64,000 nt of DNA, from NCBI RefSeq assembly GCF_014274685.1, contig NZ_CP060393.1, positions 3,345,501-3,409,500 on the forward strand. The letters run 5' to 3'. Within the stretch, counting starts at the first letter, position 1; each line of letters opens with the position of its first letter. The stretch comes from Edaphobacter sp. 4G125 (lineage in GTDB: Bacteria; Acidobacteriota; Terriglobia; Terriglobales; Acidobacteriaceae). The translations under genes were made by a program, and so were the position numbers. Under the pieces are notes generated by a model, which made no database searches, was not told the DNA's origin, and saw nothing but the letters and a program-made list of their open reading frames with translations. Below are positions 1 through 64,000 of the stretch, piece by piece.

Positions 1-868
1 AGGCGATGTCTCCCGGAGTCGCGCGATGTTGCCACCACAGCAATAACGCGTAAAGAATCACAGCAGTGCGCAGCACCAGCAGCACCACAAGCTGCATGGT
101 TCCGCTGCGCGTACCACGCGTCCAGTGCCGAAACGTTCGGCCGTTCCACTTGGAAAGAATGTGAGCCAGCCTCGCGTCCTCGCGAGATTCCGCGCCAAAG
201 GCCTTTACCACCGGATTGCAGGTAATCGCATCGGCCATAGCTCCGCCGATGCGCGTATCCTGCGAATTCGAGAGCCGTGCAGCCGGAGCCACATAATTCA
301 ACGAAAGCGCGATCGACAGCGCAATGTACAGGATTGCTCCTGAAGCAATGATCATCCCCATCTGCGGCCAATGGAATCCGAGCAACAACGAAGATCCCAC
401 AAGAACCAACACCGCCGGCAGCAGAGCCAGCAACAAGGTGTCATTCATCAGGTCCGTCGCCCACATGCCGCGTGTTACTCGGCGAACGATAGAACCGGAA
501 AAGTTGTTAGCATGCCAATCGGTAGAAAACCGCTGTACACGCCAGAAAGCATCGCTCGCAAACCGCGACATCAACCGCAGCGTTAGCCGAATGATTGCGG
601 AGATCGCAATATGCCTCCCTGCAACCAGCAGTGCGCCCAGGATGACCATCAGCAGAACAGCGTGCAGCGCCGAGTGGATCGCCTGTGTCCGAACCGAAAT
701 CGTCAACGCGTCAATGAGGCGTCCGGAATAGACCGGCAGCCAAAGATCAGCGCAGGTCGCAATCGCCATAGAAATAGCGGTTAAAGCAACAACAGCCTTC
801 TCTCGTCGCCAGTGGCGAAATAAAAATGCGAGGACATCCCGCATCACAGAATTTTTAGAACCAGTCAT
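1..868 (-). CDS. ABC exporter transmembrane domain (partial, C-terminus off the left edge)
   Basis: The minus strand is open from ATG at 868 to the window edge and gives 289 residues. They show an exporter-type ABC membrane domain: a basic N-terminus, hydrophobic segments at about residues 20-45, 60-85, 145-170 and 172-195, and the intracellular-loop motif VKAFGAESREDARL near residue 230, typical of ABC exporters. The ATP-binding domain would lie beyond the left edge and cannot be seen, so the substrate is unknown. GAGAGA 5 bases before the ATG can serve as ribosome-binding site. A promoter, a palindrome and a small ORF lie upstream (1011-1153). It could be a half-transporter of the multidrug, lipid or peptide type. 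The family call is firm, the role is not. Confidence 0.8.
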   Translation of the reverse strand, partial: MTGSKNSVMRDVLAFLFRHWRREKAVVALTAISMAIATCADLWLPVYSGRLIDALTISVRTQAIHSALHAVLLMVILGALLVAGRHIAISAIIRLTLRLMSRFASDAFWRVQRFSTDWHANNFSGSIVRRVTRGMWATDLMNDTLLLALLPAVLVLVGSSLLLGFHWPQMGMIIASGAILYIALSIALSLNYVAPAARLSNSQDTRIGGAMADAITCNPVVKAFGAESREDARLAHILSKWNGRTFRHWTRGTRSGTMQLVVLLVLRTAVILYALLLWWQHRATPGDIA

Positions 869-1010
869 GGAAATCTCTCAATACAAAAAACGTCGGGAGT
901 TGTACCTGCAAAGTCCGGCAACAGGCACCAGAACGCGCAAATGTCCCAAAGGGGCCAAAAGCACAGAAACACTTACATGCTTCGAAAAAGGAATCTGTTT
1001 GTGGAGTGAG

Positions 1011-1091
1011 TTACGCGGTAAACACGCCAGGAATAGGAAGATGGATCGCGGCGCGAACGAAGCGGTTACGCATATAACGCTGGATCGACAT
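1011..1091 (-). CDS. possible 26-residue leader peptide upstream of the ABC exporter
   Basis: ATG at 1091 is preceded by AAAGGAAG at 8-base spacing, a good Shine-Dalgarno, and the frame stops at 1011. The 26-residue peptide begins MSIQRYMRNRF and ends with PIPGVFTA; it is basic and has no signal or membrane segment. It lies 142 bases before the ABC exporter start and just behind a TACAAT box, so promoter, ribosome site and short ORF are correctly ordered. A translated leader that controls the transporter is an inference. A chance ORF cannot be excluded without comparison of relatives. The rest of the 869-1247 gap shows nothing else I can name. Confidence 0.35.
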   Translation of the reverse strand: MSIQRYMRNRFVRAAIHLPIPGVFTA

Positions 1092-1125
1092 TTTGTGTTC
1101 TTCCTTTCGGCGAAATGGTTTGTCT

Positions 1126-1153
1126 ATTGTACCAGTGTCTGCAAGTCGCAGAC
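1126..1153 (-). promoter_or_regulatory. -10 box with an upstream palindromic operator candidate
   Basis: On the minus strand a TACAAT box lies at 1126-1131. Directly upstream, 1137-1153 is the 17-bp inverted repeat GTCTGC-N5-GCAGAC, occupying the -17 to -33 zone where a repressor or activator would contact the promoter. No consensus -35 hexamer is visible at 17 bp. The site would drive the short ORF at 1011-1091 and the ABC exporter. The regulator is unknown. Confidence 0.4.
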
Positions 1154-1247
1154 CCTCGTCCTTTAGGTAGATGCGACAAGTCCGTTCTGTGATTCAGAAA
1201 AAATCTAAACGCAGTCTTCTGGGAAACGGAGTTTGTCCGTGAAATGA

Positions 1248-2126
1248 CTACGACCTGCCCTCAGCGGCTCTTCGCGCCGCGAACTCCGCTGGCGTCGGAA
1301 TCGGATCCAGTTCTCTCCCTGCAAACATCTCCGTAAAGATATGGACAACCTCATCTTTGACTAATCCGTTCGTCGCAAGAACTTCGCGACTGTCGAGCGT
1401 AAACCGTCCGCCATTAAAGTGAGATAGCGTCCCTCCCGCCTCCGTCACCAGCAAAGCACCAGCCGACGTATCCCACGGATTCAGGTTGAACTCCCAGAAC
1501 CCGTCCAGCCTCCCGCATGCAACATAGGCTAGGTCTAGAGCAGCCGAACCCACTCGCCGCACTCCATGCGAGCGCAACGTAATCTGGTAATAGAAATATG
1601 CATTTGGATTCAGGTGCCGCTTATGGCTGGGAAATCCTGTCGCAGTCAACGATTCCTGCAAAGTCTTCGTCTTCGATACGTGAATCTGCTTTCCGTTCAG
1701 CCACGCACCTTTACCGCGCTCGGCTACGAAGACTTCATCCCGCAGAGGATCGTAAACTACGCCCGCCTTCAGCGTGCCATCTTCGTCCTGTTTTAAACCT
1801 GCCGGCCGATGCTCCAGACCCAGCACCACTGCGAACGCAGGAAAACCATGCGCGAAATTTGTTGTTCCATCCAGTGGATCCACATACCAGCGATACTCGC
1901 TGTCCAAAGCATCGCGCGTGCCCTCTTCCCCATAGATCCCATGCGAAGGAAATGTTTCTTGTAACCTTTGACGAATCAGCTTCTCGCTGGCCTTATCGGC
2001 TTCCGTCACCAGATCCACATCGCCCTTGTACTCCGCTGTAACACCCTTCTCGTAAAAGCTCTTCAATAAGGCGCCAGCTTCGCGCGCAATTTTCTCTGCC
2101 TGGTGTACAAACTCAAATTGGCTCAC
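1248..2126 (-). CDS. suhB: inositol monophosphatase family protein
   Basis: 292 residues, the normal length for the family. The metal-binding motifs are present: GEEG near residue 71, DPLDGTTNFAHGFP near 82-95 and NPWDTSAGALLVTEAGG near 218-235, which supply the Mg2+ ligands for phosphate-ester hydrolysis. The family removes phosphate from inositol-1-phosphate and similar sugar phosphates in the cytoplasm; SuhB in enterobacteria also joins rRNA antitermination complexes. The N-terminus MSQFEFVHQAEKIAREAG fits the usual first helix. The gene stands alone between the ABC exporter and the VWA gene. Substrate and any transcription role are not shown by the sequence. Confidence 0.92.
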   Translation of the reverse strand: MSQFEFVHQAEKIAREAGALLKSFYEKGVTAEYKGDVDLVTEADKASEKLIRQRLQETFPSHGIYGEEGTRDALDSEYRWYVDPLDGTTNFAHGFPAFAVVLGLEHRPAGLKQDEDGTLKAGVVYDPLRDEVFVAERGKGAWLNGKQIHVSKTKTLQESLTATGFPSHKRHLNPNAYFYYQITLRSHGVRRVGSAALDLAYVACGRLDGFWEFNLNPWDTSAGALLVTEAGGTLSHFNGGRFTLDSREVLATNGLVKDEVVHIFTEMFAGRELDPIPTPAEFAARRAAEGRS

Positions 2127-2203
2127 GGAATCCCTCGTACCTCTACTCTAAATGCTATTGATGGTCGTCCTTCTAAGCCGCACTCACTATCTAACTTTCC
2201 GAA

Positions 2204-2255
2204 GTGTCATTTCGAGCGTAGCGCACAGCGCGAAGTCGAAAAATCCCTGCATTTC
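2204..2255. repeat. dispersed repeat R1, copy a
   Basis: Begins GTGTCATTTCGAGCG, continues through an AGCGCACAGCGC core and ends near GCATTTC. The flanks ATTTCGA and TCGAAAAAT are partly complementary, so it can fold as a short hairpin. Related copies are at 8420, 25147 (inside priA), 26545, 45370 (degenerate) and 61755. It fills the gap between suhB and the VWA gene. Confidence 0.8.
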
Positions 2256-2284
2256 AATTCCCTCTATATACGAAAGGAGACTTG

Positions 2285-3289
2285 TCACTTCCCATCCGCG
2301 TAGTACCCGCTACGATGACGCAATTGATATTGCCCCTGTAGCGTTGCATCCTTCATCCTCACCCGCACCGTTCGGAACCCACCATCATCCTTGCGCTGTG
2401 GTGCATAGTATCCCAGCACATACTGCGTTCGCAGGTCATCCGAGACTCGTGCAAACGCGGGCTCCAGATCTCTCTTGTCTCCCACGTAGAAGTACTTCCC
2501 TCCCGTATCGTTCGACATCTGGATCAGCGCGTGCTCTCCCCCCGTATTTCTTCCTGCGTCCTCCCACACCGGTACGATGATGATCGAGTAGATCATCGCC
2601 CCTGCCCTCTGTGCCTCTTCTAATGCCTGGCCATATCGCGAGCGCTTCACCGTATCGACTCCATCGGTAATCACCACAATCACCCGCCTGCGGCCAGCCT
2701 CGTTCTTCGTCTGCATAAGCCGCTCCGAGGCCAGATAAATCGCGTCATATAACGCGGTCTCATCCCCTCGCTGCAGCTGGTTCAACCCATTCTCAATCTG
2801 CTTCTTCTGATTTGTAAACGAAACAATCTCCCGCACGGTGTCAGAGAAATCCATCAGGTTCAGCTCATCCTGATCGCGCAGCAGCGCATTCACAAAGTGC
2901 TTCGCCGCATTCTTCTCCAGCCGCTCATCTCTCAACACGCTGTCACTCGCGTCAATCGCCAGCACAATCGACAGCGGGGTCGAAGACTCTTTCTCAAAAT
3001 AAGCAATCTTCTGCGGCTTTCCATCCTCCAAAATCTCGAAGTCATCCTTCCCTAACCCACCGATAGGAGCGCCATTTTTATCCACCACATTCACTGCAAT
3101 ATTCACCAGCCGCGACTCCACCCGAATCGTCGGGACCTGTCCCTGCGACACAGGCGCTGACTGAGACTGTTGTTGCTGATCCGCATCCGGATTGACCGGC
3201 TGCATCGGAGGCCGCCTCACGATCGGAGCCTGCGCCAGCAGCATCGTCCCCATCATCCCCCACAGCGCAAACGAGCACGCAATCCTCAC
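2285..3289 (-). CDS. secreted VWFA-related domain protein (acidobacterial type)
   Basis: 334 residues. An N-terminal signal segment (IACSFALWGMMGTMLLAQA) is followed by a Gln/Pro-rich stretch, then the acidobacterial beta-domain (RLVNIAVNVVDKNGAPIGGLGKDDFEILEDGKPQ) and a von Willebrand A domain. The MIDAS-like motif is DASDS near residue 113, with a second acidic site at ITDGVD near 208. Such proteins are exported and are found in large numbers in acidobacterial genomes; their ligands are unknown. The ATG overlaps the moaE stop by 4 bases, so it is cotranscribed with moaD-moaE, although no functional link to molybdopterin is apparent. Confidence 0.88.
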   Translation of the reverse strand: MRIACSFALWGMMGTMLLAQAPIVRRPPMQPVNPDADQQQQSQSAPVSQGQVPTIRVESRLVNIAVNVVDKNGAPIGGLGKDDFEILEDGKPQKIAYFEKESSTPLSIVLAIDASDSVLRDERLEKNAAKHFVNALLRDQDELNLMDFSDTVREIVSFTNQKKQIENGLNQLQRGDETALYDAIYLASERLMQTKNEAGRRRVIVVITDGVDTVKRSRYGQALEEAQRAGAMIYSIIIVPVWEDAGRNTGGEHALIQMSNDTGGKYFYVGDKRDLEPAFARVSDDLRTQYVLGYYAPQRKDDGGFRTVRVRMKDATLQGQYQLRHRSGYYADGK

Positions 3290-3756
3290 TCCGGCTCTCC
3301 CGTATCCGCAATTGCTCCGCGACTCACCGCAATCTCTTCAGGAAATGGCTCGCCGTCTACCCATACAGCGCCATCGGCGAACTGTTCTTTCTTCCAGATC
3401 GGGACTGTCCGCTTCAACGTATCGATCAACCATCGACACGCATCAAAGGCTGCTCCCCGATGCGCCGAAGCGACCACCACCAGCACGCTCGTCTCGCCGA
3501 CGTACAACCGTCCCAGCCGATGCACCAAAGCCACATCGCGCACGCCAAACTTCTCCACGGCTTCCTGAGCAAGTGCTCGCATCTGCCCAAGCGCCATCTC
3601 GCGATACGCTTCGTAATCCAGATACAGCGTCTTCCGTCCGCGAGTATTGTCCCGCACAATTCCATCGAAGACACACACTGCCCCATCCGCGCCAGCCTTC
3701 AGCTCCGCCACAATCTCTGTCGCCGGAATCACCTCGTCTGTAATCTCAACTCTCAT
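3286..3756 (-). CDS. moaE: molybdopterin synthase catalytic subunit MoaE
   Basis: 156 residues, the standard MoaE size. The characteristic block SAHRGAAFDACRWLIDTLKRTVPIWKKE (about residues 97-124) contains the lysines that position the precursor and the MoaD thiocarboxylate; the upstream FDGIVRDNTRGR matches the family N-terminal motif. MoaE transfers two sulfurs from MoaD to cyclic pyranopterin monophosphate, giving molybdopterin. Its ATG overlaps the moaD stop (ATGA), so the two subunits are translationally coupled. No other moa genes are in the window. Confidence 0.95.
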   Translation of the reverse strand: MRVEITDEVIPATEIVAELKAGADGAVCVFDGIVRDNTRGRKTLYLDYEAYREMALGQMRALAQEAVEKFGVRDVALVHRLGRLYVGETSVLVVVASAHRGAAFDACRWLIDTLKRTVPIWKKEQFADGAVWVDGEPFPEEIAVSRGAIADTGEPE

Positions 3757-4004
3757 CGAAGGCCCCCGCTCACTGGCGGCAGCAATGCCACCTCATCCCC
3801 CTCTCGCAAAACATCTTCGCCTTTCGCATACTCCCGATTCACGGCAATGGCGATCGATTGCATCAACTCTCTCTTCCCTCTTGCGCGCTCTTCAAAGAGC
3901 CCCCTCAGTTCTTCGACACAAGCCCCGTCACGCAGTTCCAACTTCTCGCTCTCACCGCCAAAAATCTCCTTCAGCGCTCCAAAAAACAAGACCTGCACTC
4001 GCAT
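3753..4004 (-). CDS. moaD: molybdopterin synthase sulfur carrier subunit MoaD
   Basis: 83 residues from ATG 4004, where MRVQVLFFGALKEIFG matches the MoaD beta-grasp N-terminus; a TTG at 4052 would add 16 residues and is less likely. There is no clear Shine-Dalgarno before 4004. The C-terminus reads LPPVSGGLR: the conserved Gly-Gly that becomes a thiocarboxylate in MoaD is followed by two more residues, Leu-Arg, which arise because the stop overlaps the moaE start. Canonical MoaD ends on the second Gly, so either trimming occurs or activation is altered. Operon with moaE and the VWA gene. Confidence 0.88.
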   Translation of the reverse strand: MRVQVLFFGALKEIFGGESEKLELRDGACVEELRGLFEERARGKRELMQSIAIAVNREYAKGEDVLREGDEVALLPPVSGGLR

Positions 4005-4066
4005 ATTCAGAAGAATACGCGACCACAGGTCTTTGACTCTGCTTCCCTCCAAAATGGCTACTTTTG

Positions 4067-4468
4067 TCAGCCGCGAGCCTTTGACTTTTTCCTGGAAACC
4101 CCATACTTCCCCAGCAGTTTCCTACCCTCCGCCGCCAGCGCATAAGCCTCTTCCAGGGTCTTTGGGATCGGCTCACCCCAGGCATTCGCGCTCAAGGCCA
4201 GCCTTGTCGGCTTTCCATTCTTCACCATGGGCCCTTGCGGATTCGTAAACATCCGCACCAGAAACGACCCCTTCCGCCTCATCTTCTCAGGAGTATCCGC
4301 AGGCCCCTTCGCTCCCGGTTTCAGGTTCGCTCCATCTCGCAGCCGATAGTATTCGCGCCCCACATCTGTCAGGCCGCCCTTTGGGTCCCTTCCCTCTGTA
4401 GGCATCGAGCGCGGAATCGCCGGAACCTTCTTCTTCGCCACGATCTTCTTTGTCATCGATCCGCCCAT
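4067..4468 (-). CDS. small basic protein resembling the DUF6321 family
   Basis: 133 residues, Lys/Arg-rich, with no signal peptide. The central block KGGLTDVGREYYRLRDGANLKPG, then RRKGSFLVRM and GPMVKNGKPTRLALSANAWG, resembles the small basic proteins I know as DUF6321, found in phages and bacteria. The repeated Lys-Lys N-terminus suggests nucleic-acid contact, which is inference. Two ATGs are possible, 4468 (AGGG before it) and 4456 (GGCGG before it). It starts only 16 bp from the divergent gene at 4485, so the two promoters must overlap or lie in coding DNA. Function unknown. Confidence 0.6.
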   Translation of the reverse strand: MGGSMTKKIVAKKKVPAIPRSMPTEGRDPKGGLTDVGREYYRLRDGANLKPGAKGPADTPEKMRRKGSFLVRMFTNPQGPMVKNGKPTRLALSANAWGEPIPKTLEEAYALAAEGRKLLGKYGVSRKKSKARG

Positions 4469-4484
4469 ATGTCCCTATATATTT

Positions 4485-5138
4485 ATGGGAAAGAGAACAA
4501 CTATGGATTTGCACCAGCAATTCTTCCGAGCCGCGTCCTTCATCCTCTTGCTCTTCCCCACAGTTGGCTTTAGCCAACAAGTTCTCCAGCACGGTCCCTT
4601 CGGCAAGCCTGCGCAAGTGTTTGACGAAACCCAGCAATGGACGACTCCCCTTCTCGTCGCCGCTGACGACAATATCGAGATTTACATTCCCGATGTGTCT
4701 TCTTCCGACTGGCTCAGTCGCAATTATCCCGACTTCCAGAACCACGGCACCTATACGATCTCAATCTTTTCCTCCTACAGGAAGGTAAAGGCCTGCCGCG
4801 ACAACTTCGTCAGCCTGGGTCAAGGAGATGCTGCACACATGGACGCCTGCCCAAACATCGGTTACAGAGTTCGTCAGATCACCGTCGACCCTAACCAGAA
4901 ATCCGTTCAGCTTCTCTACGCCGCCATGGTCGATCAGGACGGATCGGTGATTCCCGACTTCGTGCAACAATCATCCGCGTTCAGAACCTGGGATCAGCTC
5001 GACGCCACCACCCAGAAAGCTATCCTGAAGACGAATGATCTCGTCACCCAGCAGATGAGGCGCTACGACGCCAGGCTCCAGAGCAGCCACAATCCACCTC
5101 GCGCCTCTTCTCCGCGCGCGACTCCAAAACAACAATAG
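4485..5138 (+). CDS. secreted protein of unknown function
   Basis: 217 residues. A signal peptide is visible (LHQQFFRAASFILLLFPTVG followed by FSQQ), with the start either at 4485 or at the in-frame ATG at 4503. The mature part contains HGPFGKPAQVFDETQQW, two cysteines likely to pair (KACRDNF, DACPNIGY) and a polar Pro/Ser-rich tail, suggesting a small periplasmic or extracellular protein. I do not recognise the family. It is divergent from the DUF6321-like gene with a 16-bp gap and runs toward the DUF488 gene, whose end is 3 bases away. Confidence 0.7.
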   Translation: MGKRTTMDLHQQFFRAASFILLLFPTVGFSQQVLQHGPFGKPAQVFDETQQWTTPLLVAADDNIEIYIPDVSSSDWLSRNYPDFQNHGTYTISIFSSYRKVKACRDNFVSLGQGDAAHMDACPNIGYRVRQITVDPNQKSVQLLYAAMVDQDGSVIPDFVQQSSAFRTWDQLDATTQKAILKTNDLVTQQMRRYDARLQSSHNPPRASSPRATPKQQ

Positions 5139-5141
5139 AAA

Positions 5142-5681
5142 TCACACAAATAACTCCGGCGCCTTCGGATACCAAACCCTCCCATCTCGCACCTGGGCAA
5201 AATCTGTCATCTTGTGCTGCCGCAACTCGCTCTCACCATCTGCCTTTACGAAGATATCTTCAACCGCCATGCCACGAGCCAACACCGCATCTGCAATGAG
5301 TGATCGATGGCATCGCCACGGTAGCGCTTCCGCACACATTACTACCGTCTTGTCGATCTCCGGCAGACTCACCAGCCAGTCAATCTCCCGCGCAAACGCC
5401 TCCGTTTGCATGTAATCCGCATAGCCGCGAAAACTCTCGTTTCTCCAACCCGTATTCACACTGTCTGCAAGCGACCTCCTGCGACCACCCAATCCTTCAC
5501 CGCGATTGATTCCGCGAATCCCCATATTCTTCAACGAAGCAAACAGCGCTCCCTGGCCGAATTGCGGATGCCGCCGCGACCCTGGAAATCTCCGTACATC
5601 CACCACCGTCTCGACACCGTTCTCCGTCAGCGCCTGCAAAAACGCCTCAATGCTCAGCGTCGAATGTCCAATCGTCATCAT
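5142..5681 (-). CDS. DUF488 family protein
   Basis: 179 residues from the ATG at 5681, chosen because MMTIGHSTLSIEAFLQAL matches the family N-terminus and GAGAGG lies upstream; longer frames would run into the lon terminator. Family motifs are TIGHS, DVRRFPGSRRHPQF and the C-terminal VMCAEALPWRCHRSLIAD with conserved Cys and His. DUF488 proteins are cytoplasmic, have a Rossmann-like fold, and their activity is not established. The gene is downstream of lon but separated from it by a strong terminator (5703-5738), so it probably has its own promoter or depends on read-through. Confidence 0.88.
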   Translation of the reverse strand: MMTIGHSTLSIEAFLQALTENGVETVVDVRRFPGSRRHPQFGQGALFASLKNMGIRGINRGEGLGGRRRSLADSVNTGWRNESFRGYADYMQTEAFAREIDWLVSLPEIDKTVVMCAEALPWRCHRSLIADAVLARGMAVEDIFVKADGESELRQHKMTDFAQVRDGRVWYPKAPELFV

Positions 5682-5702
5682 CGCTAAACATCCTCTCACC
5701 AC

Positions 5703-5738
5703 AAAACAAAAGGCGGTTCGACTTTCTGCCGAACCGCC
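5703..5738 (-). terminator. rho-independent terminator of lon
   Basis: Inverted repeat GGCGGTTCG (5712-5720) with CGAACCGCC (5730-5738), 9-base loop, followed on the minus strand by TTTTGTTTT. It lies 19 bases past the lon stop. Confidence 0.88.
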
Positions 5739-5756
5739 CAACGAAACACTGTTACT

Positions 5757-8201
5757 TTACGCCGAAGCCTGAAGCACCTCTTCCCGTACTGCCTCATCGT
5801 CGGCCTCTTCCTGCACCGTCTTCGGCAACGCGATCGCCAGTACTTCTTCGATCCGTGTCGTGTAGTGGATCTTCACGTTATCGATCTGGTCCGGCGTCAG
5901 ATCTTCCTCCACCTGGGTCTTGCATTCCAGCGGAAGAATCACGTCCCGCACTCCCGCGCGTTTGGCCGCAAGGAACTTCTCCTTGATGCCTCCCACCGGC
6001 AGCACGTTGCCGCTCAGCGTGATCTCACCAGTCATCGCCGTCAGTGGATGCACCGGAGTGTTCGTCAACAGACTCACCAGTGCTGTCGCCATCGTGACGC
6101 CTGCCGAAGGTCCATCTTTCGGAATCGCTCCCGCAGGAACATGGATATGAATATCCGTGTCCTTCGTGAAATCTTCCTCCAGACCGAACTTGCCGGCATT
6201 CGAGCGCACCCAGGTCAACGCGGCCTGCATGCTCTCTTTCATTACATCGCCGATCTGACCCGTAATGGTGAAGCCGCCTTTGCCCTTCATCTTGTTCGCT
6301 TCGATAAAGAGCACGTCGCCTCCCGCCGGGGTCCATGCCAATCCAACCGCAACACCTGCACGTTTCGTCCGCTCGGCAATCTCCGTATCCACGCGCACCT
6401 TGATTCCGCCAAGGAATTCATGGATCACCTCAGGAGTAATCGTGATCTTCTCCGTTGCTCCTTCTGCAATCTTGCGAGCTACCTTGCGAACCACCGTGCC
6501 GATCTGCTGTTCCAGTCTGCGCACACCCGCCTCACGCGTATAGTGCCGTGCAACCAGCGCCACACTCGCCGTCGGGAACTCGATCATCGCTTCATCCACG
6601 CCATTCTCTTTAATCTGCCGTGGAACCAGATACCGCTCGGCGATATTGACCTTCTCCTCCTCCGTGTATCCGGTCAGCTCGATGATCTCCATGCGGTCCA
6701 GCAACGGTCCCGGAATCGTGTCCAGCTGGTTCGCTGTGCAGATAAACAGAACCTTGCTCAGGTCGAACGGCTGATCGAGGTAGTTGTCCCGGAACGTGTT
6801 GTTCTGCTCAGGATCCAGTGTCTCGAGCAACGCGCTCGCCGGATCTCCCCGGAAGTCGCGCCCCAGCTTGTCGATCTCATCCAGCATGAAGACCGGGTCG
6901 TTCACCTCCACCCTCTTCAGGTGTTGAATGATCTGTCCTGGCAACGCGCCGATATACGTGCGACGGTGACCGCGAATCTCCGCCTCGTCGTGCATGCCGC
7001 CCAGCGAGATACGCGAGAATTTCCGCCCCAGCGCTTTCGCAATCGACCGCCCCAGCGAAGTTTTACCCACGCCTGGAGGTCCGACAAAGCACAGAATCGG
7101 TCCCTTCATGTCCGGCTTCAGACGGCGAACCGAGAGGTAGTCCAGAATGCGGTCCTTTACCTTTTTCAGGCCATAGTGGTCCGTGTCCAGAATCTCTTTC
7201 GCCTTCTTGATGTCGACCTCGCCTGCCGAGCTCTTCGACCACGGCAGTACTGCCAGCCACTCCACGTAGTTCCGTGTCAGGCTGTAGTCGGCAGCCATCG
7301 CGTTCATGCGGCTCAACCGGCCAAGCTCCTTCAGAGCGTCCTTCTTCACTTCATCCGGCATCCCGGCTGCTTCAATCTTCTCCTTCAGCTCCTGAATGTC
7401 CTTCTGGGTCTCGTCGATATCGCCCAGTTCCTTCTGGATCGCCTTCAGCTGCTCGCGCAGATAATAGTCCCGCTGCGATTGCTGCACCGAGTCCTGCACC
7501 TCGTTCTGGATCTTGTTCCTTAGCTGCTGGACCTCGATCTCCTTCGCCAAGTGCTTATTGATTCGCTCCAGCCGCTTTACGACATCCGGCGTCTCCAACA
7601 ACTCCTGCTTATCCGTCGTCGTCAAAAATGGCAGTGACGAAGCAATAAAGTCGGTCAGCCGTCCAGGCTCTTCGATATTGATCGCAATCGTCTGCAGATC
7701 GTCCGAAAGCGTCGGCGATGAGGTCACAATCTGCTGGAACTGGCTCACAACGTTCCGCTGCAACGCCTCCAGCTCCGGCCCCTGTTCCGGCTCTGTCTCC
7801 GGAATGACCTCAAACTCCGCTGTCATAAACGGAGTCGTCTGAGTGAATTCACCCAGATGCACACGCTCATTGCCTTCCGTAAACACGAAAAGGCTCTGGT
7901 TCGGCATCTTCACGACCTTGTGTACGGTCGCCTGCGTCCCAACCGCATAGAGATCGGCAGCCTGGGGCGTATCCTGCCTTGCATCCCGCTGGGCCACCAC
8001 AAGGATCGATTTGTCCTCACCCAACGACTGGATCAGTTGGATCGAGCTCTCGCGTCCTACCGTCAATGGCAGAACTGCGTGCGGAAAGAGAACTGTGTCG
8101 CGCACAGGAAGCACCGGAACCGGTCGCTTACCATTTGCTCCCTCGCCCCCCTCAGAATTCTTAGCTGTCGGTTTGATTACACTTACAAAGTCGTTTGCCA
8201 T
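5757..8201 (-). CDS. lon: ATP-dependent protease La (LonA)
   Basis: 814 residues from ATG 8201 ([11 protein letters not shown]), which has AGAAGGA 8 bases upstream; a longer frame to 8261 lacks this. Order of domains: N-terminal substrate-binding LAN domain ([18 protein letters not shown]), coiled coil, AAA+ module with Walker [12 protein letters not shown] and Walker [10 protein letters not shown], and the C-terminal protease with the Ser in [10 protein letters not shown] and the Lys in PVGGIKEK of the Ser-Lys dyad. It degrades misfolded and regulatory cytoplasmic proteins. It sits next to the hrcA-grpE-dnaJ chaperone operon, a natural heat-shock neighbourhood, but I see no sigma-32-like promoter. 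Confidence 0.98.
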
Positions 8202-8419
8202 TGAGTGTCCTTCTATCAAATTATCAGATATTCGATGCAGCAACTGTTGCATAAGTCGCAAACATCGAAATCAACTCGGAAAACCGGCCAGCTTAGCTGG
8301 CAACCAGCAAACTATACCTTTCTTCTTTTATGACGCCATCTCTATTCCCCACGTCATCGGCCCAAAACCCTATTTCTTAAACCAGTCTTGGAGAGCGCCA
8401 CTCCTACACCCTTCCTGAT

Positions 8420-8470
8420 GTGTCATTTCGAGCGCAGCGCACAGCGCGGAGTCGAGAAATCCCCGCATTT
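8420..8470. repeat. dispersed repeat R1, copy b
   Basis: GTGTCATTTCGAGCG followed by an AGCGCACAGCGC core and GTCGAGAAATCC. Nearly identical to the copy at 2204. A fragment (TCATTCGAGCGCAGC) recurs at about 8561. It lies in the 575-bp gap between the lon start and the dnaJ end, which otherwise holds only the dnaJ terminator and repeat R2. Confidence 0.8.
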
Positions 8471-8678
8471 GTCTCTCACTGTATTCCCAAACAAAGCTGT
8501 TTTGACCACATCCCAAATGGGTGCCCCCCATATCTAGCGGCTTTATCGCCAGATGCGGGCTCATTCGAGCGCAGCTTGAACCCTGTCAAGCCCATTTTCC
8601 ACCTAACTAAATGAATACAAACAAGATATACATTGCAGATCCCCCTCTCTTGACCCGTTACAATAGAAACAGGTTGAA

Positions 8679-8716
8679 AAAGCAGAAGCCCCGGAACGTT
8701 CCGGGGCTTCTGCTTT
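8679..8716 (-). terminator. 38-bp perfect palindrome, terminator of dnaJ
   Basis: AAGCAGAAGCCCCGGAAC and its exact complement meet at 8697/8698. On the minus strand the stem is followed by a TTTTT run, so it can end the hrcA-grpE-dnaJ transcript. The opposite direction has only TTTC. Confidence 0.85.
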
Positions 8717-8720
8717 CAAA

Positions 8721-8776
8721 GTCCAAACCTAAGTAATGTATTTTGAATACTTTGTGCAAAATGGGGAGGGGGAGGG
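8721..8776. repeat. dispersed repeat R2, copy a
   Basis: Reads GTCCAAACCTAA, 10 bases, TTGAATACTTTGTGCAAAAT, then a G-rich tail GGGGAGGGGGAGGG that abuts the dnaJ stop codon. Matching copies are at 32523 and 60579. A TACAATAGAAA box lies 62 bases before it at 8659; the copy at 60579 has the same box. Confidence 0.75.
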
Positions 8777-9934
8777 CTAGTTGAACATCTCCTTCACCTT
8801 GCCGAAGATTCCCCGTGAGGTCGGAGTATTTTCCACCTCCATCGTCTCCGCAAGTTGCCGCAACAGCTCCTTCTGCTGCTTGCTTAGCTTGCCCGGAGTC
8901 TGAACCCGGATCTCGACGATCAAGTCTCCCTTACCCCGTTCATTCAGGTGAGGAACACCCTTGCCCCGCAGTTTGAATTCACGACCACTCTGCGTTCCCT
9001 CCGGAACCTTGATCGTCTCGACACCTTCCAGCGTCTGGATCTCAATCTCGGTCCCAAGCGCTGCCTGCGGAAAAGAGATCGGCATAACGCAGTGCAGGTC
9101 ATCGCCGTCACGCTCAAAGAACTTGTGCGATTTCACGTTCAGCACCACATACAGGTCGCCGGCCGGTCCGCCAAACTTCCCGGACTCACCCTCGCCCTGG
9201 TAACGGATGCGCGTGTCCTGCTCAACGCCTGCTGGAACCTTGACCAGAATGGTGTGTTCCGTCTGGATTCTGGTTTCTCCACGGCAGGTCGTGCACGGAT
9301 CGACGATCAGCGTTCCCGTCCCTCCGCACGTGGAGCAAGTCCTCGCGACCGAGAAGAATCCTTGCTGATAGCGCTGCTGTCCACGTCCTCCACAGGCCGA
9401 GCACGTCACTGGCTCTTTGCCCCGAGCAGCACCAGTGCCGTGGCAGTCGGTGCAGGTCTCGCTGCGCCGAATCTTGATCTCGCGTTCAACACCAAAGACG
9501 GCTTCTTCGAACTCGATCGTCAGGTCGTAGCGCAGATCGCGGCCACGCTGGGCACGGGAAGCTCTTCCACCGCGCGACGAGCCGCCCATGTTGAACATCT
9601 CGCCGAACAGGTCGCCGAAGATGTCCCCCAGGTCCTGCGCTCCGCCAAAGCCGCCGCCAAACGGGCTGCTGCCGAAGCCGCTCGAACTGCCATTGAAGGC
9701 CGCATGACCGTAACGGTCATAGGCTGCACGTTTCTCAGGATCGCTCAACACCTGGTAGGCTTCGCTGCACTCCTTGAACTTCTCCTCTGCAGTCGCATCA
9801 CCCGGATTGCGGTCCGGGTGATACTGCATGGCCAACTTCCGATACGCAGTCTTCAACTCCTGATCGGAGGCATCTCGAGAAACACTCAGCACTTCATAGA
9901 AATCAACTTTGGTCACGTTTGCCGTCGCACTCAT
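8777..9934 (-). CDS. dnaJ: chaperone protein DnaJ
   Basis: 385 residues. J-domain with HPD at about 40-42, Gly/Phe-rich linker (about 82-125), Zn-binding Cys-rich region with CTDCHGTG, CSACGGRG, CSTCGGTG and CTTCRGET, then the C-terminal substrate-binding domains. The fourth zinc motif lacks the final Gly of CxxCxGxG but keeps both cysteines. DnaJ delivers unfolded protein to DnaK and stimulates its ATPase. It is last in an operon after hrcA and grpE, 34 bases behind grpE; dnaK is not in the window. Confidence 0.97.
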   Translation of the reverse strand: MSATANVTKVDFYEVLSVSRDASDQELKTAYRKLAMQYHPDRNPGDATAEEKFKECSEAYQVLSDPEKRAAYDRYGHAAFNGSSSGFGSSPFGGGFGGAQDLGDIFGDLFGEMFNMGGSSRGGRASRAQRGRDLRYDLTIEFEEAVFGVEREIKIRRSETCTDCHGTGAARGKEPVTCSACGGRGQQRYQQGFFSVARTCSTCGGTGTLIVDPCTTCRGETRIQTEHTILVKVPAGVEQDTRIRYQGEGESGKFGGPAGDLYVVLNVKSHKFFERDGDDLHCVMPISFPQAALGTEIEIQTLEGVETIKVPEGTQSGREFKLRGKGVPHLNERGKGDLIVEIRVQTPGKLSKQQKELLRQLAETMEVENTPTSRGIFGKVKEMFN

Positions 9935-9968
9935 CCTTCAACTAACCCTCAAATGCCTCTTTTGGCGG

Positions 9969-10535
9969 TTACTCGCTCACGACCGCATGATTCGAAGCAA
10001 TCTTCACCAAAGCGGGACGGAGCAGTTTCTCGCGGATCTTGTATCCGCGACGAATCTCCTCCAATACCTGATGATCGGGGAATTCTTTGGTTTCAACGCT
10101 CCCCAACGCTTCATGAACCCGGGGGTCGAACTGCGTCCCTACGCTCTCCACCGGAACCACACTCAGGCCGCGAAGAGCGTCTTCCATCTGCTTTAGAATC
10201 AGCTCCACACCAGCGCGAAGCTGGTCGACAGACCCCTCGGACTTCAGGGCTAGCTGGAAGTTATCCATCACGCCCAAAAAGGGCTCCACAGTGCTCGAAA
10301 CCGTATAGTCACGCGCGTCCTGCCGCTCCTTGGCCTCGCGCTTACGAAAATTATCGAACTCGGCTTGAAGCCGAGCCAGGCGATCCAGTAGTTGGTCCTT
10401 TTCGCCCTTCAACTGTTCCAGCTCCTCGGATACGGCTGGAACGGCAACCTGCGGCTCCCCTGGAGAGCTGACAGTTTCGCCCTCCTGTACAGCCTGCACA
10501 GTCGTCTCGTCCTGCATGGAATGGTGTCTCCTCAT
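9969..10535 (-). CDS. grpE: nucleotide exchange factor GrpE
   Basis: About 188 residues. An N-terminal acidic, variable tail is followed by the long coiled coil (ELEQLKGEKDQLLDRLARLQAEFDNFRKR) and the C-terminal beta domain with GVELILKQMEDALRGLSVVPVE and FDPRVHEAL, the GrpE signature. It releases ADP from DnaK. The start is ambiguous: ATG 10535 has AAAAGGAAAA upstream, while ATG 10517 has AGGAG upstream at 10-base spacing. It lies between hrcA and dnaJ on one transcript. Confidence 0.95.
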   Translation of the reverse strand: MRRHHSMQDETTVQAVQEGETVSSPGEPQVAVPAVSEELEQLKGEKDQLLDRLARLQAEFDNFRKREAKERQDARDYTVSSTVEPFLGVMDNFQLALKSEGSVDQLRAGVELILKQMEDALRGLSVVPVESVGTQFDPRVHEALGSVETKEFPDHQVLEEIRRGYKIREKLLRPALVKIASNHAVVSE

Positions 10536-10600
10536 AGATCGTTTTCCTTTTCTATTATCGCCGATCATGCGCTTCTACACGAAGCGCGCAGTCTCAGCCC

Positions 10601-11701
10601 TCAAAGGCCGTTCGAGGCAGCTTTTTCGATTGGATGCAACGAAATTCGATCGAAAACACGCGAGAGATAACTCACTGCGTTCATCGTGTTCTCGTAATCC
10701 ATTCTCGTGGTTCCGATGACGCCGATCGTTCCACGACTCTCTCCGGCCATCCGGGCCGGAGCGGCGATCAGCACCAGCCCTGCCATCTGTGGAGCCTGTT
10801 CTTCCAGATCGAAGACCACGCGCACACTCTCCTGGTGTGCATCGATGTAGGCGTTCAGTAAGTCCACCAGACGCTGTTTGGCCTCCAGCGCGGCCAGCAT
10901 TTCACGCAGGCGATCTCCATCGATATTGGAGGCAACAAGATTGGCTACGCCCTCCACATAAACGGAAGAAGCCGAGGTATCGCTGGCGGGGACTGCCTTC
11001 ATCCAAAGCTGCTGCACTGAATTCAGCAGTTTTTGATATTCGCTTCGTTCGCGTTCCACCAGACGCGCCAGCTCCGAGCGAACCTGCTCGACCTCCCAAC
11101 CACGGAAGTTCTCATTCAGAAAATTGCTCGCGGTCGTCAGTTCGACCGAAGTCAGGTCGCGGTCCAGCGCCAGAACACGATCGCGAACCAACCCCGATTT
11201 GGTTACGACGACTGCCAGAATGCTCGCCGGTGCCAGTCTTGAAAAATGAACATGCTCCAGCAGATCGCCTTCCCTGGCCGAGGCGATCGCCACACCGACA
11301 CCACTTGAAAGCGTCGCTAACACGTGAGAGGTCCGCTCCAGAACGGCCTGTGTCCCGGCCACTCCCACAAAGTTCGAATCGATCTGCTGACGTGAACGCG
11401 CAGTTAGAAGATTTGCGTCGCTCCTGGGGTGGGAGCCGCCGCTTAGCCGTTCCACATACATTCGAAACGCCTGTGCCGTGGGAACTCGCCCCGCAGAGGT
11501 GTGTGGCTGCTCCAGAAACCCGCCTTCTGCAAGCTCGGCCATCTCGTTCCGGATCGTCGCCGGACTCATTCCTGCAGCCTCGCGATTCTGCAGCCTCGCA
11601 ATCGTGCTGGAGCCAACCGGCTCCCCCGTCTCAATATAGTTCTCGATGATGGCAGTCAGAATGGCCTGTTGCCGTGCCGTCATGTGCCATCCCTCTGTCA
11701 T
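10601..11701 (-). CDS. hrcA: heat-inducible transcription repressor HrcA
   Basis: 366 residues from ATG 11701, chosen for GGAGGGG 8 bases upstream; frames starting further out lack it. The N-terminal winged helix (RQQAILTAIIENYIETGEPVGSSTIARL, ATIRNEMAELAEGGFLEQPHTSAGRVPT) is typical, followed by the GAF-like and C-terminal domains ending in the IGVIGTTRMDY motif. HrcA represses chaperone genes by binding the CIRCE inverted repeat and is itself kept active by GroEL. I see no CIRCE (TTAGCACTC-N9-GAGTGCTAA) in the roughly 130 bp upstream of hrcA or in the gaps of this operon, so its targets may be elsewhere or its operator has diverged. Confidence 0.96.
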   Translation of the reverse strand: MTEGWHMTARQQAILTAIIENYIETGEPVGSSTIARLQNREAAGMSPATIRNEMAELAEGGFLEQPHTSAGRVPTAQAFRMYVERLSGGSHPRSDANLLTARSRQQIDSNFVGVAGTQAVLERTSHVLATLSSGVGVAIASAREGDLLEHVHFSRLAPASILAVVVTKSGLVRDRVLALDRDLTSVELTTASNFLNENFRGWEVEQVRSELARLVERERSEYQKLLNSVQQLWMKAVPASDTSASSVYVEGVANLVASNIDGDRLREMLAALEAKQRLVDLLNAYIDAHQESVRVVFDLEEQAPQMAGLVLIAAPARMAGESRGTIGVIGTTRMDYENTMNAVSYLSRVFDRISLHPIEKAASNGL

Positions 11702-11833
11702 CTCAAGCCCCTCCGCTCGAAACCAGTCTAACCGTTGCGTCAAGCCATCCAGCCTTTGGAAATGCGAAGACTTGACTCTCCCAGGATTAGACGATCCTGT
11801 CGGAGTTCTGCTGTCCTGAAGCCGAAACCTGGT

Positions 11834-12073
11834 CTAGTCCTCTGCTTCTTCTGCGGTCGTTTCCTCTTGCAAATCGCGTGGCTTCAGTTTCCCGCCTTGT
11901 TCCATCAGGACTTGAACCTTGCCTTCTGCGGCCTCCAGTTCCTTCTTGCAACTTGCGGAGAGCTTGACCCCTTCTTCGAACAGCTTTACGGACTCTTCCA
12001 ACGAGAGATCGCCCTGCTCAAGCCGCTCGACTACCTTCTCCAGCTCCGTCAGATTGCGTTCAAAGTCGGCCAT
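11834..12073 (-). CDS. xseB: exodeoxyribonuclease VII small subunit
   Basis: 79 residues, the usual XseB length, with FERNLTELEKVVERLEQGDLSLEESVKLFEEGVKL, a near-exact family signature, and an acidic tail. XseB forms the accessory coiled-coil arms of exonuclease VII, which degrades single-stranded DNA from both ends with the large subunit XseA. Its ATG directly follows the stop of the upstream methyltransferase-MTHFR gene with no gap, so translation is coupled. xseA is not in the window, so the usual xseA-xseB pairing is broken here. Confidence 0.95.
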   Translation of the reverse strand: MADFERNLTELEKVVERLEQGDLSLEESVKLFEEGVKLSASCKKELEAAEGKVQVLMEQGGKLKPRDLQEETTAEEAED

Positions 12074-13984
12074 CTATTCCCCGCTTTCCACCAATCCCAG
12101 GACCTGGGCCGCAGCCATGTATTTTCCGAAAGGAGCGCTAACCTGAACGCCCTGGACCATCGGCCTTGCCTCGGCTAGCATCTCCTGAGCAATTTTCACA
12201 CCCTCTGCCCGTGCCGCCTCGGGAGAACCCGCATTCGCCATACGCGCCATAATCTCGTCCGGCATGCTGACGCGCAGATCGTTCTTCATAAACTCTGCGT
12301 TTCTCAGACTTGTCAAAGGCCAGATGCCTGCAATTACAGGGATACGGAAGCTTTCGATCCGTCGCAGAAACTCTTCGAGCACGCGCAGATCAAAGACCGG
12401 CTGCGTGATGGCAAACTCCGCTCCTGCTTCTACCTTGTAGGCAAAGCGGCGGACCTCCTGCTCGAGATCAGGCACACCTGGATTTGCTGCAACCGAGATC
12501 GTAAACCCAGTGGACTCTCCGATGGAGTTCTTGCCGATATCCAACCCGCAGTTCAGATTACGCACAATGTTGACCAAGCCGATTGCATCCACGTCGAAGA
12601 CCGCGGTCGCATCCGGGTAGTTCCCCAGTTTAGGCGGGTCACCGGTCAAGCAGAGGATATTCTTCAGTCCGATGGAGGACGCCCCCAGTAGATCGCTTTG
12701 AATGCTCAGCACGTTGCGATCGCGGCAAGTGTAGTGCAGGATCGTCTCGATCCCAACATGCTGCTGAATCTGAACGCACAGGCTCTGCGCGCTCATGCGC
12801 GCGCTGGCCCGGGGAGAGTCCGGGACATTGATGGCATTCACCCCCAACTTGTGGAGCTGCTCGGCGCCATGAATCTCCTTGGAGCAATCAATCCCTTTGG
12901 GCGGAACAATTTCCACCATAGAGACGAACTCGCCTCGCGCCACCATCGAGCCAATCTTTGACCGATGTTCCAGGGGCGGCGGCGCAACTTTGGGTGCGGC
13001 CGGCGTCTCTGGGCCGCGCTCCATTACCTGAGCTCCAGTCTCCATCGCGTCGAGTGCGCGCAATGCGCTCCTCATGGCACGAGTGTAGCTTGGCGTGGTT
13101 CCGCAACAGCCACCAATCAGCGTTACACCAGCCTTGATCAGCTTTCGCGTGAAGCTCGCCATGTACTCCGGCGAGGTGAGATAGATCGTCCTTCCTTCCA
13201 CTGCGCGAGGGATTCCTGCATTCGGCATCGCCGCCAATGGCAGGGTCGTCAGAGGACGCATTCTCTCGATCACACTGAGCACAGTGGCTGGACCAGCGCT
13301 GCAGTTACAGCCAATCGCATCGGCTCCCGTTGCGGTCAGCCGTCGAGCCGCGGCCTCTGCTGAGGTTCCATCCAGGCAATTGCCATCTTCATCCACAGTC
13401 ACCATAACGATGACCGGAATCTCCGGAGCAATGGCGCGGGCCGCCGCGACAGCCTGTTCTGCCTCGGTCAACGAGGTCATGGTCTCAATCGACAGCAGAT
13501 CTGCACCGACACCCGGGCCACCTTCCAGAAGAGCTTCAATCTGCTCTGTGAATGCGGCCCTGGCTTCCTCAAGGCCAATCTTTCCGAGCGGCTCCAGCCG
13601 TACGCCGAGCGGGCCGATGGCTCCCGCCACAAAAGCCTCCGTCGCCTGCTTATCGCGAATCTGGTTTACAGCCTCGCGCGACAGCCGCACCCCGGCCAGG
13701 TTGATCTCGCGGACCTTGTCCCGAAGACCGAAGTGTTCCAGCCGATATGCATTCGCACCGAAGGTATTGGTCTCAATGACCTCGGCGCCCGCCTGCAGAT
13801 ACTCCGTGTGGATCTCGCGCACGAGATCGGGCTGCGAAAGGTTCAGTTCGTCGTAGCAACGATTAATGAATACGCCGCGGGAGTAGAGCATTGTGCCCAT
13901 AGCGCCGTCGCACAACACGGGCGATCCTGTAAAAAGTCGTTTTACTCCCGGCTCGCGGCTGCCGCGTTCTACACTCTGGCTCAT
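12074..13984 (-). CDS. bifunctional homocysteine S-methyltransferase / 5,10-methylenetetrahydrofolate reductase
   Basis: 636 residues from ATG 13984 (GAGAGG just upstream); a longer frame is unlikely. The N-terminal half is a homocysteine S-methyltransferase domain with VLCDGAMGTMLYSRG, the zinc ligands in GCNCSAGP and GGCCGTTP. The C-terminal half is a MetF-like TIM barrel (SMVEIVPPKGIDCSKEI, CLTGDPPKLGNYPDATAVFDVDAIGLV). Such fusions (YitJ type) produce methyl-tetrahydrofolate and methylate homocysteine to methionine; no B12-binding domain is present. No SAM or cobalamin riboswitch fits in the 110-bp divergent gap. A weak TTGGAA-N17-TAACAT promoter lies upstream. Confidence 0.94.
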   Translation of the reverse strand: MSQSVERGSREPGVKRLFTGSPVLCDGAMGTMLYSRGVFINRCYDELNLSQPDLVREIHTEYLQAGAEVIETNTFGANAYRLEHFGLRDKVREINLAGVRLSREAVNQIRDKQATEAFVAGAIGPLGVRLEPLGKIGLEEARAAFTEQIEALLEGGPGVGADLLSIETMTSLTEAEQAVAAARAIAPEIPVIVMVTVDEDGNCLDGTSAEAAARRLTATGADAIGCNCSAGPATVLSVIERMRPLTTLPLAAMPNAGIPRAVEGRTIYLTSPEYMASFTRKLIKAGVTLIGGCCGTTPSYTRAMRSALRALDAMETGAQVMERGPETPAAPKVAPPPLEHRSKIGSMVARGEFVSMVEIVPPKGIDCSKEIHGAEQLHKLGVNAINVPDSPRASARMSAQSLCVQIQQHVGIETILHYTCRDRNVLSIQSDLLGASSIGLKNILCLTGDPPKLGNYPDATAVFDVDAIGLVNIVRNLNCGLDIGKNSIGESTGFTISVAANPGVPDLEQEVRRFAYKVEAGAEFAITQPVFDLRVLEEFLRRIESFRIPVIAGIWPLTSLRNAEFMKNDLRVSMPDEIMARMANAGSPEAARAEGVKIAQEMLAEARPMVQGVQVSAPFGKYMAAAQVLGLVESGE

Positions 13985-14057
13985 TTTCCTCTCCGGCTTA
14001 GTCTGTTCTATGTTAAGGCACACTGAAGAACGTTCCAAATCCCTGACGCTCCGGGCG

Positions 14058-14085
14058 TTGACAGGGCGCTGCTTTGTTATACTTT
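14058..14085 (+). promoter_or_regulatory. promoter of the lipoprotein gene
   Basis: TTGACA at 14058-14063 and TACTTT (overlapping TATACT) near 14080-14085, spacing 16. Predicted start near 14092. Confidence 0.5.
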
Positions 14086-14094
14086 GCGGTAGAG

Positions 14095-15609
14095 ATGTGG
14101 CCGCGTCAGCACCACGCTTGCAGCGCAGTTCGGAGTCTTTCACCGTTGAAGAATAGAAGTCCTTTTACCCATTCGTTCTGCGCCCAGATTTTCTGTGGCC
14201 TTCTGATCGCCGTCGTTACCCTGGGCCTGAGCTCTTGCGGCGTCCGTTACTACAAGTTTCCGGAGTACACCTACGCCAACCGGCCGGTTCCTCCAAGCAA
14301 ACTGTCAACGCGCGTCCTCGTCGGCCTGACGCTGAATGGTGCACAGGGATCTCTGCAAATCCTCGACGCGCAGCGCGATATCCGCCACAGCATTTTCGAT
14401 CCGAACTCGACCTACAGCATCTCGGGGTATTCCGGCGGCTATCCGAATATGATCTTCAACTTCCCGGAGCAGGTGCTTGGATATGTTTACTCCAACTCCG
14501 ATGGAAGCCTGGCCCCGGTTGATTATGGAAAAGAAGCGGTCAGCGGAACCCCCGTCAAATTGCCGTCCAAATCTGACTCCATTGCCATCCCGATCAACTT
14601 CAAACACGTCTATGCGGCCAGCTCGTCCCTCGGAATCCTCACCGTCGTTGATAACACCAACGGACAGACCTATTATTTGAACCTGCCGAATGTGTATCGC
14701 GTAGCCGTCAACCAGGGCGACTCCGTTGTGCTCGCCATGGTACGGAACTCAAACACCCTCTATCGACTGTTGAAGCTCAATCAAAATCAGCCTGCGGTGC
14801 CTGGAGCTACCGATTGCCAGCCACTGGCTGTTCCGGTCTGGTGCGTCGTCCCAGTTCCGGATAGTGCTACCAAACCCAGTCTGGATCGCCCCGTGGGAGC
14901 CTATTTCTCGCTGGATGGCACGACAGCCTATGTTCTCAACTGTGGCCAGGAGTGCGGCGGCAATACATCGAGCCTCACGATGATGCCCCAGGGTTCCCTG
15001 CGCGTCGATAACTATCCGACTTCGACGCCCTATCCTTCGCCAGTCACCGGGAGCGTCGCCGTTCCAGGAGGAGCAACTGTTGTTCTTGCCAACGGAACCA
15101 CACTATATATCGCAGGACAACAACTTCAACCTGACGGTCTCTTCGCAGGCGTTCTTTCCACAATGGACTTGAGCTCGAATACCATCACCGGCACGTATTC
15201 GATCTCTGACGGCTATCACACCAAGATGCTTTTCGGGGATAACAACACGCTTTGGATTGGCTCCCAGGGTTGCGCTACCGGAGAGCGTGCCAAGCTCCAG
15301 CAAAACTACAACTGCCTAACACGCTACGACATTAGTGCCAAATCAGCCAGCGTCGTTCCAAACGTCAACCCTGCGGATCCTAACTCCAAAGTTCCCTATC
15401 CGAATGCCAATGAGAACCAGTACTACTACGGCGATCTCACGGGCCTCTGCTGGGTGCAAGGAAAGAATAAGATGTACACCGCGTACGGCGGCCAGATTCA
15501 TGCCTTCAATACGGCCGACGGATCGGAGATCGATAACTCGCAGATCACCGTTCAGGGAACCGCTCTCGACGTAGCCTTTATGGACGCTCAGACGAACGAC
15601 GCGAACTAG
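14095..15609 (+). CDS. secreted lipoprotein of unknown function
   Basis: A lipobox LSSC follows a hydrophobic stretch (IFCGLLIAVVTLG), so the protein should be lipid-anchored after export. The mature part, about 460 residues, is rich in short beta motifs with repeated strand patterns (AYFSLDGTTAYVLNCGQECGG, LDVAFMDAQ), consistent with a beta-propeller-like fold; I do not recognise a named family. Start uncertain: ATG 14095, or TTG 14146 with GGAG 10 bases upstream, which would give a textbook lipoprotein N-terminus MKNRSPF. A promoter at 14058-14085 serves either. It is followed 15 bases later by bshB1. Confidence 0.75.
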   Translation: MWPRQHHACSAVRSLSPLKNRSPFTHSFCAQIFCGLLIAVVTLGLSSCGVRYYKFPEYTYANRPVPPSKLSTRVLVGLTLNGAQGSLQILDAQRDIRHSIFDPNSTYSISGYSGGYPNMIFNFPEQVLGYVYSNSDGSLAPVDYGKEAVSGTPVKLPSKSDSIAIPINFKHVYAASSSLGILTVVDNTNGQTYYLNLPNVYRVAVNQGDSVVLAMVRNSNTLYRLLKLNQNQPAVPGATDCQPLAVPVWCVVPVPDSATKPSLDRPVGAYFSLDGTTAYVLNCGQECGGNTSSLTMMPQGSLRVDNYPTSTPYPSPVTGSVAVPGGATVVLANGTTLYIAGQQLQPDGLFAGVLSTMDLSSNTITGTYSISDGYHTKMLFGDNNTLWIGSQGCATGERAKLQQNYNCLTRYDISAKSASVVPNVNPADPNSKVPYPNANENQYYYGDLTGLCWVQGKNKMYTAYGGQIHAFNTADGSEIDNSQITVQGTALDVAFMDAQTNDAN

Positions 15610-15624
15610 GGACTTGTCCCTTTT

Positions 15625-16341
15625 ATGGTCGACATTCTTGCCATTGCCGCTCACCGGGATGATGTAGAGCAGACCTGTGGCGGCACGCTTCTTGCCATGC
15701 ATGCGCAAGGATGGAAGACCGGCATTCTCGATCTGACGCAGGGCGAAGCGGGAACTCGTGGAACAGCGGAAGAGCGTCGGGCAGAAGCAGAGGCAGCAGC
15801 TCGTATCCTGAATGTCGCGCATCGTGAGGCGCTCGATCTTTCAGATGGCAATGTCGAGAACACCCAGCCGAACCGCATCAAGATCGCCGAAGTCATTCGG
15901 CGCCTTAAACCGCGAGTCGTGATTCTGCCTTACTGGCAAGGCCGCCACCCGGACCACTACACCACAGCTACCCTGGGTTATGAGGCATGCTTTCAGAGCG
16001 GCCTCAGCAAACTCCAGATTCCCGGAAGCACAGACGATCCGCATCGGCCCTATAAAATTCTCTATGCCTCGCTCTACGCCGATGTGCGTCCATCGTTCGT
16101 GGTCGACATCACTCTTTTTGCCGAACAGAGGTTCCAATCGCTGCTCGCCTATCGCTCCCAGTACTCCAACCAATCCGCTGGCGAAAAGCTCTTCGTCCCG
16201 GAAGAAGACATCCGCGAGCGGACCTTTGCAACGGCACGCCACTATGGGCTTCTCGCGGGAGTTCGTTATGCCGAGCCCTTCGTCCAAAAAGAGGTCGGCC
16301 TGGTGAACGACCTAATGACGCTTCCCGTTCAGTCCATCTGA
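15625..16341 (+). CDS. bshB1: bacillithiol biosynthesis deacetylase BshB1
   Basis: 238 residues of the LmbE/PIG-L fold. Zinc and catalytic residues are in AIAAHRDDVEQTCGG (variant of AHPDDxE) and GRHPDHYTT. The family removes acetate from N-acetylglucosaminyl malate to give glucosaminyl malate, the second step of bacillithiol synthesis. The N-terminus MVDILAIAAHRDDVE and EARILNVA-like region match BshB1 more closely than LmbE antibiotic deacetylases. bshA and bshC are not in the window. Ends 8 bases from the convergent diguanylate cyclase gene. Confidence 0.9.
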   Translation: MVDILAIAAHRDDVEQTCGGTLLAMHAQGWKTGILDLTQGEAGTRGTAEERRAEAEAAARILNVAHREALDLSDGNVENTQPNRIKIAEVIRRLKPRVVILPYWQGRHPDHYTTATLGYEACFQSGLSKLQIPGSTDDPHRPYKILYASLYADVRPSFVVDITLFAEQRFQSLLAYRSQYSNQSAGEKLFVPEEDIRERTFATARHYGLLAGVRYAEPFVQKEVGLVNDLMTLPVQSI

Positions 16342-16349
16342 AGAACTGA

Positions 16350-17555
16350 CTAGCTGATCCTCGAGACTCGTAACCGACTTTCGTCCCATTGTCGCGGCTC
16401 TCCACCAGTAATCTCCTCAGATCTGGCCAGGACCACCCTATTCCTTCCCTCACGTTTTGCCTGGTACAAGGCAGCATCGCTATCGTCCGCCAGCCTCTGC
16501 CAATCCAACCCTGAAATCACCGAAGAGGACACTCCCAGGCTCGCGCCTGTCTGCACGTTCACGCCGCGGTAACGGATAACGAGGCCGTCAATCTCCTCCC
16601 GCAATCTCTCAGCCACCAGGACGGCCTCTTCCTGGCATGTATCAGGTAGCAGCACGCAAAACTCATCCCCACCAATTCGCGCGATCGAATCGTTGGCCCG
16701 CACGGTCTCCTGCAACACACCAGAGACTGCCTGCAGGACAACGTCTCCGCAGCTGTGCCCCTGGGCATCGTTGATGGTCTTCAATCCATCGAGATCCATC
16801 GTGATTAGAGACAGACAATGCTCCGCTCGGCGACAGCGCTGAATTTCGCGCAGGGCCATTCGCTTCAACGCCCATCGATTCAACAATCCCGTCAGATCGT
16901 CAACCTGTGCCCTCCACAAAAGCTCCAGCCGCAACTTGGTAGTGGAAAGAGAAAGAAATCCGAACGCGGTGACGACTGTCGTCACCAAGCACGCCATCAG
17001 CATCAGGGCAGCCATTGCTGCCGCACTGCGATGATCCCCGTCCGATGCCGCTTTCAGAAACAGAATCAGGCCATAGATCGCCAGGGCAAGGGCCGTAAAC
17101 CATCCCACCGGGGCCGTCTCTTTCCCGGAAAAGCGGAAGACCAGCACGGCCACAAGCAGATAAAGAAGTCCCTCGACGACATGCAGCGCGGCAATTGGTA
17201 CAGACGATCGCGATGGAAAAAGCGAAAAGTAGACGAGAGCTACGGTGATGGCAGCAACAAGACCGCACTGCACTCGGAGTAGGATCGCCTTGCGCTCCAG
17301 CAGCTCTGCAAAACTCTGGTGCAGCATCAGGACGCCGGTCATGACCAGCACTCCGGCAATCGGTTGGGGATAACGGACTCTTCCCAGGTTGGGCAAGTTG
17401 GCGCCGATGATCAGCATGGCGGCCCCACGGCTAAGATTAGAGCCTGCAAACCATACCGCTCCGCGAATTCCGCCCGCAGACCGGGAACTGATCAACATAA
17501 GGCCAGCGCTTAAAGCAAAGATCAGAGCATTCGCGAGAATCAGTGTCGTATCCAT
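16350..17555 (-). CDS. membrane-bound diguanylate cyclase (GGDEF)
   Basis: 401 residues. About six or seven hydrophobic helices fill the first 200 residues, followed by a GGDEF domain: DDLTGLLNRWALKRM, LDGLKTINDAQGHSCGDVVL and RIGGDEFCVLLP. An RxxD inhibitory site (RAND) lies five residues before GGDEF, so product inhibition by c-di-GMP is expected. The domain makes c-di-GMP from two GTP. The signal sensed by the membrane part is unknown. No EAL partner is seen. The upstream region, 17556-17709, contains an AT-rich tract but no clear promoter. Confidence 0.93.
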   Translation of the reverse strand: MDTTLILANALIFALSAGLMLISSRSAGGIRGAVWFAGSNLSRGAAMLIIGANLPNLGRVRYPQPIAGVLVMTGVLMLHQSFAELLERKAILLRVQCGLVAAITVALVYFSLFPSRSSVPIAALHVVEGLLYLLVAVLVFRFSGKETAPVGWFTALALAIYGLILFLKAASDGDHRSAAAMAALMLMACLVTTVVTAFGFLSLSTTKLRLELLWRAQVDDLTGLLNRWALKRMALREIQRCRRAEHCLSLITMDLDGLKTINDAQGHSCGDVVLQAVSGVLQETVRANDSIARIGGDEFCVLLPDTCQEEAVLVAERLREEIDGLVIRYRGVNVQTGASLGVSSSVISGLDWQRLADDSDAALYQAKREGRNRVVLARSEEITGGEPRQWDESRLRVSRIS

Positions 17556-17679
17556 CGCGCCCGTCCCATCGAAGACTTAGCCCGAATTCCTGACCCGCTC
17601 TGCGTGTTTGAAAGGGCAACCGATCTTCTCGTACTGCCAGATGCAGAAGCATAAACTTGAAACGCGACAACTGTATCTT

Positions 17680-17727
17680 TCTTTTTAAAATATTTTTGTT
17701 CGAACTTTTTTAATATTTTTTTGTTGT
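17680..17727. other. AT-rich tract at the end of the P-loop gene
   Basis: About 48 bp dominated by T-runs with two similar halves (TTTTTAAAATATTTTTGTTCG and a diverged second copy), unlike the GC-rich surroundings. It covers the last codons and stop of the MobB-like gene and lies 125 bases upstream of the diguanylate cyclase. It could be an UP element, a terminator zone or an old insertion scar. Confidence 0.5.
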
Positions 17728-18333
17728 AAGGTTCGATAGACGCTGTCGGATGAACTCTACAATCTCATCACTCATGTAATCGGGAAGTGACATCGGCAGT
17801 ACTGGAGTTCTTTCCAGCAGTCGAAGTGAGATTCCTTTCCACTCTGGCTGTTTCAACACGCCCTCTAGAACAAGAACGGCATCCGCCCGGTCCAGATAAA
17901 GCCGCGCCGAATCCTTGAAGTCCGTAACCGTGGGAGCAAGGACACTAAGGTAAAGATCGGGACGAAGAAAACGAAGAATACTGTTCGATTCGAAGATGAC
18001 ATTCTCCGCCCGTTCGATCTCTTTCCTGATGCGAGGCATTGCCTCGACCAGGTCTCCCACTCTCGTTCTCACCCATAACGACCGGATGGCTCCTGCGGCT
18101 AGATACCGCGACGAGTCTGTTCCGCTCCCGGCATCTCTTTCTTCCGTAATCGCAACCGTATGTTCGGCAGTTTCGCAATCGCACGGTTCGCCATTAGCGG
18201 AACACAGGCCATGCCCAAACTGGGTCACCTTAAACGCGGTCCATCGCATCTCGGGCAGAGCCTGGATAATGCCCGCAACAACGCTCGTTTTACCGATATT
18301 TCGGGAGTGTCCACCCACCACCACAATGGCCAT
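17710..18333 (-). CDS. MobB-like P-loop NTPase
   Basis: 207 residues from ATG 18333, preceded by AGGGAGGA at good spacing. The N-terminal VVVGGHSRNIGKTSVVAGII is a P-loop resembling MobB, the GTP-binding protein of molybdenum cofactor synthesis. A Cys-rich segment CSANGEPCDCETAEH (about residues 44-58) could bind metal. The second half carries LVEAMPRIRKEIERAENVIFESNS and a NKxD-like region is not evident. It starts 10 bases after the lpxD stop, so it belongs to the lipid A operon. Nothing in the sequence shows a link to lipid A; a kinase-like or scaffold function is possible. Confidence 0.65.
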   Translation of the reverse strand: MAIVVVGGHSRNIGKTSVVAGIIQALPEMRWTAFKVTQFGHGLCSANGEPCDCETAEHTVAITEERDAGSGTDSSRYLAAGAIRSLWVRTRVGDLVEAMPRIRKEIERAENVIFESNSILRFLRPDLYLSVLAPTVTDFKDSARLYLDRADAVLVLEGVLKQPEWKGISLRLLERTPVLPMSLPDYMSDEIVEFIRQRLSNLTTKKY

Positions 18334-18343
18334 TTCTTCCTCC

Positions 18344-19294
18344 CTACGACCGCTCTCCACCACCGCGTTTTAGCCGCGCCAGGTCGCGCAGATACTCCTT
18401 CAAAGGACGCGCTGGCCTTCCCCAGAAGACCTCTCCTTTGCCATGCATCTTCTTCCCGCTCAGCACACCGGCGCCGCCACCAAGGATCACCCCTTCACCG
18501 ACCGTCGCATGTTCACCGATGCCCACCTGACCGCCCAGAATCGCTCCGTCTTCCACCACACTCGATCCTGAGATTCCCGTCTGTGCCGCAATCACGACAT
18601 TTCTTCCAATTACGCAGTTATGACCGATATGGACCAGATTGTCGATCTTCGTTCCGTAGCCGATCCGCGTCTCGCCCAGCGCGCCGCGATCGATCGTGGT
18701 GTTTGCCCCAATCTCTACCGTATCTTCAATTACGAGTCGCCCCTGCTGCGGGAATAACACGTACTCTCCTGTCTCCGGGCTGCGCGCATATCCAAATCCT
18801 GCGCCACCCAGTACCGCCCCCGCTTGCACCGTCACCTCATCCCCGATTACCACCCCCGGATAGATCGTCACCCGCGCATCGATCCTGCATCCTTGACCAA
18901 TCCTCACCCCATCGCCCAGAACAACTCCGGGGCCAATCGATGTCTCCTGCCCAATTGCTACATCCTGTCCCACGATGGCTGTAGGATGAACCCCGGCCCC
19001 AATCCTCTTCGCTAACCTGCTCGCCACCACAGAGAAGCTATAGCGAGCATCCTCGACCCAGACGATACGTCCGTCTTCCACTTCAGCGTCTGGACTCTTC
19101 AGTTTCGTATTGGCCAGGATCAACCCGGCCTTTGAAGCGAGCGCAAACTTAAGCGCCTCCTGGTCAACCGCAAAGACAACCGCATCTCTTCCTGCATCCT
19201 CTACTCCCGACACGCGGAGAATCTCAGCATCGGTAGCAGGAAGATCGCTCTCCAAACATCCCACCCACGCCGCAACTTCGACTGCCTTTGCCAT
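18344..19294 (-). CDS. lpxD: UDP-3-O-acylglucosamine N-acyltransferase LpxD
   Basis: 316 residues. An N-terminal uridine-binding domain is followed by hexapeptide repeats forming the left-handed beta-helix ([33 protein letters not shown] onward). The catalytic His is in [10 protein letters not shown]. LpxD adds the second hydroxyacyl chain in lipid A synthesis. The start is one base after the lpxL stop, so the two acyltransferases are translated together. Its presence indicates an outer membrane with lipid A. Confidence 0.95.
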
Positions 19295-19295
19295 C

Positions 19296-20240
19296 TCAGT
19301 AGATCCCCTCTTCGCCCGCAGGCCGTGTCTTCCAGCGGCGATGCATCCACAGCCACTGCTCAGGATACCGCCGCACGTAGGACTCGATCACTGCAGTAAA
19401 TGCCGCCGTGTTGGCGTCCGCGTCCGCTTCGGCATCGCCCGTGCACACAACCGGGACCTCTTCACCGAAATGCAGCACGTACCGTTGTTCTGTCTTCTCC
19501 CACAATAGAAATCCTGGAACCACTGCTGCTCCCGTTTTTGCAGCAACACGAGCCATCCCACTCGCCGTGCACGCAGGAACACCAAAGAACGGCACAAAGA
19601 CTCCCTGGGGAGGAGTCATATTCGTATCCATCAGAATCCCTACCGTCTCGCCCGCGCGCATCGATGCGATCAAGCCCCGCGCAAAATCGTCCTTATGGAT
19701 CACGCGGTTCCCGTGCCGACATCGGATGCGATTCACAAACTGATCAACCAACGGATTGTCGAGCCGACGGATGACCATCCCCATGGGATATCCCATCAGC
19801 GAGTGATAGAAGCTGGAGAGCTCCCACGCGCCCAGGTGGCCGGTCAGGACCAGAACGCCCTTCCCTTTCTCTCGTGCGCGAAGATAGTTCTCTAACCCTG
19901 CGTAGCGAATAAATTTACTCGCCTGTTCTGCTGTATAGCTCGGCATCAGGCAGAACTCCGCCAAAAGATAACCCAGATTGCGATAAACCTCTTTCAGCAC
20001 AGCCTCACGATGGTTTCCATCCATCGCTGGGAATGCAAGTTCCAGATTTCGTATTCCCACGCGTCGGAGCCGTGAGAGTCCATGAAACGCCAACTCTCCT
20101 ATCGCTCCTCCGACAGATCGAGCAAGCCCCCTTGGGAGCACTCCCAACAGGCCGACCATGGCCCGTACGGCAACGTACTCCGCTCTTTCCCTGGCAGTCA
20201 CCCCGCCCGGAGCCGGCTCTCTTTCCATCGTGTCGTTCAA
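19296..20240 (-). CDS. LpxL/HtrB-family lipid A acyltransferase
   Basis: 314 residues. The catalytic HLGAWE (HX4D/E motif, about residue 134) and [17 protein letters not shown] match late acyltransferases that place secondary acyl chains on lipid A at the inner membrane. The N-terminal region contains a hydrophobic anchor ([18 protein letters not shown]). It leads directly into lpxD with a 1-base gap. Whether it uses lauroyl or another chain is not visible. Confidence 0.92.
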
Positions 20241-20285
20241 GCCTTCAGTCTAAACGTAGCTCTCGCTTTTTAGGGTGGCAAGGAA

Positions 20286-20307
20286 AAGGCGGCCCGAAGG
20301 CCGCCTT
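20286..20307 (-). terminator. terminator of the SYLF gene
   Basis: 9-bp stem AAGGCGGCC / GGCCGCCTT with a UUCG tetraloop when read on the minus strand, then TTTTCCTT. It follows the SYLF stop by 22 bases and insulates lpxL-lpxD. Confidence 0.9.
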
Positions 20308-20328
20308 CTTTGGTTCAACAAAACGTTG

Positions 20329-21042
20329 TTACTTGTTTTCCTGTCTCGCTTCGACGAAATACTTCGCAACAGTGCGCACAAAAGGACGGGCCTCTTCAGG
20401 AGTCACCTGATTTCCCTTGAGGATTGTCTCGAATGGAATTGCGTTACCATACATCACCCGCGTGTCGTCCTGATTCTGAGACAACACTGTTCCATCCAGA
20501 TCAATACCGGCAAACAGCCCCTTGCTGCGTGAATAGGTCAACAGCTCCGCGTTCATCTTCCAGTCCGTCCCAGCCTGAGCATTCCGCCCTACCGGTCCAG
20601 CCGAAGCCGCGGCATCCGCACCGATCTTGAATTTGTTCTTCAGCATGTCTTGCAGGCCCTGCTGATTCATCGCAACAATGATCAGGTCCGTAGCCTGCCC
20701 GCCGATCTGAAATCCAAAGCTTCCTCCTGCCAGTTGGACAAACACCGGAGCGCTCCATCCGCGTGATGTACGGCAGGTCGCAACTCCCTGACCGTACTGC
20801 GCACCCACGACAAAAGCCGCTTTCTTAAAGCTGGGAATCACCGCCAGGCAGGTCGCTCCCGACAGAATACTCGAAGGAATCCCTTTATCCGGAGTCGCCA
20901 TAATCTGCGTAACCACACCCTGCGCATCCTGCAAACGCTCCACCAACTTCGCCTTATCGGAGGCTGCGGACGCCATCGTAGAACTCAGTCCCAATGCCGC
21001 TCCACACGCAACCACAGACAAGCGTTTCATCCATCCTTCCAT
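20329..21042 (-). CDS. periplasmic SYLF (lipid-binding Ysc84-like) protein
   Basis: 237 residues from ATG 21042 (MEGWMKRLSVVACGAALG; GAAGG upstream). A signal peptide ends near MASAASDK. The mature part holds the SYLF domain: IPSSILSGATCLAVIPSFKKAAFVVGAQYGQGVATCRT and GSFGFQIGGQATDLIIVAMNQQGLQ. The domain binds phosphoinositide-like lipids in eukaryotes; the bacterial role is not settled. Followed by a strong terminator, preceded by a structured 210-bp gap containing two long inverted repeats. Confidence 0.9.
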   Translation of the reverse strand: MEGWMKRLSVVACGAALGLSSTMASAASDKAKLVERLQDAQGVVTQIMATPDKGIPSSILSGATCLAVIPSFKKAAFVVGAQYGQGVATCRTSRGWSAPVFVQLAGGSFGFQIGGQATDLIIVAMNQQGLQDMLKNKFKIGADAAASAGPVGRNAQAGTDWKMNAELLTYSRSKGLFAGIDLDGTVLSQNQDDTRVMYGNAIPFETILKGNQVTPEEARPFVRTVAKYFVEARQENK

Positions 21043-21143
21043 TCTCGTCAACCTTCTTTCCTTCTTGTTGATTTGCAATACGTTGTGATGGTCCAACGCC
21101 TGAACAACGTTGTCCTGGAATTTAAATTATCTATCCCCACAAC

Positions 21144-21203
21144 TAAAAAATGGGGGTTGTAGACAAGTGCCTGGATTTACCAGGCACGCTCTCTACAACC
21201 CCT
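21144..21203 (-). terminator. two-part hairpin with T-run, probable terminator of the LuxR gene
   Basis: Outer stem GGGGTTGTAGA (21153-21163) with TCTACAACCCC (21192-21202), inner stem GTGCCTGG (21167-21174) with CCAGGCAC (21180-21187), 5-base loop, separated by an internal loop. On the minus strand six T follow (A-run at 21145-21150). Stronger and longer than an ordinary terminator. Confidence 0.75.
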
Positions 21204-21263
21204 CTCCCAGGTCTGTGTTGCTTAGAAAGAGATTGCCTGATGGCCTGGGTATCTACAAGGGTA

Positions 21264-21283
21264 CGGAGGTCTATAGACCTCCG
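21264..21283. promoter_or_regulatory. 20-bp perfect palindrome between SYLF and LuxR genes
   Basis: CGGAGGTCTATAGACCTCCG, with no spacer. It lies 24 bases past the LuxR stop. No loop is possible without melting the centre, so it looks like a protein-binding dyad rather than a terminator. Regulator unknown. Confidence 0.45.
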
Positions 21284-21306
21284 CGTAAACCACGTGGCTG
21301 GAACGG

Positions 21307-21951
21307 TTACTTTGAAACCAGGTTACGATTCACCGCCTGTACGCTAAGCGCAATACGGTTATCGACTCCCATTTTTCTCATTAATCTTCCAACATGAGCC
21401 TTTACCGTAGCCGCATCGATCCCAAGAGCATCTGCGATCTCCCGGTTCGGTCTTCCCGCAACCAGAAGCTGCAGCACCTGCGTCTCCCTCTCGGTAAACT
21501 TCGGGATCGGAGGGGAGCCCTGTCTCTCTGACGAAGAAGCCTCCAGTAAGCGCGCCAGGACCTTCCGCGGAGCCCATACCGATCCGTCCCGTACAATCTC
21601 AATCGCGAGCTGTATCTCGTTCTCGCGAGCCATATGGGTCAGGTACCCCTTCGCTCCCGCGCCAATCACCTTCTGGATGTGGTCGTGGTCCTCTCGAAGT
21701 CCGATCACCACAAGGCGCAGGTGCGGACGCGATCTGCGGAAGCCCTCCAACAACTCGAATAAATGATCCGTGCAGGCGGCATCGATCATGATCATCGAAA
21801 CGCCTGATGCATCCAGCGCTCCGGGATCGGCAACCGAGATCACCTCCGCTCCGCTCCCCTCGGAGATGATCGTCTGTAACCCCAATACTCGCAGCGGATC
21901 GGTCGCAATCAGGCCAATCCGATACGGCTCCTCTTTCATCGTTTCTGTCAT
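21307..21951 (-). CDS. LuxR/NarL-type response regulator with degenerate receiver
   Basis: 214 residues. The receiver domain ends near residue 120 and the LuxR HTH is FTERETQVLQLLVAGRPNREIADALGIDAATVKAHVGRLMRKMGVDNRIAL. The usual N-terminal Asp-Asp pair is absent: IGLIATDPLRVLG takes the place of LLIDDHPLLR. The phosphoacceptor-position Asp is present (SMIMIDAACTD) and the Lys is in GAKGYL. This suggests phosphorylation-independent or altered control, as in atypical receivers. No histidine kinase is adjacent. It is encoded upstream of the SYLF gene, across a structured gap with a probable terminator. Confidence 0.88.
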   Translation of the reverse strand: MTETMKEEPYRIGLIATDPLRVLGLQTIISEGSGAEVISVADPGALDASGVSMIMIDAACTDHLFELLEGFRRSRPHLRLVVIGLREDHDHIQKVIGAGAKGYLTHMARENEIQLAIEIVRDGSVWAPRKVLARLLEASSSERQGSPPIPKFTERETQVLQLLVAGRPNREIADALGIDAATVKAHVGRLMRKMGVDNRIALSVQAVNRNLVSK

Positions 21952-22038
21952 GGCCTCAAACGGCTTCAGGAAATCGAGTCTAGGGTGCAGGACTTTCAGT
22001 CACCCGTCGCGATATGCATCGCAGTGGCCCTGGTACAG

Positions 22039-22593
22039 CTATAGCTTTGGAAGAACAATCCCTTGCTGCTTCTGATACTTGCCCTTGCGGTCTGCATAGC
22101 TCACCTCGCAGAACTCATCGGACTGGAAGAACAGAATCTGACACAGCCCTTCGTTGGCATACACCCGCGCAGGAAGAGGCGTTGTGTTCGAAATCTCGAG
22201 TGTCACATATCCCTCCCATTCCGGCTCAAAGGGAGTGACATTCACAATGATGCCGCAGCGCGCATAGGTGGATTTACCCACACAGATCGTCAGGACATCC
22301 CGTGGAATCTTAAAGTACTCAATGGACCGCGCCAGAGCAAACGAGTTGGGCGGAACGATGACGCTGTCGGCGACCACTGTCACAAACGACCGCTCATCAA
22401 AGGCCTTGGGATCGATGATAGCGCTGTTTACATTCGTAAAAATCTTGAACTCGTCGGAGACGCGCAGGTCATATCCGTACGACGACAAACCGTAAGAGAT
22501 GACCCCCTCACGAACCTGCTTTTCACTGAACGGCGTGATCATTCCGTTTTCCGTCGCCTGCTGGCGAATCCAACGGTCGCTTTTAATGGCCAC
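22039..22593 (-). CDS. dcd: dCTP deaminase
   Basis: 184 residues. Motifs [41 protein letters not shown], with the catalytic Glu in the final segment, and a C-terminal KYQKQQGI are family-specific. Converts dCTP to dUTP, the main source of dUMP for thymidylate synthesis. It is transcribed away from the HU gene, with 254 bp between them. Confidence 0.96.
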
Positions 22594-22744
22594 TCGGCAA
22601 TATTTCCCTTCTTTGGAGAGGTCTCAAGAATGTTTGTCTATACAATGTACGCGGCTCGACCCGTTTGCGGCAAAAACAGGCCCCATCCTGCCGCAGGTAC
22701 CGATTGCGTCATTAGATTCTTCATCTTACGGTAGCAAGTTGACA

Positions 22745-22773
22745 TTGACAACCGCCCCCTGAGTTTCTACTAT
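22745..22773 (+). promoter_or_regulatory. strong sigma-70 promoter of the HU gene
   Basis: TTGACA (22745-22750), 17-bp spacer, TACTAT (22768-22773). A second TTGACA overlaps just upstream (22739-22744). Predicted start near 22780, giving a 5'UTR of about 68 bases. This is the best-matching promoter in the window. Confidence 0.8.
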
Positions 22774-22847
22774 CACGGTACTAACCAGGTCAGTACTTTA
22801 AGGTTTATTTTCTAAACTCTAGAGTCTAAAAGGACGGGCGGCCCAGA

Positions 22848-23117
22848 ATGATAAAACAGGATCTAATACAACGGGTTGTTGAGCGTACCGGTCTGCCACG
22901 TACCAAGGCAGAAGCGGCAGTAGACGCTATCTTCGAGAGCATGAAGCAGACGCTGGTCGCTGGCGATCGCATCGAACTTCGTGGCTTTGGCGTGTTCACC
23001 GTCAAACCGCGAAAGACGGGCATCGGCCGCAATCCGCGAACCGGCGCCGAGGTCACCATTGCTCCCGGCAAGGCTGTGCGTTTCAAGCCCGGTAAAGAGC
23101 TACATCTGCTGAACTAG
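22848..23117 (+). CDS. HU/IHF-family DNA-binding protein
   Basis: 89 residues. LIQRVVERTGLPRTKAEAAVDAIFESMKQTL forms the helical body, and GVFTVKPRKTGIGRNPRTGAEVTIAPGKAVRFKPGKEL the beta-arm with the RNPRTG motif that contacts the minor groove. Compacts and bends DNA as a dimer. The exact match to HU versus IHF cannot be decided. A strong promoter (22745-22773) fits an abundant protein. Converges toward priA. Confidence 0.95.
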   Translation: MIKQDLIQRVVERTGLPRTKAEAAVDAIFESMKQTLVAGDRIELRGFGVFTVKPRKTGIGRNPRTGAEVTIAPGKAVRFKPGKELHLLN

Positions 23118-23225
23118 CTCTGCCTGAGACTCTGGCAATCCTGCGCACCGAAAGAGTCCAGCTTGAAAAGCGCCTCGCATTCGCAACCACGTTTGCGAGC
23201 GCGTTTGTGTGTGCCTCAAACTACC

Positions 23226-25829
23226 TCACATCAAGTGAAGAGCGTCCACATCCACCACCAGGTTCTTCCTGGGGATCTCTCGTGATGCAGTAAAGTCCAG
23301 CATCGCACGCAAGGTCGCTCCTAAAGCCTGCCTCTGCTCTCCCTTCATCACAAAGTGATATCGGTAAATCCTTTTTAGCCGCGAGATCGGAGCCGCTGCC
23401 GGCCCCAACACCCTCACCTTTTCTAGCTTCGTCTGCTGGAACCACCGTCCCAGCTCCGCCGACCAGCCTGTCGCCTCTTCCTGCCGCTCGCTCTGTACAA
23501 CCACGTTCGCCAGGACCCCATACGGTGGATAGTGCATCCATCGCCTGTACTGCATCTCCTTGGCGACAAACCCCGGATAATCATGCTCTGCCGCGAATTT
23601 CACCGCGTAGTGGTCCGGATGATACGTCTGCACCAGCACCTTACCCGGAAGCTCACCGCGCCCAGCCCTACCCGATACCTGGGTCAGCAGTTGGAACACC
23701 CTCTCTGCCGCGCGAAAGTCGGGTAGCCCCAGAGCGAAGTCTGCGCCAACGACTCCCACCAGCGTTACACCATGAATATCGTGCCCCTTGGCAATCATCT
23801 GCGTCCCGACCAGCAGGTTGATTTCGCCCGCGTGTAGACGACTTAGTAGCCGCTCCATATCGCTGCGGCCACGAACTGTGTCACGGTCCATCCTTCCGAT
23901 CCGTGCATGGGGAAAAATCTCCTGTAGACGCTCCTCCCCTTGCTGCGATCCAGCGCCCAGAAAATACAGGTGCTCGCTCTCGCACTTCGGACATTTCTTT
24001 GGGACACCGCGCCGGAATCCACAGTAGTGACACTCCAACCGTTGCCCCGGCTGTGCGATGGCGTCGTTTCCACTCACCGGCTTGTGATACGTCATCGAGA
24101 TCGCGCAGTTCTCGCACTCGATCTTCTCGCCGCAGCTTCGGCACATCACCACAAACGAATAACCGCGCCGGTTCAGCAGAATGATCCCCTGCTCCCCGCG
24201 AGCCAGTGTCGCTTCCGTCTCTTCAATTAACCTGCGCGAGAAGATCTGCTCTTGGCCCGTCTCACGGAACTCATTCCGCATGTCCACAAGCTCCACCGCA
24301 GGCAGTGGACGATCCGCGACTCGCTGCCGCATCTCCACCCGCGCATACCGACCCTTCTCGGCATTGGCCCAGCTCTCCAGCGAAGGCGTCGCCGATCCCA
24401 ACACCACCACGGCATCGTTCAACTTCGCTCGCATCACCGCTACATCGCGTCCGTTGTATCGCGGCGTCTCCTCCTGCTTGTAGCTGCCGTCGTGCTCCTC
24501 GTCCACAATAATCAGTCCGAGATCTTTCAACGGAGCAAAGACAGCCGACCGCGTGCCTACAACAACACGAGCCTCGCCTCGACGAATCCTGTGCCACTGC
24601 TCCGCACGTTCATCCGGCGTCAACTGCGAGTGCAGCAGCGCCACGTCATCTCCGAACGCTGCCACCAGTTGTCCAGTCATTGCCGGAGTCAGTCCAATCT
24701 CCGGAACCATCAGCAACGCGCTCTTCCCTGCATCCAACGCTCTCCGCATCGCGGCAAAGTAGACCGCCGTCTTACCCGATCCAGTCACCCCATACAGCAG
24801 ATGCGGCTTGAAACCTCCCTGCGTCATCGCCGCGGCAATCGCGCTCAGAGCTTCCATTTGAGCTTCGTTCAGAGCATGTTCATGTGCATGCTTCTTGCCA
24901 TGCGTCGCTACTCCACCAAAATGGAAATCTTCCTGGACCTCCTCCACCCGCACCAATCCGCGCTTCACCAGCGTAGCCAATGTCGTCTCCGGCACGCCTT
25001 TGCGTCCAACCGTCTCTTTCAAGTCGCGAACGTGCATTCGTCCGCCTACGGCAGCCAGTTCCGCCATCACCGCAAGCTGATTCTCATTCAACTTCGGCAG
25101 CCGCTTCCCTCCGGTGCTTGCAATCCGATCTGGATCGGACAAAGACGTGTCATCTTGAGCGGAGCGCGTCGGCGCGGAGTCGAAGGATCTGCGGTTTTCC
25201 TCCACAGCCTCCAGTTCATGCCCTACCAGCACCGCCACCTTCACCAGCCGTCGTGCATCCCGTTCCTCCGCCACAGTCTCGCGCACCAGCCACTTCTTCC
25301 GGACCATCCCCTCCAGCAAAGCTTTATTCGCTCCCGTCGCCGAGCGTAGCGCCGACATCTTCGCCGCCTCGCCGCTCTCTAGGTAATTCAGCACCGCATA
25401 CTCGCGGTTCTGCTCCTCTGGAGACAACTTTGACCGCCGCGAAGCCCCCTTCTCCGCGCCTTCATACAGAATCTTCCGTCCCACATCCGTGATGCTGTAA
25501 ACAAACTGTCGCTTCACCTCCGCTCCTAGCGGAAGCATCCCCCGCAATACCTCACCCAGCGGAGCCACATAATATTGCGCAATCCACCGCGCCAACTCCA
25601 TCAACTCATTGGGTAGAAGTCCAACATCATCCAGCACCTGCTGCACCGGCTTAATCTCGAAGTCGTCCGCAGGCGTCTCACCGTAAACGCGCATCACGAC
25701 GCCCATCAACCTCTGCCCGCTGAACGGGACCAGCACCCGCGCCCCGACGACCGGCACAACTCCGTTCACGGCATAAGTAAACAACCGGTCGAGTGGAACC
25801 GGCAGCGCGACATCGACGTAATAAGACAC
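23226..25829 (-). CDS. priA: primosomal protein N' (PriA helicase) with an in-frame repeat insertion
   Basis: About 867 residues. Motifs: N-terminal DNA-binding domain (VALPVPLDRLFTYAV, PFSGQRLMGVVM), helicase Walker A GVTGSGKT, DEEH box in VDEEHDGSYKQ, the zinc-binding block CRSCGEKIECENC and CHYCGFRRGVPKKCPKC, and SGRAGRGELPGKV. PriA restarts stalled replication forks. The start is uncertain: GTG 25829 fits; GTG 25877 or 25919 would lie within the upstream terminator (25885-25915). Repeat R1 is translated inside the gene, encoding RRSFDSAPTRSAQDDTSL (about residue 220 of 867). This segment is absent from typical PriA. Confidence 0.93.
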   Translation of the reverse strand: MSYYVDVALPVPLDRLFTYAVNGVVPVVGARVLVPFSGQRLMGVVMRVYGETPADDFEIKPVQQVLDDVGLLPNELMELARWIAQYYVAPLGEVLRGMLPLGAEVKRQFVYSITDVGRKILYEGAEKGASRRSKLSPEEQNREYAVLNYLESGEAAKMSALRSATGANKALLEGMVRKKWLVRETVAEERDARRLVKVAVLVGHELEAVEENRRSFDSAPTRSAQDDTSLSDPDRIASTGGKRLPKLNENQLAVMAELAAVGGRMHVRDLKETVGRKGVPETTLATLVKRGLVRVEEVQEDFHFGGVATHGKKHAHEHALNEAQMEALSAIAAAMTQGGFKPHLLYGVTGSGKTAVYFAAMRRALDAGKSALLMVPEIGLTPAMTGQLVAAFGDDVALLHSQLTPDERAEQWHRIRRGEARVVVGTRSAVFAPLKDLGLIIVDEEHDGSYKQEETPRYNGRDVAVMRAKLNDAVVVLGSATPSLESWANAEKGRYARVEMRQRVADRPLPAVELVDMRNEFRETGQEQIFSRRLIEETEATLARGEQGIILLNRRGYSFVVMCRSCGEKIECENCAISMTYHKPVSGNDAIAQPGQRLECHYCGFRRGVPKKCPKCESEHLYFLGAGSQQGEERLQEIFPHARIGRMDRDTVRGRSDMERLLSRLHAGEINLLVGTQMIAKGHDIHGVTLVGVVGADFALGLPDFRAAERVFQLLTQVSGRAGRGELPGKVLVQTYHPDHYAVKFAAEHDYPGFVAKEMQYRRWMHYPPYGVLANVVVQSERQEEATGWSAELGRWFQQTKLEKVRVLGPAAAPISRLKRIYRYHFVMKGEQRQALGATLRAMLDFTASREIPRKNLVVDVDALHLM
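25147..25198. repeat. dispersed repeat R1, copy d, inside priA
   Basis: GTGTCATCTTGAGCGGAGCG through GTCGAAGGATCTGCGGTTTT, related to the copy at 61755. The reading frame of priA runs through it on the minus strand. It lies between the N-terminal domain and the helicase core. Confidence 0.75.
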
Positions 25830-25875
25830 TTCATTCAGAATAATTGGAGACCCATCCGGCGATAAATACTCCCGC

Positions 25876-25915
25876 ACCAAAACAGAAGTGGCCCACTGAT
25901 TCAGTGGGCCGCTTC
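25876..25915 (-). terminator. terminator of the cupin gene
   Basis: GAAG-GGCCCACTGA pairs with TCAGTGGGCC-CTTC (25885-25915, one mismatch), followed on the minus strand by TGTTTTGG. It lies 27 bases past the cupin stop. Confidence 0.85.
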
Positions 25916-25941
25916 TCACTAAAACGCGCTACCAACATTCT

Positions 25942-26466
25942 CTACGCCGGAGTCTGCGAAGAGATCAGCAGCAGACTTACACTGCCTTCCGTTGTCCTCT
26001 TATGCGGAGTCATCCGCGGCACAAACAGATAATCGCCCTTCTTCAGAATCACCGCCACCGCGCCCTCGCTCTCCGGGGCCAGCCACTCGCCCGGCTTCAC
26101 CTCGTGCGTTCCCTTCGGCGTTCCGCCCAACTCATACTTTGTCTCACCATCCAGCACCTGGAAGACGTGGTCGCGTGTCGCGTGCCACTCAAACTCCTTG
26201 GCTGCCTTATCCGTTTCCTCGTTGAGAATCATCAGCGTGCCCGGCGAAGTCAGCAGGTTCTTCGTGCCATGATTTGCCTGCACTGCCTTCAGCTCGCCCG
26301 CCATCTCCGCTGCGGTAAACACCTTAATCTTGCTGCCCTCGGCTGCCTGCCCCATCGCGGAGCCTCCAGTCGAAGCACGTAGCATCGTATCGGCAAAAGG
26401 AGAGGCGACCGCTGCGGCAATTGGAGCCGTCAGCAGAAAATTGCGGCGAGTCTGTTTATGAGCCAT
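25942..26466 (-). CDS. Tat-exported cupin-domain protein
   Basis: 174 residues from ATG 26466 (GGAG upstream). N-terminal twin-arginine signal KQTRRNFLLTAPIAAAVA. The mature part is a single cupin: HATRDHVFQVLDGETKYELGG and a second motif PGEWLAPESEGAVAVILKKGDYLFVPRMTPHKRTT. The first motif has one His where HxH is expected, the second a His after Pro. Folded before export, so a metal or cofactor is likely. Function unknown. Ends in the terminator at 25876-25915, which separates it from priA. Confidence 0.82.
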   Translation of the reverse strand: MAHKQTRRNFLLTAPIAAAVASPFADTMLRASTGGSAMGQAAEGSKIKVFTAAEMAGELKAVQANHGTKNLLTSPGTLMILNEETDKAAKEFEWHATRDHVFQVLDGETKYELGGTPKGTHEVKPGEWLAPESEGAVAVILKKGDYLFVPRMTPHKRTTEGSVSLLLISSQTPA

Positions 26467-26544
26467 GCTCCAAAGTGAACCATATCTCACACACTTTCGG
26501 CCACTCTCATCTATCTTCCGGAGCAAAAGCTCGCGCTCCCAGAA

Positions 26545-26592
26545 GTGTCATTTCGAGCGAGCCGTAGACGAGGCGAGAAATCCCCGCATTTC
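26545..26592. repeat. dispersed repeat R1, copy c
   Basis: GTGTCATTTCGAGCG, a shortened core AGCCGTAGACGAGG, then GCGAGAAATCCCCGCATTTC. It lies in the divergent gap between the cupin and RNase T2 genes, so it may contribute to either leader. Confidence 0.78.
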
Positions 26593-26673
26593 ATCTCCTC
26601 GCCACAAACACCAAAGGCATTATTGCTCCTCCTAACGTCATACGACATGCCTCTCCTGTATCCTTCTCCCACC

Positions 26674-27348
26674 ATGAAGAAGCGATTCCTTCTCCTCGCC
26701 CTTCTTCCCACGCTCTCCGGCTGCAACCCGCGCCCTGCGCCCGTGCCTGAGCCAAGGCCCTTCGCCCACTCCTCGCAGGCCGCGGCCCAAACCACCGCGG
26801 CCTCGCCGCAGAACTTCGATTACTACCTCCTCAACCTCTCCTGGTCGCCGGAGTACTGCCACAGTCACCCTTCGGACATCCAGTGCGCCCAGCACTCCAC
26901 CTTCGTCCTTCACGGACTCTGGCCGCAGAACATCGACGGCACCTACCCGCAGAACTGCGGAAATACTCCCGGCCCCGCTGATCCAACCCAATATTCCGAT
27001 ATCTACCCCGACGCCGGTCTCCTCCAGCACGAGTGGAAGACCCACGGCACCTGCTCTGGTCTCGCCCCCGACACCTACTTCGCGACAGCCCGCACAGCAT
27101 TCCATTCCGTCGCAATTCCACCCACACTTGCGCAGCTCGATCATCAAATCTCGCTGCCGCCGGACCAGATCCTCTCCTTGGTCACTCAGACCAATCCGTC
27201 ACTCACCCGTCAGAACCTCGCGCTCTCCTGCGGCAACAACTATCTCACCGCAGTCGAGGTCTGCTTGGATAAATCACTCCACCCCATCGCCTGCGGCCCT
27301 ATCCGCTCCTGCCGTGCTAACACCGTCCGCATCCCTCCACCGCAATAG
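26674..27348 (+). CDS. ribonuclease T2-family lipoprotein
   Basis: 224 residues from ATG 26674, giving the lipoprotein signal MKKRFLLLALLPTLSGC with lipobox LSGC; an ATG at 26647 is also possible. The two T2 active-site blocks are present: CAS I in FVLHGLWPQN and CAS II in HEWKTHGTCSG, with the catalytic His residues, plus Cys pairs expected for disulfides. RNase T2 cleaves RNA via 2',3'-cyclic phosphate. The lipid anchor places it in the periplasm or on the outer membrane, where it could feed on external RNA. Followed 23 bases later by the convergent end of the giant Ig-repeat gene. Confidence 0.9.
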   Translation: MKKRFLLLALLPTLSGCNPRPAPVPEPRPFAHSSQAAAQTTAASPQNFDYYLLNLSWSPEYCHSHPSDIQCAQHSTFVLHGLWPQNIDGTYPQNCGNTPGPADPTQYSDIYPDAGLLQHEWKTHGTCSGLAPDTYFATARTAFHSVAIPPTLAQLDHQISLPPDQILSLVTQTNPSLTRQNLALSCGNNYLTAVEVCLDKSLHPIACGPIRSCRANTVRIPPPQ

Positions 27349-27371
27349 ACCGAGGGATGCGCTTCAACTCC

Positions 27372-30300
27372 TTATTGCCCCGTTCCACTTAGCTGTATCC
27401 CGAACGTGGTTCCACCATTGCTAACCACGCCCAGAGTTGCACTACGAGCGCCTGTAGCATTCGGCCCGAATGTAACCGTCGCCGTACATCTCCCTCCAAC
27501 AGGGATTGGCGTCCCCACACATGTCCCTGCGTTCACGCTGAAATCGGCAGGAGTAGCCGATGAACTCGACATCGTAAAGCTCGAGATAGCCAAATCGGCT
27601 TCTCCTATGTTCGTAATCGTGAACGATTGCGCAGCCGATGTTTGATACAGTGCTTCCGTTCCGAAATTGATGGATGCGGGGGAAAACGTCGGAACCGGCA
27701 TCCCCCCTATTCCCAGAATCCCCCATTGAGCAGATTTTCCAGTAACAGAATCGACCACATTCACACTTGTATAAAACCTGCCAGTATTTGCTGGAGTCAC
27801 CTTGAGGCTCATCTGGCATGGAGTCTGCGAAACGCAATTGCCCGGATCGAAAACATACGTCTCCCCATTAGAGGCCGTAACCGTCGCGGTTACCGGATGT
27901 CCATTCGGAGCATTCACCGTCACTATCTGAGCCGTAGTACTCGTTCCGACCGGCACATTACCAACATTGATCGTCGACTGCGAAGCCGTGGGTGCGCTCA
28001 CACCAGCGCCAGCATTCCCATTCAAAGGGATGCTCTTCGAAATACCCGAAATCAAATCGACCAGCGTAAACTGCTCGTTCTTCGCACCCGTACTCTGGTC
28101 TACATCAAACGTGATCTGCAACCTACACGAACCTCCGACCGGAATGCTGTAGCCCTGATATCCAAGCGAACCTCCAATAGCAATTGGACCCCAGATCGGC
28201 GTGCTCGCGCACCCGCGCGAAGGCAACAGCTTTATCCCGTAGTTCCCCGTGTTCACTTGGCGTTGAATTAGCAGTGGGGCCGTTCCGGTATTTGCAACAG
28301 TGACCAGCCCCGCGTATCCCGGAACAATGCTGGAGAGAAAGTTGCTCTGGGTAAGAGTAAAATCCGCGCCATCACCACCGTCTCCGCCTATGCCATACAT
28401 CGGCACCGCTCCAAACTCGGTCTCAAGCATAGCCGTGCGTAAACCGGTTCCTTGTGGCGCAAACGTCAACGCGACACCGCACGATCCACCCGGCGGCGTA
28501 TAGCAATTCTCTATGTAAGAGAACTCACTGGCATTCGGCCCGCTAATACCCGAGATTTGAAATGGAATCGGCGGATCGTAGTAGCTTCCACCATACGAGA
28601 CCACCGTGCTCGATCCGGTACTCCCAACCGCAACAGCTCCAAAGGCTACTGGGCCATATTGGAAGCTGCTGCCATCCGAGGGAGAAGATGGAACTGAGAC
28701 CGGCAGCGTATACGGCGTCGAAGACGAGGTGGCATATACCATGACGTCTCCCTTGCTTCCATCCACCGAGATCGTGCAACTCGCCTGCCCTTGTAATACA
28801 TCCGGGCAATTCCCTGCTTCATAATTGATCGACCGGATCGTCGCCGGAGAGCTGCCGGAGTTCGTCAGTGTCACAGTTTGCGGAATACCGATCTCTCCAA
28901 TAAAGAGCCCTCCGGCAGGGGACAACACCAGCGGCCCACCTGAAGGTGCCACTCCTGTGCCAGTCAAGGGAACCGTCATCGTACGTCCCGAAGGCTGGCT
29001 TATCACCTCTAAAGCTCCTTTGTGTAAACCGACCTGTTGTGGCGAGAAGTAGACGTCGATCCGGCAACTCGCGCCGCCCTGCAACGCAAGGCATCGCTGG
29101 TTATTCTCCATCACAAAATCTCCCAGATACACAAGAGGGATGCCGTTCTCATCCAGAATTTGTATCGTGATATTTTGCGCATCCGTTCCACTGTTCGTGA
29201 TAGTCAGTCCCTGAGGATCAGTGGAGAAGCCAACCACCTCGGAAAACGACATAGATGAAGACGACACCGTAAATCCGGAAGGGCTTGTCGAAGGCGTCGC
29301 AGTTCCGCTCAAGGGAACCATTAGGGTTGTGTTCCCCTGCGAAATCTGCAACGCTGCACTCGCAGTGCCTTGAACAATCGGGCGAAATTGCACAGAGAAG
29401 GTACCACTCTGCCCCGGTCTGATATTGGCAGAGGGACCGCCGCTTATCACAAACGCTGCGGCATCTGGCCCCGTAATCGATAGGGACGAGGAGGAATAGC
29501 TCGAAGCGCTTCCATTATTTTTGATTGTGACAGACTGAGCGGAAGAGGTCGTGCCAACTGCGGTTTCGGGGAACGAGAGATACGTAGGAGACGCATCCAG
29601 AATGATCTGGCCTCCCGTTCCCTGTACCCACAATGTCCCGGTTTCGTGCGTGGTCTCATCCGTAATCACAAATGAGGTTGTTCTCAGTCCTAATGCCGAG
29701 GGCGTGAACTTAACCCGGATCGCACAGCCGCTTTCTCCTGGTCCGCAGCTTTGGAAGATAGCTGAAAAATCGCCATTTGCATTTCCTCCTGTAGGTGCAG
29801 CTGCACTGAAAGTATCTTGCGACAAGTAAATGACGCTTGAACTGGAACCATTCAACTCTACGGTGCCTATATCGAGTGGATTGACGGAAAACTGCAATAA
29901 TTCAAGATGAGACAGCGCTGTTTGCGTATAGCTTTTCACAGCGACTGCCCCTCGGACCGTATCCTTAGCCTGGAGCGATGCTGATTGCACACCAACCTGT
30001 GTCGGAGCAAATTTGACATACGTCTGGCAAGACCCACCAGGCTGTAACGTACTTGCGCAGGGATACTGTGAATCAATGCTGAAGACACTCGTATTCGTCG
30101 GAGGAATCAGCGACAGCGTAGGCGTTACCGGTTCCGTTCCATTATTAACAACTATTAACCCGACCTCTGCACTAGCTCCAATCCGCACCGGGTAATACGG
30201 GGTTGTAGGTGTGATGCTGATCGCAGGCCCCGCTGGCTGGCCACTTCCCGATAAAGCAATATCTCCATACTGCGTCTGTAGCGTTGCTATACGCGATCCT

Positions 30301-32174
30301 AGAGCCGTTGGAGTAAATATCACTTTGCACTGCCCTACCACAGAGGTGCAATCCACATTGAAGTCCTGCGGATTCGCTCCCGATAGCGTTCCAACAATTT
30401 GTATATTTTGTGGCGAACTCAACGTTACGGTCTGAGGAAGGCTCGGATAACCTCCAATCGGCCACGCCCCAAAATCAAGCGGTCTGCCATCGAACTGAAC
30501 CCCGCCCGGAGTCCCTTTGGTGACCCCCACCATTTGCTCCACAACATCTGTTCCCGCATGAGCCTCGACAGTCAGAAAATCGGGAATCGGGATGGAGCCA
30601 ATGTTAATGGTGTAGATCTGAACTGTAATCGTGCAGCTCGCTGCTGGAGCAATCGGAGCTTGAGTGCAGTTGTCGCTCTCAGCCCAACCGCTACTATCTG
30701 GAGATCCGGACACGGATAGATAGCCTGGCGTAATCACCAGATTGAACGCCTCACTGCCGGTATTCGTCACCGTAATCGTCTGCGGCGTTCCAATCTCCTC
30801 GAACGTCAGGGAGTCCGGCGTAAGCGTAAAGCTAAGCGCACCCGGAGTGGATACCTGACCTTGACCGCTCAGTGCAACGTGAATCAAGGCATTCGGAGCA
30901 TCGCTCACAATCTGCAGGTCCGCGCTCTTCTGCCCAGCGCTGGCCGGTGAAAACGTCACTGACATCGTGCAAGTCGCTCCCACTGCCAGTGGTGTCGTAG
31001 TGCTGCAGGGCAAGCTTACCGTGTTCATCACGCTGAACTCCGTCGCATTCGATCCCGCCAGAATCGGCTCAGAGATCTGAACTGCGGACGTTCCGTTATT
31101 GGTTAAAGTCAGGACCGTTGTGTTGCTGGAATTCACATACGTAGCAGGAAAGGAGACAGCCGCAGGCGAAACCGCCAGCCCCGAGGGAAAGGTCGTTGGC
31201 AGCGTGAAGCTCGCTGGAGCCGTGGTTAAAACCGGTTGAAAGGGAGCCGAAGACTGTATTAAACCAAAGAGCTGTCCAACACTCTGCGAAGGATTGTTCG
31301 CCAACAGAAGCGCCGCGCTCAGAACGTCATTCGGAGCGATACCACCCGCAGGAGCCGTCGCCTGAAAGAGCGTACCGCACGACGAACCATCCCCGGCAAT
31401 TCCTCCATTGGACTCGATACAGCTCGCAAGAATATCGGCCAACGTATTGATCTGCGCAGTCGGAAGCGTGGCGTCGCTGGGAGCAGTTGCGCCTGGTGTC
31501 GTCCCAGTTGCTGTATTGACCAACTGATTCGCCATCTTGAATGACGCCGTAAGTGCGGTGACATCATTGCTGCCGGCCCCAATGGCTGTCGCGCTCTGCA
31601 TATAAGGCGCCAGCGACCACACCGCTGCCACCGTCGTTACTTCATTGATGGTCACGTTCGTTGTCGGCGTAAGGCTACCGCACGGTCCCAGCGCCACCAT
31701 CATGCTGATCTGAGGATTAATCATCCCCGTTCCCGGATCTCCTCCGGTCGCCACCATGTATACCAATGCATCGGCGGTAGGACACGTATACGCTCCCGCA
31801 TAGTCGAACTTGCCCGATGCATCTGTCGTCAGTGGTGTGGCAAAAAGCGGCGTAGCCGCTGATCCATCACCCGTCGTCCCTACGGCATACATCTGAATCG
31901 ACGCTCCACTCACAGGCGTCGCTCCCCCTTGTACCAGCCCATACTTCACCGCAGGTGGAGGATTTGTGGGAGGCGGATTGCTCGGTGGTGGATTGGAGGG
32001 CGGAGGATTACTTGGCGGCGGGTTTGTTGGAGGTGGATTATTCGACGGCGGTTGCGTAGGCGGAGTCTGTGAAGAACTCTGTCCATTCGATCCACTGCAC
32101 CCGAAACAAGTAGTCAGAACACACACTACCGCAAACAGAGCACACGCTCTCAAAAGCCCATTAGCCCAACGCAT
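27372..32174 (-). CDS. giant secreted choice-of-anchor-D / HYDIN-like Ig-repeat protein
   Basis: 1600 residues from ATG 32174 (the in-frame TTG at 32186 is close to the AAGG). Hydrophobic signal, a Cys region (LTTCFGCSG; not a canonical lipobox), then a Pro/Asn linker of NPPPSNPPP units, a carboxypeptidase-regulatory-like segment (VQGGATPVSGASIQMYAVG), and a long series of ASPM-SPD-2-HYDIN-type Ig domains, each with a motif like TVTNTGS or VGTSTTAQIVTV and ending in a Gly-rich strand with LSGTG. About ten or more repeats. Likely cell-surface or extracellular adhesion or scaffold protein. Ligand unknown. Confidence 0.88.
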   Translation of the reverse strand: MRWANGLLRACALFAVVCVLTTCFGCSGSNGQSSSQTPPTQPPSNNPPPTNPPPSNPPPSNPPPSNPPPTNPPPAVKYGLVQGGATPVSGASIQMYAVGTTGDGSAATPLFATPLTTDASGKFDYAGAYTCPTADALVYMVATGGDPGTGMINPQISMMVALGPCGSLTPTTNVTINEVTTVAAVWSLAPYMQSATAIGAGSNDVTALTASFKMANQLVNTATGTTPGATAPSDATLPTAQINTLADILASCIESNGGIAGDGSSCGTLFQATAPAGGIAPNDVLSAALLLANNPSQSVGQLFGLIQSSAPFQPVLTTAPASFTLPTTFPSGLAVSPAAVSFPATYVNSSNTTVLTLTNNGTSAVQISEPILAGSNATEFSVMNTVSLPCSTTTPLAVGATCTMSVTFSPASAGQKSADLQIVSDAPNALIHVALSGQGQVSTPGALSFTLTPDSLTFEEIGTPQTITVTNTGSEAFNLVITPGYLSVSGSPDSSGWAESDNCTQAPIAPAASCTITVQIYTINIGSIPIPDFLTVEAHAGTDVVEQMVGVTKGTPGGVQFDGRPLDFGAWPIGGYPSLPQTVTLSSPQNIQIVGTLSGANPQDFNVDCTSVVGQCKVIFTPTALGSRIATLQTQYGDIALSGSGQPAGPAISITPTTPYYPVRIGASAEVGLIVVNNGTEPVTPTLSLIPPTNTSVFSIDSQYPCASTLQPGGSCQTYVKFAPTQVGVQSASLQAKDTVRGAVAVKSYTQTALSHLELLQFSVNPLDIGTVELNGSSSSVIYLSQDTFSAAAPTGGNANGDFSAIFQSCGPGESGCAIRVKFTPSALGLRTTSFVITDETTHETGTLWVQGTGGQIILDASPTYLSFPETAVGTTSSAQSVTIKNNGSASSYSSSSLSITGPDAAAFVISGGPSANIRPGQSGTFSVQFRPIVQGTASAALQISQGNTTLMVPLSGTATPSTSPSGFTVSSSSMSFSEVVGFSTDPQGLTITNSGTDAQNITIQILDENGIPLVYLGDFVMENNQRCLALQGGASCRIDVYFSPQQVGLHKGALEVISQPSGRTMTVPLTGTGVAPSGGPLVLSPAGGLFIGEIGIPQTVTLTNSGSSPATIRSINYEAGNCPDVLQGQASCTISVDGSKGDVMVYATSSSTPYTLPVSVPSSPSDGSSFQYGPVAFGAVAVGSTGSSTVVSYGGSYYDPPIPFQISGISGPNASEFSYIENCYTPPGGSCGVALTFAPQGTGLRTAMLETEFGAVPMYGIGGDGGDGADFTLTQSNFLSSIVPGYAGLVTVANTGTAPLLIQRQVNTGNYGIKLLPSRGCASTPIWGPIAIGGSLGYQGYSIPVGGSCRLQITFDVDQSTGAKNEQFTLVDLISGISKSIPLNGNAGAGVSAPTASQSTINVGNVPVGTSTTAQIVTVNAPNGHPVTATVTASNGETYVFDPGNCVSQTPCQMSLKVTPANTGRFYTSVNVVDSVTGKSAQWGILGIGGMPVPTFSPASINFGTEALYQTSAAQSFTITNIGEADLAISSFTMSSSSATPADFSVNAGTCVGTPIPVGGRCTATVTFGPNATGARSATLGVVSNGGTTFGIQLSGTGQ
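31951..32050. repeat. tandem degenerate triplet repeats coding a Pro-rich linker
   Basis: About 100 bp of GGA/GGC-GG-ATT units encode PPSNPPPTNPPP repeats of the Ig-protein linker. Repeat number is likely to vary between strains. Not a CRISPR. Confidence 0.75.
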
Positions 32175-32352
32175 CACGAAACCCAACCTTGTGTTTTTTC
32201 TGGGAGTCTTGAATTACATACGTTCTACGTCCAGGCAGTTTTAAAAGGCATCAATGCTGCAAAAAAATTCATCTTTATCAACGAATAACTACATATCACA
32301 ATCAAGATCCTGCCCGAAGATTAAAAATGGCCTTGTCAAGCCCGCCTTTTTC

Positions 32353-32381
32353 TTACTTTCGGCGTAAACAAAAGAAAGTAA
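32353..32381. other. inverted repeat in the gap 32175-32580
   Basis: TTACTTTC and GAAAGTAA separated by 13 bases. This 406-bp gap between the Ig-protein start and the udg end otherwise holds repeat R2 (32523) and AT-rich sequence. No gene is evident in it; the 69-codon frame at 32289-32498 has no recognisable feature. Confidence 0.45.
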
Positions 32382-32522
32382 ACTAGATATGGACACATTT
32401 GAAAACGCGATCGGTGCAGTTTTCACATCTGGAATCCAGTAAAATAAAAAGAAGGATCTGGAGAGACCCAGGGACTCTAGGCATCGCATCTCCCGCAACG
32501 CGTCCTCTTACCGCGAATAGAA

Positions 32523-32577
32523 GTCCGAACCTAACTTACGCGGTATGAATACTTTGGGTCAAAAACATAGGGGGGAG
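32523..32577. repeat. dispersed repeat R2, copy b
   Basis: GTCCGAACCTAA, 11 bases, TGAATACTTTGGGTCAAAAA, then a tail of six G followed by AG. It ends three bases before the uracil-DNA glycosylase stop, as copy a abuts dnaJ. It lacks the long middle section seen between the TACAAT box and R2 in the other copies. Confidence 0.72.
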
Positions 32578-32580
32578 AAG

Positions 32581-33474
32581 TCACCCCTTCGCAGGAGGCT
32601 TCAGCCCCAGCTCTTTCATCACCATCTGAAGGTCCTTCCATGCTTCACCCTTCTGTCGTGGATCACGGAGAAGAAACGCCGGATGGTAGGTCACTGCCAG
32701 CTTCGCTCCACGGCAGCCGTGCCATCGCCCACGGAGCCCACTGAGCGACTGTTTAGCCCCAAGTAGGTAGGTCGCCGCCGTTGATCCCAGGGCGACGATC
32801 ACTTCGGGCTGCACAATATCAACCTGACGTAGCAGAAACTGAGTGCAGGTATTCGCCTCCACTGGCTCTGGAACGCGATTCCCCGGCGGTCTGCACTTCA
32901 CGATGTTGGCGATATAAACCTGCTCGCGCTTCAGTCCCATCGCGTTAATCATGTTGTTCAAAAGCTGTCCGGCCTTACCGACAAACGGAAGCCCCTGTAT
33001 GTCTTCGTCGGCCCCTGGCCCTTCCCCCACAAACATCAGGCGAGCATTCGGATCGCCGTCGGCAAACACAATCTTATGCCGCCCGGCATACGCCAGGGGA
33101 CAACGCGTGCAATCTCCGATGTCCTCTCGAATAGCCTCCAGCGCGGCAGGCTTCTCCGCGGGCGACAGACGCACCTCAGGCAGAGGCGCAAGGTTATCAA
33201 AACTTACCAGCTTGGAAATCTCAGGCTCCGAAAACTCTCTTCTAAGAGAAATAGAAGGAGGGGTTGGTTTAGAAACAGTCTCGGCAGCAGGCGGCAGCTC
33301 AGTCTTCTGGACTACCGCACGAGATGGCTCCGCCGAAACAACTTCAGCGAGCTGCGGCGCAGCAGAGAAGACCTCTAACTCGTAAACCGGCTCACCCCGG
33401 CGATACAAGTCGTATACGCCCAGATCACGAAAATATTCGAGATAAGCGCGTAGCTGCTCTGCTTCTCCTGCCAT
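32581..33474 (-). CDS. family 4-type uracil-DNA glycosylase
   Basis: 297 residues. An N-terminal extension of about 120 residues precedes the catalytic domain. Motif 1 FVGEGPGADEDIQGLPFVG and motif 2 TYHPAFLLRDPRQK are typical of Fe-S-containing bacterial UDG. Cysteines DCTRC, VKC and NTC provide the 4Fe-4S ligands. Removes uracil from DNA. The N-terminal extension (Pro/Glu/Ser-rich) has no known domain and may be a flexible linker. Last gene of the rapZ-to-udg minus-strand block. Confidence 0.92.
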   Translation of the reverse strand: MAGEAEQLRAYLEYFRDLGVYDLYRRGEPVYELEVFSAAPQLAEVVSAEPSRAVVQKTELPPAAETVSKPTPPSISLRREFSEPEISKLVSFDNLAPLPEVRLSPAEKPAALEAIREDIGDCTRCPLAYAGRHKIVFADGDPNARLMFVGEGPGADEDIQGLPFVGKAGQLLNNMINAMGLKREQVYIANIVKCRPPGNRVPEPVEANTCTQFLLRQVDIVQPEVIVALGSTAATYLLGAKQSLSGLRGRWHGCRGAKLAVTYHPAFLLRDPRQKGEAWKDLQMVMKELGLKPPAKG

Positions 33475-33505
33475 AGTTCTATGCTATCGCGTGGATGGGC
33501 GGAAA

Positions 33506-33706
33506 TTAGTGTAAAGAGGGATCTGTACCTGGACGCTGAGGCAGAACGTATTTGACATAGCCCTGCTTGATCTCGTCCTGCGCGACGCGACACGCCTTGG
33601 TAGATTTCGCCACAATCAGCGGAGGCGCACCGGACTGCAACTGACGGGCTCTGCGGGCTGCGCCTTTAACCAGGCTGTACTTGTTGTGCAATGTACTCTC
33701 GTTCAT
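33506..33706 (-). CDS. rpoZ: RNA polymerase omega subunit
   Basis: 66 residues from ATG 33706, with GGGAGG upstream. HNKYSLVKGAARRARQLQSG and CRVAQDEIKQGYVKYVL match the short bacterial omega. It supports assembly and folding of the beta-prime subunit and ppGpp response. It is 53 bases downstream of gmk, the conserved gmk-rpoZ order. Confidence 0.88.
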   Translation of the reverse strand: MNESTLHNKYSLVKGAARRARQLQSGAPPLIVAKSTKACRVAQDEIKQGYVKYVLPQRPGTDPSLH

Positions 33707-33759
33707 GAGAAAGCCTCCCTCGTTGGTCTTGAATGTACCGCAGACCGGGAAAATGTACA

Positions 33760-34449
33760 TCACAAATTAACATTAACGGTGGAAATCTGGCCTTTATCTC
33801 CGAATGCCTCAAGAACGGCGCTTAGCTTTGGTGAAGCAGTATCGGTTCTGCATGTCTTCGCCAAGTCGTCGAATTCCTGCTCGCCACGTTCGGAAAGCAC
33901 AATCGCTCGCAACTCCGCTACAGCATTTTCCAGAACGTCATTGACCAGAGCATACTTGTACTCCCACACCTTGGTCATCTCGCCTTTGGCCGCGGCTAGT
34001 CGTTTCTGGATGATCGCCTCGTCGGTGACTTTTTCGGCAGCGCTTCGATTCTTCAACCGCTGCTCCAGAATCTGAGGGCTGGGGGGCAGAATGAAGATGG
34101 AAACGGCCTTTGGCATCTTTTTCATCACCTGCAGAGCGCCCTGCACATCGATATCAAGCAGAAGGTCTTTTCCCAGATCCTTGGCATGACGAAGTGCAGA
34201 GATTGCAGTGCCATAGTAGTTGCCGAAGACCTCCGCCCACTCCAGGAAGTCGTCGGCTGCAATCATGCGCTCAAACTCTTCCCGAGTCGTGAAGTAGTAC
34301 TCGCGCCCATTCTCCTCCGAACCTCGAGGAGCCCGTGTCGTGTAAGAGATCGAAAACTCCAGCCCTTCCACCAGGGTTCGAAGCTGGCTGACCAGCGTCG
34401 ATTTTCCCGATCCGGAAGGCGCTGAGATAATAAACAGAATTCCTGCCAT
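33760..34449 (-). CDS. gmk: guanylate kinase
   Basis: 229 residues. P-loop SAPSGSGKSTL, the GMP-binding ISYTTRAPRGSEENGREYYF segment and LLLDIDVQGALQV are family hallmarks. It converts GMP to GDP with ATP. The C-terminal 25 residues beyond the usual end are not conserved. It lies between yicC and rpoZ, the standard arrangement. Confidence 0.97.
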   Translation of the reverse strand: MAGILFIISAPSGSGKSTLVSQLRTLVEGLEFSISYTTRAPRGSEENGREYYFTTREEFERMIAADDFLEWAEVFGNYYGTAISALRHAKDLGKDLLLDIDVQGALQVMKKMPKAVSIFILPPSPQILEQRLKNRSAAEKVTDEAIIQKRLAAAKGEMTKVWEYKYALVNDVLENAVAELRAIVLSERGEQEFDDLAKTCRTDTASPKLSAVLEAFGDKGQISTVNVNL

Positions 34450-34496
34450 CTGCTCCCTGGTTTCAGTTCGTTGAATACTGTCAGTGTAATCGCAGC

Positions 34497-35402
34497 TTAT
34501 TCCAGATTCTGCACCTGTTCGCGCGCCTTTTCGATCTCGGCCTTGATCTCGAGTCCCAACTCCGTCATCCGAAGGCTGTTCTCTCCCGAAGCCGCACTGG
34601 TCTTCGAAAGCATCGTATTGGCCTCCCGATTCAACTCCTGGAGAAGAAAATCCGTTCGTTTGCCCAGTTCACCGCCCTGGTCCAGCATCGCAAGAAAGCG
34701 ATCAACGTGCGTCCGCAAACGGACAATCTCTTCTTCGATATCGCTCTTCTCCGCCAGGACCGCCGCTTCGGAGAGCAACCGCTCTTCACTTACAGACACG
34801 CCCTCCGTCAGCTCCGCCAATCGTATTCGCAAGCGATCGAACTGGGCCTGACGCACTCCATTCCGCAGCCCGGCCATCTCCTCGGCAAATCCCTGTAAAC
34901 GCCCCATGGAGGCACGCAATTCCGAAACCAGAACTGCACCTTCCTGAGCACGGGCTTCGTTCAGCTTCTCCACGAGTGCAGGCAGAGCCGCCATCACCGC
35001 CTGGTCGAGTTCAGGAATTCCTTCTACTCCTGGAGAACTCTCTGCGCTCATCACCCCTGGAATCCGAAGCAAGGAGTTCAGATCTGGCTGACTGGGCAAA
35101 CGATAGAGTTCAGCAGCTTTGCCGAAGGCGCTGACGTAGGCCCCCAGAAGATCTTCGTTCAACTGGATCTGGGCGCTGGCCTTGCGCTCGATCTGTAGAG
35201 TGACTTCAATATGACCACGCTTCAGCTTTTCCTTTAGAAATCGACGCATCTGGATCTCTAGCGCATCACAGTAAGAAGGCAGTCGCAGATGCAGATCGAG
35301 GAAGCGATGATTTACGCTCTTCATCGCAAGCGAGAAGCTAAGGTTATCGTTCACCACGCTTCGAGCACTTGCAAAACCTGTCATGGAATAGATCAGACTC
35401 AA
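34497..35402 (-). CDS. yicC: YicC family endoribonuclease-like protein
   Basis: 301 residues. The start is TTG 35402 with GGAGGGG 5-6 bases upstream; the family usually begins IYSMTGF, which is at residues 4-10. C-terminal ELNREANTMLSKT and LGLEIKAEIEKAREQVQNLE are the conserved DUF1732 block. YicC proteins are RNA endonucleases in recent work. The TTG overlaps the ABC exporter stop by four bases (TTGA), so translation is coupled. Confidence 0.95.
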   Translation of the reverse strand: MSLIYSMTGFASARSVVNDNLSFSLAMKSVNHRFLDLHLRLPSYCDALEIQMRRFLKEKLKRGHIEVTLQIERKASAQIQLNEDLLGAYVSAFGKAAELYRLPSQPDLNSLLRIPGVMSAESSPGVEGIPELDQAVMAALPALVEKLNEARAQEGAVLVSELRASMGRLQGFAEEMAGLRNGVRQAQFDRLRIRLAELTEGVSVSEERLLSEAAVLAEKSDIEEEIVRLRTHVDRFLAMLDQGGELGKRTDFLLQELNREANTMLSKTSAASGENSLRMTELGLEIKAEIEKAREQVQNLE

Positions 35403-37276
35403 GCAAACCCCTCCAGCTCCGCTACCTGCACCGGCATATCTCCATTGGTTACGATATGACCTTCTTCTCCAAATTGCATGTCATAGAGACGGCGATAGGT
35501 CCCCGACCGCCGGATGAGTTCATCATGGGTGCCGGTTTCGGTAATTCTTCCGTTCTCAAGAACAGCAATTTTATTCGCTCGACGAACAGTAGAGAGCCGA
35601 TGAGCGATCACGAATACTGTCCTGCCCTGCATAAGGTTCGCCAACGCAGCCTGCACGAACTGCTCGCTCTCCGTATCCAGCGCGCTGGTCGCCTCATCGA
35701 GAATCAGAATAGGAGCATTCTTCAAAATGGCGCGTGCAATCGCGAGCCTTTGTCGCTCTCCTCCGCTCAGCCGCAGCCCCTTTTCTCCAATCCTGGTGTT
35801 GTAGCCTTCAGGCATCCTTATGATGAAGTCGTGCGCCAGCGCCATTCGCGCCGCCTCCTCCACCTTGCTCAGCGGAACGTCAGGCTGCCCGTAGGCGATG
35901 TTGTTTCGGACGGTATCGTTGAAGAGTACTGTCTCCTGCGTGACCTTCCCAATCTGCTGACGCAACGATGCAATCGTTACATCGCGAAGGTCGTGATCAT
36001 CGATCGTAATTCTGCCTTCATTCACATCGAAGAAGCGAGGAATGAGATTCACCAGGGATGATTTTCCTGCTCCGCTCGGACCTACGAAAGCGATCACCTC
36101 ACCGGGCCTCACCGCGAGATCGATGTCGTGTAGTACCTGGGCGGTCTCTCCGGCCTCATCGACATAACCGAAGCCGACATGCTCGAACTTGATCTCCTGG
36201 TGAAAGCCCTTCAGAACATAGGCACGCTTCTTTTCGCGAACATCGTCCTGGGCGTCCATAAATTTGAAGATGTCTTCGCTTGCACCCAGGGCCTGCTGGA
36301 AGCTGTTATAGAAGAGAGCGAACTTTCTGACCGGATCGTAGAGCGTAAACACCGCAACCAGGAACGCGATGAACGATCCTGCTGTCATCTCGTGATGGAG
36401 AATTCTGCCTCTGCCCAATAGAAGCAACAGGGCGATTCCGATAGAACCAATAGCATCCATCAAGGGCGAGCTGATTGCCTGCACGCTGACCGACTTCAGG
36501 TTGGCGCGGAAGAGCCTGCGCGCGGCCCTGCGGAAGCGGTTCATCTCCCACAGCTCCATGCCGAACGCCTTCACGATGCGGTTTCCGGTGATCGTCTCGT
36601 GCAGAATATTCTGAATCTCGGCCAGCTTGTCCTGACCTTTTCTTGTTGTCTGGCGAACTCTTTTTCCAATTCGCCGTGCCGACGAGATCACGACAGGAAC
36701 AAACAGAAGCAGGACCCACGCCAGCTTTCCACCGACGACGACGACGACCCCCGCGGTAAATAGCAAGGTAAAAAACTGCTGCATGAAATCGCCGAGCACG
36801 CTCGACATCGCATACTGCACACGCTCAATATCATTGATCAGCGTGGAGAGAAGCGTCCCTGTCGTATGTTTCTGGAAAAACGCCACAGAACGCCGTAGCA
36901 CCGCATCGTAGAGATCGTTCCGCAAGTCGGTGATCATGCCAAAGCCGGCATAGTTCACCAAATAGGTCCCAAAATAATCGCAGACTGACTTCAAAATAGC
37001 GGACACGATGAGGGCGTAGGCAATCACCGTCCACGCATTATGAAAGTGACTGGGAACCAGGAAGTGAAGATCCAACTCGCGACCGATATACGGCAACTGA
37101 AATTTCAACACGTTTTGTGTCGGCGCGTCCGGGCTCAGCACATTGTCGAAGATTGGCTTGACCAGCAGAATGCGCAAAGCAGCCATCGCCCCTACGGTTG
37201 CCATCAGGATGACAGAGCTCACCACGTGCAAGGCATAAGGCCGTACATAGAGAAGCAATCTCCAGATACGTCTCAA
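35399..37276 (-). CDS. MsbA-like ABC exporter (fused membrane and ATPase domains)
   Basis: 625 residues. Six hydrophobic segments in residues 1-340, then the nucleotide-binding domain with Walker A GPSGAGKS, Q-loop, signature LSGGERQR, Walker B ILILDEATSALD and the H-loop IAHRLSTV. Homodimeric exporters of this type flip lipid A or other lipids from the inner leaflet (MsbA) or export drugs. The lipid A genes are elsewhere in the window, so MsbA function is inference. The TTG start has GGAG upstream at 8-base spacing. Confidence 0.9.
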   Translation of the reverse strand: MRRIWRLLLYVRPYALHVVSSVILMATVGAMAALRILLVKPIFDNVLSPDAPTQNVLKFQLPYIGRELDLHFLVPSHFHNAWTVIAYALIVSAILKSVCDYFGTYLVNYAGFGMITDLRNDLYDAVLRRSVAFFQKHTTGTLLSTLINDIERVQYAMSSVLGDFMQQFFTLLFTAGVVVVVGGKLAWVLLLFVPVVISSARRIGKRVRQTTRKGQDKLAEIQNILHETITGNRIVKAFGMELWEMNRFRRAARRLFRANLKSVSVQAISSPLMDAIGSIGIALLLLLGRGRILHHEMTAGSFIAFLVAVFTLYDPVRKFALFYNSFQQALGASEDIFKFMDAQDDVREKKRAYVLKGFHQEIKFEHVGFGYVDEAGETAQVLHDIDLAVRPGEVIAFVGPSGAGKSSLVNLIPRFFDVNEGRITIDDHDLRDVTIASLRQQIGKVTQETVLFNDTVRNNIAYGQPDVPLSKVEEAARMALAHDFIIRMPEGYNTRIGEKGLRLSGGERQRLAIARAILKNAPILILDEATSALDTESEQFVQAALANLMQGRTVFVIAHRLSTVRRANKIAVLENGRITETGTHDELIRRSGTYRRLYDMQFGEEGHIVTNGDMPVQVAELEGFA

Positions 37277-37337
37277 ATCGCCACTCTCCTGGAAATCTTC
37301 ATCCTGGGCATCTCTCTATTGTATTTGGCGAATGCGG

Positions 37338-38228
37338 CTAACGCGGCATATCCCGATGCTGGGTCTTCACCCGGTATCCCGCAGCCGAGAGCCTCTTCTT
37401 CATCTCTTCCGCAATAAAGACGGAACGGTGCTGGCCGCCTGTACATCCAAAGGCAATCGTGAGATAGCTTTTGCCTTCCTTGATGTAGTGCGGAAGAAGA
37501 AACTTCAGCATCTCCGTCGCTCTCTCTAGAAACTCTGCCGTTTGCGGAAAGTCGCGGACATACTTCGCGACCTGGGGATGCTTTCCCGTCAGCTTGCGAA
37601 ACTCTGGCACGAAATGAGGATTCGGTAGAAATCGCACGTCGAAGACCAAGTCCGCCTCTGAAGGAACGCCGTTTTTAAACCCGAAGCTGTTCGAGGAGAT
37701 CGTCAGGTTGCGATCGTTTGCTTCTCGCTCAAACTGTGCACCGATATGCGCCCGCAGATCATGCACCGTAAACTTCGTCGTATCCAGAACGATATCGGCC
37801 ACATTCCGGATCGGATCGAGCCGCTTCCGTTCCGCTCGAATCGATTGGACAACGGTATCGCTACGCCCCATCGGATGCGGCCGACGGGTCTCAGAAAACC
37901 GCCGAATCAGGGCGTCGTCGCTGGCTTCAAGGTAGAGGACACGAGTCGGCAGAACTCGTCGAACTTTTTTGAGGATCGTTGGGAACTCATCCAGCTTCAT
38001 CCCTTCCCGAACATCGACCACCAGGGCAGCGCGTTCAATCTCAGCAGATTGCCGCACCAGGTCTGCAAAGCGCGGCACTAACTCAAGAGGAAGGTTATCA
38101 ACCGAATAAAAACCAAGATCTTCAAATGTTTTTAAAGCAGAAAGTTTCCCGGAACCAGAAAGTCCTGTCAGGATGACCAGTTCCTTGCTGCCCGCCCTGG
38201 ATGTCTTTTGCGTTTTCTTCCCGCGCAT
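37338..38228 (-). CDS. rapZ: RapZ / RNase adapter-type nucleotide-binding protein
   Basis: 296 residues from ATG 38228 (AGGATT 8 bases upstream). N-terminal P-loop GLSGSGKLSALKTFEDLGFYSVDNLP; C-terminal GCTGGQHRSVFIAEEM, the RapZ signature. In enterobacteria RapZ delivers GlmZ to RNase E. In other bacteria it binds UDP-GlcNAc-like ligands and affects cell-wall metabolism. The first codon is inside a 9-bp hairpin (38226-38253). A start at 38252 is possible but lacks a Shine-Dalgarno. Downstream gene is the ABC exporter. Confidence 0.94.
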   Translation of the reverse strand: MRGKKTQKTSRAGSKELVILTGLSGSGKLSALKTFEDLGFYSVDNLPLELVPRFADLVRQSAEIERAALVVDVREGMKLDEFPTILKKVRRVLPTRVLYLEASDDALIRRFSETRRPHPMGRSDTVVQSIRAERKRLDPIRNVADIVLDTTKFTVHDLRAHIGAQFEREANDRNLTISSNSFGFKNGVPSEADLVFDVRFLPNPHFVPEFRKLTGKHPQVAKYVRDFPQTAEFLERATEMLKFLLPHYIKEGKSYLTIAFGCTGGQHRSVFIAEEMKKRLSAAGYRVKTQHRDMPR

Positions 38229-38253
38229 GACTGGAATCCTAGCACCAGTCATG
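38226..38253 (-). promoter_or_regulatory. hairpin with the rapZ start codon in one arm
   Basis: CATGACTGG (38226-38234) and CCAGTCATG (38245-38253), 10-base loop. On the minus-strand mRNA the loop carries AGGATT and the 3' arm contains the ATG. It could limit initiation at rapZ. Confidence 0.5.
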
Positions 38254-38309
38254 CAATTCGGGAGAACCCTTTAGAGACAAGCGAGAGCAATCGAGGGACA
38301 GAGGGTACA

Positions 38310-39143
38310 CTAGCTGATCTCGAAGACATTCTCAGACTTCGAGGCAGCCTCTTTCGCCTTATCAGCCACCCGCCGAGCCACATCGTAAAACTCCTTGGCC
38401 AGCTTCGACTCCGGCCCTGCCAGAGCAACCGGTAAACCACGATCTCCACCCTCACGGATCGAAGGATTCAGGTCCAGCCCTCCCAGAAAATCCAACCCGA
38501 ACTGCGCAGCGGTGCGTTCCGTTCCACCCGCACCGAAGACGTCGATCACCTCGCCGTTTGGCAGTGTCATCTGAGACATATTCTCGACAAGGCCCAGAAC
38601 ATCCACCTTCACCTGGTGAAACATCTCCAGCGCCTTACGAGCATCCTCCAGCGCCACGCTGGAACCCGTCGAAACCACGACTGCGCCCGTCAAAGGGACC
38701 GTCTGAACCAGCGAAATAACTACGTCGCCAGTTCCCGGAGGCAGGTCAATAATCAAAAAGTCCAGTTCCCCCCACTCCACCTGCTGCAGAAACTGACGGA
38801 TGATCTGGTGCAGCATCGGTCCACGCATCACCAGCGGCTTGTCGCCGGGCGAGATCAGTCCGATTGAAATGAACTTCACCCCGTGCGCCAGAATCGGCTC
38901 GATGCGGTTCTCTTCGACAACGTTCGGCTGTCGCGTGGCTCCCATCATGGTCGGCACGTTCGGACCGTAGATATCCGCATCGATCAGCCCAACCTTGTAT
39001 CCCAGCTTTGCCAGAGCAACCGAGAGATTGACTGCCACCGTAGTCTTCCCTACGCCGCCCTTGCCGCTACCGACCGCTACGACATGCGCTACTCCCGGTA
39101 GAGGCTGTGGCCCCTGCGGAACTCCTGCTCCCATATGTCCCAT
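38310..39143 (-). CDS. Mrp/NBP35-family Fe-S carrier ATPase
   Basis: 277 residues. P-loop GSGKGGVGKTTVAVNLS and switch motif DADIYGPNVPTMMG, FLIIDLPPGTGDV. The usual pair of cysteines in the C-terminal (CxxC after ENMSY) is absent: the segment is ENMSQMTLPNGEVIDVFG. So Fe-S cluster binding by that motif is not possible in this copy. The N-terminal FeoA-like DUF59 domain is also missing. Family function is cluster transfer; here it may be an apo or regulatory ATPase. Gap to rapZ is 57 bases on the same strand. Confidence 0.9.
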   Translation of the reverse strand: MGHMGAGVPQGPQPLPGVAHVVAVGSGKGGVGKTTVAVNLSVALAKLGYKVGLIDADIYGPNVPTMMGATRQPNVVEENRIEPILAHGVKFISIGLISPGDKPLVMRGPMLHQIIRQFLQQVEWGELDFLIIDLPPGTGDVVISLVQTVPLTGAVVVSTGSSVALEDARKALEMFHQVKVDVLGLVENMSQMTLPNGEVIDVFGAGGTERTAAQFGLDFLGGLDLNPSIREGGDRGLPVALAGPESKLAKEFYDVARRVADKAKEAASKSENVFEIS

Positions 39144-39164
39144 ATTGTTTCTCCTAATTTCTCT

Positions 39165-39686
39165 CTAGACGTGCCAGTCATCGCCGAGTGCGGCACGTAT
39201 CTCTTTCTTGCGCTGTGTCTCGCCGGCACGCATCTCGCGACGACGACCTGCATCCTCATACCGACGTTTCTGATGTTCCGTCTCCGGAATTACCTGCGGA
39301 ACAACCAGTCTGCTACCGTCCTTATCGACCGCCACATACGTCAGATACGCCGAAGAGACATGTCGAAGATGGTTTTGGCGAACATCCTCCACCATCGCCT
39401 TTACACCTACTTCCATTGAAGTACGATAGGCCCGATTGACGCTTGCCTTCAGGATGAGCAGGTCTCCCACTCGAACCGGCGCGACAAAATCCAGATGATC
39501 CATGCTCGCCGTTACCGTGATCGCGCGAGCATGACGACTTGCAGCCATTGCGCCAACCAGGTCGATATATTGCATCAATCTGCCGCCAAATAAGTTGCCC
39601 AATGCATTCGCATCCGACGGAAAGATAATCTCGCTGCGTTCAGACTGCGATTCGCTCACCGTTCTTGTCACGACGACTTCGCTCAT
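39165..39686 (-). CDS. acyl-CoA thioesterase (hotdog fold, YciA/BACH-like)
   Basis: 173 residues. The hotdog motif DANALGNLFGGRLMQYIDLVGAMAASRHA contains the Asn/Gly and Asp characteristic of the family, and VTASMDHLDFVAPVRVGDLLILKASV follows. A charged C-terminal tail of Arg/Lys/Glu is extra. Hydrolyses acyl-CoA to free acid and CoA, hence membrane and fatty-acid homeostasis. Divergent from the TPR gene. Confidence 0.9.
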   Translation of the reverse strand: MSEVVVTRTVSESQSERSEIIFPSDANALGNLFGGRLMQYIDLVGAMAASRHARAITVTASMDHLDFVAPVRVGDLLILKASVNRAYRTSMEVGVKAMVEDVRQNHLRHVSSAYLTYVAVDKDGSRLVVPQVIPETEHQKRRYEDAGRRREMRAGETQRKKEIRAALGDDWHV

Positions 39687-39748
39687 TCTCCCAGTGTAAA
39701 TCGTTGAGCGACTTGCAAGTTTCCGCCCCTCGTCGCACCATCAAAGCC

Positions 39749-40060
39749 ATGGACAGAATTGCCCTCCTTACCCAGGTGCTTGAACAAAATCCCACCGATG
39801 CCTTCGCCAGGTATGGTCTTGCCATGGCTCATCTCTCCGATGGCAACGTCGATGCAGCCCTTACTGAATTCACGTCTCTGATTGCACATAATCCTGATTA
39901 TGTTCCGGGATACCAGATGTCAGCCCAGACATTAGCCAAACAAGGCCGTACGGAAGAGGCTCTTGAACGGCTTAACAGTGGCATCGCTGCTGCCAACCGT
40001 ACTGGAAATCAACATGCCTTGGCTGAAATGGAGGCGCTTCAAGAAGACTTGAGCCGCTGA
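39749..40060 (+). CDS. tetratricopeptide-repeat protein
   Basis: 103 residues. Two TPR-like helical pairs: LLTQVLEQNPTDAFARYGLAMAHLSDGNVDAALTEFTSLI and VPGYQMSAQTLAKQGRTEEALERL. No signal peptide. Such small TPR proteins serve as scaffolds; the partner is unknown. There is no strong Shine-Dalgarno before the ATG. Adjacent to mgtC (23 bases). Confidence 0.78.
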   Translation: MDRIALLTQVLEQNPTDAFARYGLAMAHLSDGNVDAALTEFTSLIAHNPDYVPGYQMSAQTLAKQGRTEEALERLNSGIAAANRTGNQHALAEMEALQEDLSR

Positions 40061-40082
40061 CCTCATATTTGAAGGAGTAACA

Positions 40083-40802
40083 ATGCCAGTTACCGTAACG
40101 TGGGAACAGATTGCTCTCAGGATCTTGCTCGCGACTGTAGCCAGTTTTCTAATCGGTTACAACCGTGATGAACGAGGCAAAAGTCTTGGCATTCGTACCA
40201 CCATGCTCGTCTGCCTGGCTGCGACCTTAGCGATGGTGCAGGCCAACCTGCTGATGAGCACCACCGGCAGGGCTTCCACCTCCTTCATCACGCTTGATTT
40301 AATGCGCCTGCCTCTGGGCATCCTGTCTGGCATAGGGTTTATCGGAGCAGGCGCCATTCTCCGCAGAGAAGATGGCCTCGTCCGCGGCGTTACAACAGCA
40401 GCTACGATGTGGTACGTCACAGTGCTGGGTCTGCTGTTCGGAGGAGGTCAGTTGACGCTGGCCCTCGTTGGCACAGCACTTGCCTTCTTTATCCTTTGGA
40501 CCCTGAAATGGGTGGAAATGCACATGCCCACTCACCGCACAGGCTCACTCTCCATGCAATTTGACGAGCCGCAGGCCGACGACACAAAGTCTTTCCCAAC
40601 AGAAGAAGAACTACGACAACGACTTCAGGCCGCCGGCTATTCCATTGAAGAATGGACTGTCCGCTACCACGACTCCGCGCTTTCCACGCTCGAATGCAAC
40701 CTGCAATGGCCCCAGGTGGGGCACGAGCATCCCAGAACCCCGGAACTGATGCGGGAGTTGGCTGCACTTCCCTGCGTCTCTTTGCTTTGCTGGCGTGGCT
40801 GA
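40083..40802 (+). CDS. MgtC/SapB family membrane protein
   Basis: 239 residues, preceded by GAAGGAG. Four hydrophobic segments in the first 140 residues, with GYNRDERGKSLGIRTTMLVCLAATLAM and GIGFIGAGAILRREDGLVRGVTTAATMW, the MgtC signature, then a cytoplasmic C-terminal domain. MgtC affects magnesium homeostasis and F-ATPase in pathogens; in free-living bacteria it is part of envelope stress. No MgtA is nearby. Confidence 0.93.
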   Translation: MPVTVTWEQIALRILLATVASFLIGYNRDERGKSLGIRTTMLVCLAATLAMVQANLLMSTTGRASTSFITLDLMRLPLGILSGIGFIGAGAILRREDGLVRGVTTAATMWYVTVLGLLFGGGQLTLALVGTALAFFILWTLKWVEMHMPTHRTGSLSMQFDEPQADDTKSFPTEEELRQRLQAAGYSIEEWTVRYHDSALSTLECNLQWPQVGHEHPRTPELMRELAALPCVSLLCWRG

Positions 40803-40836
40803 ATGCCCATGAACCCCCGGGCGAGTAACGAACATC

Positions 40837-40842
40837 TATACT
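40837..40842 (+). promoter_or_regulatory. -10 box of a possibly leaderless transcript
   Basis: TATACT 6 bases before the ATG at 40849. Transcription would begin at or next to the A of ATG, and there is no Shine-Dalgarno. No clear -35. Confidence 0.4.
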
Positions 40843-40848
40843 TTCACC

Positions 40849-42369
40849 ATGGCGAACTCTCTTCCCGCAACACTTGGCGCTCTCCGCAACAGCGAATACA
40901 CCCCCGAGCGGCTGGCCCGCAGCGTGAAGGATGAGCTTCGCGAAAATCTCATCTCTCGCCTTCGCACCAAAAAAAACATTTTCTCCGGCATCGTCGGTTA
41001 TGAGGACACAGTTGTTCCGCAGATCGTGAATGCTATCCTCTCGCGACACAACTTCATTTTGCTCGGTCTGCGCGGTCAGGCCAAGTCGCGCATCCTGCGA
41101 TCACTCACATCGCTGCTTGATCCGCATACCCCTTATGTTGCAGGCTCCGAGATTCGCGACAATCCATACGCACCAATCAGCAAGTACTCCCGCGACCTGA
41201 TCTCCAAGCTTGGTGATGACACCCCCATCGCATGGCTTACTCCCGAAGACCGCTTCGTCGAAAAGCTCGCCACGCCAGATGTCACCGTAGCCGATCTCGT
41301 CGGCGATATTGATCCCATCAAGGCCGCGCGCTCCAATCAGGACCTTGGCAGCGAGCTAACCATGCATTACGGCCTCCTGCCACGCGCCAATCGCGGCATC
41401 TTTGCCATCAACGAAGTTCCCGACCTCGCAGGAAAGATTCAGGTCGCCCTCTTCAACATCATGCAGGAAGGCGATGTGCAGATTAAGGGCTACCCTGTAC
41501 GCCTTCCTCTCGATGTCGCCATCGTCTTCAGTGCGAACCCCGAGGACTACACCGCTCGCGGCAAGATCGTTACCCCGCTCAAGGATCGCATCGGCTCAGA
41601 GATCCGCACCCATTATCCCGAGGACATCGAAGAGGGCATCCGGATCACTGAACAGGAGGCATGGTCGAACCGTCCAGCCGCGAAGATCGAGATCCCGCAT
41701 TACATCCGCCAGATCATCGAGCAGATCGCCTTTACGGCTCGTGAAGATAAGAAAGTCGACAAGCGTAGCGGAGTCTCTCAACGTCTCCCTATCACAACGA
41801 TGGAGCTTGTACTTTCGAATGCAGAGCGACGCGCTCTGATCCACAGCGAAGAGCGAGTTGTTCCGCGTGTTGGCGATATCTATGCTGCGCTTCCTGGTAT
41901 CACAGGCAAGATCGAGCTCGAATACGAAGGCGAGATGCGCGGTGCTGATACTGTCGTCCGCGAGATTATTCGCGTCGCCGTCGCTCACGTCTTCGATAAA
42001 TACTTCGCCGGAACCGATACCCAGCAGATCGAACAATGGTTCAATCTTGGTGGAACCGTACAGCTCAACGATGCCCAGCCAACCGCGACCTCATTGATTG
42101 AGCTGCAACAGATCCAGGGGCTCTTCGAAAAGCTCTCACCCCTCCATGTTAATGGCAAAACCGCGCCTGAAGTTGCTGTAAGCGCAGCCGAGTTCCTGCT
42201 AGAAGGCATGACCGCCCACAAACGCATTAGCCGAGCCGAGGAGCGCATCTTCTCCGCCGCCGAGAAGAAGCAGCGCGTCGACCAGGCCTCGAAGTACGCC
42301 GAGCGGATGCGCGAGCGCGAGCAGGAAGAGTACAACGCCAGAAACCGCACGCGGAGAGGATTCAACTAG
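40849..42369 (+). CDS. MoxR/ChlI-like AAA+ ATPase
   Basis: 506 residues. AAA+ module with a variant Walker A GLRGQAKS (residues about 75-82) and Walker B IFAINEVPDL, in which the usual Asp is Asn. Sensor region VAIVFSANPEDYTARGKIVTPLKDRIGSEI is present. The C-terminal half, about 200 residues, is helical with a basic tail RMREREQEEYNARNRTRRGFN. It is one half of a pair with the VWA-domain protein at 44069, as in Mg-chelatase I/D subunits or MoxR-VWA modules; the two genes are separated here by two others. Metal insertion or protein remodelling is possible, but no target is visible. Confidence 0.85.
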   Translation: MANSLPATLGALRNSEYTPERLARSVKDELRENLISRLRTKKNIFSGIVGYEDTVVPQIVNAILSRHNFILLGLRGQAKSRILRSLTSLLDPHTPYVAGSEIRDNPYAPISKYSRDLISKLGDDTPIAWLTPEDRFVEKLATPDVTVADLVGDIDPIKAARSNQDLGSELTMHYGLLPRANRGIFAINEVPDLAGKIQVALFNIMQEGDVQIKGYPVRLPLDVAIVFSANPEDYTARGKIVTPLKDRIGSEIRTHYPEDIEEGIRITEQEAWSNRPAAKIEIPHYIRQIIEQIAFTAREDKKVDKRSGVSQRLPITTMELVLSNAERRALIHSEERVVPRVGDIYAALPGITGKIELEYEGEMRGADTVVREIIRVAVAHVFDKYFAGTDTQQIEQWFNLGGTVQLNDAQPTATSLIELQQIQGLFEKLSPLHVNGKTAPEVAVSAAEFLLEGMTAHKRISRAEERIFSAAEKKQRVDQASKYAERMREREQEEYNARNRTRRGFN

Positions 42370-43091
42370 GCCAACGCCAGAATTGCTCTCCCTACCACTC
42401 CCGTCATCTGGTCCTGCGTCGTCACAACGTTTGCCTGCACTATTTCCGGCAGCAACCGCAGTGAATTTGCAAACTGCCACGCCAATTCCCGCGCCTTACA
42501 TATATTCCAGAACGCCAAAAGCCTTCCCACCTTGCCCGTATCCTGTGCCAGCACACCCAACTTGTCCGTTGCCAGCATCTCCAACTCCTCCGGCATCAAC
42601 TTCCGCAACAGATCATTGACCGCCTCATAGTCTGCATACTGGGAGCTTCCAATCACAGGTACCACGCCGCGCTGCCGATCTGTCTCCAGCAGCGCATACG
42701 CCAGATCATGATTAATGTGCGCATTCATTCCTGCCAGCGCAAACTGGATTCGATCGATCCCTGTTCTGCGCCTCGACTCCATCACGGTCTGCCACGAGCT
42801 CGGCACTCCATCTTCTCCATTCAGAGAACCTGCGACCGCGCGAAAGTAGAAGTTTGCAAACACCACATCCAGCGTCAATAGCCAGCCTGCATCCTTCCAT
42901 CCACCAGCAGGAGGCCGTGTATCTACCTCTTGCGTCACTCTCAAATAAAGCTGGTTGAACCACTTCAGTCCATCCTCATTCTCCAGGACAGCATCAATCT
43001 TCTCCATCAGAGCGATCACATCCTCCACTGTCGTCGGGACAACTCCACTCACAACCCCATACAACGCCTGGTCCTCTACAGCCACCGCCAT
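42366..43091 (-). CDS. DUF5995 family protein
   Basis: 241 residues from ATG 43091, preceded by GGGAGG at good spacing. Mostly helical. The family block GMNAHINHDLAYALLE, with two His residues, suggests a metal site, and ANFYFRAVAGSL follows the pattern of DUF5995. The stop overlaps the AAA gene stop on the opposite strand (CTAG shared). Function unknown. Same strand as no neighbour, so a separate transcription unit inside the AAA-VWA region. Confidence 0.78.
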   Translation of the reverse strand: MAVAVEDQALYGVVSGVVPTTVEDVIALMEKIDAVLENEDGLKWFNQLYLRVTQEVDTRPPAGGWKDAGWLLTLDVVFANFYFRAVAGSLNGEDGVPSSWQTVMESRRRTGIDRIQFALAGMNAHINHDLAYALLETDRQRGVVPVIGSSQYADYEAVNDLLRKLMPEELEMLATDKLGVLAQDTGKVGRLLAFWNICKARELAWQFANSLRLLPEIVQANVVTTQDQMTGVVGRAILALA

Positions 43092-43311
43092 ATATAAACC
43101 TCCCACTCATTTGCAATCACGTTTTTTGATAGCGTCCAAAACAGAAACCAGCATACAGAGGTCACGAACAGAGCCAAAGCCTCATTGGGGCAGGTCCGCA
43201 GGGAGCAGAGCCAAAGAGCCTGCAATTTGTCCCGCATTTAAAAAATCAATCTGAATACCGGCATTCATGTTTGTTATATAAATAGTTACATCAATAAATA
43301 TTGATTATTAT

Positions 43312-43336
43312 CATGAAAGAGGATTCCTCTTTCATG
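43312..43336. promoter_or_regulatory. 25-bp palindrome over the methyltransferase start
   Basis: CATGAAAGAGGA, T, TCCTCTTTCATG: two perfect 12-bp arms. The SD-like AGAGGA is in the left arm and the ATG at 43334 in the right arm. It can act as an mRNA hairpin hiding the start or as a DNA operator. AT-rich sequence with TATATAAAT lies upstream. Confidence 0.55.
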
Positions 43337-44005
43337 GCGAATCTCACACAGCAGGTCTTCAACGCAACCGCTTCCACCTACGATGCCGATCGTTCTCGTC
43401 TGATTCCCGGTTGCGACCGTTTCTACGGTTGGGCCATCGATCTGATCCCTGTAAATGCGAAGAACATTCTCGAACTTGGAGCTGGCTCGGGACTCTACAC
43501 TCAGCTCATTCGCGATCGATTCCCCAAAGCAAACATCCATCTCATGGACTTCTCCGGCTCCATGCTGGCTCTTGCGCAAAATCGTCTGGGAAATGATCCG
43601 CTGATTACTTACTCGCAGGCGGATTACCTCACGGAGCCTTTTCCCCACCAGCTCTGCGCCGTCGTCTCCTCCCTTTCGATTCATCATCTTGAAGATGATG
43701 GAAAGCGCGCCATCTTTCGCAAAGCCTATAGTGCGTTGCTTCCAAATGGAGTCTTTATTAATGCAGAACAGGTCGCAGGTCCCACTCCGGAATTGGAGAC
43801 ACGCTATAAGGACCTCTGGCTCGAACAGGTTCGCGCTGCGGGAGCGACTGAACAGCAGATCATCGATTCCCTCTATCGTCAGCAGGAAGATCGTTGCGCC
43901 ACAGTAGAAAACCAGCTTCTCTGGATGCGGGAGGCGGGATTTGCCGACGCCGATTGCTGGTACAAAGAAAACCGCTTTGCCGTCTTTTCCGGCACACGTC
44001 CCTGA
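43334..44005 (+). CDS. class I SAM-dependent methyltransferase
   Basis: 223 residues from ATG 43334 (an earlier in-frame ATG at 43313 is also inside the palindrome). The SAM-binding loop is ILELGAGSGLYTQLI, with HLMDFSGSML and a motif III-like VVSSLSIHHLEDDGKRAIF. The fold is that of UbiE/Tam-like enzymes acting on small molecules. Substrate unknown. Transcribed on the same strand as the VWA gene 63 bases downstream. Confidence 0.88.
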   Translation: MANLTQQVFNATASTYDADRSRLIPGCDRFYGWAIDLIPVNAKNILELGAGSGLYTQLIRDRFPKANIHLMDFSGSMLALAQNRLGNDPLITYSQADYLTEPFPHQLCAVVSSLSIHHLEDDGKRAIFRKAYSALLPNGVFINAEQVAGPTPELETRYKDLWLEQVRAAGATEQQIIDSLYRQQEDRCATVENQLLWMREAGFADADCWYKENRFAVFSGTRP

Positions 44006-44068
44006 GCGATGAATCGCATCTTCCATCGAAACCGTCTAATCTGAAAGCAGCTCAGGGGATTCGATCTT

Positions 44069-45310
44069 ATGAAGCGCGTTCGGTATACCAAATTCACCGG
44101 AGATCTCTCGTCCAGCTTCGATCTTGAAGACCTGATGCAGGCCCTCTCCGATTTTCTGCTCGACTCCGGCTTCAACGACCCCTACTCCAACTTCAGCGAG
44201 TTCAACGACCAAACGCTGGAGAATTTGCGTGAGGCCATTCGTCAGGCCCTTGAATCCGGTGAACTCTTCGACGAAGAAGCACAGGAAAAGTTCGAATCGC
44301 TCAGCGGAGATCAGATCGAAGAGTTAATCGACAAGATTATCCAGAAGATGCAGGAGCAAAACCTTATCAATGCCGAGATGCCTCAGCAGGGTCAGGGTGA
44401 GTTCGGACAAGCCAACGAGAATGCCCGTTTCGAGGTCACCGATAAGGGCATGGACTTTCTTGGCTACAAGGCCCTTCGCGATCTTCTTGGCCCTCTCGGA
44501 AAATCCAATCTAGGCCGTCACGATACCCGCCACGAAGCTTCCGGGGTAGAGATCAACGGTTCTTCCAAACTTTACGAATTCGGGGACTCGCTCAATCTCG
44601 ACATCACTGCAACCTTTTCGAGCGTCTTTTCACGTGAAGGGATCCGCACCGCAGTCGAAGGAGAAGAACACACTCCACTCAACATTGAGTACTCCGATCT
44701 GCACGTTCATCAGTCGGACTATCAATCCTCCTGCGCAACCGTTGTCTTGCTCGACTGCTCGCATTCCATGATTCTCTACGGCGAAGACCGCTTCACCCCG
44801 GCTAAGCGCGTGGCGATGGCGCTCTCTCACCTCATTCGTACCCAATTCCCCGGCGACACTTTAAATCTTGTTCTTTTCCATGACACCGCCGAAGAGATTC
44901 CCGTTTCCCAGCTCTCGCGCGTCAAGGTTGGCCCGCACTACACCAATACCAAGGACGGCCTGCGTCTGGCGCAGCGTATTCTCGCTCGACAGAACAAAGA
45001 TATGAAGCAGATCGTGATGATTACCGATGGCAAGCCCTCGGCTCTTACGCTGGCCGACGGACGAATCTATAAGAACGCCTTCGGACTCGATCCGCTGGTC
45101 ATCGAAGAAACTCTGGAAGAAGTTTCGCGCTGTAAACGCTCCGGCATCATGATTAATACCTTCATGCTGGCCAACGACTTTACCTTGATGCAGTTCGTTC
45201 AACAGGTAAGCTCCATGTGCCGCGGCAAGGCCTACTTCACCACCCCTCAGACTCTCGGCAACTACCTGCTCATGGATTTCATGTCCCGCCGCATGAAGAC
45301 GGTGCACTAG
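44069..45310 (+). CDS. VWA-domain protein, partner of the AAA ATPase
   Basis: 413 residues, AGGGG upstream. A helical, acidic N-terminal half (residues 1-200) is followed by a cytoplasmic VWA domain with the MIDAS motif DCSHS (about residue 230) and ITDGKPSAL. No signal peptide, which differs from the secreted VWA protein at 2285. The arrangement AAA then VWA is that of MoxR-VWA and ChlI-ChlD pairs, in which the VWA protein contacts substrate and the ATPase drives release. Target unknown. Confidence 0.88.
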
Positions 45311-45369
45311 AGGGGTGATGTCCGCTTTGCGTCCATGAAAACAGAGCACTAGAAGGATAATTTCCGTCC

Positions 45370-45404
45370 GTCATTCTGAGCCATCAGCGAGGGTCCCTGT
45401 ATTC
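45370..45404. repeat. degenerate repeat of the R1 type
   Basis: GTCATTCTGAGCC, ATCAGCGAGGGTCCCTGTATT. Only the first 12 bases and the general architecture match the other R1 copies. Confidence 0.5.
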
Positions 45405-45537
45405 TTCCCGAAGCGCCAATGCTCTCAACAATAGAGCAATATTTCACAAAAGAGCTGGAACCCTTCTTCTATCCTTTCCGTATATTTCTGCGTCATACAT
45501 GCCAGCGCATCGGCTTCGTATGCGTAAAAGGAGTTCC

Positions 45538-46314
45538 ATGACACCCCAGGAACAACAGATGCTTCAAGGTCTGATCCAACGCGTCAACCAGACCCAGCTT
45601 CAGGAAAAAGACTTTGACGCTGAAGAGATGTTGCAACAGACGCTTGGGAAAAATCCCGATGCTCTTTACATCCTCGCTCAAACCGTACTCGTGCAGCAGT
45701 ATGCACTCGATCAGGCACAGAGCCAGCTTGATCAGCTTCGCCAGCAGCAGCCTCAGCGCTCGAGTAGTTTTCTCGGTAACCTTCTAGGGCGCAATGAAGA
45801 GCCTGCCCGTCCCGCTCCTCCGCCACCACCTCCACCGCCGCAATATGCTCAGCCACAGTACGTCCCTGCCCCCGGCTACGCTGTAGGTTATGGAGCGCCA
45901 CAATCTGGCGGATTTCTCCGCGGAGCCATGCAGACTGCAGCTGGAGTAGCTGCAGGCGCTCTCGCCTTCGAGAGTATTGAGGGCTTGATGCACGGCTTCG
46001 GACACGCCGCAGGTTATGGACCAGGTTTCGGTAGCTTCGGCGATTCCGATCGCCCCGAGATCATCAACAACTACTACGGAGACGGTAACGAACGCGATCA
46101 CGAAAACCATCTCTCGCCGGATATTGAAGACCGCAGAGGCGAGTCCGCATTTTCACACGCAGTCGACTCCAATGATCATGGAAATAATTTCATGGACAGC
46201 GGTGACGACAACTCCGGCAGCTACGACGATGACACATCGTCCTTCGACGACAGCTCCGATTTTAGTGACGATGGTGGCGGCTTCGATTCGGGCGGCGACG
46301 ACAACAGCTTCTAA
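45538..46314 (+). CDS. DUF2076-like protein
   Basis: 258 residues from ATG 45538 (AAAAGGAG upstream). The N-terminal MTPQEQQMLQGLIQRVNQTQLQEKD matches DUF2076. A central PPPPPPPP stretch and a Tyr/Pro/Gly-rich section precede GGFLRGAMQTAAGVAAGALAFESIEGLMHGFGHAAG, an Ala/Gly-rich hydrophobic segment, and a very acidic Asp/Ser tail (DDDTSSFDDSSDFSDDGGGFDSGG). Similar proteins are described as periplasmic ligand-binding or sensor-like, but no signal peptide is evident. The stop overlaps the AsmA-like gene stop on the opposite strand. Confidence 0.75.
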   Translation: MTPQEQQMLQGLIQRVNQTQLQEKDFDAEEMLQQTLGKNPDALYILAQTVLVQQYALDQAQSQLDQLRQQQPQRSSSFLGNLLGRNEEPARPAPPPPPPPPQYAQPQYVPAPGYAVGYGAPQSGGFLRGAMQTAAGVAAGALAFESIEGLMHGFGHAAGYGPGFGSFGDSDRPEIINNYYGDGNERDHENHLSPDIEDRRGESAFSHAVDSNDHGNNFMDSGDDNSGSYDDDTSSFDDSSDFSDDGGGFDSGGDDNSF

Positions 46315-47936
46315 TCGCTATCTGGCGACTTATCCTTGTGCTTCAGATCGAGGCCAAACTTAGGTGCTCCGCGGGAGCCGCTGATCTTGATCGGGATCTC
46401 CGCTCCTGCACCATGCTTCTTGAAAAACGGATCGACAGGCTTCAGCAGCCACGACTTCCACCATGTCGCCACCATGTTCGATAGTGCGGCTTTTGTCCTT
46501 ACATTCCCACTAAAGTCCAAATCGCTGCCATTTAACGAATACACCCCTGCCAGATTCACATCTGCTCCAGGCAAGCTATAGGACAATTCGTGGAAACGTA
46601 AACTTCCATTTCCCATAACGAACTGTCCGTTCATCAGCGAGCTTACGTCTTCCGCCCCCGGCTTTGCCTCTTTTGGTTGGCCGCGTGCACGCAGACTCAG
46701 CATATCCACCTTGTCCTGCCACTCCGGATTTGTAAAGTGAATCGCACGTAATTGAAATGCTCCGCGAAGTCCCATCCTTTCGATCACCCGTTCATCGCCA
46801 GGTCGAATATGCAGCTTTGTCTTCATTGACAGTCTTCCAGACATCAGAACCGGATGTTGTTTCACCGCCAGCTCTAGAAAATCCTGAATCCTGCCATTCG
46901 GGACATTCGCATCGATATCGATGATGTGTCCCTTCCCTTTCACATTGATGATCGCGCCTGTACAAGTGAAATTCGACTCCCCCAACCTCGCGTTCACCGG
47001 CTGTAGGTAGGTGTCTCCGCTTGTCCCATCCACGATCGCATGAAATTTTGTGTGCAGTAGTACAGGATGATTTGCAGTATCGAGGGAAAAATCAGGAGTC
47101 TCCGTGGTCCCGTCCACCACAATGCGGTTCAATTGACCATTGAACTCTCCAACAGAAGAAAGGATGCCTCCAATTCCCTTGATCGTGCCGAGATCAGCAT
47201 GGTCGAACGTATATTTTCCGGTTACGCTCGAATCCCCCGGACTCTCATTCACCCACGGTCCAAACGTCCCCACTGCATGAATATCTCCCGTTGGGATTGC
47301 ATTCACAAGTGTCGCATCATATCGCCAGGGATCATTTGGCCCGACGTTATGCATCACGATATGCTGCAGATCGAATTCTTTGGGGTCCTTATCCGGTTTT
47401 GCTGTCTGAATAATTAACTTCGACCCATCACAATCAATTTCGTCCACAATAATTTTGATCTTTCCCAGGTGACGATCCTTTTTAGAAGCCTGCTGCCTCA
47501 TCTCCTTAGGGGGAATGCTAATCGTCATCCCTTGGACCTGAACCGTTCCAATACGCATTGGCTTCAAAAATAGCCCCGTTACGTTTGCACGAAAGGCAAA
47601 ATGCTTTAGAGCAATCAGGGGGGCACTTGCACCCGCTGCCACGACATCATCGGGTGGATAGATACGAAGCCCATCTCCGGAAACCTCTAGGCCTTTTAAT
47701 ACGGAGACATGAAACCCCTCCATTTCCACCCGGCTATCGAAACGTGTGCTGAGAGTCTCAACAATCCTTCCTCGTAGAATCGGCTCTGCTCGATACATCA
47801 TCCATTCCACAGTGGCAGCCACAGCAATAATCAAAAGCAGTGCAGAAATTGCAATCCATCCCCAAAACCCTCGTTTTTTAGGGGGACGAGAAGCAGGTAG
47901 ATTCAAATCTGTATCTCTCTTAAGATCGTTCACCAT
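46311..47936 (-). CDS. AsmA-like inner-membrane protein
   Basis: 541 residues from ATG 47936. A cytoplasmic N-terminus, one membrane helix (GWIAISALLLIIAVAATVEWMMY, about 24-46), then a long periplasmic beta-rich region with LKGLEVSGDGLRIY and the C-terminal AEIPIKISGSRGAPKFGLDLKHK, typical of AsmA/TamB-like proteins thought to move phospholipid between membranes. The start lacks a clear Shine-Dalgarno. Divergent from the bufferin operon across 153 bp. Confidence 0.83.
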   Translation of the reverse strand: MVNDLKRDTDLNLPASRPPKKRGFWGWIAISALLLIIAVAATVEWMMYRAEPILRGRIVETLSTRFDSRVEMEGFHVSVLKGLEVSGDGLRIYPPDDVVAAGASAPLIALKHFAFRANVTGLFLKPMRIGTVQVQGMTISIPPKEMRQQASKKDRHLGKIKIIVDEIDCDGSKLIIQTAKPDKDPKEFDLQHIVMHNVGPNDPWRYDATLVNAIPTGDIHAVGTFGPWVNESPGDSSVTGKYTFDHADLGTIKGIGGILSSVGEFNGQLNRIVVDGTTETPDFSLDTANHPVLLHTKFHAIVDGTSGDTYLQPVNARLGESNFTCTGAIINVKGKGHIIDIDANVPNGRIQDFLELAVKQHPVLMSGRLSMKTKLHIRPGDERVIERMGLRGAFQLRAIHFTNPEWQDKVDMLSLRARGQPKEAKPGAEDVSSLMNGQFVMGNGSLRFHELSYSLPGADVNLAGVYSLNGSDLDFSGNVRTKAALSNMVATWWKSWLLKPVDPFFKKHGAGAEIPIKISGSRGAPKFGLDLKHKDKSPDSD

Positions 47937-48015
47937 CAGTTGGATGCACACTTTCTTGGGTGCGTTCCGCGTTTCTTCAACGACAAAAACCGCGACAAAT
48001 TCTCTGCAAAAAACT

Positions 48016-48043
48016 GTTACCCTTCTTCACGCTTCGTATCTAA
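48016..48043 (+). promoter_or_regulatory. ECF-sigma-like promoter upstream of the bufferin operon
   Basis: TGTTACCC at about 48015-48022 and TCTAA at 48039-48043, spacer of about 16, resembling ECF promoters (AAC-type -35, TCTAA-type -10). Expected start near 48050, 5'UTR about 40 bases. It may be used by the sigma factor encoded at 50709. Inference from position and composition only. Confidence 0.4.
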
Positions 48044-48089
48044 CGGGGCAGATGGGAAGCAGCTTGCCCATCCAATTCAAGGAGAATCT

Positions 48090-48374
48090 ATGAAGAATTC
48101 TTTTAAAGCAATGATGTTGAGCGCAGCTGTGACTGGACTGCTTAGTGGTTCCGCCACTCCCATTCATGCTTCCAGCCTCCACAATGGCGCGCAGCTCGGG
48201 CAAGCCGCGCTCGCATCCTCCTCCATGATGGCGCAGGATACAGACAAGCACTCCTGTAAAGGCAAAAACGACTGTAAGGGCAAAGGCGGTTGCAAAACCA
48301 GCGATAACGGTTGCAAAGGCAAGAACAGCTGCAAAGGTAAAGGCGGCTGCGCTACCGACGGTTCCAAGAAGTAG
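48090..48374 (+). CDS. bufferin/HvfA-type RiPP metallophore precursor
   Basis: 94 residues, with AAGGAG before the ATG. A Sec signal peptide (SFKAMMLSAAVTGLLSGSA) ends near IHA-SS. The mature part is Ala/Ser-rich, then contains six Cys at residues 56, 62, 68, 75, 81 and 87 in two CKGKN(D/S)CKGKGGC units joined by KTSDNG. The spacing 6, 6, 7, 6, 6 shows a clean duplication. In known systems the DUF692 enzyme converts Cys to oxazolone/thioamide or thiooxazole groups that bind copper. The peptide is expected in the periplasm. Followed by a structured 79-base gap. Confidence 0.88.
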   Translation: MKNSFKAMMLSAAVTGLLSGSATPIHASSLHNGAQLGQAALASSSMMAQDTDKHSCKGKNDCKGKGGCKTSDNGCKGKNSCKGKGGCATDGSKK

Positions 48375-48388
48375 CAAACGAACTAATC

Positions 48389-48451
48389 GCTGTATCGCCG
48401 CGAATGATCCACCTCTCGGCGATACAGCTTCTACTCCAAAAGGGCGATACA
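48389..48451 (+). promoter_or_regulatory. hairpin and competing arm before the maturase gene
   Basis: GCTGTATCGCCG (48389-48400) pairs with CGGCGATACAGC (48417-48428), 12 bp, loop of 16. GGCGATACA recurs at 48443-48451, overlapping the AGGG ribosome site before ATG 48454. The left arm can pair with either copy, so two mutually exclusive folds are possible: one leaves the ribosome site free, the other covers it. Confidence 0.6.
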
Positions 48452-48453
48452 AG

Positions 48454-49317
48454 ATGCCAGCAAACCGATTCAACGCATTCACAGACTACGGAGTTGGAAT
48501 TGGTCTCCGCGTTCCACACTACCGGCACATTCTCGAGAAGAAACCCGTCGTCGATTGGTTTGAAATCATCTCTGAAAATTACATGGTCGATGCTGGCCGT
48601 CCACTCTCCGTTCTCGATAGCATTCTTGAACAGTATCGGGTCGTGCAGCATGGCGTCTCCATGTACTTCGGCTCAGCCGAGCCTCTCTCGCGCGAGCATC
48701 TACGCAGAATAAAAGCGCTCGTCCGTCGCACGAAAACTCCCTGGCTCTCCGACCATCTCTGCTGGGGCTCCGTCGACGGCACTTATACGCATGATCTGCT
48801 GCCCATGCCTTACACCTTTGAGGCCGCCCGTGTCACCGCCGAAAAAATTCGCCAGGCACAGGACTTCCTCGAAGTTCCTATCGCCGTCGAAAACGTCTCC
48901 AGTTACGCCGAGTTCCACGTCTCCGAGATGACCGAGTGGGAGTTTCTCAACGAGGTCGTCGAGCAAGCCGACTGCGGCATTCTTCTCGACGTCAACAACA
49001 TCTACGTCTCCTCGCAGAACCACGGCTTCGATCCGCGCACGTACGTTGAATCCATCCCCGCCCACCGCGTTGCGCAGATTCATATCGCCGGCCACTCGAA
49101 GTTTGAGAAATACATCCTCGACACTCACGATCATCCTGTCCTTGATCCTGTATGGTCGCTCTACGCTCGCGCTATTGAACGATGCGGGCCCACCGCCACC
49201 CTGCTTGAGTGGGACGACCACATCCCCTCCTTCGACGAGGTCCACACCGAAGCCCTCAAAGCGAATCGCTATCTCAATCCGCAATCGACGCAGGAACCCC
49301 TGGCGGTGACCGCATGA
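48454..49317 (+). CDS. DUF692 / MNIO family RiPP maturase (BufB/HvfB-type)
   Basis: 287 residues. Family motifs: GIGLRVPHY, FEIISENYM, HGVSMYFGS, SDHLCWGS, VENVSSY, LLDVNNIYVSSQNHGF, IAGH, DTHDHPV and LLEWDDH, which supply the His, Asp and Glu ligands of the two or three non-heme iron ions. Such enzymes oxidatively modify Cys residues in precursor peptides. No signal peptide, so cytoplasmic action before export. AGGG lies 9 bases upstream; ATGA overlap with the next gene. Confidence 0.93.
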   Translation: MPANRFNAFTDYGVGIGLRVPHYRHILEKKPVVDWFEIISENYMVDAGRPLSVLDSILEQYRVVQHGVSMYFGSAEPLSREHLRRIKALVRRTKTPWLSDHLCWGSVDGTYTHDLLPMPYTFEAARVTAEKIRQAQDFLEVPIAVENVSSYAEFHVSEMTEWEFLNEVVEQADCGILLDVNNIYVSSQNHGFDPRTYVESIPAHRVAQIHIAGHSKFEKYILDTHDHPVLDPVWSLYARAIERCGPTATLLEWDDHIPSFDEVHTEALKANRYLNPQSTQEPLAVTA

Positions 49318-50213
49318 ACGCTCCCAGTCTTTATTCCCTCCAAAAGCGAATGGCCGCTGCCGTCATGCGCCCGCTCACGCGCAATGAGCAAATGCGTCGG
49401 CGGGACGAAAACAATCGTCCGATTGCAGACGAAGCAGATTCGTTCATCAAGCCAAATGATCGGCTCTCATCTTTCGAACGACTCGAGATCTACAACCGCC
49501 AATATTGGTTCCGGTTGTTCTCTTCCTTCGAGGAAGACTTTCCCGGCCTCAAATCTATCGTTGGAGCACGCCGCTTCGAACGTCTGATGCGCGATTACCT
49601 TAATACACATCCCTCTCGCTCGTTCACCCTGCGCAACCTCGGCTCTTCGCTCGTCCCCTGGCTTCGTGAAAATCCGCAGTACACCCAGCCCGAGACAGAC
49701 ACCTCTGTCGCAATGGCTGCGCTTGAATGGGCGCACATTGAAGCCTTCGACAACGAACAGCGATCGCCACTTACAGCAGAAGAGATCGCCTCGCTCACCG
49801 AAGCCTCACACCTCGCGCTTCAGCCTTATCTCCAGCTTGTAGATGCTCCCAGTGCTATCGATGATGCTTTGCTCGCCGTCCGAGACGCATCAATGGGCGC
49901 CTCCGCACAGGCATCTAACGCCGTCGGCATTCACCTCGTTCGCCGCACTCGCTCTCGCAAACCTGCTCCCGAACAGATCTACCTGGCCATTCATCGTCAC
50001 GAAAACTCCGTCTACTACAAGCGTCTTCAACGCGAAGACTATCTTCTGCTCCAGGCCATTCGACGAAACGCATCACTCGGTGAGGCCATCGAGGCCGCAT
50101 TCACTGAAAGTTCTATCCCTGAAGCCGACCGTCCCGCATATATCCAATCAATCTTTCAATACCTCATGCAGATGGGATGGCTCTGCATTCCACGCATAAC
50201 GGAGGAACGATGA
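49314..50213 (+). CDS. DUF2063 family partner protein (BufC/HvfC-type)
   Basis: 299 residues from ATG 49314, overlapping the previous stop by ATGA. The N-terminus LYSLQKRMAAAVMRPLTRNEQMRRRD is followed by RLEIYNRQYWFRLFSSFEEDFPGLKSIVGARRFERLMRDYLNTHPSRSFTLRNLGSSLVPWL, a DUF2063 block. Known partners of MNIO enzymes; believed to present the precursor peptide. Second half less conserved and carries RRTRSRKPAPEQIYLAIHRHEN. Confidence 0.9.
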   Translation: MNAPSLYSLQKRMAAAVMRPLTRNEQMRRRDENNRPIADEADSFIKPNDRLSSFERLEIYNRQYWFRLFSSFEEDFPGLKSIVGARRFERLMRDYLNTHPSRSFTLRNLGSSLVPWLRENPQYTQPETDTSVAMAALEWAHIEAFDNEQRSPLTAEEIASLTEASHLALQPYLQLVDAPSAIDDALLAVRDASMGASAQASNAVGIHLVRRTRSRKPAPEQIYLAIHRHENSVYYKRLQREDYLLLQAIRRNASLGEAIEAAFTESSIPEADRPAYIQSIFQYLMQMGWLCIPRITEER

Positions 50214-50719
50214 AAGCTCTCACTCGCGCTGCCTCCGTTCACGGAGCACTCTGCAATATCGCTCAAAAGCTCGTCTCTCCCTTTCTCCTTGCAGTCCGGC
50301 TCTACTGGGGATGGCAGTTCTTTCAAACCGGCCTCGGCAAGCTCCGCAACCAGGCAAGAGTGGTCGACTTCTTCACCTCGCTCAACATTCCCTTTCCTGC
50401 CATCAATGCTCATTTTGTCTCTGGCCTCGAATTCTTCGGCGGCATCCTGCTCGTACTAGGCCTCTTCTCGCGCCCCGTCTCACTTCTTCTCACCGGCTCG
50501 ATGTTTATTGCCTACTGGACTGCCGACCACGACGCGCTGGTCTCTATCTTTTCCAACCCCGGAAAGTTCTACGGAGCCGATCCCTACACCTTTCTCTTTG
50601 CCGCGCTGATGATCCTTATCTTCGGTCCTGGAAGATTTTCTCTTGACGCGCTCATTGCCACGAGGTTCCACTCATATATGAACTCGCCACGTTGGGGAAC
50701 GGATACCGTTGTCAGCTGA
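50210..50719 (+). CDS. DoxX family membrane protein (HvfD-type)
   Basis: 169 residues from ATG 50210 (GGAGGAACG upstream), overlapping the previous gene by ATGA. Four hydrophobic segments: LVSPFLLAVRLYWGWQFFQTGLGKL, FVSGLEFFGGILLVLGLF, VSLLLTGSMFIAYWTAD and FLFAALMILIFGPG. DoxX proteins are small membrane redox or export partners; in bufferin operons they are common companions. Their reaction is not defined. Confidence 0.9.
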   Translation: MKALTRAASVHGALCNIAQKLVSPFLLAVRLYWGWQFFQTGLGKLRNQARVVDFFTSLNIPFPAINAHFVSGLEFFGGILLVLGLFSRPVSLLLTGSMFIAYWTADHDALVSIFSNPGKFYGADPYTFLFAALMILIFGPGRFSLDALIATRFHSYMNSPRWGTDTVVS

Positions 50720-51323
50720 ACCACGAAATGAAGCGGCTATGATCGCGAAGATTCTGACGGGACAAACCGAGATCTTCCATGAGCTGATTCGCCCCTACGA
50801 GCGCAGTGTCTACCTGATGGCGCTCTCCCTGCTGCACAACGAAGCCGAAGCAGAAGATGCCGCCCAGGATGCCTTCCTCAAGGCATATCGGAATCTGGGT
50901 AGTTTCCGCTCCGAATCCCGTCTCAGCACCTGGCTCATCGCAATTGTCCTCAATGAAGCCCGCGCCCGTCTGCGCCGTAAACAACCTACCCTTACCGATT
51001 CCATCGACGACGATTCCGAAGGCGCCATTACACCCGCACAGCTTACCGACTGGCGCGAGATCCCCTCAGACTCCCTCGCGCGTCAGGAGATTCGCAATCT
51101 TATTCGTCAGGCAGTGTCCGCACTCCCCCTGCCCTACCGCGAAGTCTTCGTCCTCCGGGAGATCGAAGAGCGCAATGTACAGGAGACTGCCGAAACCCTC
51201 GGCATCACCACAGCATCCGTTAAGATGAGGCTTCACCGCGCTCGCATGATGCTGCAGAAGCAGCTTGCGCCACAGCTCAAATCGGCCGTGCCGTCCAGCC
51301 GAAGGAGGTTCCCATGGTTCTGA
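50709..51323 (+). CDS. ECF RNA polymerase sigma factor
   Basis: 204 residues if it starts at TTG 50709, overlapping doxX by 11 bases; ATG 50739 is an alternative. Region 2: IRPYERSVYLMALSLLHNEAEAEDAAQDAFLKAYRNLGSFRSESRLSTWLIAIVLNEARA. Region 4: LPLPYREVFVLREIEERNVQETAETLGITTASVKMRLHRARMML. No region 3, so ECF type. Its place inside the bufferin operon suggests auto-control, probably induced by metal or envelope stress. Promoter target could be 48016-48043. Confidence 0.92.
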   Translation: MSAEPRNEAAMIAKILTGQTEIFHELIRPYERSVYLMALSLLHNEAEAEDAAQDAFLKAYRNLGSFRSESRLSTWLIAIVLNEARARLRRKQPTLTDSIDDDSEGAITPAQLTDWREIPSDSLARQEIRNLIRQAVSALPLPYREVFVLREIEERNVQETAETLGITTASVKMRLHRARMMLQKQLAPQLKSAVPSSRRRFPWF

Positions 51324-51580
51324 ACTGCCGCCATGTCTGGGACTATATCTCCGGCTATCTCGACAACACGCTCGATGCCCAGACCCGTACTGACGTCGAA
51401 AAACATCTCGAACATTGCGAGATCTGCTCCGCTGTCCTCGATTCGACACGCAATATCCTCATCCTCACCGCAGACGATCGTGTCTTCGAGCTTCCAGTCG
51501 GCTTTAGCGAGCGGTTACACGCGCGCCTCGCTCAGGCCATGCTCGAAATCCCTCCGGACGAGCCCGAGTCGTCCGCTTGA
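51314..51580 (+). CDS. zinc-finger anti-sigma factor (ZAS type)
   Basis: 88 residues, overlapping the sigma gene by 10 bases. N-terminal ZAS domain with CRHVWDYISGYLDNTL and the HLEHCEIC motif (HxxxCxxC), the zinc site that binds ECF sigma factors. No transmembrane segment, so a cytoplasmic anti-sigma that may sense redox or metal directly by its Cys/His zinc site. The pair forms the regulatory end of the bufferin operon. Confidence 0.9.
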   Translation: MVLNCRHVWDYISGYLDNTLDAQTRTDVEKHLEHCEICSAVLDSTRNILILTADDRVFELPVGFSERLHARLAQAMLEIPPDEPESSA

Positions 51581-51616
51581 ACACGGTAGGAGAATCTCGA
51601 TATCTGGACACAACGT

Positions 51617-52063
51617 CTATAGGAAATGCCGCAGGATGGAATGCTCTCCATGAGCCATCCACTCGGCTGCGAGCAAAAACAATGTCACAATCGCCAATGT
51701 TACCTGCAAGCGCTCCGAGCGCAATTTGGCGCCCGAGACCGGCTGCACTCTCCACTGCGCCGCTGGACGCGCACGCAGCGATCGTACACGCCACACGGAG
51801 TACAGATTAAACAACGCGCCGCCCAGCGCGAAGATCATCATTGGGATACGAATGGCGTCCCCGTGAAACCACTGGGCAGATCCATAAAATCCGCTTGCCA
51901 GCGCGCCTAGACCAATCAACGTCCTGAAGCCGCTGACTGCCATGAATGCGGCACATCCGCTTTGCAGCAAAGCGAATAGAAAACTACCAGTATTCGTCCA
52001 ACGCAGTTTGCCTCGCTCAGCTTCAACAGCATCAGACTGCTTCTGAAGTATTTCGTCGCTCAT
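51617..52063 (-). CDS. small membrane protein of unknown function
   Basis: 148 residues, four hydrophobic segments (SFLFALLQSGCAAFMAVSGF, LIGLGALASGFYGSAQ, IPMMIFALGGALFNLYSV, LQVTLAIVTLFLLAAEW). No recognised family. Its ATG overlaps the nudix gene stop by ATGA, so it is cotranscribed with the nudix gene. Confidence 0.75.
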   Translation of the reverse strand: MSDEILQKQSDAVEAERGKLRWTNTGSFLFALLQSGCAAFMAVSGFRTLIGLGALASGFYGSAQWFHGDAIRIPMMIFALGGALFNLYSVWRVRSLRARPAAQWRVQPVSGAKLRSERLQVTLAIVTLFLLAAEWMAHGEHSILRHFL

Positions 52064-52626
52064 TCTTCCCTCGCCGGTCGGCCATGATCAAGCCATACCT
52101 TATACAGACCCCATGCCGCGATGGAGCTGTTATCGACGATCTCTCCGTCCAGCACCATGCGCTCAAACTCCTGCACGCTCACACGTTTCAAAACGAGATC
52201 ATGCTCTTCCACATCAGGATCAGCCTTACCCTGCGTCAATCCCTCAGCCAGATAGACATAGTGTTTCTGATTCATCACCCCGTAAGCAATCTGGAGCGTT
52301 CCCAGCAGAGTCATCCGTTTCGCTTCGAGCCCAGTCTCCTCCCGAAGCTCTCCACGGGCCAATTGCTCAGGAATTATCTCTGCCTGCTCCCACCCGCCTT
52401 GAGGAAACTCCGCAAACCTCCCTTGTACCGTGTAACGAAACTGTTCGATCAGGTAGACAAACTCACCTTCCTGCGTTTTTTCCAGCGGAATGATGACAGA
52501 TCCGGGATCCTTGTCAATCACGCCATAAATGCCTCGCTGTCCGTTAGCACGCTCAATCACATCCTCCCGCACGCGCGTCCACGGATTGCGATAAACCTCT
52601 CGGCTGCTGATCGTCTTGATGCTCAA
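52060..52626 (-). CDS. Nudix hydrolase (ADP-ribose pyrophosphatase-like)
   Basis: 188 residues from TTG 52626 with AGGAG 6 bases upstream. Nudix box GGWEQAEIIPEQLARGELREETG, with the Glu metal ligands. N-terminal VYRNPWTRVREDVIERANGQRGIYGVIDKDPGSVIIPL is typical of ADP-ribose or nucleoside diphosphate sugar hydrolases. The substrate is not proven. Downstream of the CocE gene by 13 bases and coupled to the membrane protein. Confidence 0.88.
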   Translation of the reverse strand: MSIKTISSREVYRNPWTRVREDVIERANGQRGIYGVIDKDPGSVIIPLEKTQEGEFVYLIEQFRYTVQGRFAEFPQGGWEQAEIIPEQLARGELREETGLEAKRMTLLGTLQIAYGVMNQKHYVYLAEGLTQGKADPDVEEHDLVLKRVSVQEFERMVLDGEIVDNSSIAAWGLYKVWLDHGRPAREE

Positions 52627-52639
52627 GCTCTTCTCCTGC

Positions 52640-54808
52640 TTATTCCGGCATTTCAAACTTAAGATGCGAAGGATACTTCGCCGACCCATAAATTGAAATC
52701 GTCTGACCAGAATAGGAGTTCGCCGGAGCCATCATGATGTTCGGCACATAGGTTTGCGGATTCCGGTCATACAGCGGGAACCAGCTCGATTGTACCTCCA
52801 CCATAATGCGGTGCCCTTTTAGGAAAGTGTGGTCCACACCGTGCAAACTCCACTTGTACTCTGTCACCTCACCCGGTTTCACGGGCTCTGGCTTCTCCAG
52901 GCTGTTCCGATAACGACCGCGTAGAATCTCATCGGCAATCATCAACTGATAACCGCCCATCCCATCCGGCGCATCTTTGGGATACACGTCAATCAGCTTC
53001 ACCACCCAGTCGCCATCGGTTCCCGTTGTCGAGGCAAACAGATCGGCAACAACGTCTCCTGTCACCGTCACATCATGATCCAACACAGGAGTCGTAAAGT
53101 TCGCCAGGTCTTTACGGCCGCTCACAAACCGCTGATCTTCCACCAGCCATGTTCGCCACTTCGATCCATGCCCATACGTCGACTGAATCGGCCTGTGACG
53201 GTACGGAACTGGATTCTTTGGATCGGCGCTGTAATTTGTCGCAATCTTCCCGCCCGTCCCCTTCTCTCCTGGCGCCGTCATCGTCAGGCTGCGATCGGCA
53301 TTCAAATACAACTTCGCTTCCTTGAAGCCTTCCTTCGGTGGCCACGCGCTATATCGCTCCCACCGGTTCACTCCTGTCCGAAAGCTCGCCGTATCCTTCA
53401 GATCAAATCCCTGTCGGTCCTTCAGGTACTTCTCAAAAAATGGCGCCTCAATCGTTTTGCGATAGGTATCACCCGTCGGCGCGCCAAAATTTACCACTCC
53501 CAGGTGGCGCGTCGTCTGAACCCAACCACCGTGGTTCCACGGCCCCAACACCAGAAAAACTTCATGGTTCTTATCGTGCGGCTCCAACGCCGCATATTCC
53601 GCCTGCGGACCCCACATATCCTCCTGATCCCACCAACCGCCGACCTCCAGTGTCGGAACCTCCACCTTCGTCAGATGCGGTTCCACCGCCATCGCCTGCC
53701 AGAACTTCGTATATGCAGGCTGCGTCAGAAACGCCTTCGCCGTCGGCAGATTGCTCATTCCCGCGCTCTTCGCTGCGCCTGCAAAGTTTTCATTTTTCAA
53801 AAAGAACTCAAATGTATCCTCGTTCGAATCGACACGCACATCGGTCTTCTGTCCCTCAAGCTGCTGCACATAGTCGAAGCCGTATGTCTCGCGAAATGCT
53901 CCGTTGTGAAAGAAATCATCGCCAATCCAGATATTGGTCATCGGTGCTTGCGGTGAGATTGCCTTCACCGCCGGATGTGCGTTGATGCCTGCCATCATCG
54001 CTAGAAATCCCGGATACGAGATTCCATACGCGCCCACGCGCCCATTATTATTCGGAACATTCTTCAACAGCCAATCGACCGTGTCGTTTGTGTCAGTGGT
54101 CTCATCCACATCGTTCTTCGTCTTATGTTCGACGATGGGATGGTTCATCACGAACTGGCCTTCCGATTTATATCGTCCGCGAATATCGCCAAATACAAAA
54201 ATGTATCCGCTCGCCGCCAGCTCTGGCTTCGATGCATTCACGCTCGTCGACGACTCATAATCCACTCCATAGGGTGTTCTTTCCATCAGAAATGGCAGTG
54301 GCTCCCCGGAGTGCTCTGAGCCTTCCGGACGAAGAATCACCACATGAAGCTTCACGCCATCGCGCATCGGAATCATCTCCTCCGAGCGCGTGTACTCGCG
54401 AAAATGGTTCAGCTTCTCCGGCTGATCGCTGAACCGCACCATAGTCGCCGCGCCCCCGTTGCTACGGGATCCCGCCATGGTCGTCTTCAGTTCTGTCACT
54501 TTGCCAGCCGCATCGCGAATGAACTCCACGCGTACCGGAATTCCGGGAACAAAAAAATGATCTTTTGACTCTGATTTCAGTTCCCTGGTCTCCATGCGCT
54601 CCCCTTCGACGCAAAGAGCCTCCCCACAGACCGTCACTACATGGATTACGTCCGGCTCGAACGTTCCGCGATACTGCCCGACATACTCAGCTAGTTGTCC
54701 TGCCGGTAACGTCACCGCAGCTGGATCGGAGACGTTCTGTGCGCACAAAGCAACCGGAAATGCCAACGCACCACAGAAAACCAGCACGGAGAAAGCACGG
54801 GGCATCAT
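52640..54808 (-). CDS. secreted CocE/NonD-type hydrolase with extra N-terminal domain
   Basis: 722 residues from ATG 54808 (GGAGG at 8-base spacing). Signal peptide (AFSVLVFCGALAFPVALCAQ). Residues about 35-110 form a small beta domain (EYVGQYRGTFEPDVIHVVTV, like DUF3471), then the X-Pro dipeptidyl peptidase S15/CocE core with the nucleophile motif GAYGISYPGFLAMM, LMERTPYGVDYESST, GWWDQEDMWG, GPWNHGGW and a C-terminal beta-sandwich. Hydrolyses amide or ester bonds of secreted substrates. The N-terminal domain is not in the classical CocE. Confidence 0.88.
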   Translation of the reverse strand: MMPRAFSVLVFCGALAFPVALCAQNVSDPAAVTLPAGQLAEYVGQYRGTFEPDVIHVVTVCGEALCVEGERMETRELKSESKDHFFVPGIPVRVEFIRDAAGKVTELKTTMAGSRSNGGAATMVRFSDQPEKLNHFREYTRSEEMIPMRDGVKLHVVILRPEGSEHSGEPLPFLMERTPYGVDYESSTSVNASKPELAASGYIFVFGDIRGRYKSEGQFVMNHPIVEHKTKNDVDETTDTNDTVDWLLKNVPNNNGRVGAYGISYPGFLAMMAGINAHPAVKAISPQAPMTNIWIGDDFFHNGAFRETYGFDYVQQLEGQKTDVRVDSNEDTFEFFLKNENFAGAAKSAGMSNLPTAKAFLTQPAYTKFWQAMAVEPHLTKVEVPTLEVGGWWDQEDMWGPQAEYAALEPHDKNHEVFLVLGPWNHGGWVQTTRHLGVVNFGAPTGDTYRKTIEAPFFEKYLKDRQGFDLKDTASFRTGVNRWERYSAWPPKEGFKEAKLYLNADRSLTMTAPGEKGTGGKIATNYSADPKNPVPYRHRPIQSTYGHGSKWRTWLVEDQRFVSGRKDLANFTTPVLDHDVTVTGDVVADLFASTTGTDGDWVVKLIDVYPKDAPDGMGGYQLMIADEILRGRYRNSLEKPEPVKPGEVTEYKWSLHGVDHTFLKGHRIMVEVQSSWFPLYDRNPQTYVPNIMMAPANSYSGQTISIYGSAKYPSHLKFEMPE

Positions 54809-54932
54809 CAAACAGACCTCCAAAATCCATCTATCGAACTATAGAAAAACGACCACCGATGAATAGGATGTCATCAACGGAATCCGATTGAAAGATCCGT
54901 TCCATCCGTATCATCAGTGGCCGTCCTGTTCT

Positions 54933-55154
54933 TTAGGTAAGATTCGCTGGGCTCGCCTGGCACTGGAACCCGATCCTGTTATGGGATCCATCGCAGAAGG
55001 GACGCTTCTCGCTCGCGCCACACCGGCACAACGAGATTGCTGGCTTGCCCGTTAGGTCCCAATGCCGTCCATCCGCGTCTGTCAACGAAATCGGTCCCTC
55101 CACCCGTAGTGGACCATTCGGACGAACTGTAATCTTCACTGCTTGTTCTGACAT
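54933..55154 (-). CDS. CDGSH iron-sulfur domain protein
   Basis: 73 residues. CRCGASEKRPFCDGSH matches the CDGSH motif (CxC, C, H ligands) that binds a 2Fe-2S cluster. N-terminal KITVRPNGPLRVEGPISLTDADGRHWDL is typical of short bacterial members. Redox or cluster-transfer role, cytoplasmic. Confidence 0.92.
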   Translation of the reverse strand: MSEQAVKITVRPNGPLRVEGPISLTDADGRHWDLTGKPAISLCRCGASEKRPFCDGSHNRIGFQCQASPANLT

Positions 55155-55233
55155 GAGTACTACTCTCTTTCGCTAAGATGAGCCCAGCATAGCAAACCCG
55201 CCTGCAATTTGGCTCCACCGCAAAATAGCCACC

Positions 55234-55497
55234 TCAATCAGGAAAATCCAGCTCCACCTCATCCACGTAACACCATCCCCACGTCTCACCCGGCTCAATC
55301 GACCGCATGATCGGATGCTTCGTCGTGTGAAAGTGCTTCGTCGCATGCTTGTTGGGCGATGAATCGCAGCAACCCACATGCCCGCAGATCTCGCACATTC
55401 GCAGATGGACCCACCGCCCACCAATCTTCAGGCAATCCTCACAGCCCTTGGCCGAAGGTTTAACGTCACGTATCTGGTCCAGATGTTTACACTGCAT
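55234..55497 (-). CDS. UBP-type zinc finger protein
   Basis: 87 residues from ATG 55497 (AGGGG upstream). Zinc ligands in GCEDCLKIGGRWVHLRMCEICGHVGCCDSS and HFHTTKHPIM with DEVELDFPD at the end. Similar to the ubiquitin-binding UBP domain but widespread in bacteria that lack ubiquitin; role unknown. Minus-strand neighbour of the CDGSH gene with 79 bases between. Confidence 0.85.
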   Translation of the reverse strand: MQCKHLDQIRDVKPSAKGCEDCLKIGGRWVHLRMCEICGHVGCCDSSPNKHATKHFHTTKHPIMRSIEPGETWGWCYVDEVELDFPD

Positions 55498-55553
55498 AAC
55501 GCCCCTCTCCATTCATCTCAGGATGCTAACTCAAAAACATCTCAACCAGATTT

Positions 55554-57101
55554 CTACTCCTCTGTCATTTCCGCGATCCCATACTCCTTAAGCTTGCGAT
55601 ACAGAGTCGTTTTTCCAATCCCCAACAATTTAGCGGCAAGCAATTTATCCCCATTCAACTGACGAATCGTCCCCAAAATCGCCTGCTTCTCCATCTCTGC
55701 GATTGAAAGAATCTCCCCCGCCCCTTGCGTCCCCATCGATGGAGAATGAGCCTGAGCCACCATCTCTCCCGAATCTTCTGCGGCTTCGGCGCTTTGCTGC
55801 ATTCTCAGATCTTGCAGCTGTGTCGGCATATCTCCCAAATGCAGCACTGGACCACTCGATAATGCGCAGGCACGCTCGATCGCGTTCTCCAACTCACGGA
55901 CATTCCCTGGCCAGTCATACTCCGCCATTAGCCGCAGGGAATCATCGGAAAGCGTTCTCTCCACGCCGCTCTCCTTCTCCATCCGAGCCAGAAAGTGGAT
56001 CGCCAGCAACGGAATATCATCTCTCCGCTCCCGCAGCGGAGGAATCTTCAGGTTGACCACATTCAGCCGGAAAAAGAGGTCCTTACGAAATTTGCCCTGC
56101 TCCACCATAGCCGCCAAATCACGGTTGGTCGCCGCCAGTACGCGTGCCGAGATGGGACGAGCCTGTGTCGCTCCCACCGGACGAACCTCCTTCTCCTGCA
56201 AAGCCCGCAACAGCTTCGCCTGCAAGTCCAGCGGCAGCTCACCGATCTCATCCAGAAAGACTGTTCCACCCTCTGCCGTCGCCAGCAATCCCTCCTTAGC
56301 GCGATCTGCTCCCGTAAAGGCTCCCTTCACATGCCCGAACAGCTCGCTCTCAATCAGACTCGGCACCAGAGATCCACAATCCACCGGAACAAAAGGCTTG
56401 GCCGCGTTCGGTCCATTAAAGTGAATCGCTCGCGCTACCATCTCTTTGCCCGTTCCACTCTCGCCCAGAATCAGCACCGGATGCGTCGAGAACGCCACCT
56501 TCGACAGAATCCGATAGAGCTTCTCCATCTCCGGAGACTGCCCAATCAGCCCTTCCGTGTCCTCCTGCGAACGCAGCCTCTCCCGCAACAACCGGCTCTC
56601 GCGGTCAAAGTGCGCCCGCTGCCCTGCTCGTTCCAGCACGGTCGTCAGCTCTTCCAGTGTGAACGGCTTCGTCAGGTAATCCCGCGCCCCAATCCGCATC
56701 GCCTCCACCGCCGAGGAGACTGTCGCAAACGCCGTCATCACCACCACGGCCGTATCCGGATACAGCGTTTTCACCTGCTCCAGTAGGGTCAACCCACCAC
56801 CATCCGGCAGCTTCAGGTCCAGCAGCAGCACATCGATCTTCCGATGCTTCAGGATCGCCCGAGCACCCGCAACGCTCTCCGCACTTACAACGGCATAACC
56901 CGACCCTTCCGCCGCCGAGCTGCATGCCTGGAGCATCGAAGCATCATCGTCGACGATCAGAACATGCAGCATCCTCTTGCCATCGATCGATTCGGACATC
57001 TTGACATCACCTACCGCCTTCGCACTCTCTGCCCCAATCACCAGTCCGGCAGATCCCTGCCGATTCCCCGTCGCCTTCCTGTCCTGCACTACTGTTGTCA
57101 T
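55554..57101 (-). CDS. NtrC-family sigma-54 response regulator
   Basis: 515 residues from ATG 57101 (GGAG upstream). An N-terminal extension, then a receiver domain (VLIVDDDASMLQACSSAAEGSGYAVVSAES, VLLLDLKLPDGGG phosphoacceptor Asp, TAFATVSS, LTKPF), a sigma-54 AAA+ domain with Walker A GESGTGKEM, GAFTGA loop ELFGHVKGAFTGADRAKEG and DWPGNVREL, and a Fis-type HTH (LAAKLLGIGKTTLYRKLKEYGI). No kinase gene is adjacent. Its own promoter is sigma-54 type, with two upstream palindromes. Confidence 0.94.
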   Translation of the reverse strand: MTTVVQDRKATGNRQGSAGLVIGAESAKAVGDVKMSESIDGKRMLHVLIVDDDASMLQACSSAAEGSGYAVVSAESVAGARAILKHRKIDVLLLDLKLPDGGGLTLLEQVKTLYPDTAVVVMTAFATVSSAVEAMRIGARDYLTKPFTLEELTTVLERAGQRAHFDRESRLLRERLRSQEDTEGLIGQSPEMEKLYRILSKVAFSTHPVLILGESGTGKEMVARAIHFNGPNAAKPFVPVDCGSLVPSLIESELFGHVKGAFTGADRAKEGLLATAEGGTVFLDEIGELPLDLQAKLLRALQEKEVRPVGATQARPISARVLAATNRDLAAMVEQGKFRKDLFFRLNVVNLKIPPLRERRDDIPLLAIHFLARMEKESGVERTLSDDSLRLMAEYDWPGNVRELENAIERACALSSGPVLHLGDMPTQLQDLRMQQSAEAAEDSGEMVAQAHSPSMGTQGAGEILSIAEMEKQAILGTIRQLNGDKLLAAKLLGIGKTTLYRKLKEYGIAEMTEE

Positions 57102-57150
57102 CGTCTTCACTCCAACCCTTTTCTTCTCTGCAATGGGCTGCACATCTCTA

Positions 57151-57166
57151 ATCAACTGGAGTGCCA
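57151..57166 (-). promoter_or_regulatory. sigma-54-like promoter of the NtrC-type gene
   Basis: On the minus strand TGGCAC-N5-TTGAT, matching TGGCACG-N4-TTGCW except for the GC at -12, which is GA. Located about 50 bases before the ATG, consistent with a leader of about 40 bases. Confidence 0.5.
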
Positions 57167-57263
57167 AACTGGAACTGGCCCGTATCTGACTGAAAGATCA
57201 GAGATAAGAACCATTCGTTTTTAACTCCCCTCCAGACAAGCACCACTTCTCCAATCCCGCAAT

Positions 57264-57276
57264 TCCCAATTTGGGA
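57264..57276. promoter_or_regulatory. palindromic enhancer candidate, site 1
   Basis: TCCCAATTTGGGA (TCCCAAATTGGGA on the minus strand), 13-bp palindrome about 125-137 bases upstream of the predicted sigma-54 start. Same form as site 2: TCCC-RAATY-GGGA. Confidence 0.5.
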
Positions 57277-57346
57277 CAGAACCCGCCAGATAAGCCCAAA
57301 TTGCAACACTTAGCGCTCATTCCGGATTCCCTAAACGGAACTCTCG

Positions 57347-57359
57347 TCCCGATTCGGGA
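57347..57359. promoter_or_regulatory. palindromic enhancer candidate, site 2
   Basis: TCCCGATTCGGGA, 13-bp palindrome 208-220 bases upstream of the regulator start and directly at the -35 zone of the divergent rph gene. It could serve both genes. Confidence 0.5.
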
Positions 57360-57377
57360 ATCTCATTGACCGCCATC

Positions 57378-57383
57378 TATAAT
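57378..57383 (+). promoter_or_regulatory. -10 box of rph
   Basis: TATAAT, 10 bases before the ATG at 57394, so the transcript would have almost no leader. The -35 position falls on site 2 and lacks a TTGACA-like hexamer. Confidence 0.45.
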
Positions 57384-57393
57384 CAATTTCCGA

Positions 57394-58140
57394 ATGCTTC
57401 CTGCCTCTTCCCAAATCTTTCGTCCCGACTCCCGTCCCGCCGATTCCCTTCGTACCCTCCGCATTACTCCTGGCTTTGTCGCCATGGCCGAAGGCTCCGT
57501 CCTCATCGAAACCGGGAACACCCGCGTCCTCTGCAACGCCTCTGTCGAGCAGGGAGTCCCCGCCTGGCTCCGCAACTCCGGCCGCGGCTGGGTCACCGCC
57601 GAATACGGTATGCTCCCCCGCGCCACCCTCACCCGCACACCACGCGAAGCCGAGCGTGGAAAGATCGGTGGCCGCACCCACGAGATCCAGCGCCTCATCG
57701 GCCGCAGCCTTCGCTCCGTCGTCGACATGAAGGCCCTCGGCGAGCGCACCGTCATCCTCGACTGCGACGTCCTCCAGGCCGACGGCGGAACCCGCACCGC
57801 CGCCATCACCGGCGCCTGTGTTGCCCTCGCCATCGCTCTCCAGAAGCTCGTCGCCGCCGGAACCCTCAAGTCCTCGCCTCTGCGCCAGATGGTCGCCGCA
57901 ACTTCCGTCGGTATCGTCGACAGCAACATCCTGCTCGATCTCTGCTACGAAGAGGACTCCCGCGCCACCGTCGACATGAACGTCGTCATGCTCGCCGACG
58001 GCGGTCTCGTCGAAACCCAGGCCACCGCCGAAAAAGATTCCTATTCTCGCCAGCAACTGAACGAGATGCTCGACTACGCCGAAAAAGGCATCCACGAACT
58101 CCTCGCCGCTCAGAAGGCTGCTCTTGCCGCTTCACTCTAA
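57394..58140 (+). CDS. rph: ribonuclease PH
   Basis: 248 residues. [43 protein letters not shown] and [45 protein letters not shown] are family signatures; phosphate-binding Arg and catalytic Asp are present. RNase PH trims tRNA 3' ends phosphorolytically. No strong Shine-Dalgarno, consistent with a near-leaderless mRNA. Downstream gene lepB is 13 bases away. Confidence 0.97.
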
Positions 58141-58153
58141 TCGACAGGAAACC

Positions 58154-58921
58154 ATGATGAAAAAGACCTCGAACGAGACCCGCAGCAGAACCCTTCATGA
58201 GTTCGCTTCTCTCTGCTCTACCTTTGCAGTTGGCCTCTTCATCATGACCTTTCTCTTCCAGAACTTCGCCATCCCCTCCTCTTCCATGGCGAGCACCCTT
58301 CTGGTCGGCGATCACGTCCTCGTCGAGCGCGTCTCTCTCGCACCCTCTTCCCCTCTTGCTGGATTTCTTCCCTACGGCCAGCTCCATCACGACCAGCCCA
58401 TCGTCTTCTGGCGGCCCGCGCCCAACGCCAGCGGCGACCACGACATCCTCGTCAAGCGGGTCATCGGACTTCCTGGCGATCGCATCCATCTTCGCCACGG
58501 CGTGGTCTATCGCAACGGCATTGCTCTGCACGAGCCCTACGCCGCTCACCCCACCGCGGCCAACTACGATCCCTACAACGACGACTTTCCCGCCATCCCC
58601 GCCGACCAGGGCCGCGACGTCCTCGCCTCCTGGTCCGTCGATCTTCCCACCCACATTCAGGGAGAAGACCTCGTCATCCCTCCCGGCTATTACTTCATGA
58701 TGGGCGACAACCGCACCAACAGCTACGACAGCCGTTACTGGGGACTCGTGCCTCGCGCCAACCTGATCGGACGCCCCCTCTTCATCTACTGGTCCTTCAA
58801 AACCCCCGAAGACCAGGAGTACAAAACCTCCCTCTCCGACCGCTCCACCTTTGCGTTCCATCAGGCCCTTCATCTCTTCGATGAAACCCGCTGGGACCGC
58901 ACCTTCCGCCCTGTCCGATAA
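58154..58921 (+). CDS. lepB: signal peptidase I
   Basis: 255 residues from ATG 58154 (ACAGGAAACC upstream). One N-terminal membrane helix (FAVGLFIMTFLFQNF), then FAIPSSSMASTLLVGD with the catalytic Ser, and LVKRVIGLPGDRIHL with the catalytic Lys; GDNRTNSYDSRYWGLVP is the family box E. It cleaves signal peptides at the outer side of the inner membrane, and thus serves the secreted proteins in this window. The C-terminus (YKTSLSDRSTFAFHQALHLF) is unconserved. Confidence 0.95.
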   Translation: MMKKTSNETRSRTLHEFASLCSTFAVGLFIMTFLFQNFAIPSSSMASTLLVGDHVLVERVSLAPSSPLAGFLPYGQLHHDQPIVFWRPAPNASGDHDILVKRVIGLPGDRIHLRHGVVYRNGIALHEPYAAHPTAANYDPYNDDFPAIPADQGRDVLASWSVDLPTHIQGEDLVIPPGYYFMMGDNRTNSYDSRYWGLVPRANLIGRPLFIYWSFKTPEDQEYKTSLSDRSTFAFHQALHLFDETRWDRTFRPVR

Positions 58922-59034
58922 AAACATACCGCCTGAGTTCGCAAAACACACGAAGCGACATATCAAAAAAGCGGGCTTCAACCGACAAGATAAAAGTGCA
59001 AACGGGACAAGTAAAACACTCGAAAGGTAAAACT

Positions 59035-59463
59035 GTGAATCCGAGAAAGGCTTTCAAGGTATTTGGAGAAAACATCGAGGTCCTTGTCACCAGCGAAGAG
59101 ACCCAGGGAACATTCAGCATGATCGTCCAGACCTCTCCTCCAGGAGGCGGACCACCACCCCATATGCACCGCGATGAAGACGAGATCTTCCGCGTTCTGC
59201 AAGGAGAATTTGAGCTCTTTGACGGGACGCAGTGGACGAAGCTCCAGGCTGGAGAATACGCCTATACCCTTCGCGGCAGCGTACACACCTTCCGTAACTG
59301 CGGCACAACCGAAGGAAAGATCCAGGCCATCGTTATTCCCGGTAAGCTGGACCGCTACCTTGAGGCCATCTCTCCGTTCAACATGCCTCAGGACGTCGAG
59401 CGTGTATTGGAGATATCACAGGACTTCGGGATCACTTTCGTTACACCGGACCAACAAACATAA
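59035..59463 (+). CDS. cupin-domain protein
   Basis: 142 residues from GTG 59035 (AAAGG at 7-base spacing); a GTG at 58996 adds 13 residues. Cupin motif 1: PPHMHRDEDEIFRVLQGEFE with the His-X-His and Glu metal ligands. Motif 2: PGEYAYTLRGSVHTFRN-like. Compact single-domain cytoplasmic cupin; function unknown. Oxidative or metabolic role possible. Confidence 0.85.
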   Translation: MNPRKAFKVFGENIEVLVTSEETQGTFSMIVQTSPPGGGPPPHMHRDEDEIFRVLQGEFELFDGTQWTKLQAGEYAYTLRGSVHTFRNCGTTEGKIQAIVIPGKLDRYLEAISPFNMPQDVERVLEISQDFGITFVTPDQQT

Positions 59464-59479
59464 CCGATCCACCGCATGC

Positions 59480-59516
59480 CCCATTCATGCCGCCGTTTCA
59501 TCGCGGCATGAGTGGG
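59480..59516. terminator. 14-bp hairpin between convergent genes
   Basis: CCCATTCATGCCGC pairs with GCGGCATGAGTGGG, with one G-U pair and a 9-base loop. No T-run on either strand, so a poor intrinsic terminator on its own. It lies in the 136-bp gap of the cupin and 59600 genes. Confidence 0.45.
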
Positions 59517-59599
59517 AAATATTCGAGCGTTAGCACAAACCTTTCCCACACTGCCATCACCAGCTATCCCTTCCACAGCGCCATTCTGAACATTCCAAC

Positions 59600-60301
59600 T
59601 CAATGGCAGGCCTGCACATCCTGAAAACTCCCGCCTGGTACTGCCATTGAAGTCACCCCCTGTGCACAGGAAAGAATCTTCTGGTCCAGAGGATCATCGT
59701 TCAGCGAATCTGGAGAAACATACGTCACCGTGCTCCTCAACGCCAGAAAGCGATCACTCAACTGCTGGACCATCCCCATTGCGCTTTGCAACAGCGGCAG
59801 CATCTGGCGGTCCGCCTCTGTACTCGCTGTAGCCGAAGCCATCGTCATTCGGTTTTCTGCGTTGCGGCGATACCCGGTAATCCAGCTCTGCTCCACTGGG
59901 TTATTCGTGCGAACAGCATTTTCAATCGCGCTGCGCCACTCTCGAACTGCCGTCACCTGTTCCACCGCAGCGCGCAGAAACTCCCGCGTGAACCCCTTCT
60001 CTTCAGGCGGCTGCGGAGCAGCAACTGGTTGTGGAGGAGGAGGAGCAACCCTTGGCGAAGGCAACGTCAGTACAATCCTGTTTCCCTGAAAACCCAGCGT
60101 CGCACCTGTAATCCGGGCCAGCCCCTCCACCTCGACATACGCGCGACCATTGCGACGGATCACGGCTGCATATCCGTCATGGTTATTCACGACCAGTTCC
60201 GTGCTCCGCACCTCGGTTTGGGTTGCATTCTGCGCCGCTCCCGGCATGCATCCGATGACAATCGTCAGCCCCGCTATCCCAATTCTGCGCCAGCCCCTCA
60301 T
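59600..60301 (-). CDS. secreted protein with copper-amine-oxidase-N-like stalk domain
   Basis: 233 residues. Signal peptide (RRIGIAGLTIVIGCMPGAAQ). Residues about 36-82 (LVVNNHDGYAAVIRRNGRAYVEVEGLARITGATLGFQGNRIVLTL) resemble the copper amine oxidase N-terminal beta domain seen in stalk proteins. A Pro-rich linker and a helical C-terminal half with two Cys (ILSCAQG, VQACH) follow. Function unknown. Confidence 0.7.
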   Translation of the reverse strand: MRGWRRIGIAGLTIVIGCMPGAAQNATQTEVRSTELVVNNHDGYAAVIRRNGRAYVEVEGLARITGATLGFQGNRIVLTLPSPRVAPPPPQPVAAPQPPEEKGFTREFLRAAVEQVTAVREWRSAIENAVRTNNPVEQSWITGYRRNAENRMTMASATASTEADRQMLPLLQSAMGMVQQLSDRFLALRSTVTYVSPDSLNDDPLDQKILSCAQGVTSMAVPGGSFQDVQACH

Positions 60302-60578
60302 CGATCGCTCCTCCGCAAACAGTTCGGTCTCAGTCTATCTATTCCGAACATTGAGCCGTACCCCTCAAATCTCTGCCTTACAACAGCAATCTGCATGTCA
60401 AGCCTCCAAAGACGTCAAACATCGAAAAATCAATAACTTACAGGATGCAGGTTTACCCACCCCGACTCACTACAATAGAAAGAGATCGAAAAAAATAGAG
60501 AGCGAAAATGGCGGTACAGACCTATCCAACACAGCCGCGTTTGCATCCGCTTTCAGCCTGAAGTGGCTCACACGGGAG

Positions 60579-60637
60579 GTCCGAACCTAAACCAAGCGAT
60601 TCGAATACTTTGCGCAAAATAGATAGGGGGGAGGGGA
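60579..60637. repeat. dispersed repeat R2, copy c
   Basis: GTCCGAACCTAA, then TTCGAATACTTTGCGCAAAAT, then AGATAGGGGGGAGGGGAG. The TACAATAGAAA box at 60471 lies 108 bases before it, as for copy a (62 bases). The whole gap 60302-60722 (421 bp) is otherwise free of recognisable genes; the aldolase ribosome site AGGAG is at its end. Confidence 0.75.
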
Positions 60638-60722
60638 GATGCAGCGAACACCTCTAAGCCAGCTCTCATCTGCCCTGTGTAAAATGACCCTCTAAATACC
60701 TAACTTTAGGAGAATAAGAGCA

Positions 60723-61733
60723 ATGTCGAAGCTGACCCCAGGCAAACTTGCAGGACTCAAAGCCGTTTCCGACCCGCGTGGCGTAATTGCCGCCGCTGCC
60801 ATGGATCAGCGCGGCTCTCTCCAGAAGTCGCTGGCCAAGGAGCGCGGAGCCGCCGCCAACGCCCAGGACCTCGAAGAGTTCAAGATCGGCGTAACTGATG
60901 TCCTCACCCGCCACGCCTCGGCAATTCTGCTCGACCCTGAGTACGGCCTTCCTGCCTCGAAGGTCCGGAACGGTAAAGGCCTCCTGCTCGCCTACGAAAA
61001 GACCGGATATGATGCTGCAACCCCGGGCCGCCTCCCCGACCTGCTTGATGTCTGGAGCGTACGTCGCCTGAAGGAAGCCGGAGCCGACTGCATCAAGATC
61101 CTCCTCTACTACACCCCTTTTGAGAAAACCTCCATCAACGATCACAAGCACGCCTGGGTCGAGCGCATCGGCGACGAATGCCTTGCCCATGACATCCCCT
61201 TCTTCCTCGAAACCGTCGGTTATGACGCTGAGGGTGGCGATGAGAAGTCTCTCGCCTACGCCAAAAAGAAGCCCGAGGTCGTCTCCGGTTCGATGGCAGA
61301 ATTTGGCAAGGCGCGTTACAACGTCGACGTCCTCAAAGTCGAAGTCCCTATCGAGATGTCCTTCGTGGAAGGCACAAGGTCCTTCAAGGGGGAACGCGCA
61401 TACACCCGCGCCGAAGCGTTGCAGCACTTCCGTGATGCCGAGGCCATGACCCACAAGCCTTTCATCTACCTCTCCGCCGGTGTCTCCAATCCTGTCTTTA
61501 TCGAAACCCTCGAACTCGCGGGTGAATCTGGAACGAAGTTCAACGGCGTTCTCTGCGGCCGCGCCACCTGGAAGGACGGTATCCCCATCTTTGCCAAGCA
61601 GGGGCCGAAGGCCTTCCGCGAATGGCTCGAAACCACAGGCGTTGAAAACATCAACAACGTCAACAACGCTCTTAAGGCCGCCACTCCCTGGTATCACAAG
61701 TTCGGAGTGAAAAGCCTGGCGGAACTTAGATAA
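60723..61733 (+). CDS. tagatose-1,6-bisphosphate aldolase, LacD-like
   Basis: 336 residues. N-terminal GKLAGLKAVSDPRGVIAAAAMDQRGSLQKSL and the Schiff-base Lys segment GADCIKILLYYTPFE are typical of class I LacD-type aldolases; VEVPIEMSFVEGTRSF and YLSAGVSNPVFIETLELAGESG continue the TIM barrel. Cleaves tagatose- or fructose-1,6-bisphosphate to triose phosphates. AGGAG lies upstream at 10-base spacing. Terminator follows at 61828. Confidence 0.92.
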   Translation: MSKLTPGKLAGLKAVSDPRGVIAAAAMDQRGSLQKSLAKERGAAANAQDLEEFKIGVTDVLTRHASAILLDPEYGLPASKVRNGKGLLLAYEKTGYDAATPGRLPDLLDVWSVRRLKEAGADCIKILLYYTPFEKTSINDHKHAWVERIGDECLAHDIPFFLETVGYDAEGGDEKSLAYAKKKPEVVSGSMAEFGKARYNVDVLKVEVPIEMSFVEGTRSFKGERAYTRAEALQHFRDAEAMTHKPFIYLSAGVSNPVFIETLELAGESGTKFNGVLCGRATWKDGIPIFAKQGPKAFREWLETTGVENINNVNNALKAATPWYHKFGVKSLAELR

Positions 61734-61754
61734 GCACGCTAGTCACTCTAGCGC

Positions 61755-61806
61755 TGTCATCCTGACCGAAGTTCCTAACAAAAGCGGAATCGAAAGATCT
61801 GCGGTT
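61755..61806. repeat. dispersed repeat R1, copy e
   Basis: TGTCATCCTGACCGAAG through GGAATCGAAAGATCTGCGGTT. Closest to the priA copy (both end GATCTGCGGTT). Lies between the aldolase stop and its terminator, so it is in the mRNA 3' end. Confidence 0.7.
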
Positions 61807-61827
61807 ACGAAATATCCAGAACAATTA

Positions 61828-61863
61828 AAACGGCGGACCCTAAGGTCCGCCGTTTCTCTTTTT
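61828..61863 (+). terminator. terminator of the aldolase gene
   Basis: 12-bp stem AAACGGCGGACC / GGTCCGCCGTTT with a 4-base loop, then CTCTTTTT. Positioned 95 bases past the stop, behind repeat R1. Confidence 0.88.
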
Positions 61864-61917
61864 ACTTTGTTTTTTACTGCATCGCCTGTACTGCTCTCGA
61901 ACAACCTCGGAAACTTG

Positions 61918-61956
61918 AAAAAAAAGAGCGGGGCCGACGGGATTGCAGCCCCGCTC
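61918..61956 (-). terminator. terminator of the SulP gene
   Basis: GAGCGGGGC / GCCCCGCTC, 9-bp stem, 13-base loop, followed on the minus strand by eight T. Ends 18 bases past the SulP stop. Confidence 0.88.
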
Positions 61957-61973
61957 CTGCGAAAAATCAATCT

Positions 61974-63512
61974 CTAAGTCAACGTCTCACTCACACGCGC
62001 GCGATACCGCAGGTGAAGTTTCTCCATCTCGATATGGATATGCTGGCCATTCTGCTCGCGCCGCTCCGTCCAGCTCTCGATTACCTCGATGCAGGCATGA
62101 TCGATATAACGAAGCCCGGCACAATGCACGTGCACTGTGCCCTGCGCCTTCACCTGGTCCAGCGCCTGCGTGACCTTCGGAATGGAAATGAACGTCCCAA
62201 TCCCAGAAAGATGAACATGCGTATCTCCCCCCTGGTCCTCGATGCGTGCCTCCAGCTGAGTGACTGTGTACAGCAGCCGCAGCAACGAAAGCGCCACGCC
62301 AACCACGACACCAGTGAGTAGATCGGTCGCCACAATCGTGATCATGGAAGCGAAGTAGATCAGGACCGGGACCTTGCCAAAGCGAGCAAGCTTCTTCACC
62401 TCTGAGGGTTTCACCAGCTTGATACCGACAAAGATCAGCACAGCTGCAAGACTTGCCGTCGGAATCATACGAAGGATCGACGCCAATAACAGAACCGAGA
62501 TCAACATCCAGACGCCGTGCAAGATCGCCGATCGTTTCGTCTCAGCTCCTGCCTGTACGTTGGTGGAACTGCGAACGATCACGCCCGTCATTGGTAGAGC
62601 ACCCACAAGCCCGCAAAGCATGTTACCGACGCCCTGGGCCGTAAGCTCGCGATCGTAATTCGTCTTCCAACGTGTCTGCATCTGCTCAACCGCAGCTGCA
62701 GAAAGCAGCGTCTCTGCGCTGGCGATAAATGCCAGAGCCAGTGCCGTTCCAACAATGGTCGAAAGAGATAACCCATGAAGCGCGTCCACGCTCGGCAGCG
62801 AGATCATCTGAACCAGATTGTCGGGGACTTTGATGCGATTGACCCCGAGGTGAAACATCTGGGCGACCGCTGTTGCCGCACCAATCCCCAGCAGAGCTCC
62901 CGGTACTAGCTTCAACTTCGCAGGACGGTACTTCTCCCACAGCAGCATGACCCCCATAGTGATGATCCCCACAAAAGCGGCTGCCTCTTCCTTACTTCCA
63001 TTCAACGGAAACAGACCACCGAAGACTGCTCCCCACATCCCCACAATGTTCTCCGGGCCGCTGTGCTTTGGAGCCTGATCCAGTACGACATAAAACTGCT
63101 GAATCACAATCAGTACTCCGATCCCGGCAAGCATCCCGTGAATTACCTCTGGCGAAATAGCGCGAAACCATCGCCCCGCTTTCAGAAGACCTGCAACCAA
63201 CTGAACCGCTCCTGCAATCATCAGCAGTGGCCCGAGCACTGCCACACCATGCTCCCGAACCAACTGAAAAACAATAACCGCGAGCCCCGCGGCGGGGCCG
63301 CTTACCTGTAATGGCTGTCCCGCGAAGAAACCTACAACCAAGCCACCGATAATTCCTGTAACCAACCCTGATGCAGGTGGCATTCCCGAAGCTAATGCGA
63401 TTCCCATACAAAGCGGCAAAGCGACCAGAAAAACAACTACGGAAGCAGAAAGGTCTCGCACAAACGAACCGCCCTGCGTTTCGCTCCTTATGTGATTAAG
63501 TTGGTTCGACAT
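61974..63512 (-). CDS. SulP-family anion transporter
   Basis: 512 residues. Around ten to twelve hydrophobic segments with SulP motifs (LVALPLCMGIALASGMPPASGLVTGIIGG, GMLAGIGVLIVIQQF, LPMTGVIVRSSTNVQAGAETKRSAILHG), then a STAS-like C-terminal domain with VHVHCAGLRYIDHACIEVIESW. It is immediately followed upstream by a carbonic anhydrase gene with 8 bases between, the arrangement of SulP bicarbonate transporters linked to carbonic anhydrase. Bicarbonate is the likely substrate; sulfate cannot be excluded. Confidence 0.93.
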   Translation of the reverse strand: MSNQLNHIRSETQGGSFVRDLSASVVVFLVALPLCMGIALASGMPPASGLVTGIIGGLVVGFFAGQPLQVSGPAAGLAVIVFQLVREHGVAVLGPLLMIAGAVQLVAGLLKAGRWFRAISPEVIHGMLAGIGVLIVIQQFYVVLDQAPKHSGPENIVGMWGAVFGGLFPLNGSKEEAAAFVGIITMGVMLLWEKYRPAKLKLVPGALLGIGAATAVAQMFHLGVNRIKVPDNLVQMISLPSVDALHGLSLSTIVGTALALAFIASAETLLSAAAVEQMQTRWKTNYDRELTAQGVGNMLCGLVGALPMTGVIVRSSTNVQAGAETKRSAILHGVWMLISVLLLASILRMIPTASLAAVLIFVGIKLVKPSEVKKLARFGKVPVLIYFASMITIVATDLLTGVVVGVALSLLRLLYTVTQLEARIEDQGGDTHVHLSGIGTFISIPKVTQALDQVKAQGTVHVHCAGLRYIDHACIEVIESWTERREQNGQHIHIEMEKLHLRYRARVSETLT

Positions 63513-63520
63513 AAAATCTC

Positions 63521-64000
63521 CTATGCAATCTTGCGTTGTTTACCAGGCGGCGCCATCACACTGGACCGCTCTCCTGTGACAAGAGGGAGAAAACAGCCTT
63601 GCTCTGCATCCAACTGCAGGATGTCTCCCCTCCCGATGTCGTAGACCCACCCATGCAATTGAACGGCTTTCTTTCGAATCGCTTCGTCCACCGATGGATG
63701 CATACGCAGGTTCTGCATCTGAACGATGACGTTCGCCTCAGTTACAACATCGAGGGTCTCCTCAAACGACATGGAGGTTGTGTCCTTCAGCATCCTTGTA
63801 AGCCACCGTGCCGACGGACCGGCATGCTCAAGCCATCCCCGAACAACAGGCAACGATTCAAGGGATTCGCTCTTCAGGATGCCTTTCATTGCGCCACAGT
63901 CGGAGTGTCCGCAAACCACGATATCGGGGACCTTCAACACGCGGACCGCAAACTCGATCGTTGCTGGCACGCCGCTACCGACTTCACTAGGCGGAGGAAT
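63521..64000 (-). CDS. beta-class carbonic anhydrase (partial, N-terminus off the right edge)
   Basis: The minus strand is open to the edge and gives 159 residues, starting inside IPPPSEVGSGVPATIEFAV. The zinc ligands are in VVCGHSDCGAMKG; the first Cys ligand and the Asp-Arg dyad are outside the window. It converts CO2 and bicarbonate. It is paired with the SulP gene downstream and probably cotranscribed with it. Confidence 0.9.
   Translation of the reverse strand: MPPPSEVGSGVPATIEFAVRVLKVPDIVVCGHSDCGAMKGILKSESLESLPVVRGWLEHAGPSARWLTRMLKDTTSMSFEETLDVVTEANVIVQMQNLRMHPSVDEAIRKKAVQLHGWVYDIGRGDILQLDAEQGCFLPLVTGERSSVMAPPGKQRKIA

Follow-up and report, generated by a model that had tools for sequence, protein, structure and literature searches.

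A bufferin-type operon with an embedded ECF sigma factor and ZAS anti-sigma factor in a soil acidobacterium

Sigma factors and MNIO clusters in described systems

Bufferins are defined by Cys-derived thiooxazoles together with copper binding. According to a 2025 survey, the characterized members chelate copper and aid growth under copper stress (PMC12452194). The same survey reports sigma and anti-sigma genes in Buf1 clusters and none in Buf2 clusters. The Neisseria rpoE operon (NMB2140-NMB2145 / NGO1948-NGO1943) is autoregulated by experiment (PMC2893595); its tie to an MNIO cluster comes from PMC13097082, and the solved PME1 structure 3DEE is that of NGO1945 (PMC2954202), which serves the gonophorin cluster as its partner protein (PMC13097082). 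Caulobacter SigF, whose anti-sigma factor is the DUF1109 protein CC3252, drives the CC3254-CC3257 cluster (PMC3511200), and the doxX-MNIO genes of H. influenzae are RpoE2-dependent (PMC7907618).

The operon described here lies in a window of 64,000 nucleotides, the whole stretch of DNA that was analysed. It has in common with Buf2 clusters the secreted 6-Cys precursor, the bufABC order and a DoxX gene, but its ECF and ZAS genes sit within the chain of overlapping genes, whereas the survey describes none there (PMC12452194). It is this pairing of a Buf2-type precursor with sigma genes, absent from Buf2 clusters in that survey, that leads us to regard the cluster as a variant. The Neisseria operon likewise holds DoxX, a DUF2063 partner, an ECF sigma factor and a ZAS with the same ligand spacing in one operon, and is autoregulated with a very small regulon, as we propose for the window operon; however, it belongs to another phylum, its precursor is not Buf2 but apparently of the EGKCG/HvfA type (judged from its grouping with oxazolin), and its sigma factor also controls msrAB, unlike that of our model. 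Caulobacter SigF is similarly an ECF factor for a DUF2282-DUF692-DUF2063-DoxX cluster, and at the -35 position its GTAACC is similar to the TGTAACC found in the window's relatives, but it differs in the DUF1109 anti-sigma factor, the separate sigF operon, the several targets and a -10 element of CGAA where ours is TCTAA. H. influenzae RpoE2-HrsE also places an ECF factor with a small cytoplasmic ZAS over a DoxX-MNIO cluster, but the sigma gene lies outside that cluster and msrAB and others are targets too (PMC7907618). The novelty that the sequence-only reading saw in an embedded sigma/anti-sigma pair thus stands in part: an ECF factor and soluble ZAS with DoxX and DUF2063 are published for Neisseria (PMC2893595, with the MNIO link in PMC13097082) and an ECF factor with DUF1109 for Caulobacter (PMC3511200), whereas the combination with a Buf2-type precursor is new.

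Gene content, precursor and intercistronic hairpin

The six-gene operon in this soil acidobacterium is real, with profile matches and ORF coordinates placing all six genes where, and in the order in which, the sequence-only reading had put them, and the six-protein family search that it had called for supports its reading as a RiPP operon of bufferin type that includes an ECF/ZAS pair. All six genes are on the + strand. The gene bufA (48090..48374), predicted to encode a secreted BufA2-type 6-Cys RiPP precursor of 94 aa with its six Cys in CKGKNDCKGKGGCKTSDNGCKGKNSCKGKGGC, is followed by bufB (48454..49317) for the MNIO (DUF692) bufferin maturase, which scores 354.5 bits against NF050167 (curated cut-off 310) and 364.9 bits against PF05114; by bufC (49314..50213) for the DUF2063 partner protein (PME-type 1; PF09836 56.8 bits, cut-off 27.2); by a gene for a DoxX membrane protein (50210..50719; PF07681 67.6 bits, cut-off 23.6); by the ECF sigma factor gene (50709..51323), with a putative TTG start and with Sigma70_r2 and Sigma70_r4_2 above cut-off; and by a gene for a soluble ZAS anti-sigma factor (51314..51580; zf-HC2 43.8 bits, cut-off 22.2). 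Junctions after the maturase overlap by 4, 4, 11 and 10 nt with the starts used, in agreement with the 4-11 first noted; the DUF2063 and DoxX starts are choices, because the open frames extend back to 49209 and 50177. The DUF2063 protein reached 51.3 bits against NF050145 (HvfC), under the cut-off of 142, and DoxX 65.5 bits against NF050144 (HvfX), under the cut-off of 80. BufB is the sole PF05114 match in the 4,254,614-base genome, and the acidobacterial host suspected earlier is borne out by the closest named maturase, from Edaphobacter modestus (93%), in a comparison from which the window's own record was possibly left out.

BufA matched NF050166 (BufA2) at 39.5 bits (E 4.6e-10), under the curated cut-off of 60, and is therefore called BufA2-type and not a curated member; 25 of the 26 aligned proteins matched the same model at E<=0.001, the best at 2.7e-13. 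It has the descriptive features of BufA2, namely six conserved Cys, a signal peptide (a signal-like N-terminus read by eye) and a gene directly before those for MNIO and DUF2063. Its Cys spacing of 5-5-6-5-5 is common to 51 of 77 distinct BufA proteins of 60-150 aa from named relatives, and relatives with this spacing occur in Acidobacteriota and Verrucomicrobiota. The conserved spacing on which the sequence-only reading had staked its case is thus found; the doubled 6-Cys array that it had singled out as a special variant is rejected as such and is instead the family norm, with 51/77 relatives alike and six Cys in 90% of cases in the published Buf2 family (PMC12452194).

Between the precursor and maturase genes, spacer folding and the stems of relatives establish at the level of sequence a strong predicted intercistronic RNA hairpin (48389..48428, +). 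The 79-nt bufA-bufB spacer has an MFE of -24.8 kcal/mol (z -4.19), equalled by 0 of 200 shuffles, and a stem of at least 9 pairs is present in 98 of 105 distinct bufA-bufB spacers of relatives (30-200 nt), a count for which, as in one promoter-pattern analysis, the shuffles were simple and not strictly dinucleotide-preserving. The first reading had missed this hairpin, and also a gene for a membrane protein that lies beyond the ZAS gene and converges on it.

Proposed switch, its signal and a convergent neighbor

We consider it likely that this is a self-contained, autoregulated bufferin (captophorin) operon, switched by its sigma/ZAS pair from a single promoter. In unstressed cells the soluble ZAS would hold the ECF sigma factor; stress at the ZAS Cys/His zinc site, from copper, zinc or a thiol oxidant, would free the sigma factor, which would transcribe the whole operon from the single predicted promoter. 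The output would be the Cys-rich precursor in excess, BufB and BufC, DoxX, and more sigma factor and ZAS, these last two giving positive and then negative feedback, while the hairpin after bufA probably keeps precursor mRNA above maturase mRNA. BufB and BufC would convert the precursor Cys into copper-binding heterocycles, and the mature peptide would be exported and buffer copper in the periplasm. The BufA product is probably a copper-binding modified peptide; the inducing signal, the peptide chemistry and the copper function of the operon are what we infer.

The ZAS ligands C5, H31, C35 and C38 are invariant in all 24 aligned rows, the Hx3Cx2C pattern with a further Cys 26 residues before the His identifies the protein as a predicted ZAS member, and no hydrophobic segment was found in it. 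A Pfam search up to E 0.1 returned zf-HC2 only and no NrsF-type DUF1109 domain; NrsF is the name of CC3252, the DUF1109 anti-sigma factor of Caulobacter SigF. The window anti-sigma factor is RsrA-like and not RsrA, scoring 32.8 bits against the RsrA equivalog TIGR03988 (cut-off 62.5). A profile search of the PDB matched RsiW (E 8e-4); the predicted ZAS structure (mean pLDDT 59.4) was too poor for structure search, and a single-sequence PDB search returned no match. The spacing C5-H31-C35-C38 is that of Neisseria NMB2145 and RsrA (PMC2893595), and this RsrA-like spacing is one of two points in favor of oxidants (HOCl, peroxide, disulfide stress) as the signal instead of copper, with the peptide acting as a thiol buffer or oxidant sink, an alternative that concerns the signal only and is compatible with the operon model. 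The other is that H. influenzae RpoE2, with its ZAS-type anti-sigma factor, answers HOCl and H2O2 and drives doxX-MNIO genes (PMC7907618). On the opposite side, the bufferins characterized so far bind copper as chelators and help cells grow when copper is in excess (PMC12452194), and meningococcal sigma-E expression was unchanged by oxidants (PMC2893595), although H2O2 is cited as an inducer in Neisseria elsewhere (PMC7907618). We regard an oxidant signal as plausible, if on the whole somewhat doubtful.

Downstream of the sigma/ZAS pair, a convergent gene (51617..52063, -) encodes a membrane protein with two hydrophobic peaks and no Pfam or NCBIfam match, in which C37, H67 and H138 are invariant across 21 aligned rows; Foldseek with its model (pLDDT 80.5, pTM 0.56) gave no match at E<=0.001. 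After near-identical loci were dropped (176 to 161), the gene was present at 57 of the 63 remaining loci that have ZAS and at 0 of the 98 that lack it, in a search of ~5 kb per side at most in which 25 of 96 no-ZAS loci had <3.5 kb on one side; it is convergent within 700 nt in 49 of the 63. Membership in the regulon was rejected, the promoter pattern lying upstream of just 3 of 57 copies. Those same 3/57 copies and the location on the opposite strand would fit an unrelated neighbor held by synteny, but the 57/63 against 0/98 distribution speaks against it, as does the presence of the protein next to sigma/ZAS where bufferin genes are missing, sometimes in other orientations; such a neighbor is a real possibility that falls short of being probable. 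A more novel reading, in our estimate unlikely, is a role as a third regulatory part, a membrane metal/redox sensor that would tell the otherwise cytosolic ZAS to release sigma, giving a three-part sensor that controls bufferin operons in several arrangements.

Promoter conservation and distribution of the sigma/ZAS pair

An ECF-type promoter, TGTTACC-N17-TCTAAC, is predicted for the operon at 48015..48044 (+). Across the 4.25 Mb genome, the pattern TGTWAC-N18-TCTAA has a single exact match, which precedes bufA, and the looser TGTWACY-N17-TCNAA has three sites, of which the two besides that of bufA fall within ORFs. Backwards patterns match the genome 4, 16 and 13 times against 1, 3 and 3 for the real ones, so genome counts alone are within chance and the case for the promoter rests on position and conservation. 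A wider regulon drawn from loose sites was rejected, two sites being inside ORFs; the third 1-mismatch site is at 3931084. The interval first proposed for the operon had begun at 48016, one base inside the predicted promoter.

The looser two-box pattern, which was defined after sites had been seen, precedes bufA at 44 of 45 non-redundant loci linked to ZAS, compared with 15 of 63 that are not (Fisher p 4e-16, for loci that are not independent because the genomes are related), and TGTWACY alone at 41/45 against 11/63; loci L137, L168 and L171, cut off upstream of bufA, were excluded (unlinked count 15/67 to 15/63). A companion count by gene, from which short upstream regions were dropped, found it before 45 of 46 linked bufA genes and the first gene of 56 of 61 sigma units, and rarely before internal genes (mnio 0/45, duf2063 1/45, zas 1/62); where doxX runs opposite to bufA in ZAS-linked loci, it precedes 21 of 22 such doxX genes. 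A 4-Cys lineage seemed to lack a bufA promoter by the strict pattern, but a looser -10 element revealed sites further upstream and the idea was dropped.

In a tree of sigma rows with at least 150 aa and 38% identity, the window sigma factor clustered at support 100/98 with 11 further rows that are co-operonic; 20 of the 66 rows, some of them from short contigs, lacked bufA within the stretch retrieved. The bufA-sigma/ZAS linkage is kept in co-directional, divergent and other arrangements, and in the phylum sample a Buf2-type cluster with sigma/ZAS was seen in the window's family only. Among 60 genomes of the genus, some of them incomplete and cross-counted by hand, a sigma orthologue (E up to 2e-60, chosen after seeing the gap between 1.8e-60 and 1.6e-50) occurred in 38 of 39 with BufB and 6 of 21 without; judged by those six and by the 20 rows lacking bufA, the sigma family is not dedicated to bufferin operons. 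When the promoter-sigma link was used for prediction in another 26 genomes, the outcome was weakly supportive: 3 of the 7 genomes that carry the motif have a sigma orthologue, as does 1 of the 19 that lack it. The sole motif-less genome with the orthologue is that of L137, which is cut off upstream of bufA.

Recognition of the 48015-48044 promoter by the operon's own sigma factor is what we infer, and operon autoregulation is well supported by comparison; the auto-activating ECF/ZAS pair first claimed is probable given a promoter that lies before bufA and is conserved in linked loci. It is improbable that the pair is instead a general envelope-stress regulator merely at the end of an operon driven mainly otherwise: sigma/ZAS copies away from bufA do exist in the genus, and other families often have bufABC with no such sigma gene, but the sole exact genome match precedes bufA, the pattern is in 45/46 linked bufA upstreams, and a scan of 47900-52200 for sigma-70-type sites found one, at 51863, and none before bufA.

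The operon attaches sigma-factor control, reported absent from Buf2 clusters, to such clusters in one bacterial family. The membrane protein and the RNA hairpin can be named as conserved parts, and a natural 4-Cys precursor lineage bears on which Cys matter. With one sigma factor, one exact promoter match and one operon, the locus would be a clean test case.

Operon content and the precursor cysteines

The sequence-only reading of six genes, with their order and overlaps, was borne out at the window locus (48090-51580, + strand): the precursor bufA, the MNIO/DUF692 maturase gene bufB, the DUF2063 gene bufC, doxX, an ECF sigma factor gene and the gene for a soluble zinc anti-sigma factor (ZAS). 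The maturase scored 354.5 bits against the BufB model, above its cut-off of 310, and DUF2063, DoxX, sigma-70 regions 2 and 4 and zf-HC2 were matched above their Pfam cut-offs. The precursor matched the BufA2 model NF050166 with E 4.6e-10 and 39.5 bits, below the cut-off of 60; 25 of 26 aligned proteins matched this model at E up to 0.001. PF05114 has a single match in the genome (4,254,614 bases, one contig), and the closest named relatives are Edaphobacter and other Acidobacteriaceae. Upstream lies a DUF2076 protein (45499-46314, +; PF09849, 202 bits) adjoining a VWA-domain protein (44069-45310), and one related locus, L060, carries ~1.8 kb between doxX and sigma that is not present in the window operon.

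The doubled six-Cys array, earlier singled out as a special variant, proved ordinary, because its 5-5-6-5-5 spacing recurs in 51 of the 77 distinct BufA proteins neighbouring the best 80 named BufB relatives, and the published BufA2 family is described as having six Cys in 90% of members and 12 in the remainder (PMC12452194). Proteins with this spacing occur in Acidobacteriota and Verrucomicrobiota. The unusual form is rather a four-Cys BufA from which the two middle Cys are jointly absent (13/77; 31/101 with three or four Cys in a wider set), and which could show, as a natural experiment, which pair of Cys is required. This form, C-x5-C-x10 to 15-C-x5-C, was seen at L118, L124, L054 and other Edaphobacter/Granulicella loci, often with doxX-sigma-ZAS divergent.

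A predicted ECF-type promoter upstream of bufA

TGTWAC-N18-TCTAA matches the genome once, at 48015-48043 upstream of bufA. Genome counts by themselves are not above chance, because backwards patterns gave 4 matches versus this one, 16 versus 3 for a longer version with one mismatch allowed, and 13 versus 3 for a looser -10 element, where two of the three sites lie within long ORFs. One loose match falls in a 1604-aa ORF (27372-32186, -) whose repeated segments look, by eye, Ig- or choice-anchor-like.

The weight of the promoter case lies instead in site position and conservation. The spacing of the two boxes is almost constant across relatives, and a looser two-box pattern, defined after the sites had been seen, occurs upstream of bufA at 44/45 ZAS-linked versus 15/63 unlinked non-redundant loci (TGTWACY alone, 41/45 versus 11/63); 7 of those 15 are genus loci with the sigma gene elsewhere in the same genome. 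In a separate count the pattern preceded bufA in 45/46 cases and stood ahead of the sigma unit's first gene in 56/61, and was found upstream of the internal genes mnio, duf2063 and zas in 0/45, 1/45 and 1/62; of the 22 doxX genes oriented opposite to bufA, 21 also carry it. At L048 and L066, where doxX is divergent from bufA and sigma-ZAS lies behind bufC, the motif stands at both doxX and bufA, giving two predicted promoters in one genome. A prediction test on 26 further genomes gave a weaker result, with a sigma orthologue in 3/7 genomes bearing the motif and 1/19 without, this single exception being L137, a locus cut off upstream of bufA.

Linkage of sigma factor and ZAS with bufferin genes

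Of 60 genus genomes, 39 carry BufB (PF05114, E up to 1e-105) and 44 carry the sigma orthologue (E up to 2e-60); cross-counted by hand, the orthologue occurs in 38/39 BufB genomes versus 6/21 without BufB, the sole BufB genome lacking it (G019) being 74% complete. The doxX-sigma-ZAS genes lie within the bufABC operon, divergent, otherwise placed or elsewhere, depending on the locus. On the sigma tree the window clusters with 11 other co-operonic rows (support 100/98), and the five arrangement labels require 19 changes. Of 297 genomes sampled across the phylum, 42 had BufB above the cut-off, and the 30 of these not already covered yielded 31 loci. Sigma and ZAS lay near BufB in five, all among the six loci of the window's own family, and the promoter pattern was upstream in these five and in 0/26 of the others; no ZAS match was found near BufB at the 25 loci outside the family, some of which are on short contigs.

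Residues C5, H31, C35 and C38 of ZAS are invariant in 24 aligned rows, and this spacing equals that reported for meningococcal NMB2145 (C4, H30, C34, C37) and RsrA (C11, H37, C41, C44; PMC2893595). No hydrophobic segment was found in the window ZAS; the family profile matched RsiW in the PDB (E 8e-4), and the predicted structure model was poor.

Additional conserved features and known systems

Two features had been missed in the earlier reading. The first is a convergent membrane protein (148 aa; 51617-52063, -), found in 57/63 loci with ZAS versus 0/98 without, and also adjoining sigma/ZAS copies with no bufferin genes nearby. All 21 aligned rows share its Cys37, His67 and His138; the window protein matched no Pfam or NCBIfam model, and its relatives gave scattered weak matches. 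At L081 and L084, sigma/ZAS lies away from bufferin genes, beside a divergent, putatively DUF1223-like protein with VELFTSEGCSSCPP, a neighbour that suggests the sigma family has a broader role, concerned with thiols or metals. The second is a hairpin between bufA and bufB (48389-48428; z -4.19). A stem of at least nine pairs occurs in 98 of 105 distinct spacers of 30-200 nt, versus a mean of 7.4 pairs after shuffling, and in 81/105 at most one of 40 shuffles matched the real stem; stem sequence varies among loci while the structure is kept. The hairpin probably favours precursor over maturase. At L113 it terminates in a T run and is terminator-like.

Comparable circuits are described in Caulobacter, where SigF, with a DUF1109 anti-sigma factor, drives DUF2282-DUF692-DUF2063-DoxX from GTAACC-N16-CGAA (PMC3511200), in H. 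influenzae, where RpoE2 with a ZAS-type anti-sigma factor controls a DoxX-MNIO cluster (PMC7907618), and in Neisseria, whose autoregulated rpoE operon encodes a DoxX-like protein, RpoE and ZAS and has a very small regulon (PMC2893595). A solved gonococcal partner protein, 3DEE, belongs to the gonophorin cluster, and the same source refers to co-occurring transcriptional regulators listed in a supplementary table (PMC13097082). A survey of bufferin clusters records sigma and anti-sigma genes for Buf1 but not for Buf2 (PMC12452194). Searches of open-licence papers, judged by titles and abstracts, brought up no report of a Buf2 cluster (the six-Cys precursor type) with sigma and ZAS. The regulatory logic of the window operon is known, and its precursor type and taxon differ from the known systems; by analogy with characterised bufferins, copper may be both its signal and the object of its function. 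The operon also stands out by a promoter sequence matched exactly only once in the genome, and by a neighbour protein that had gone unrecognised.
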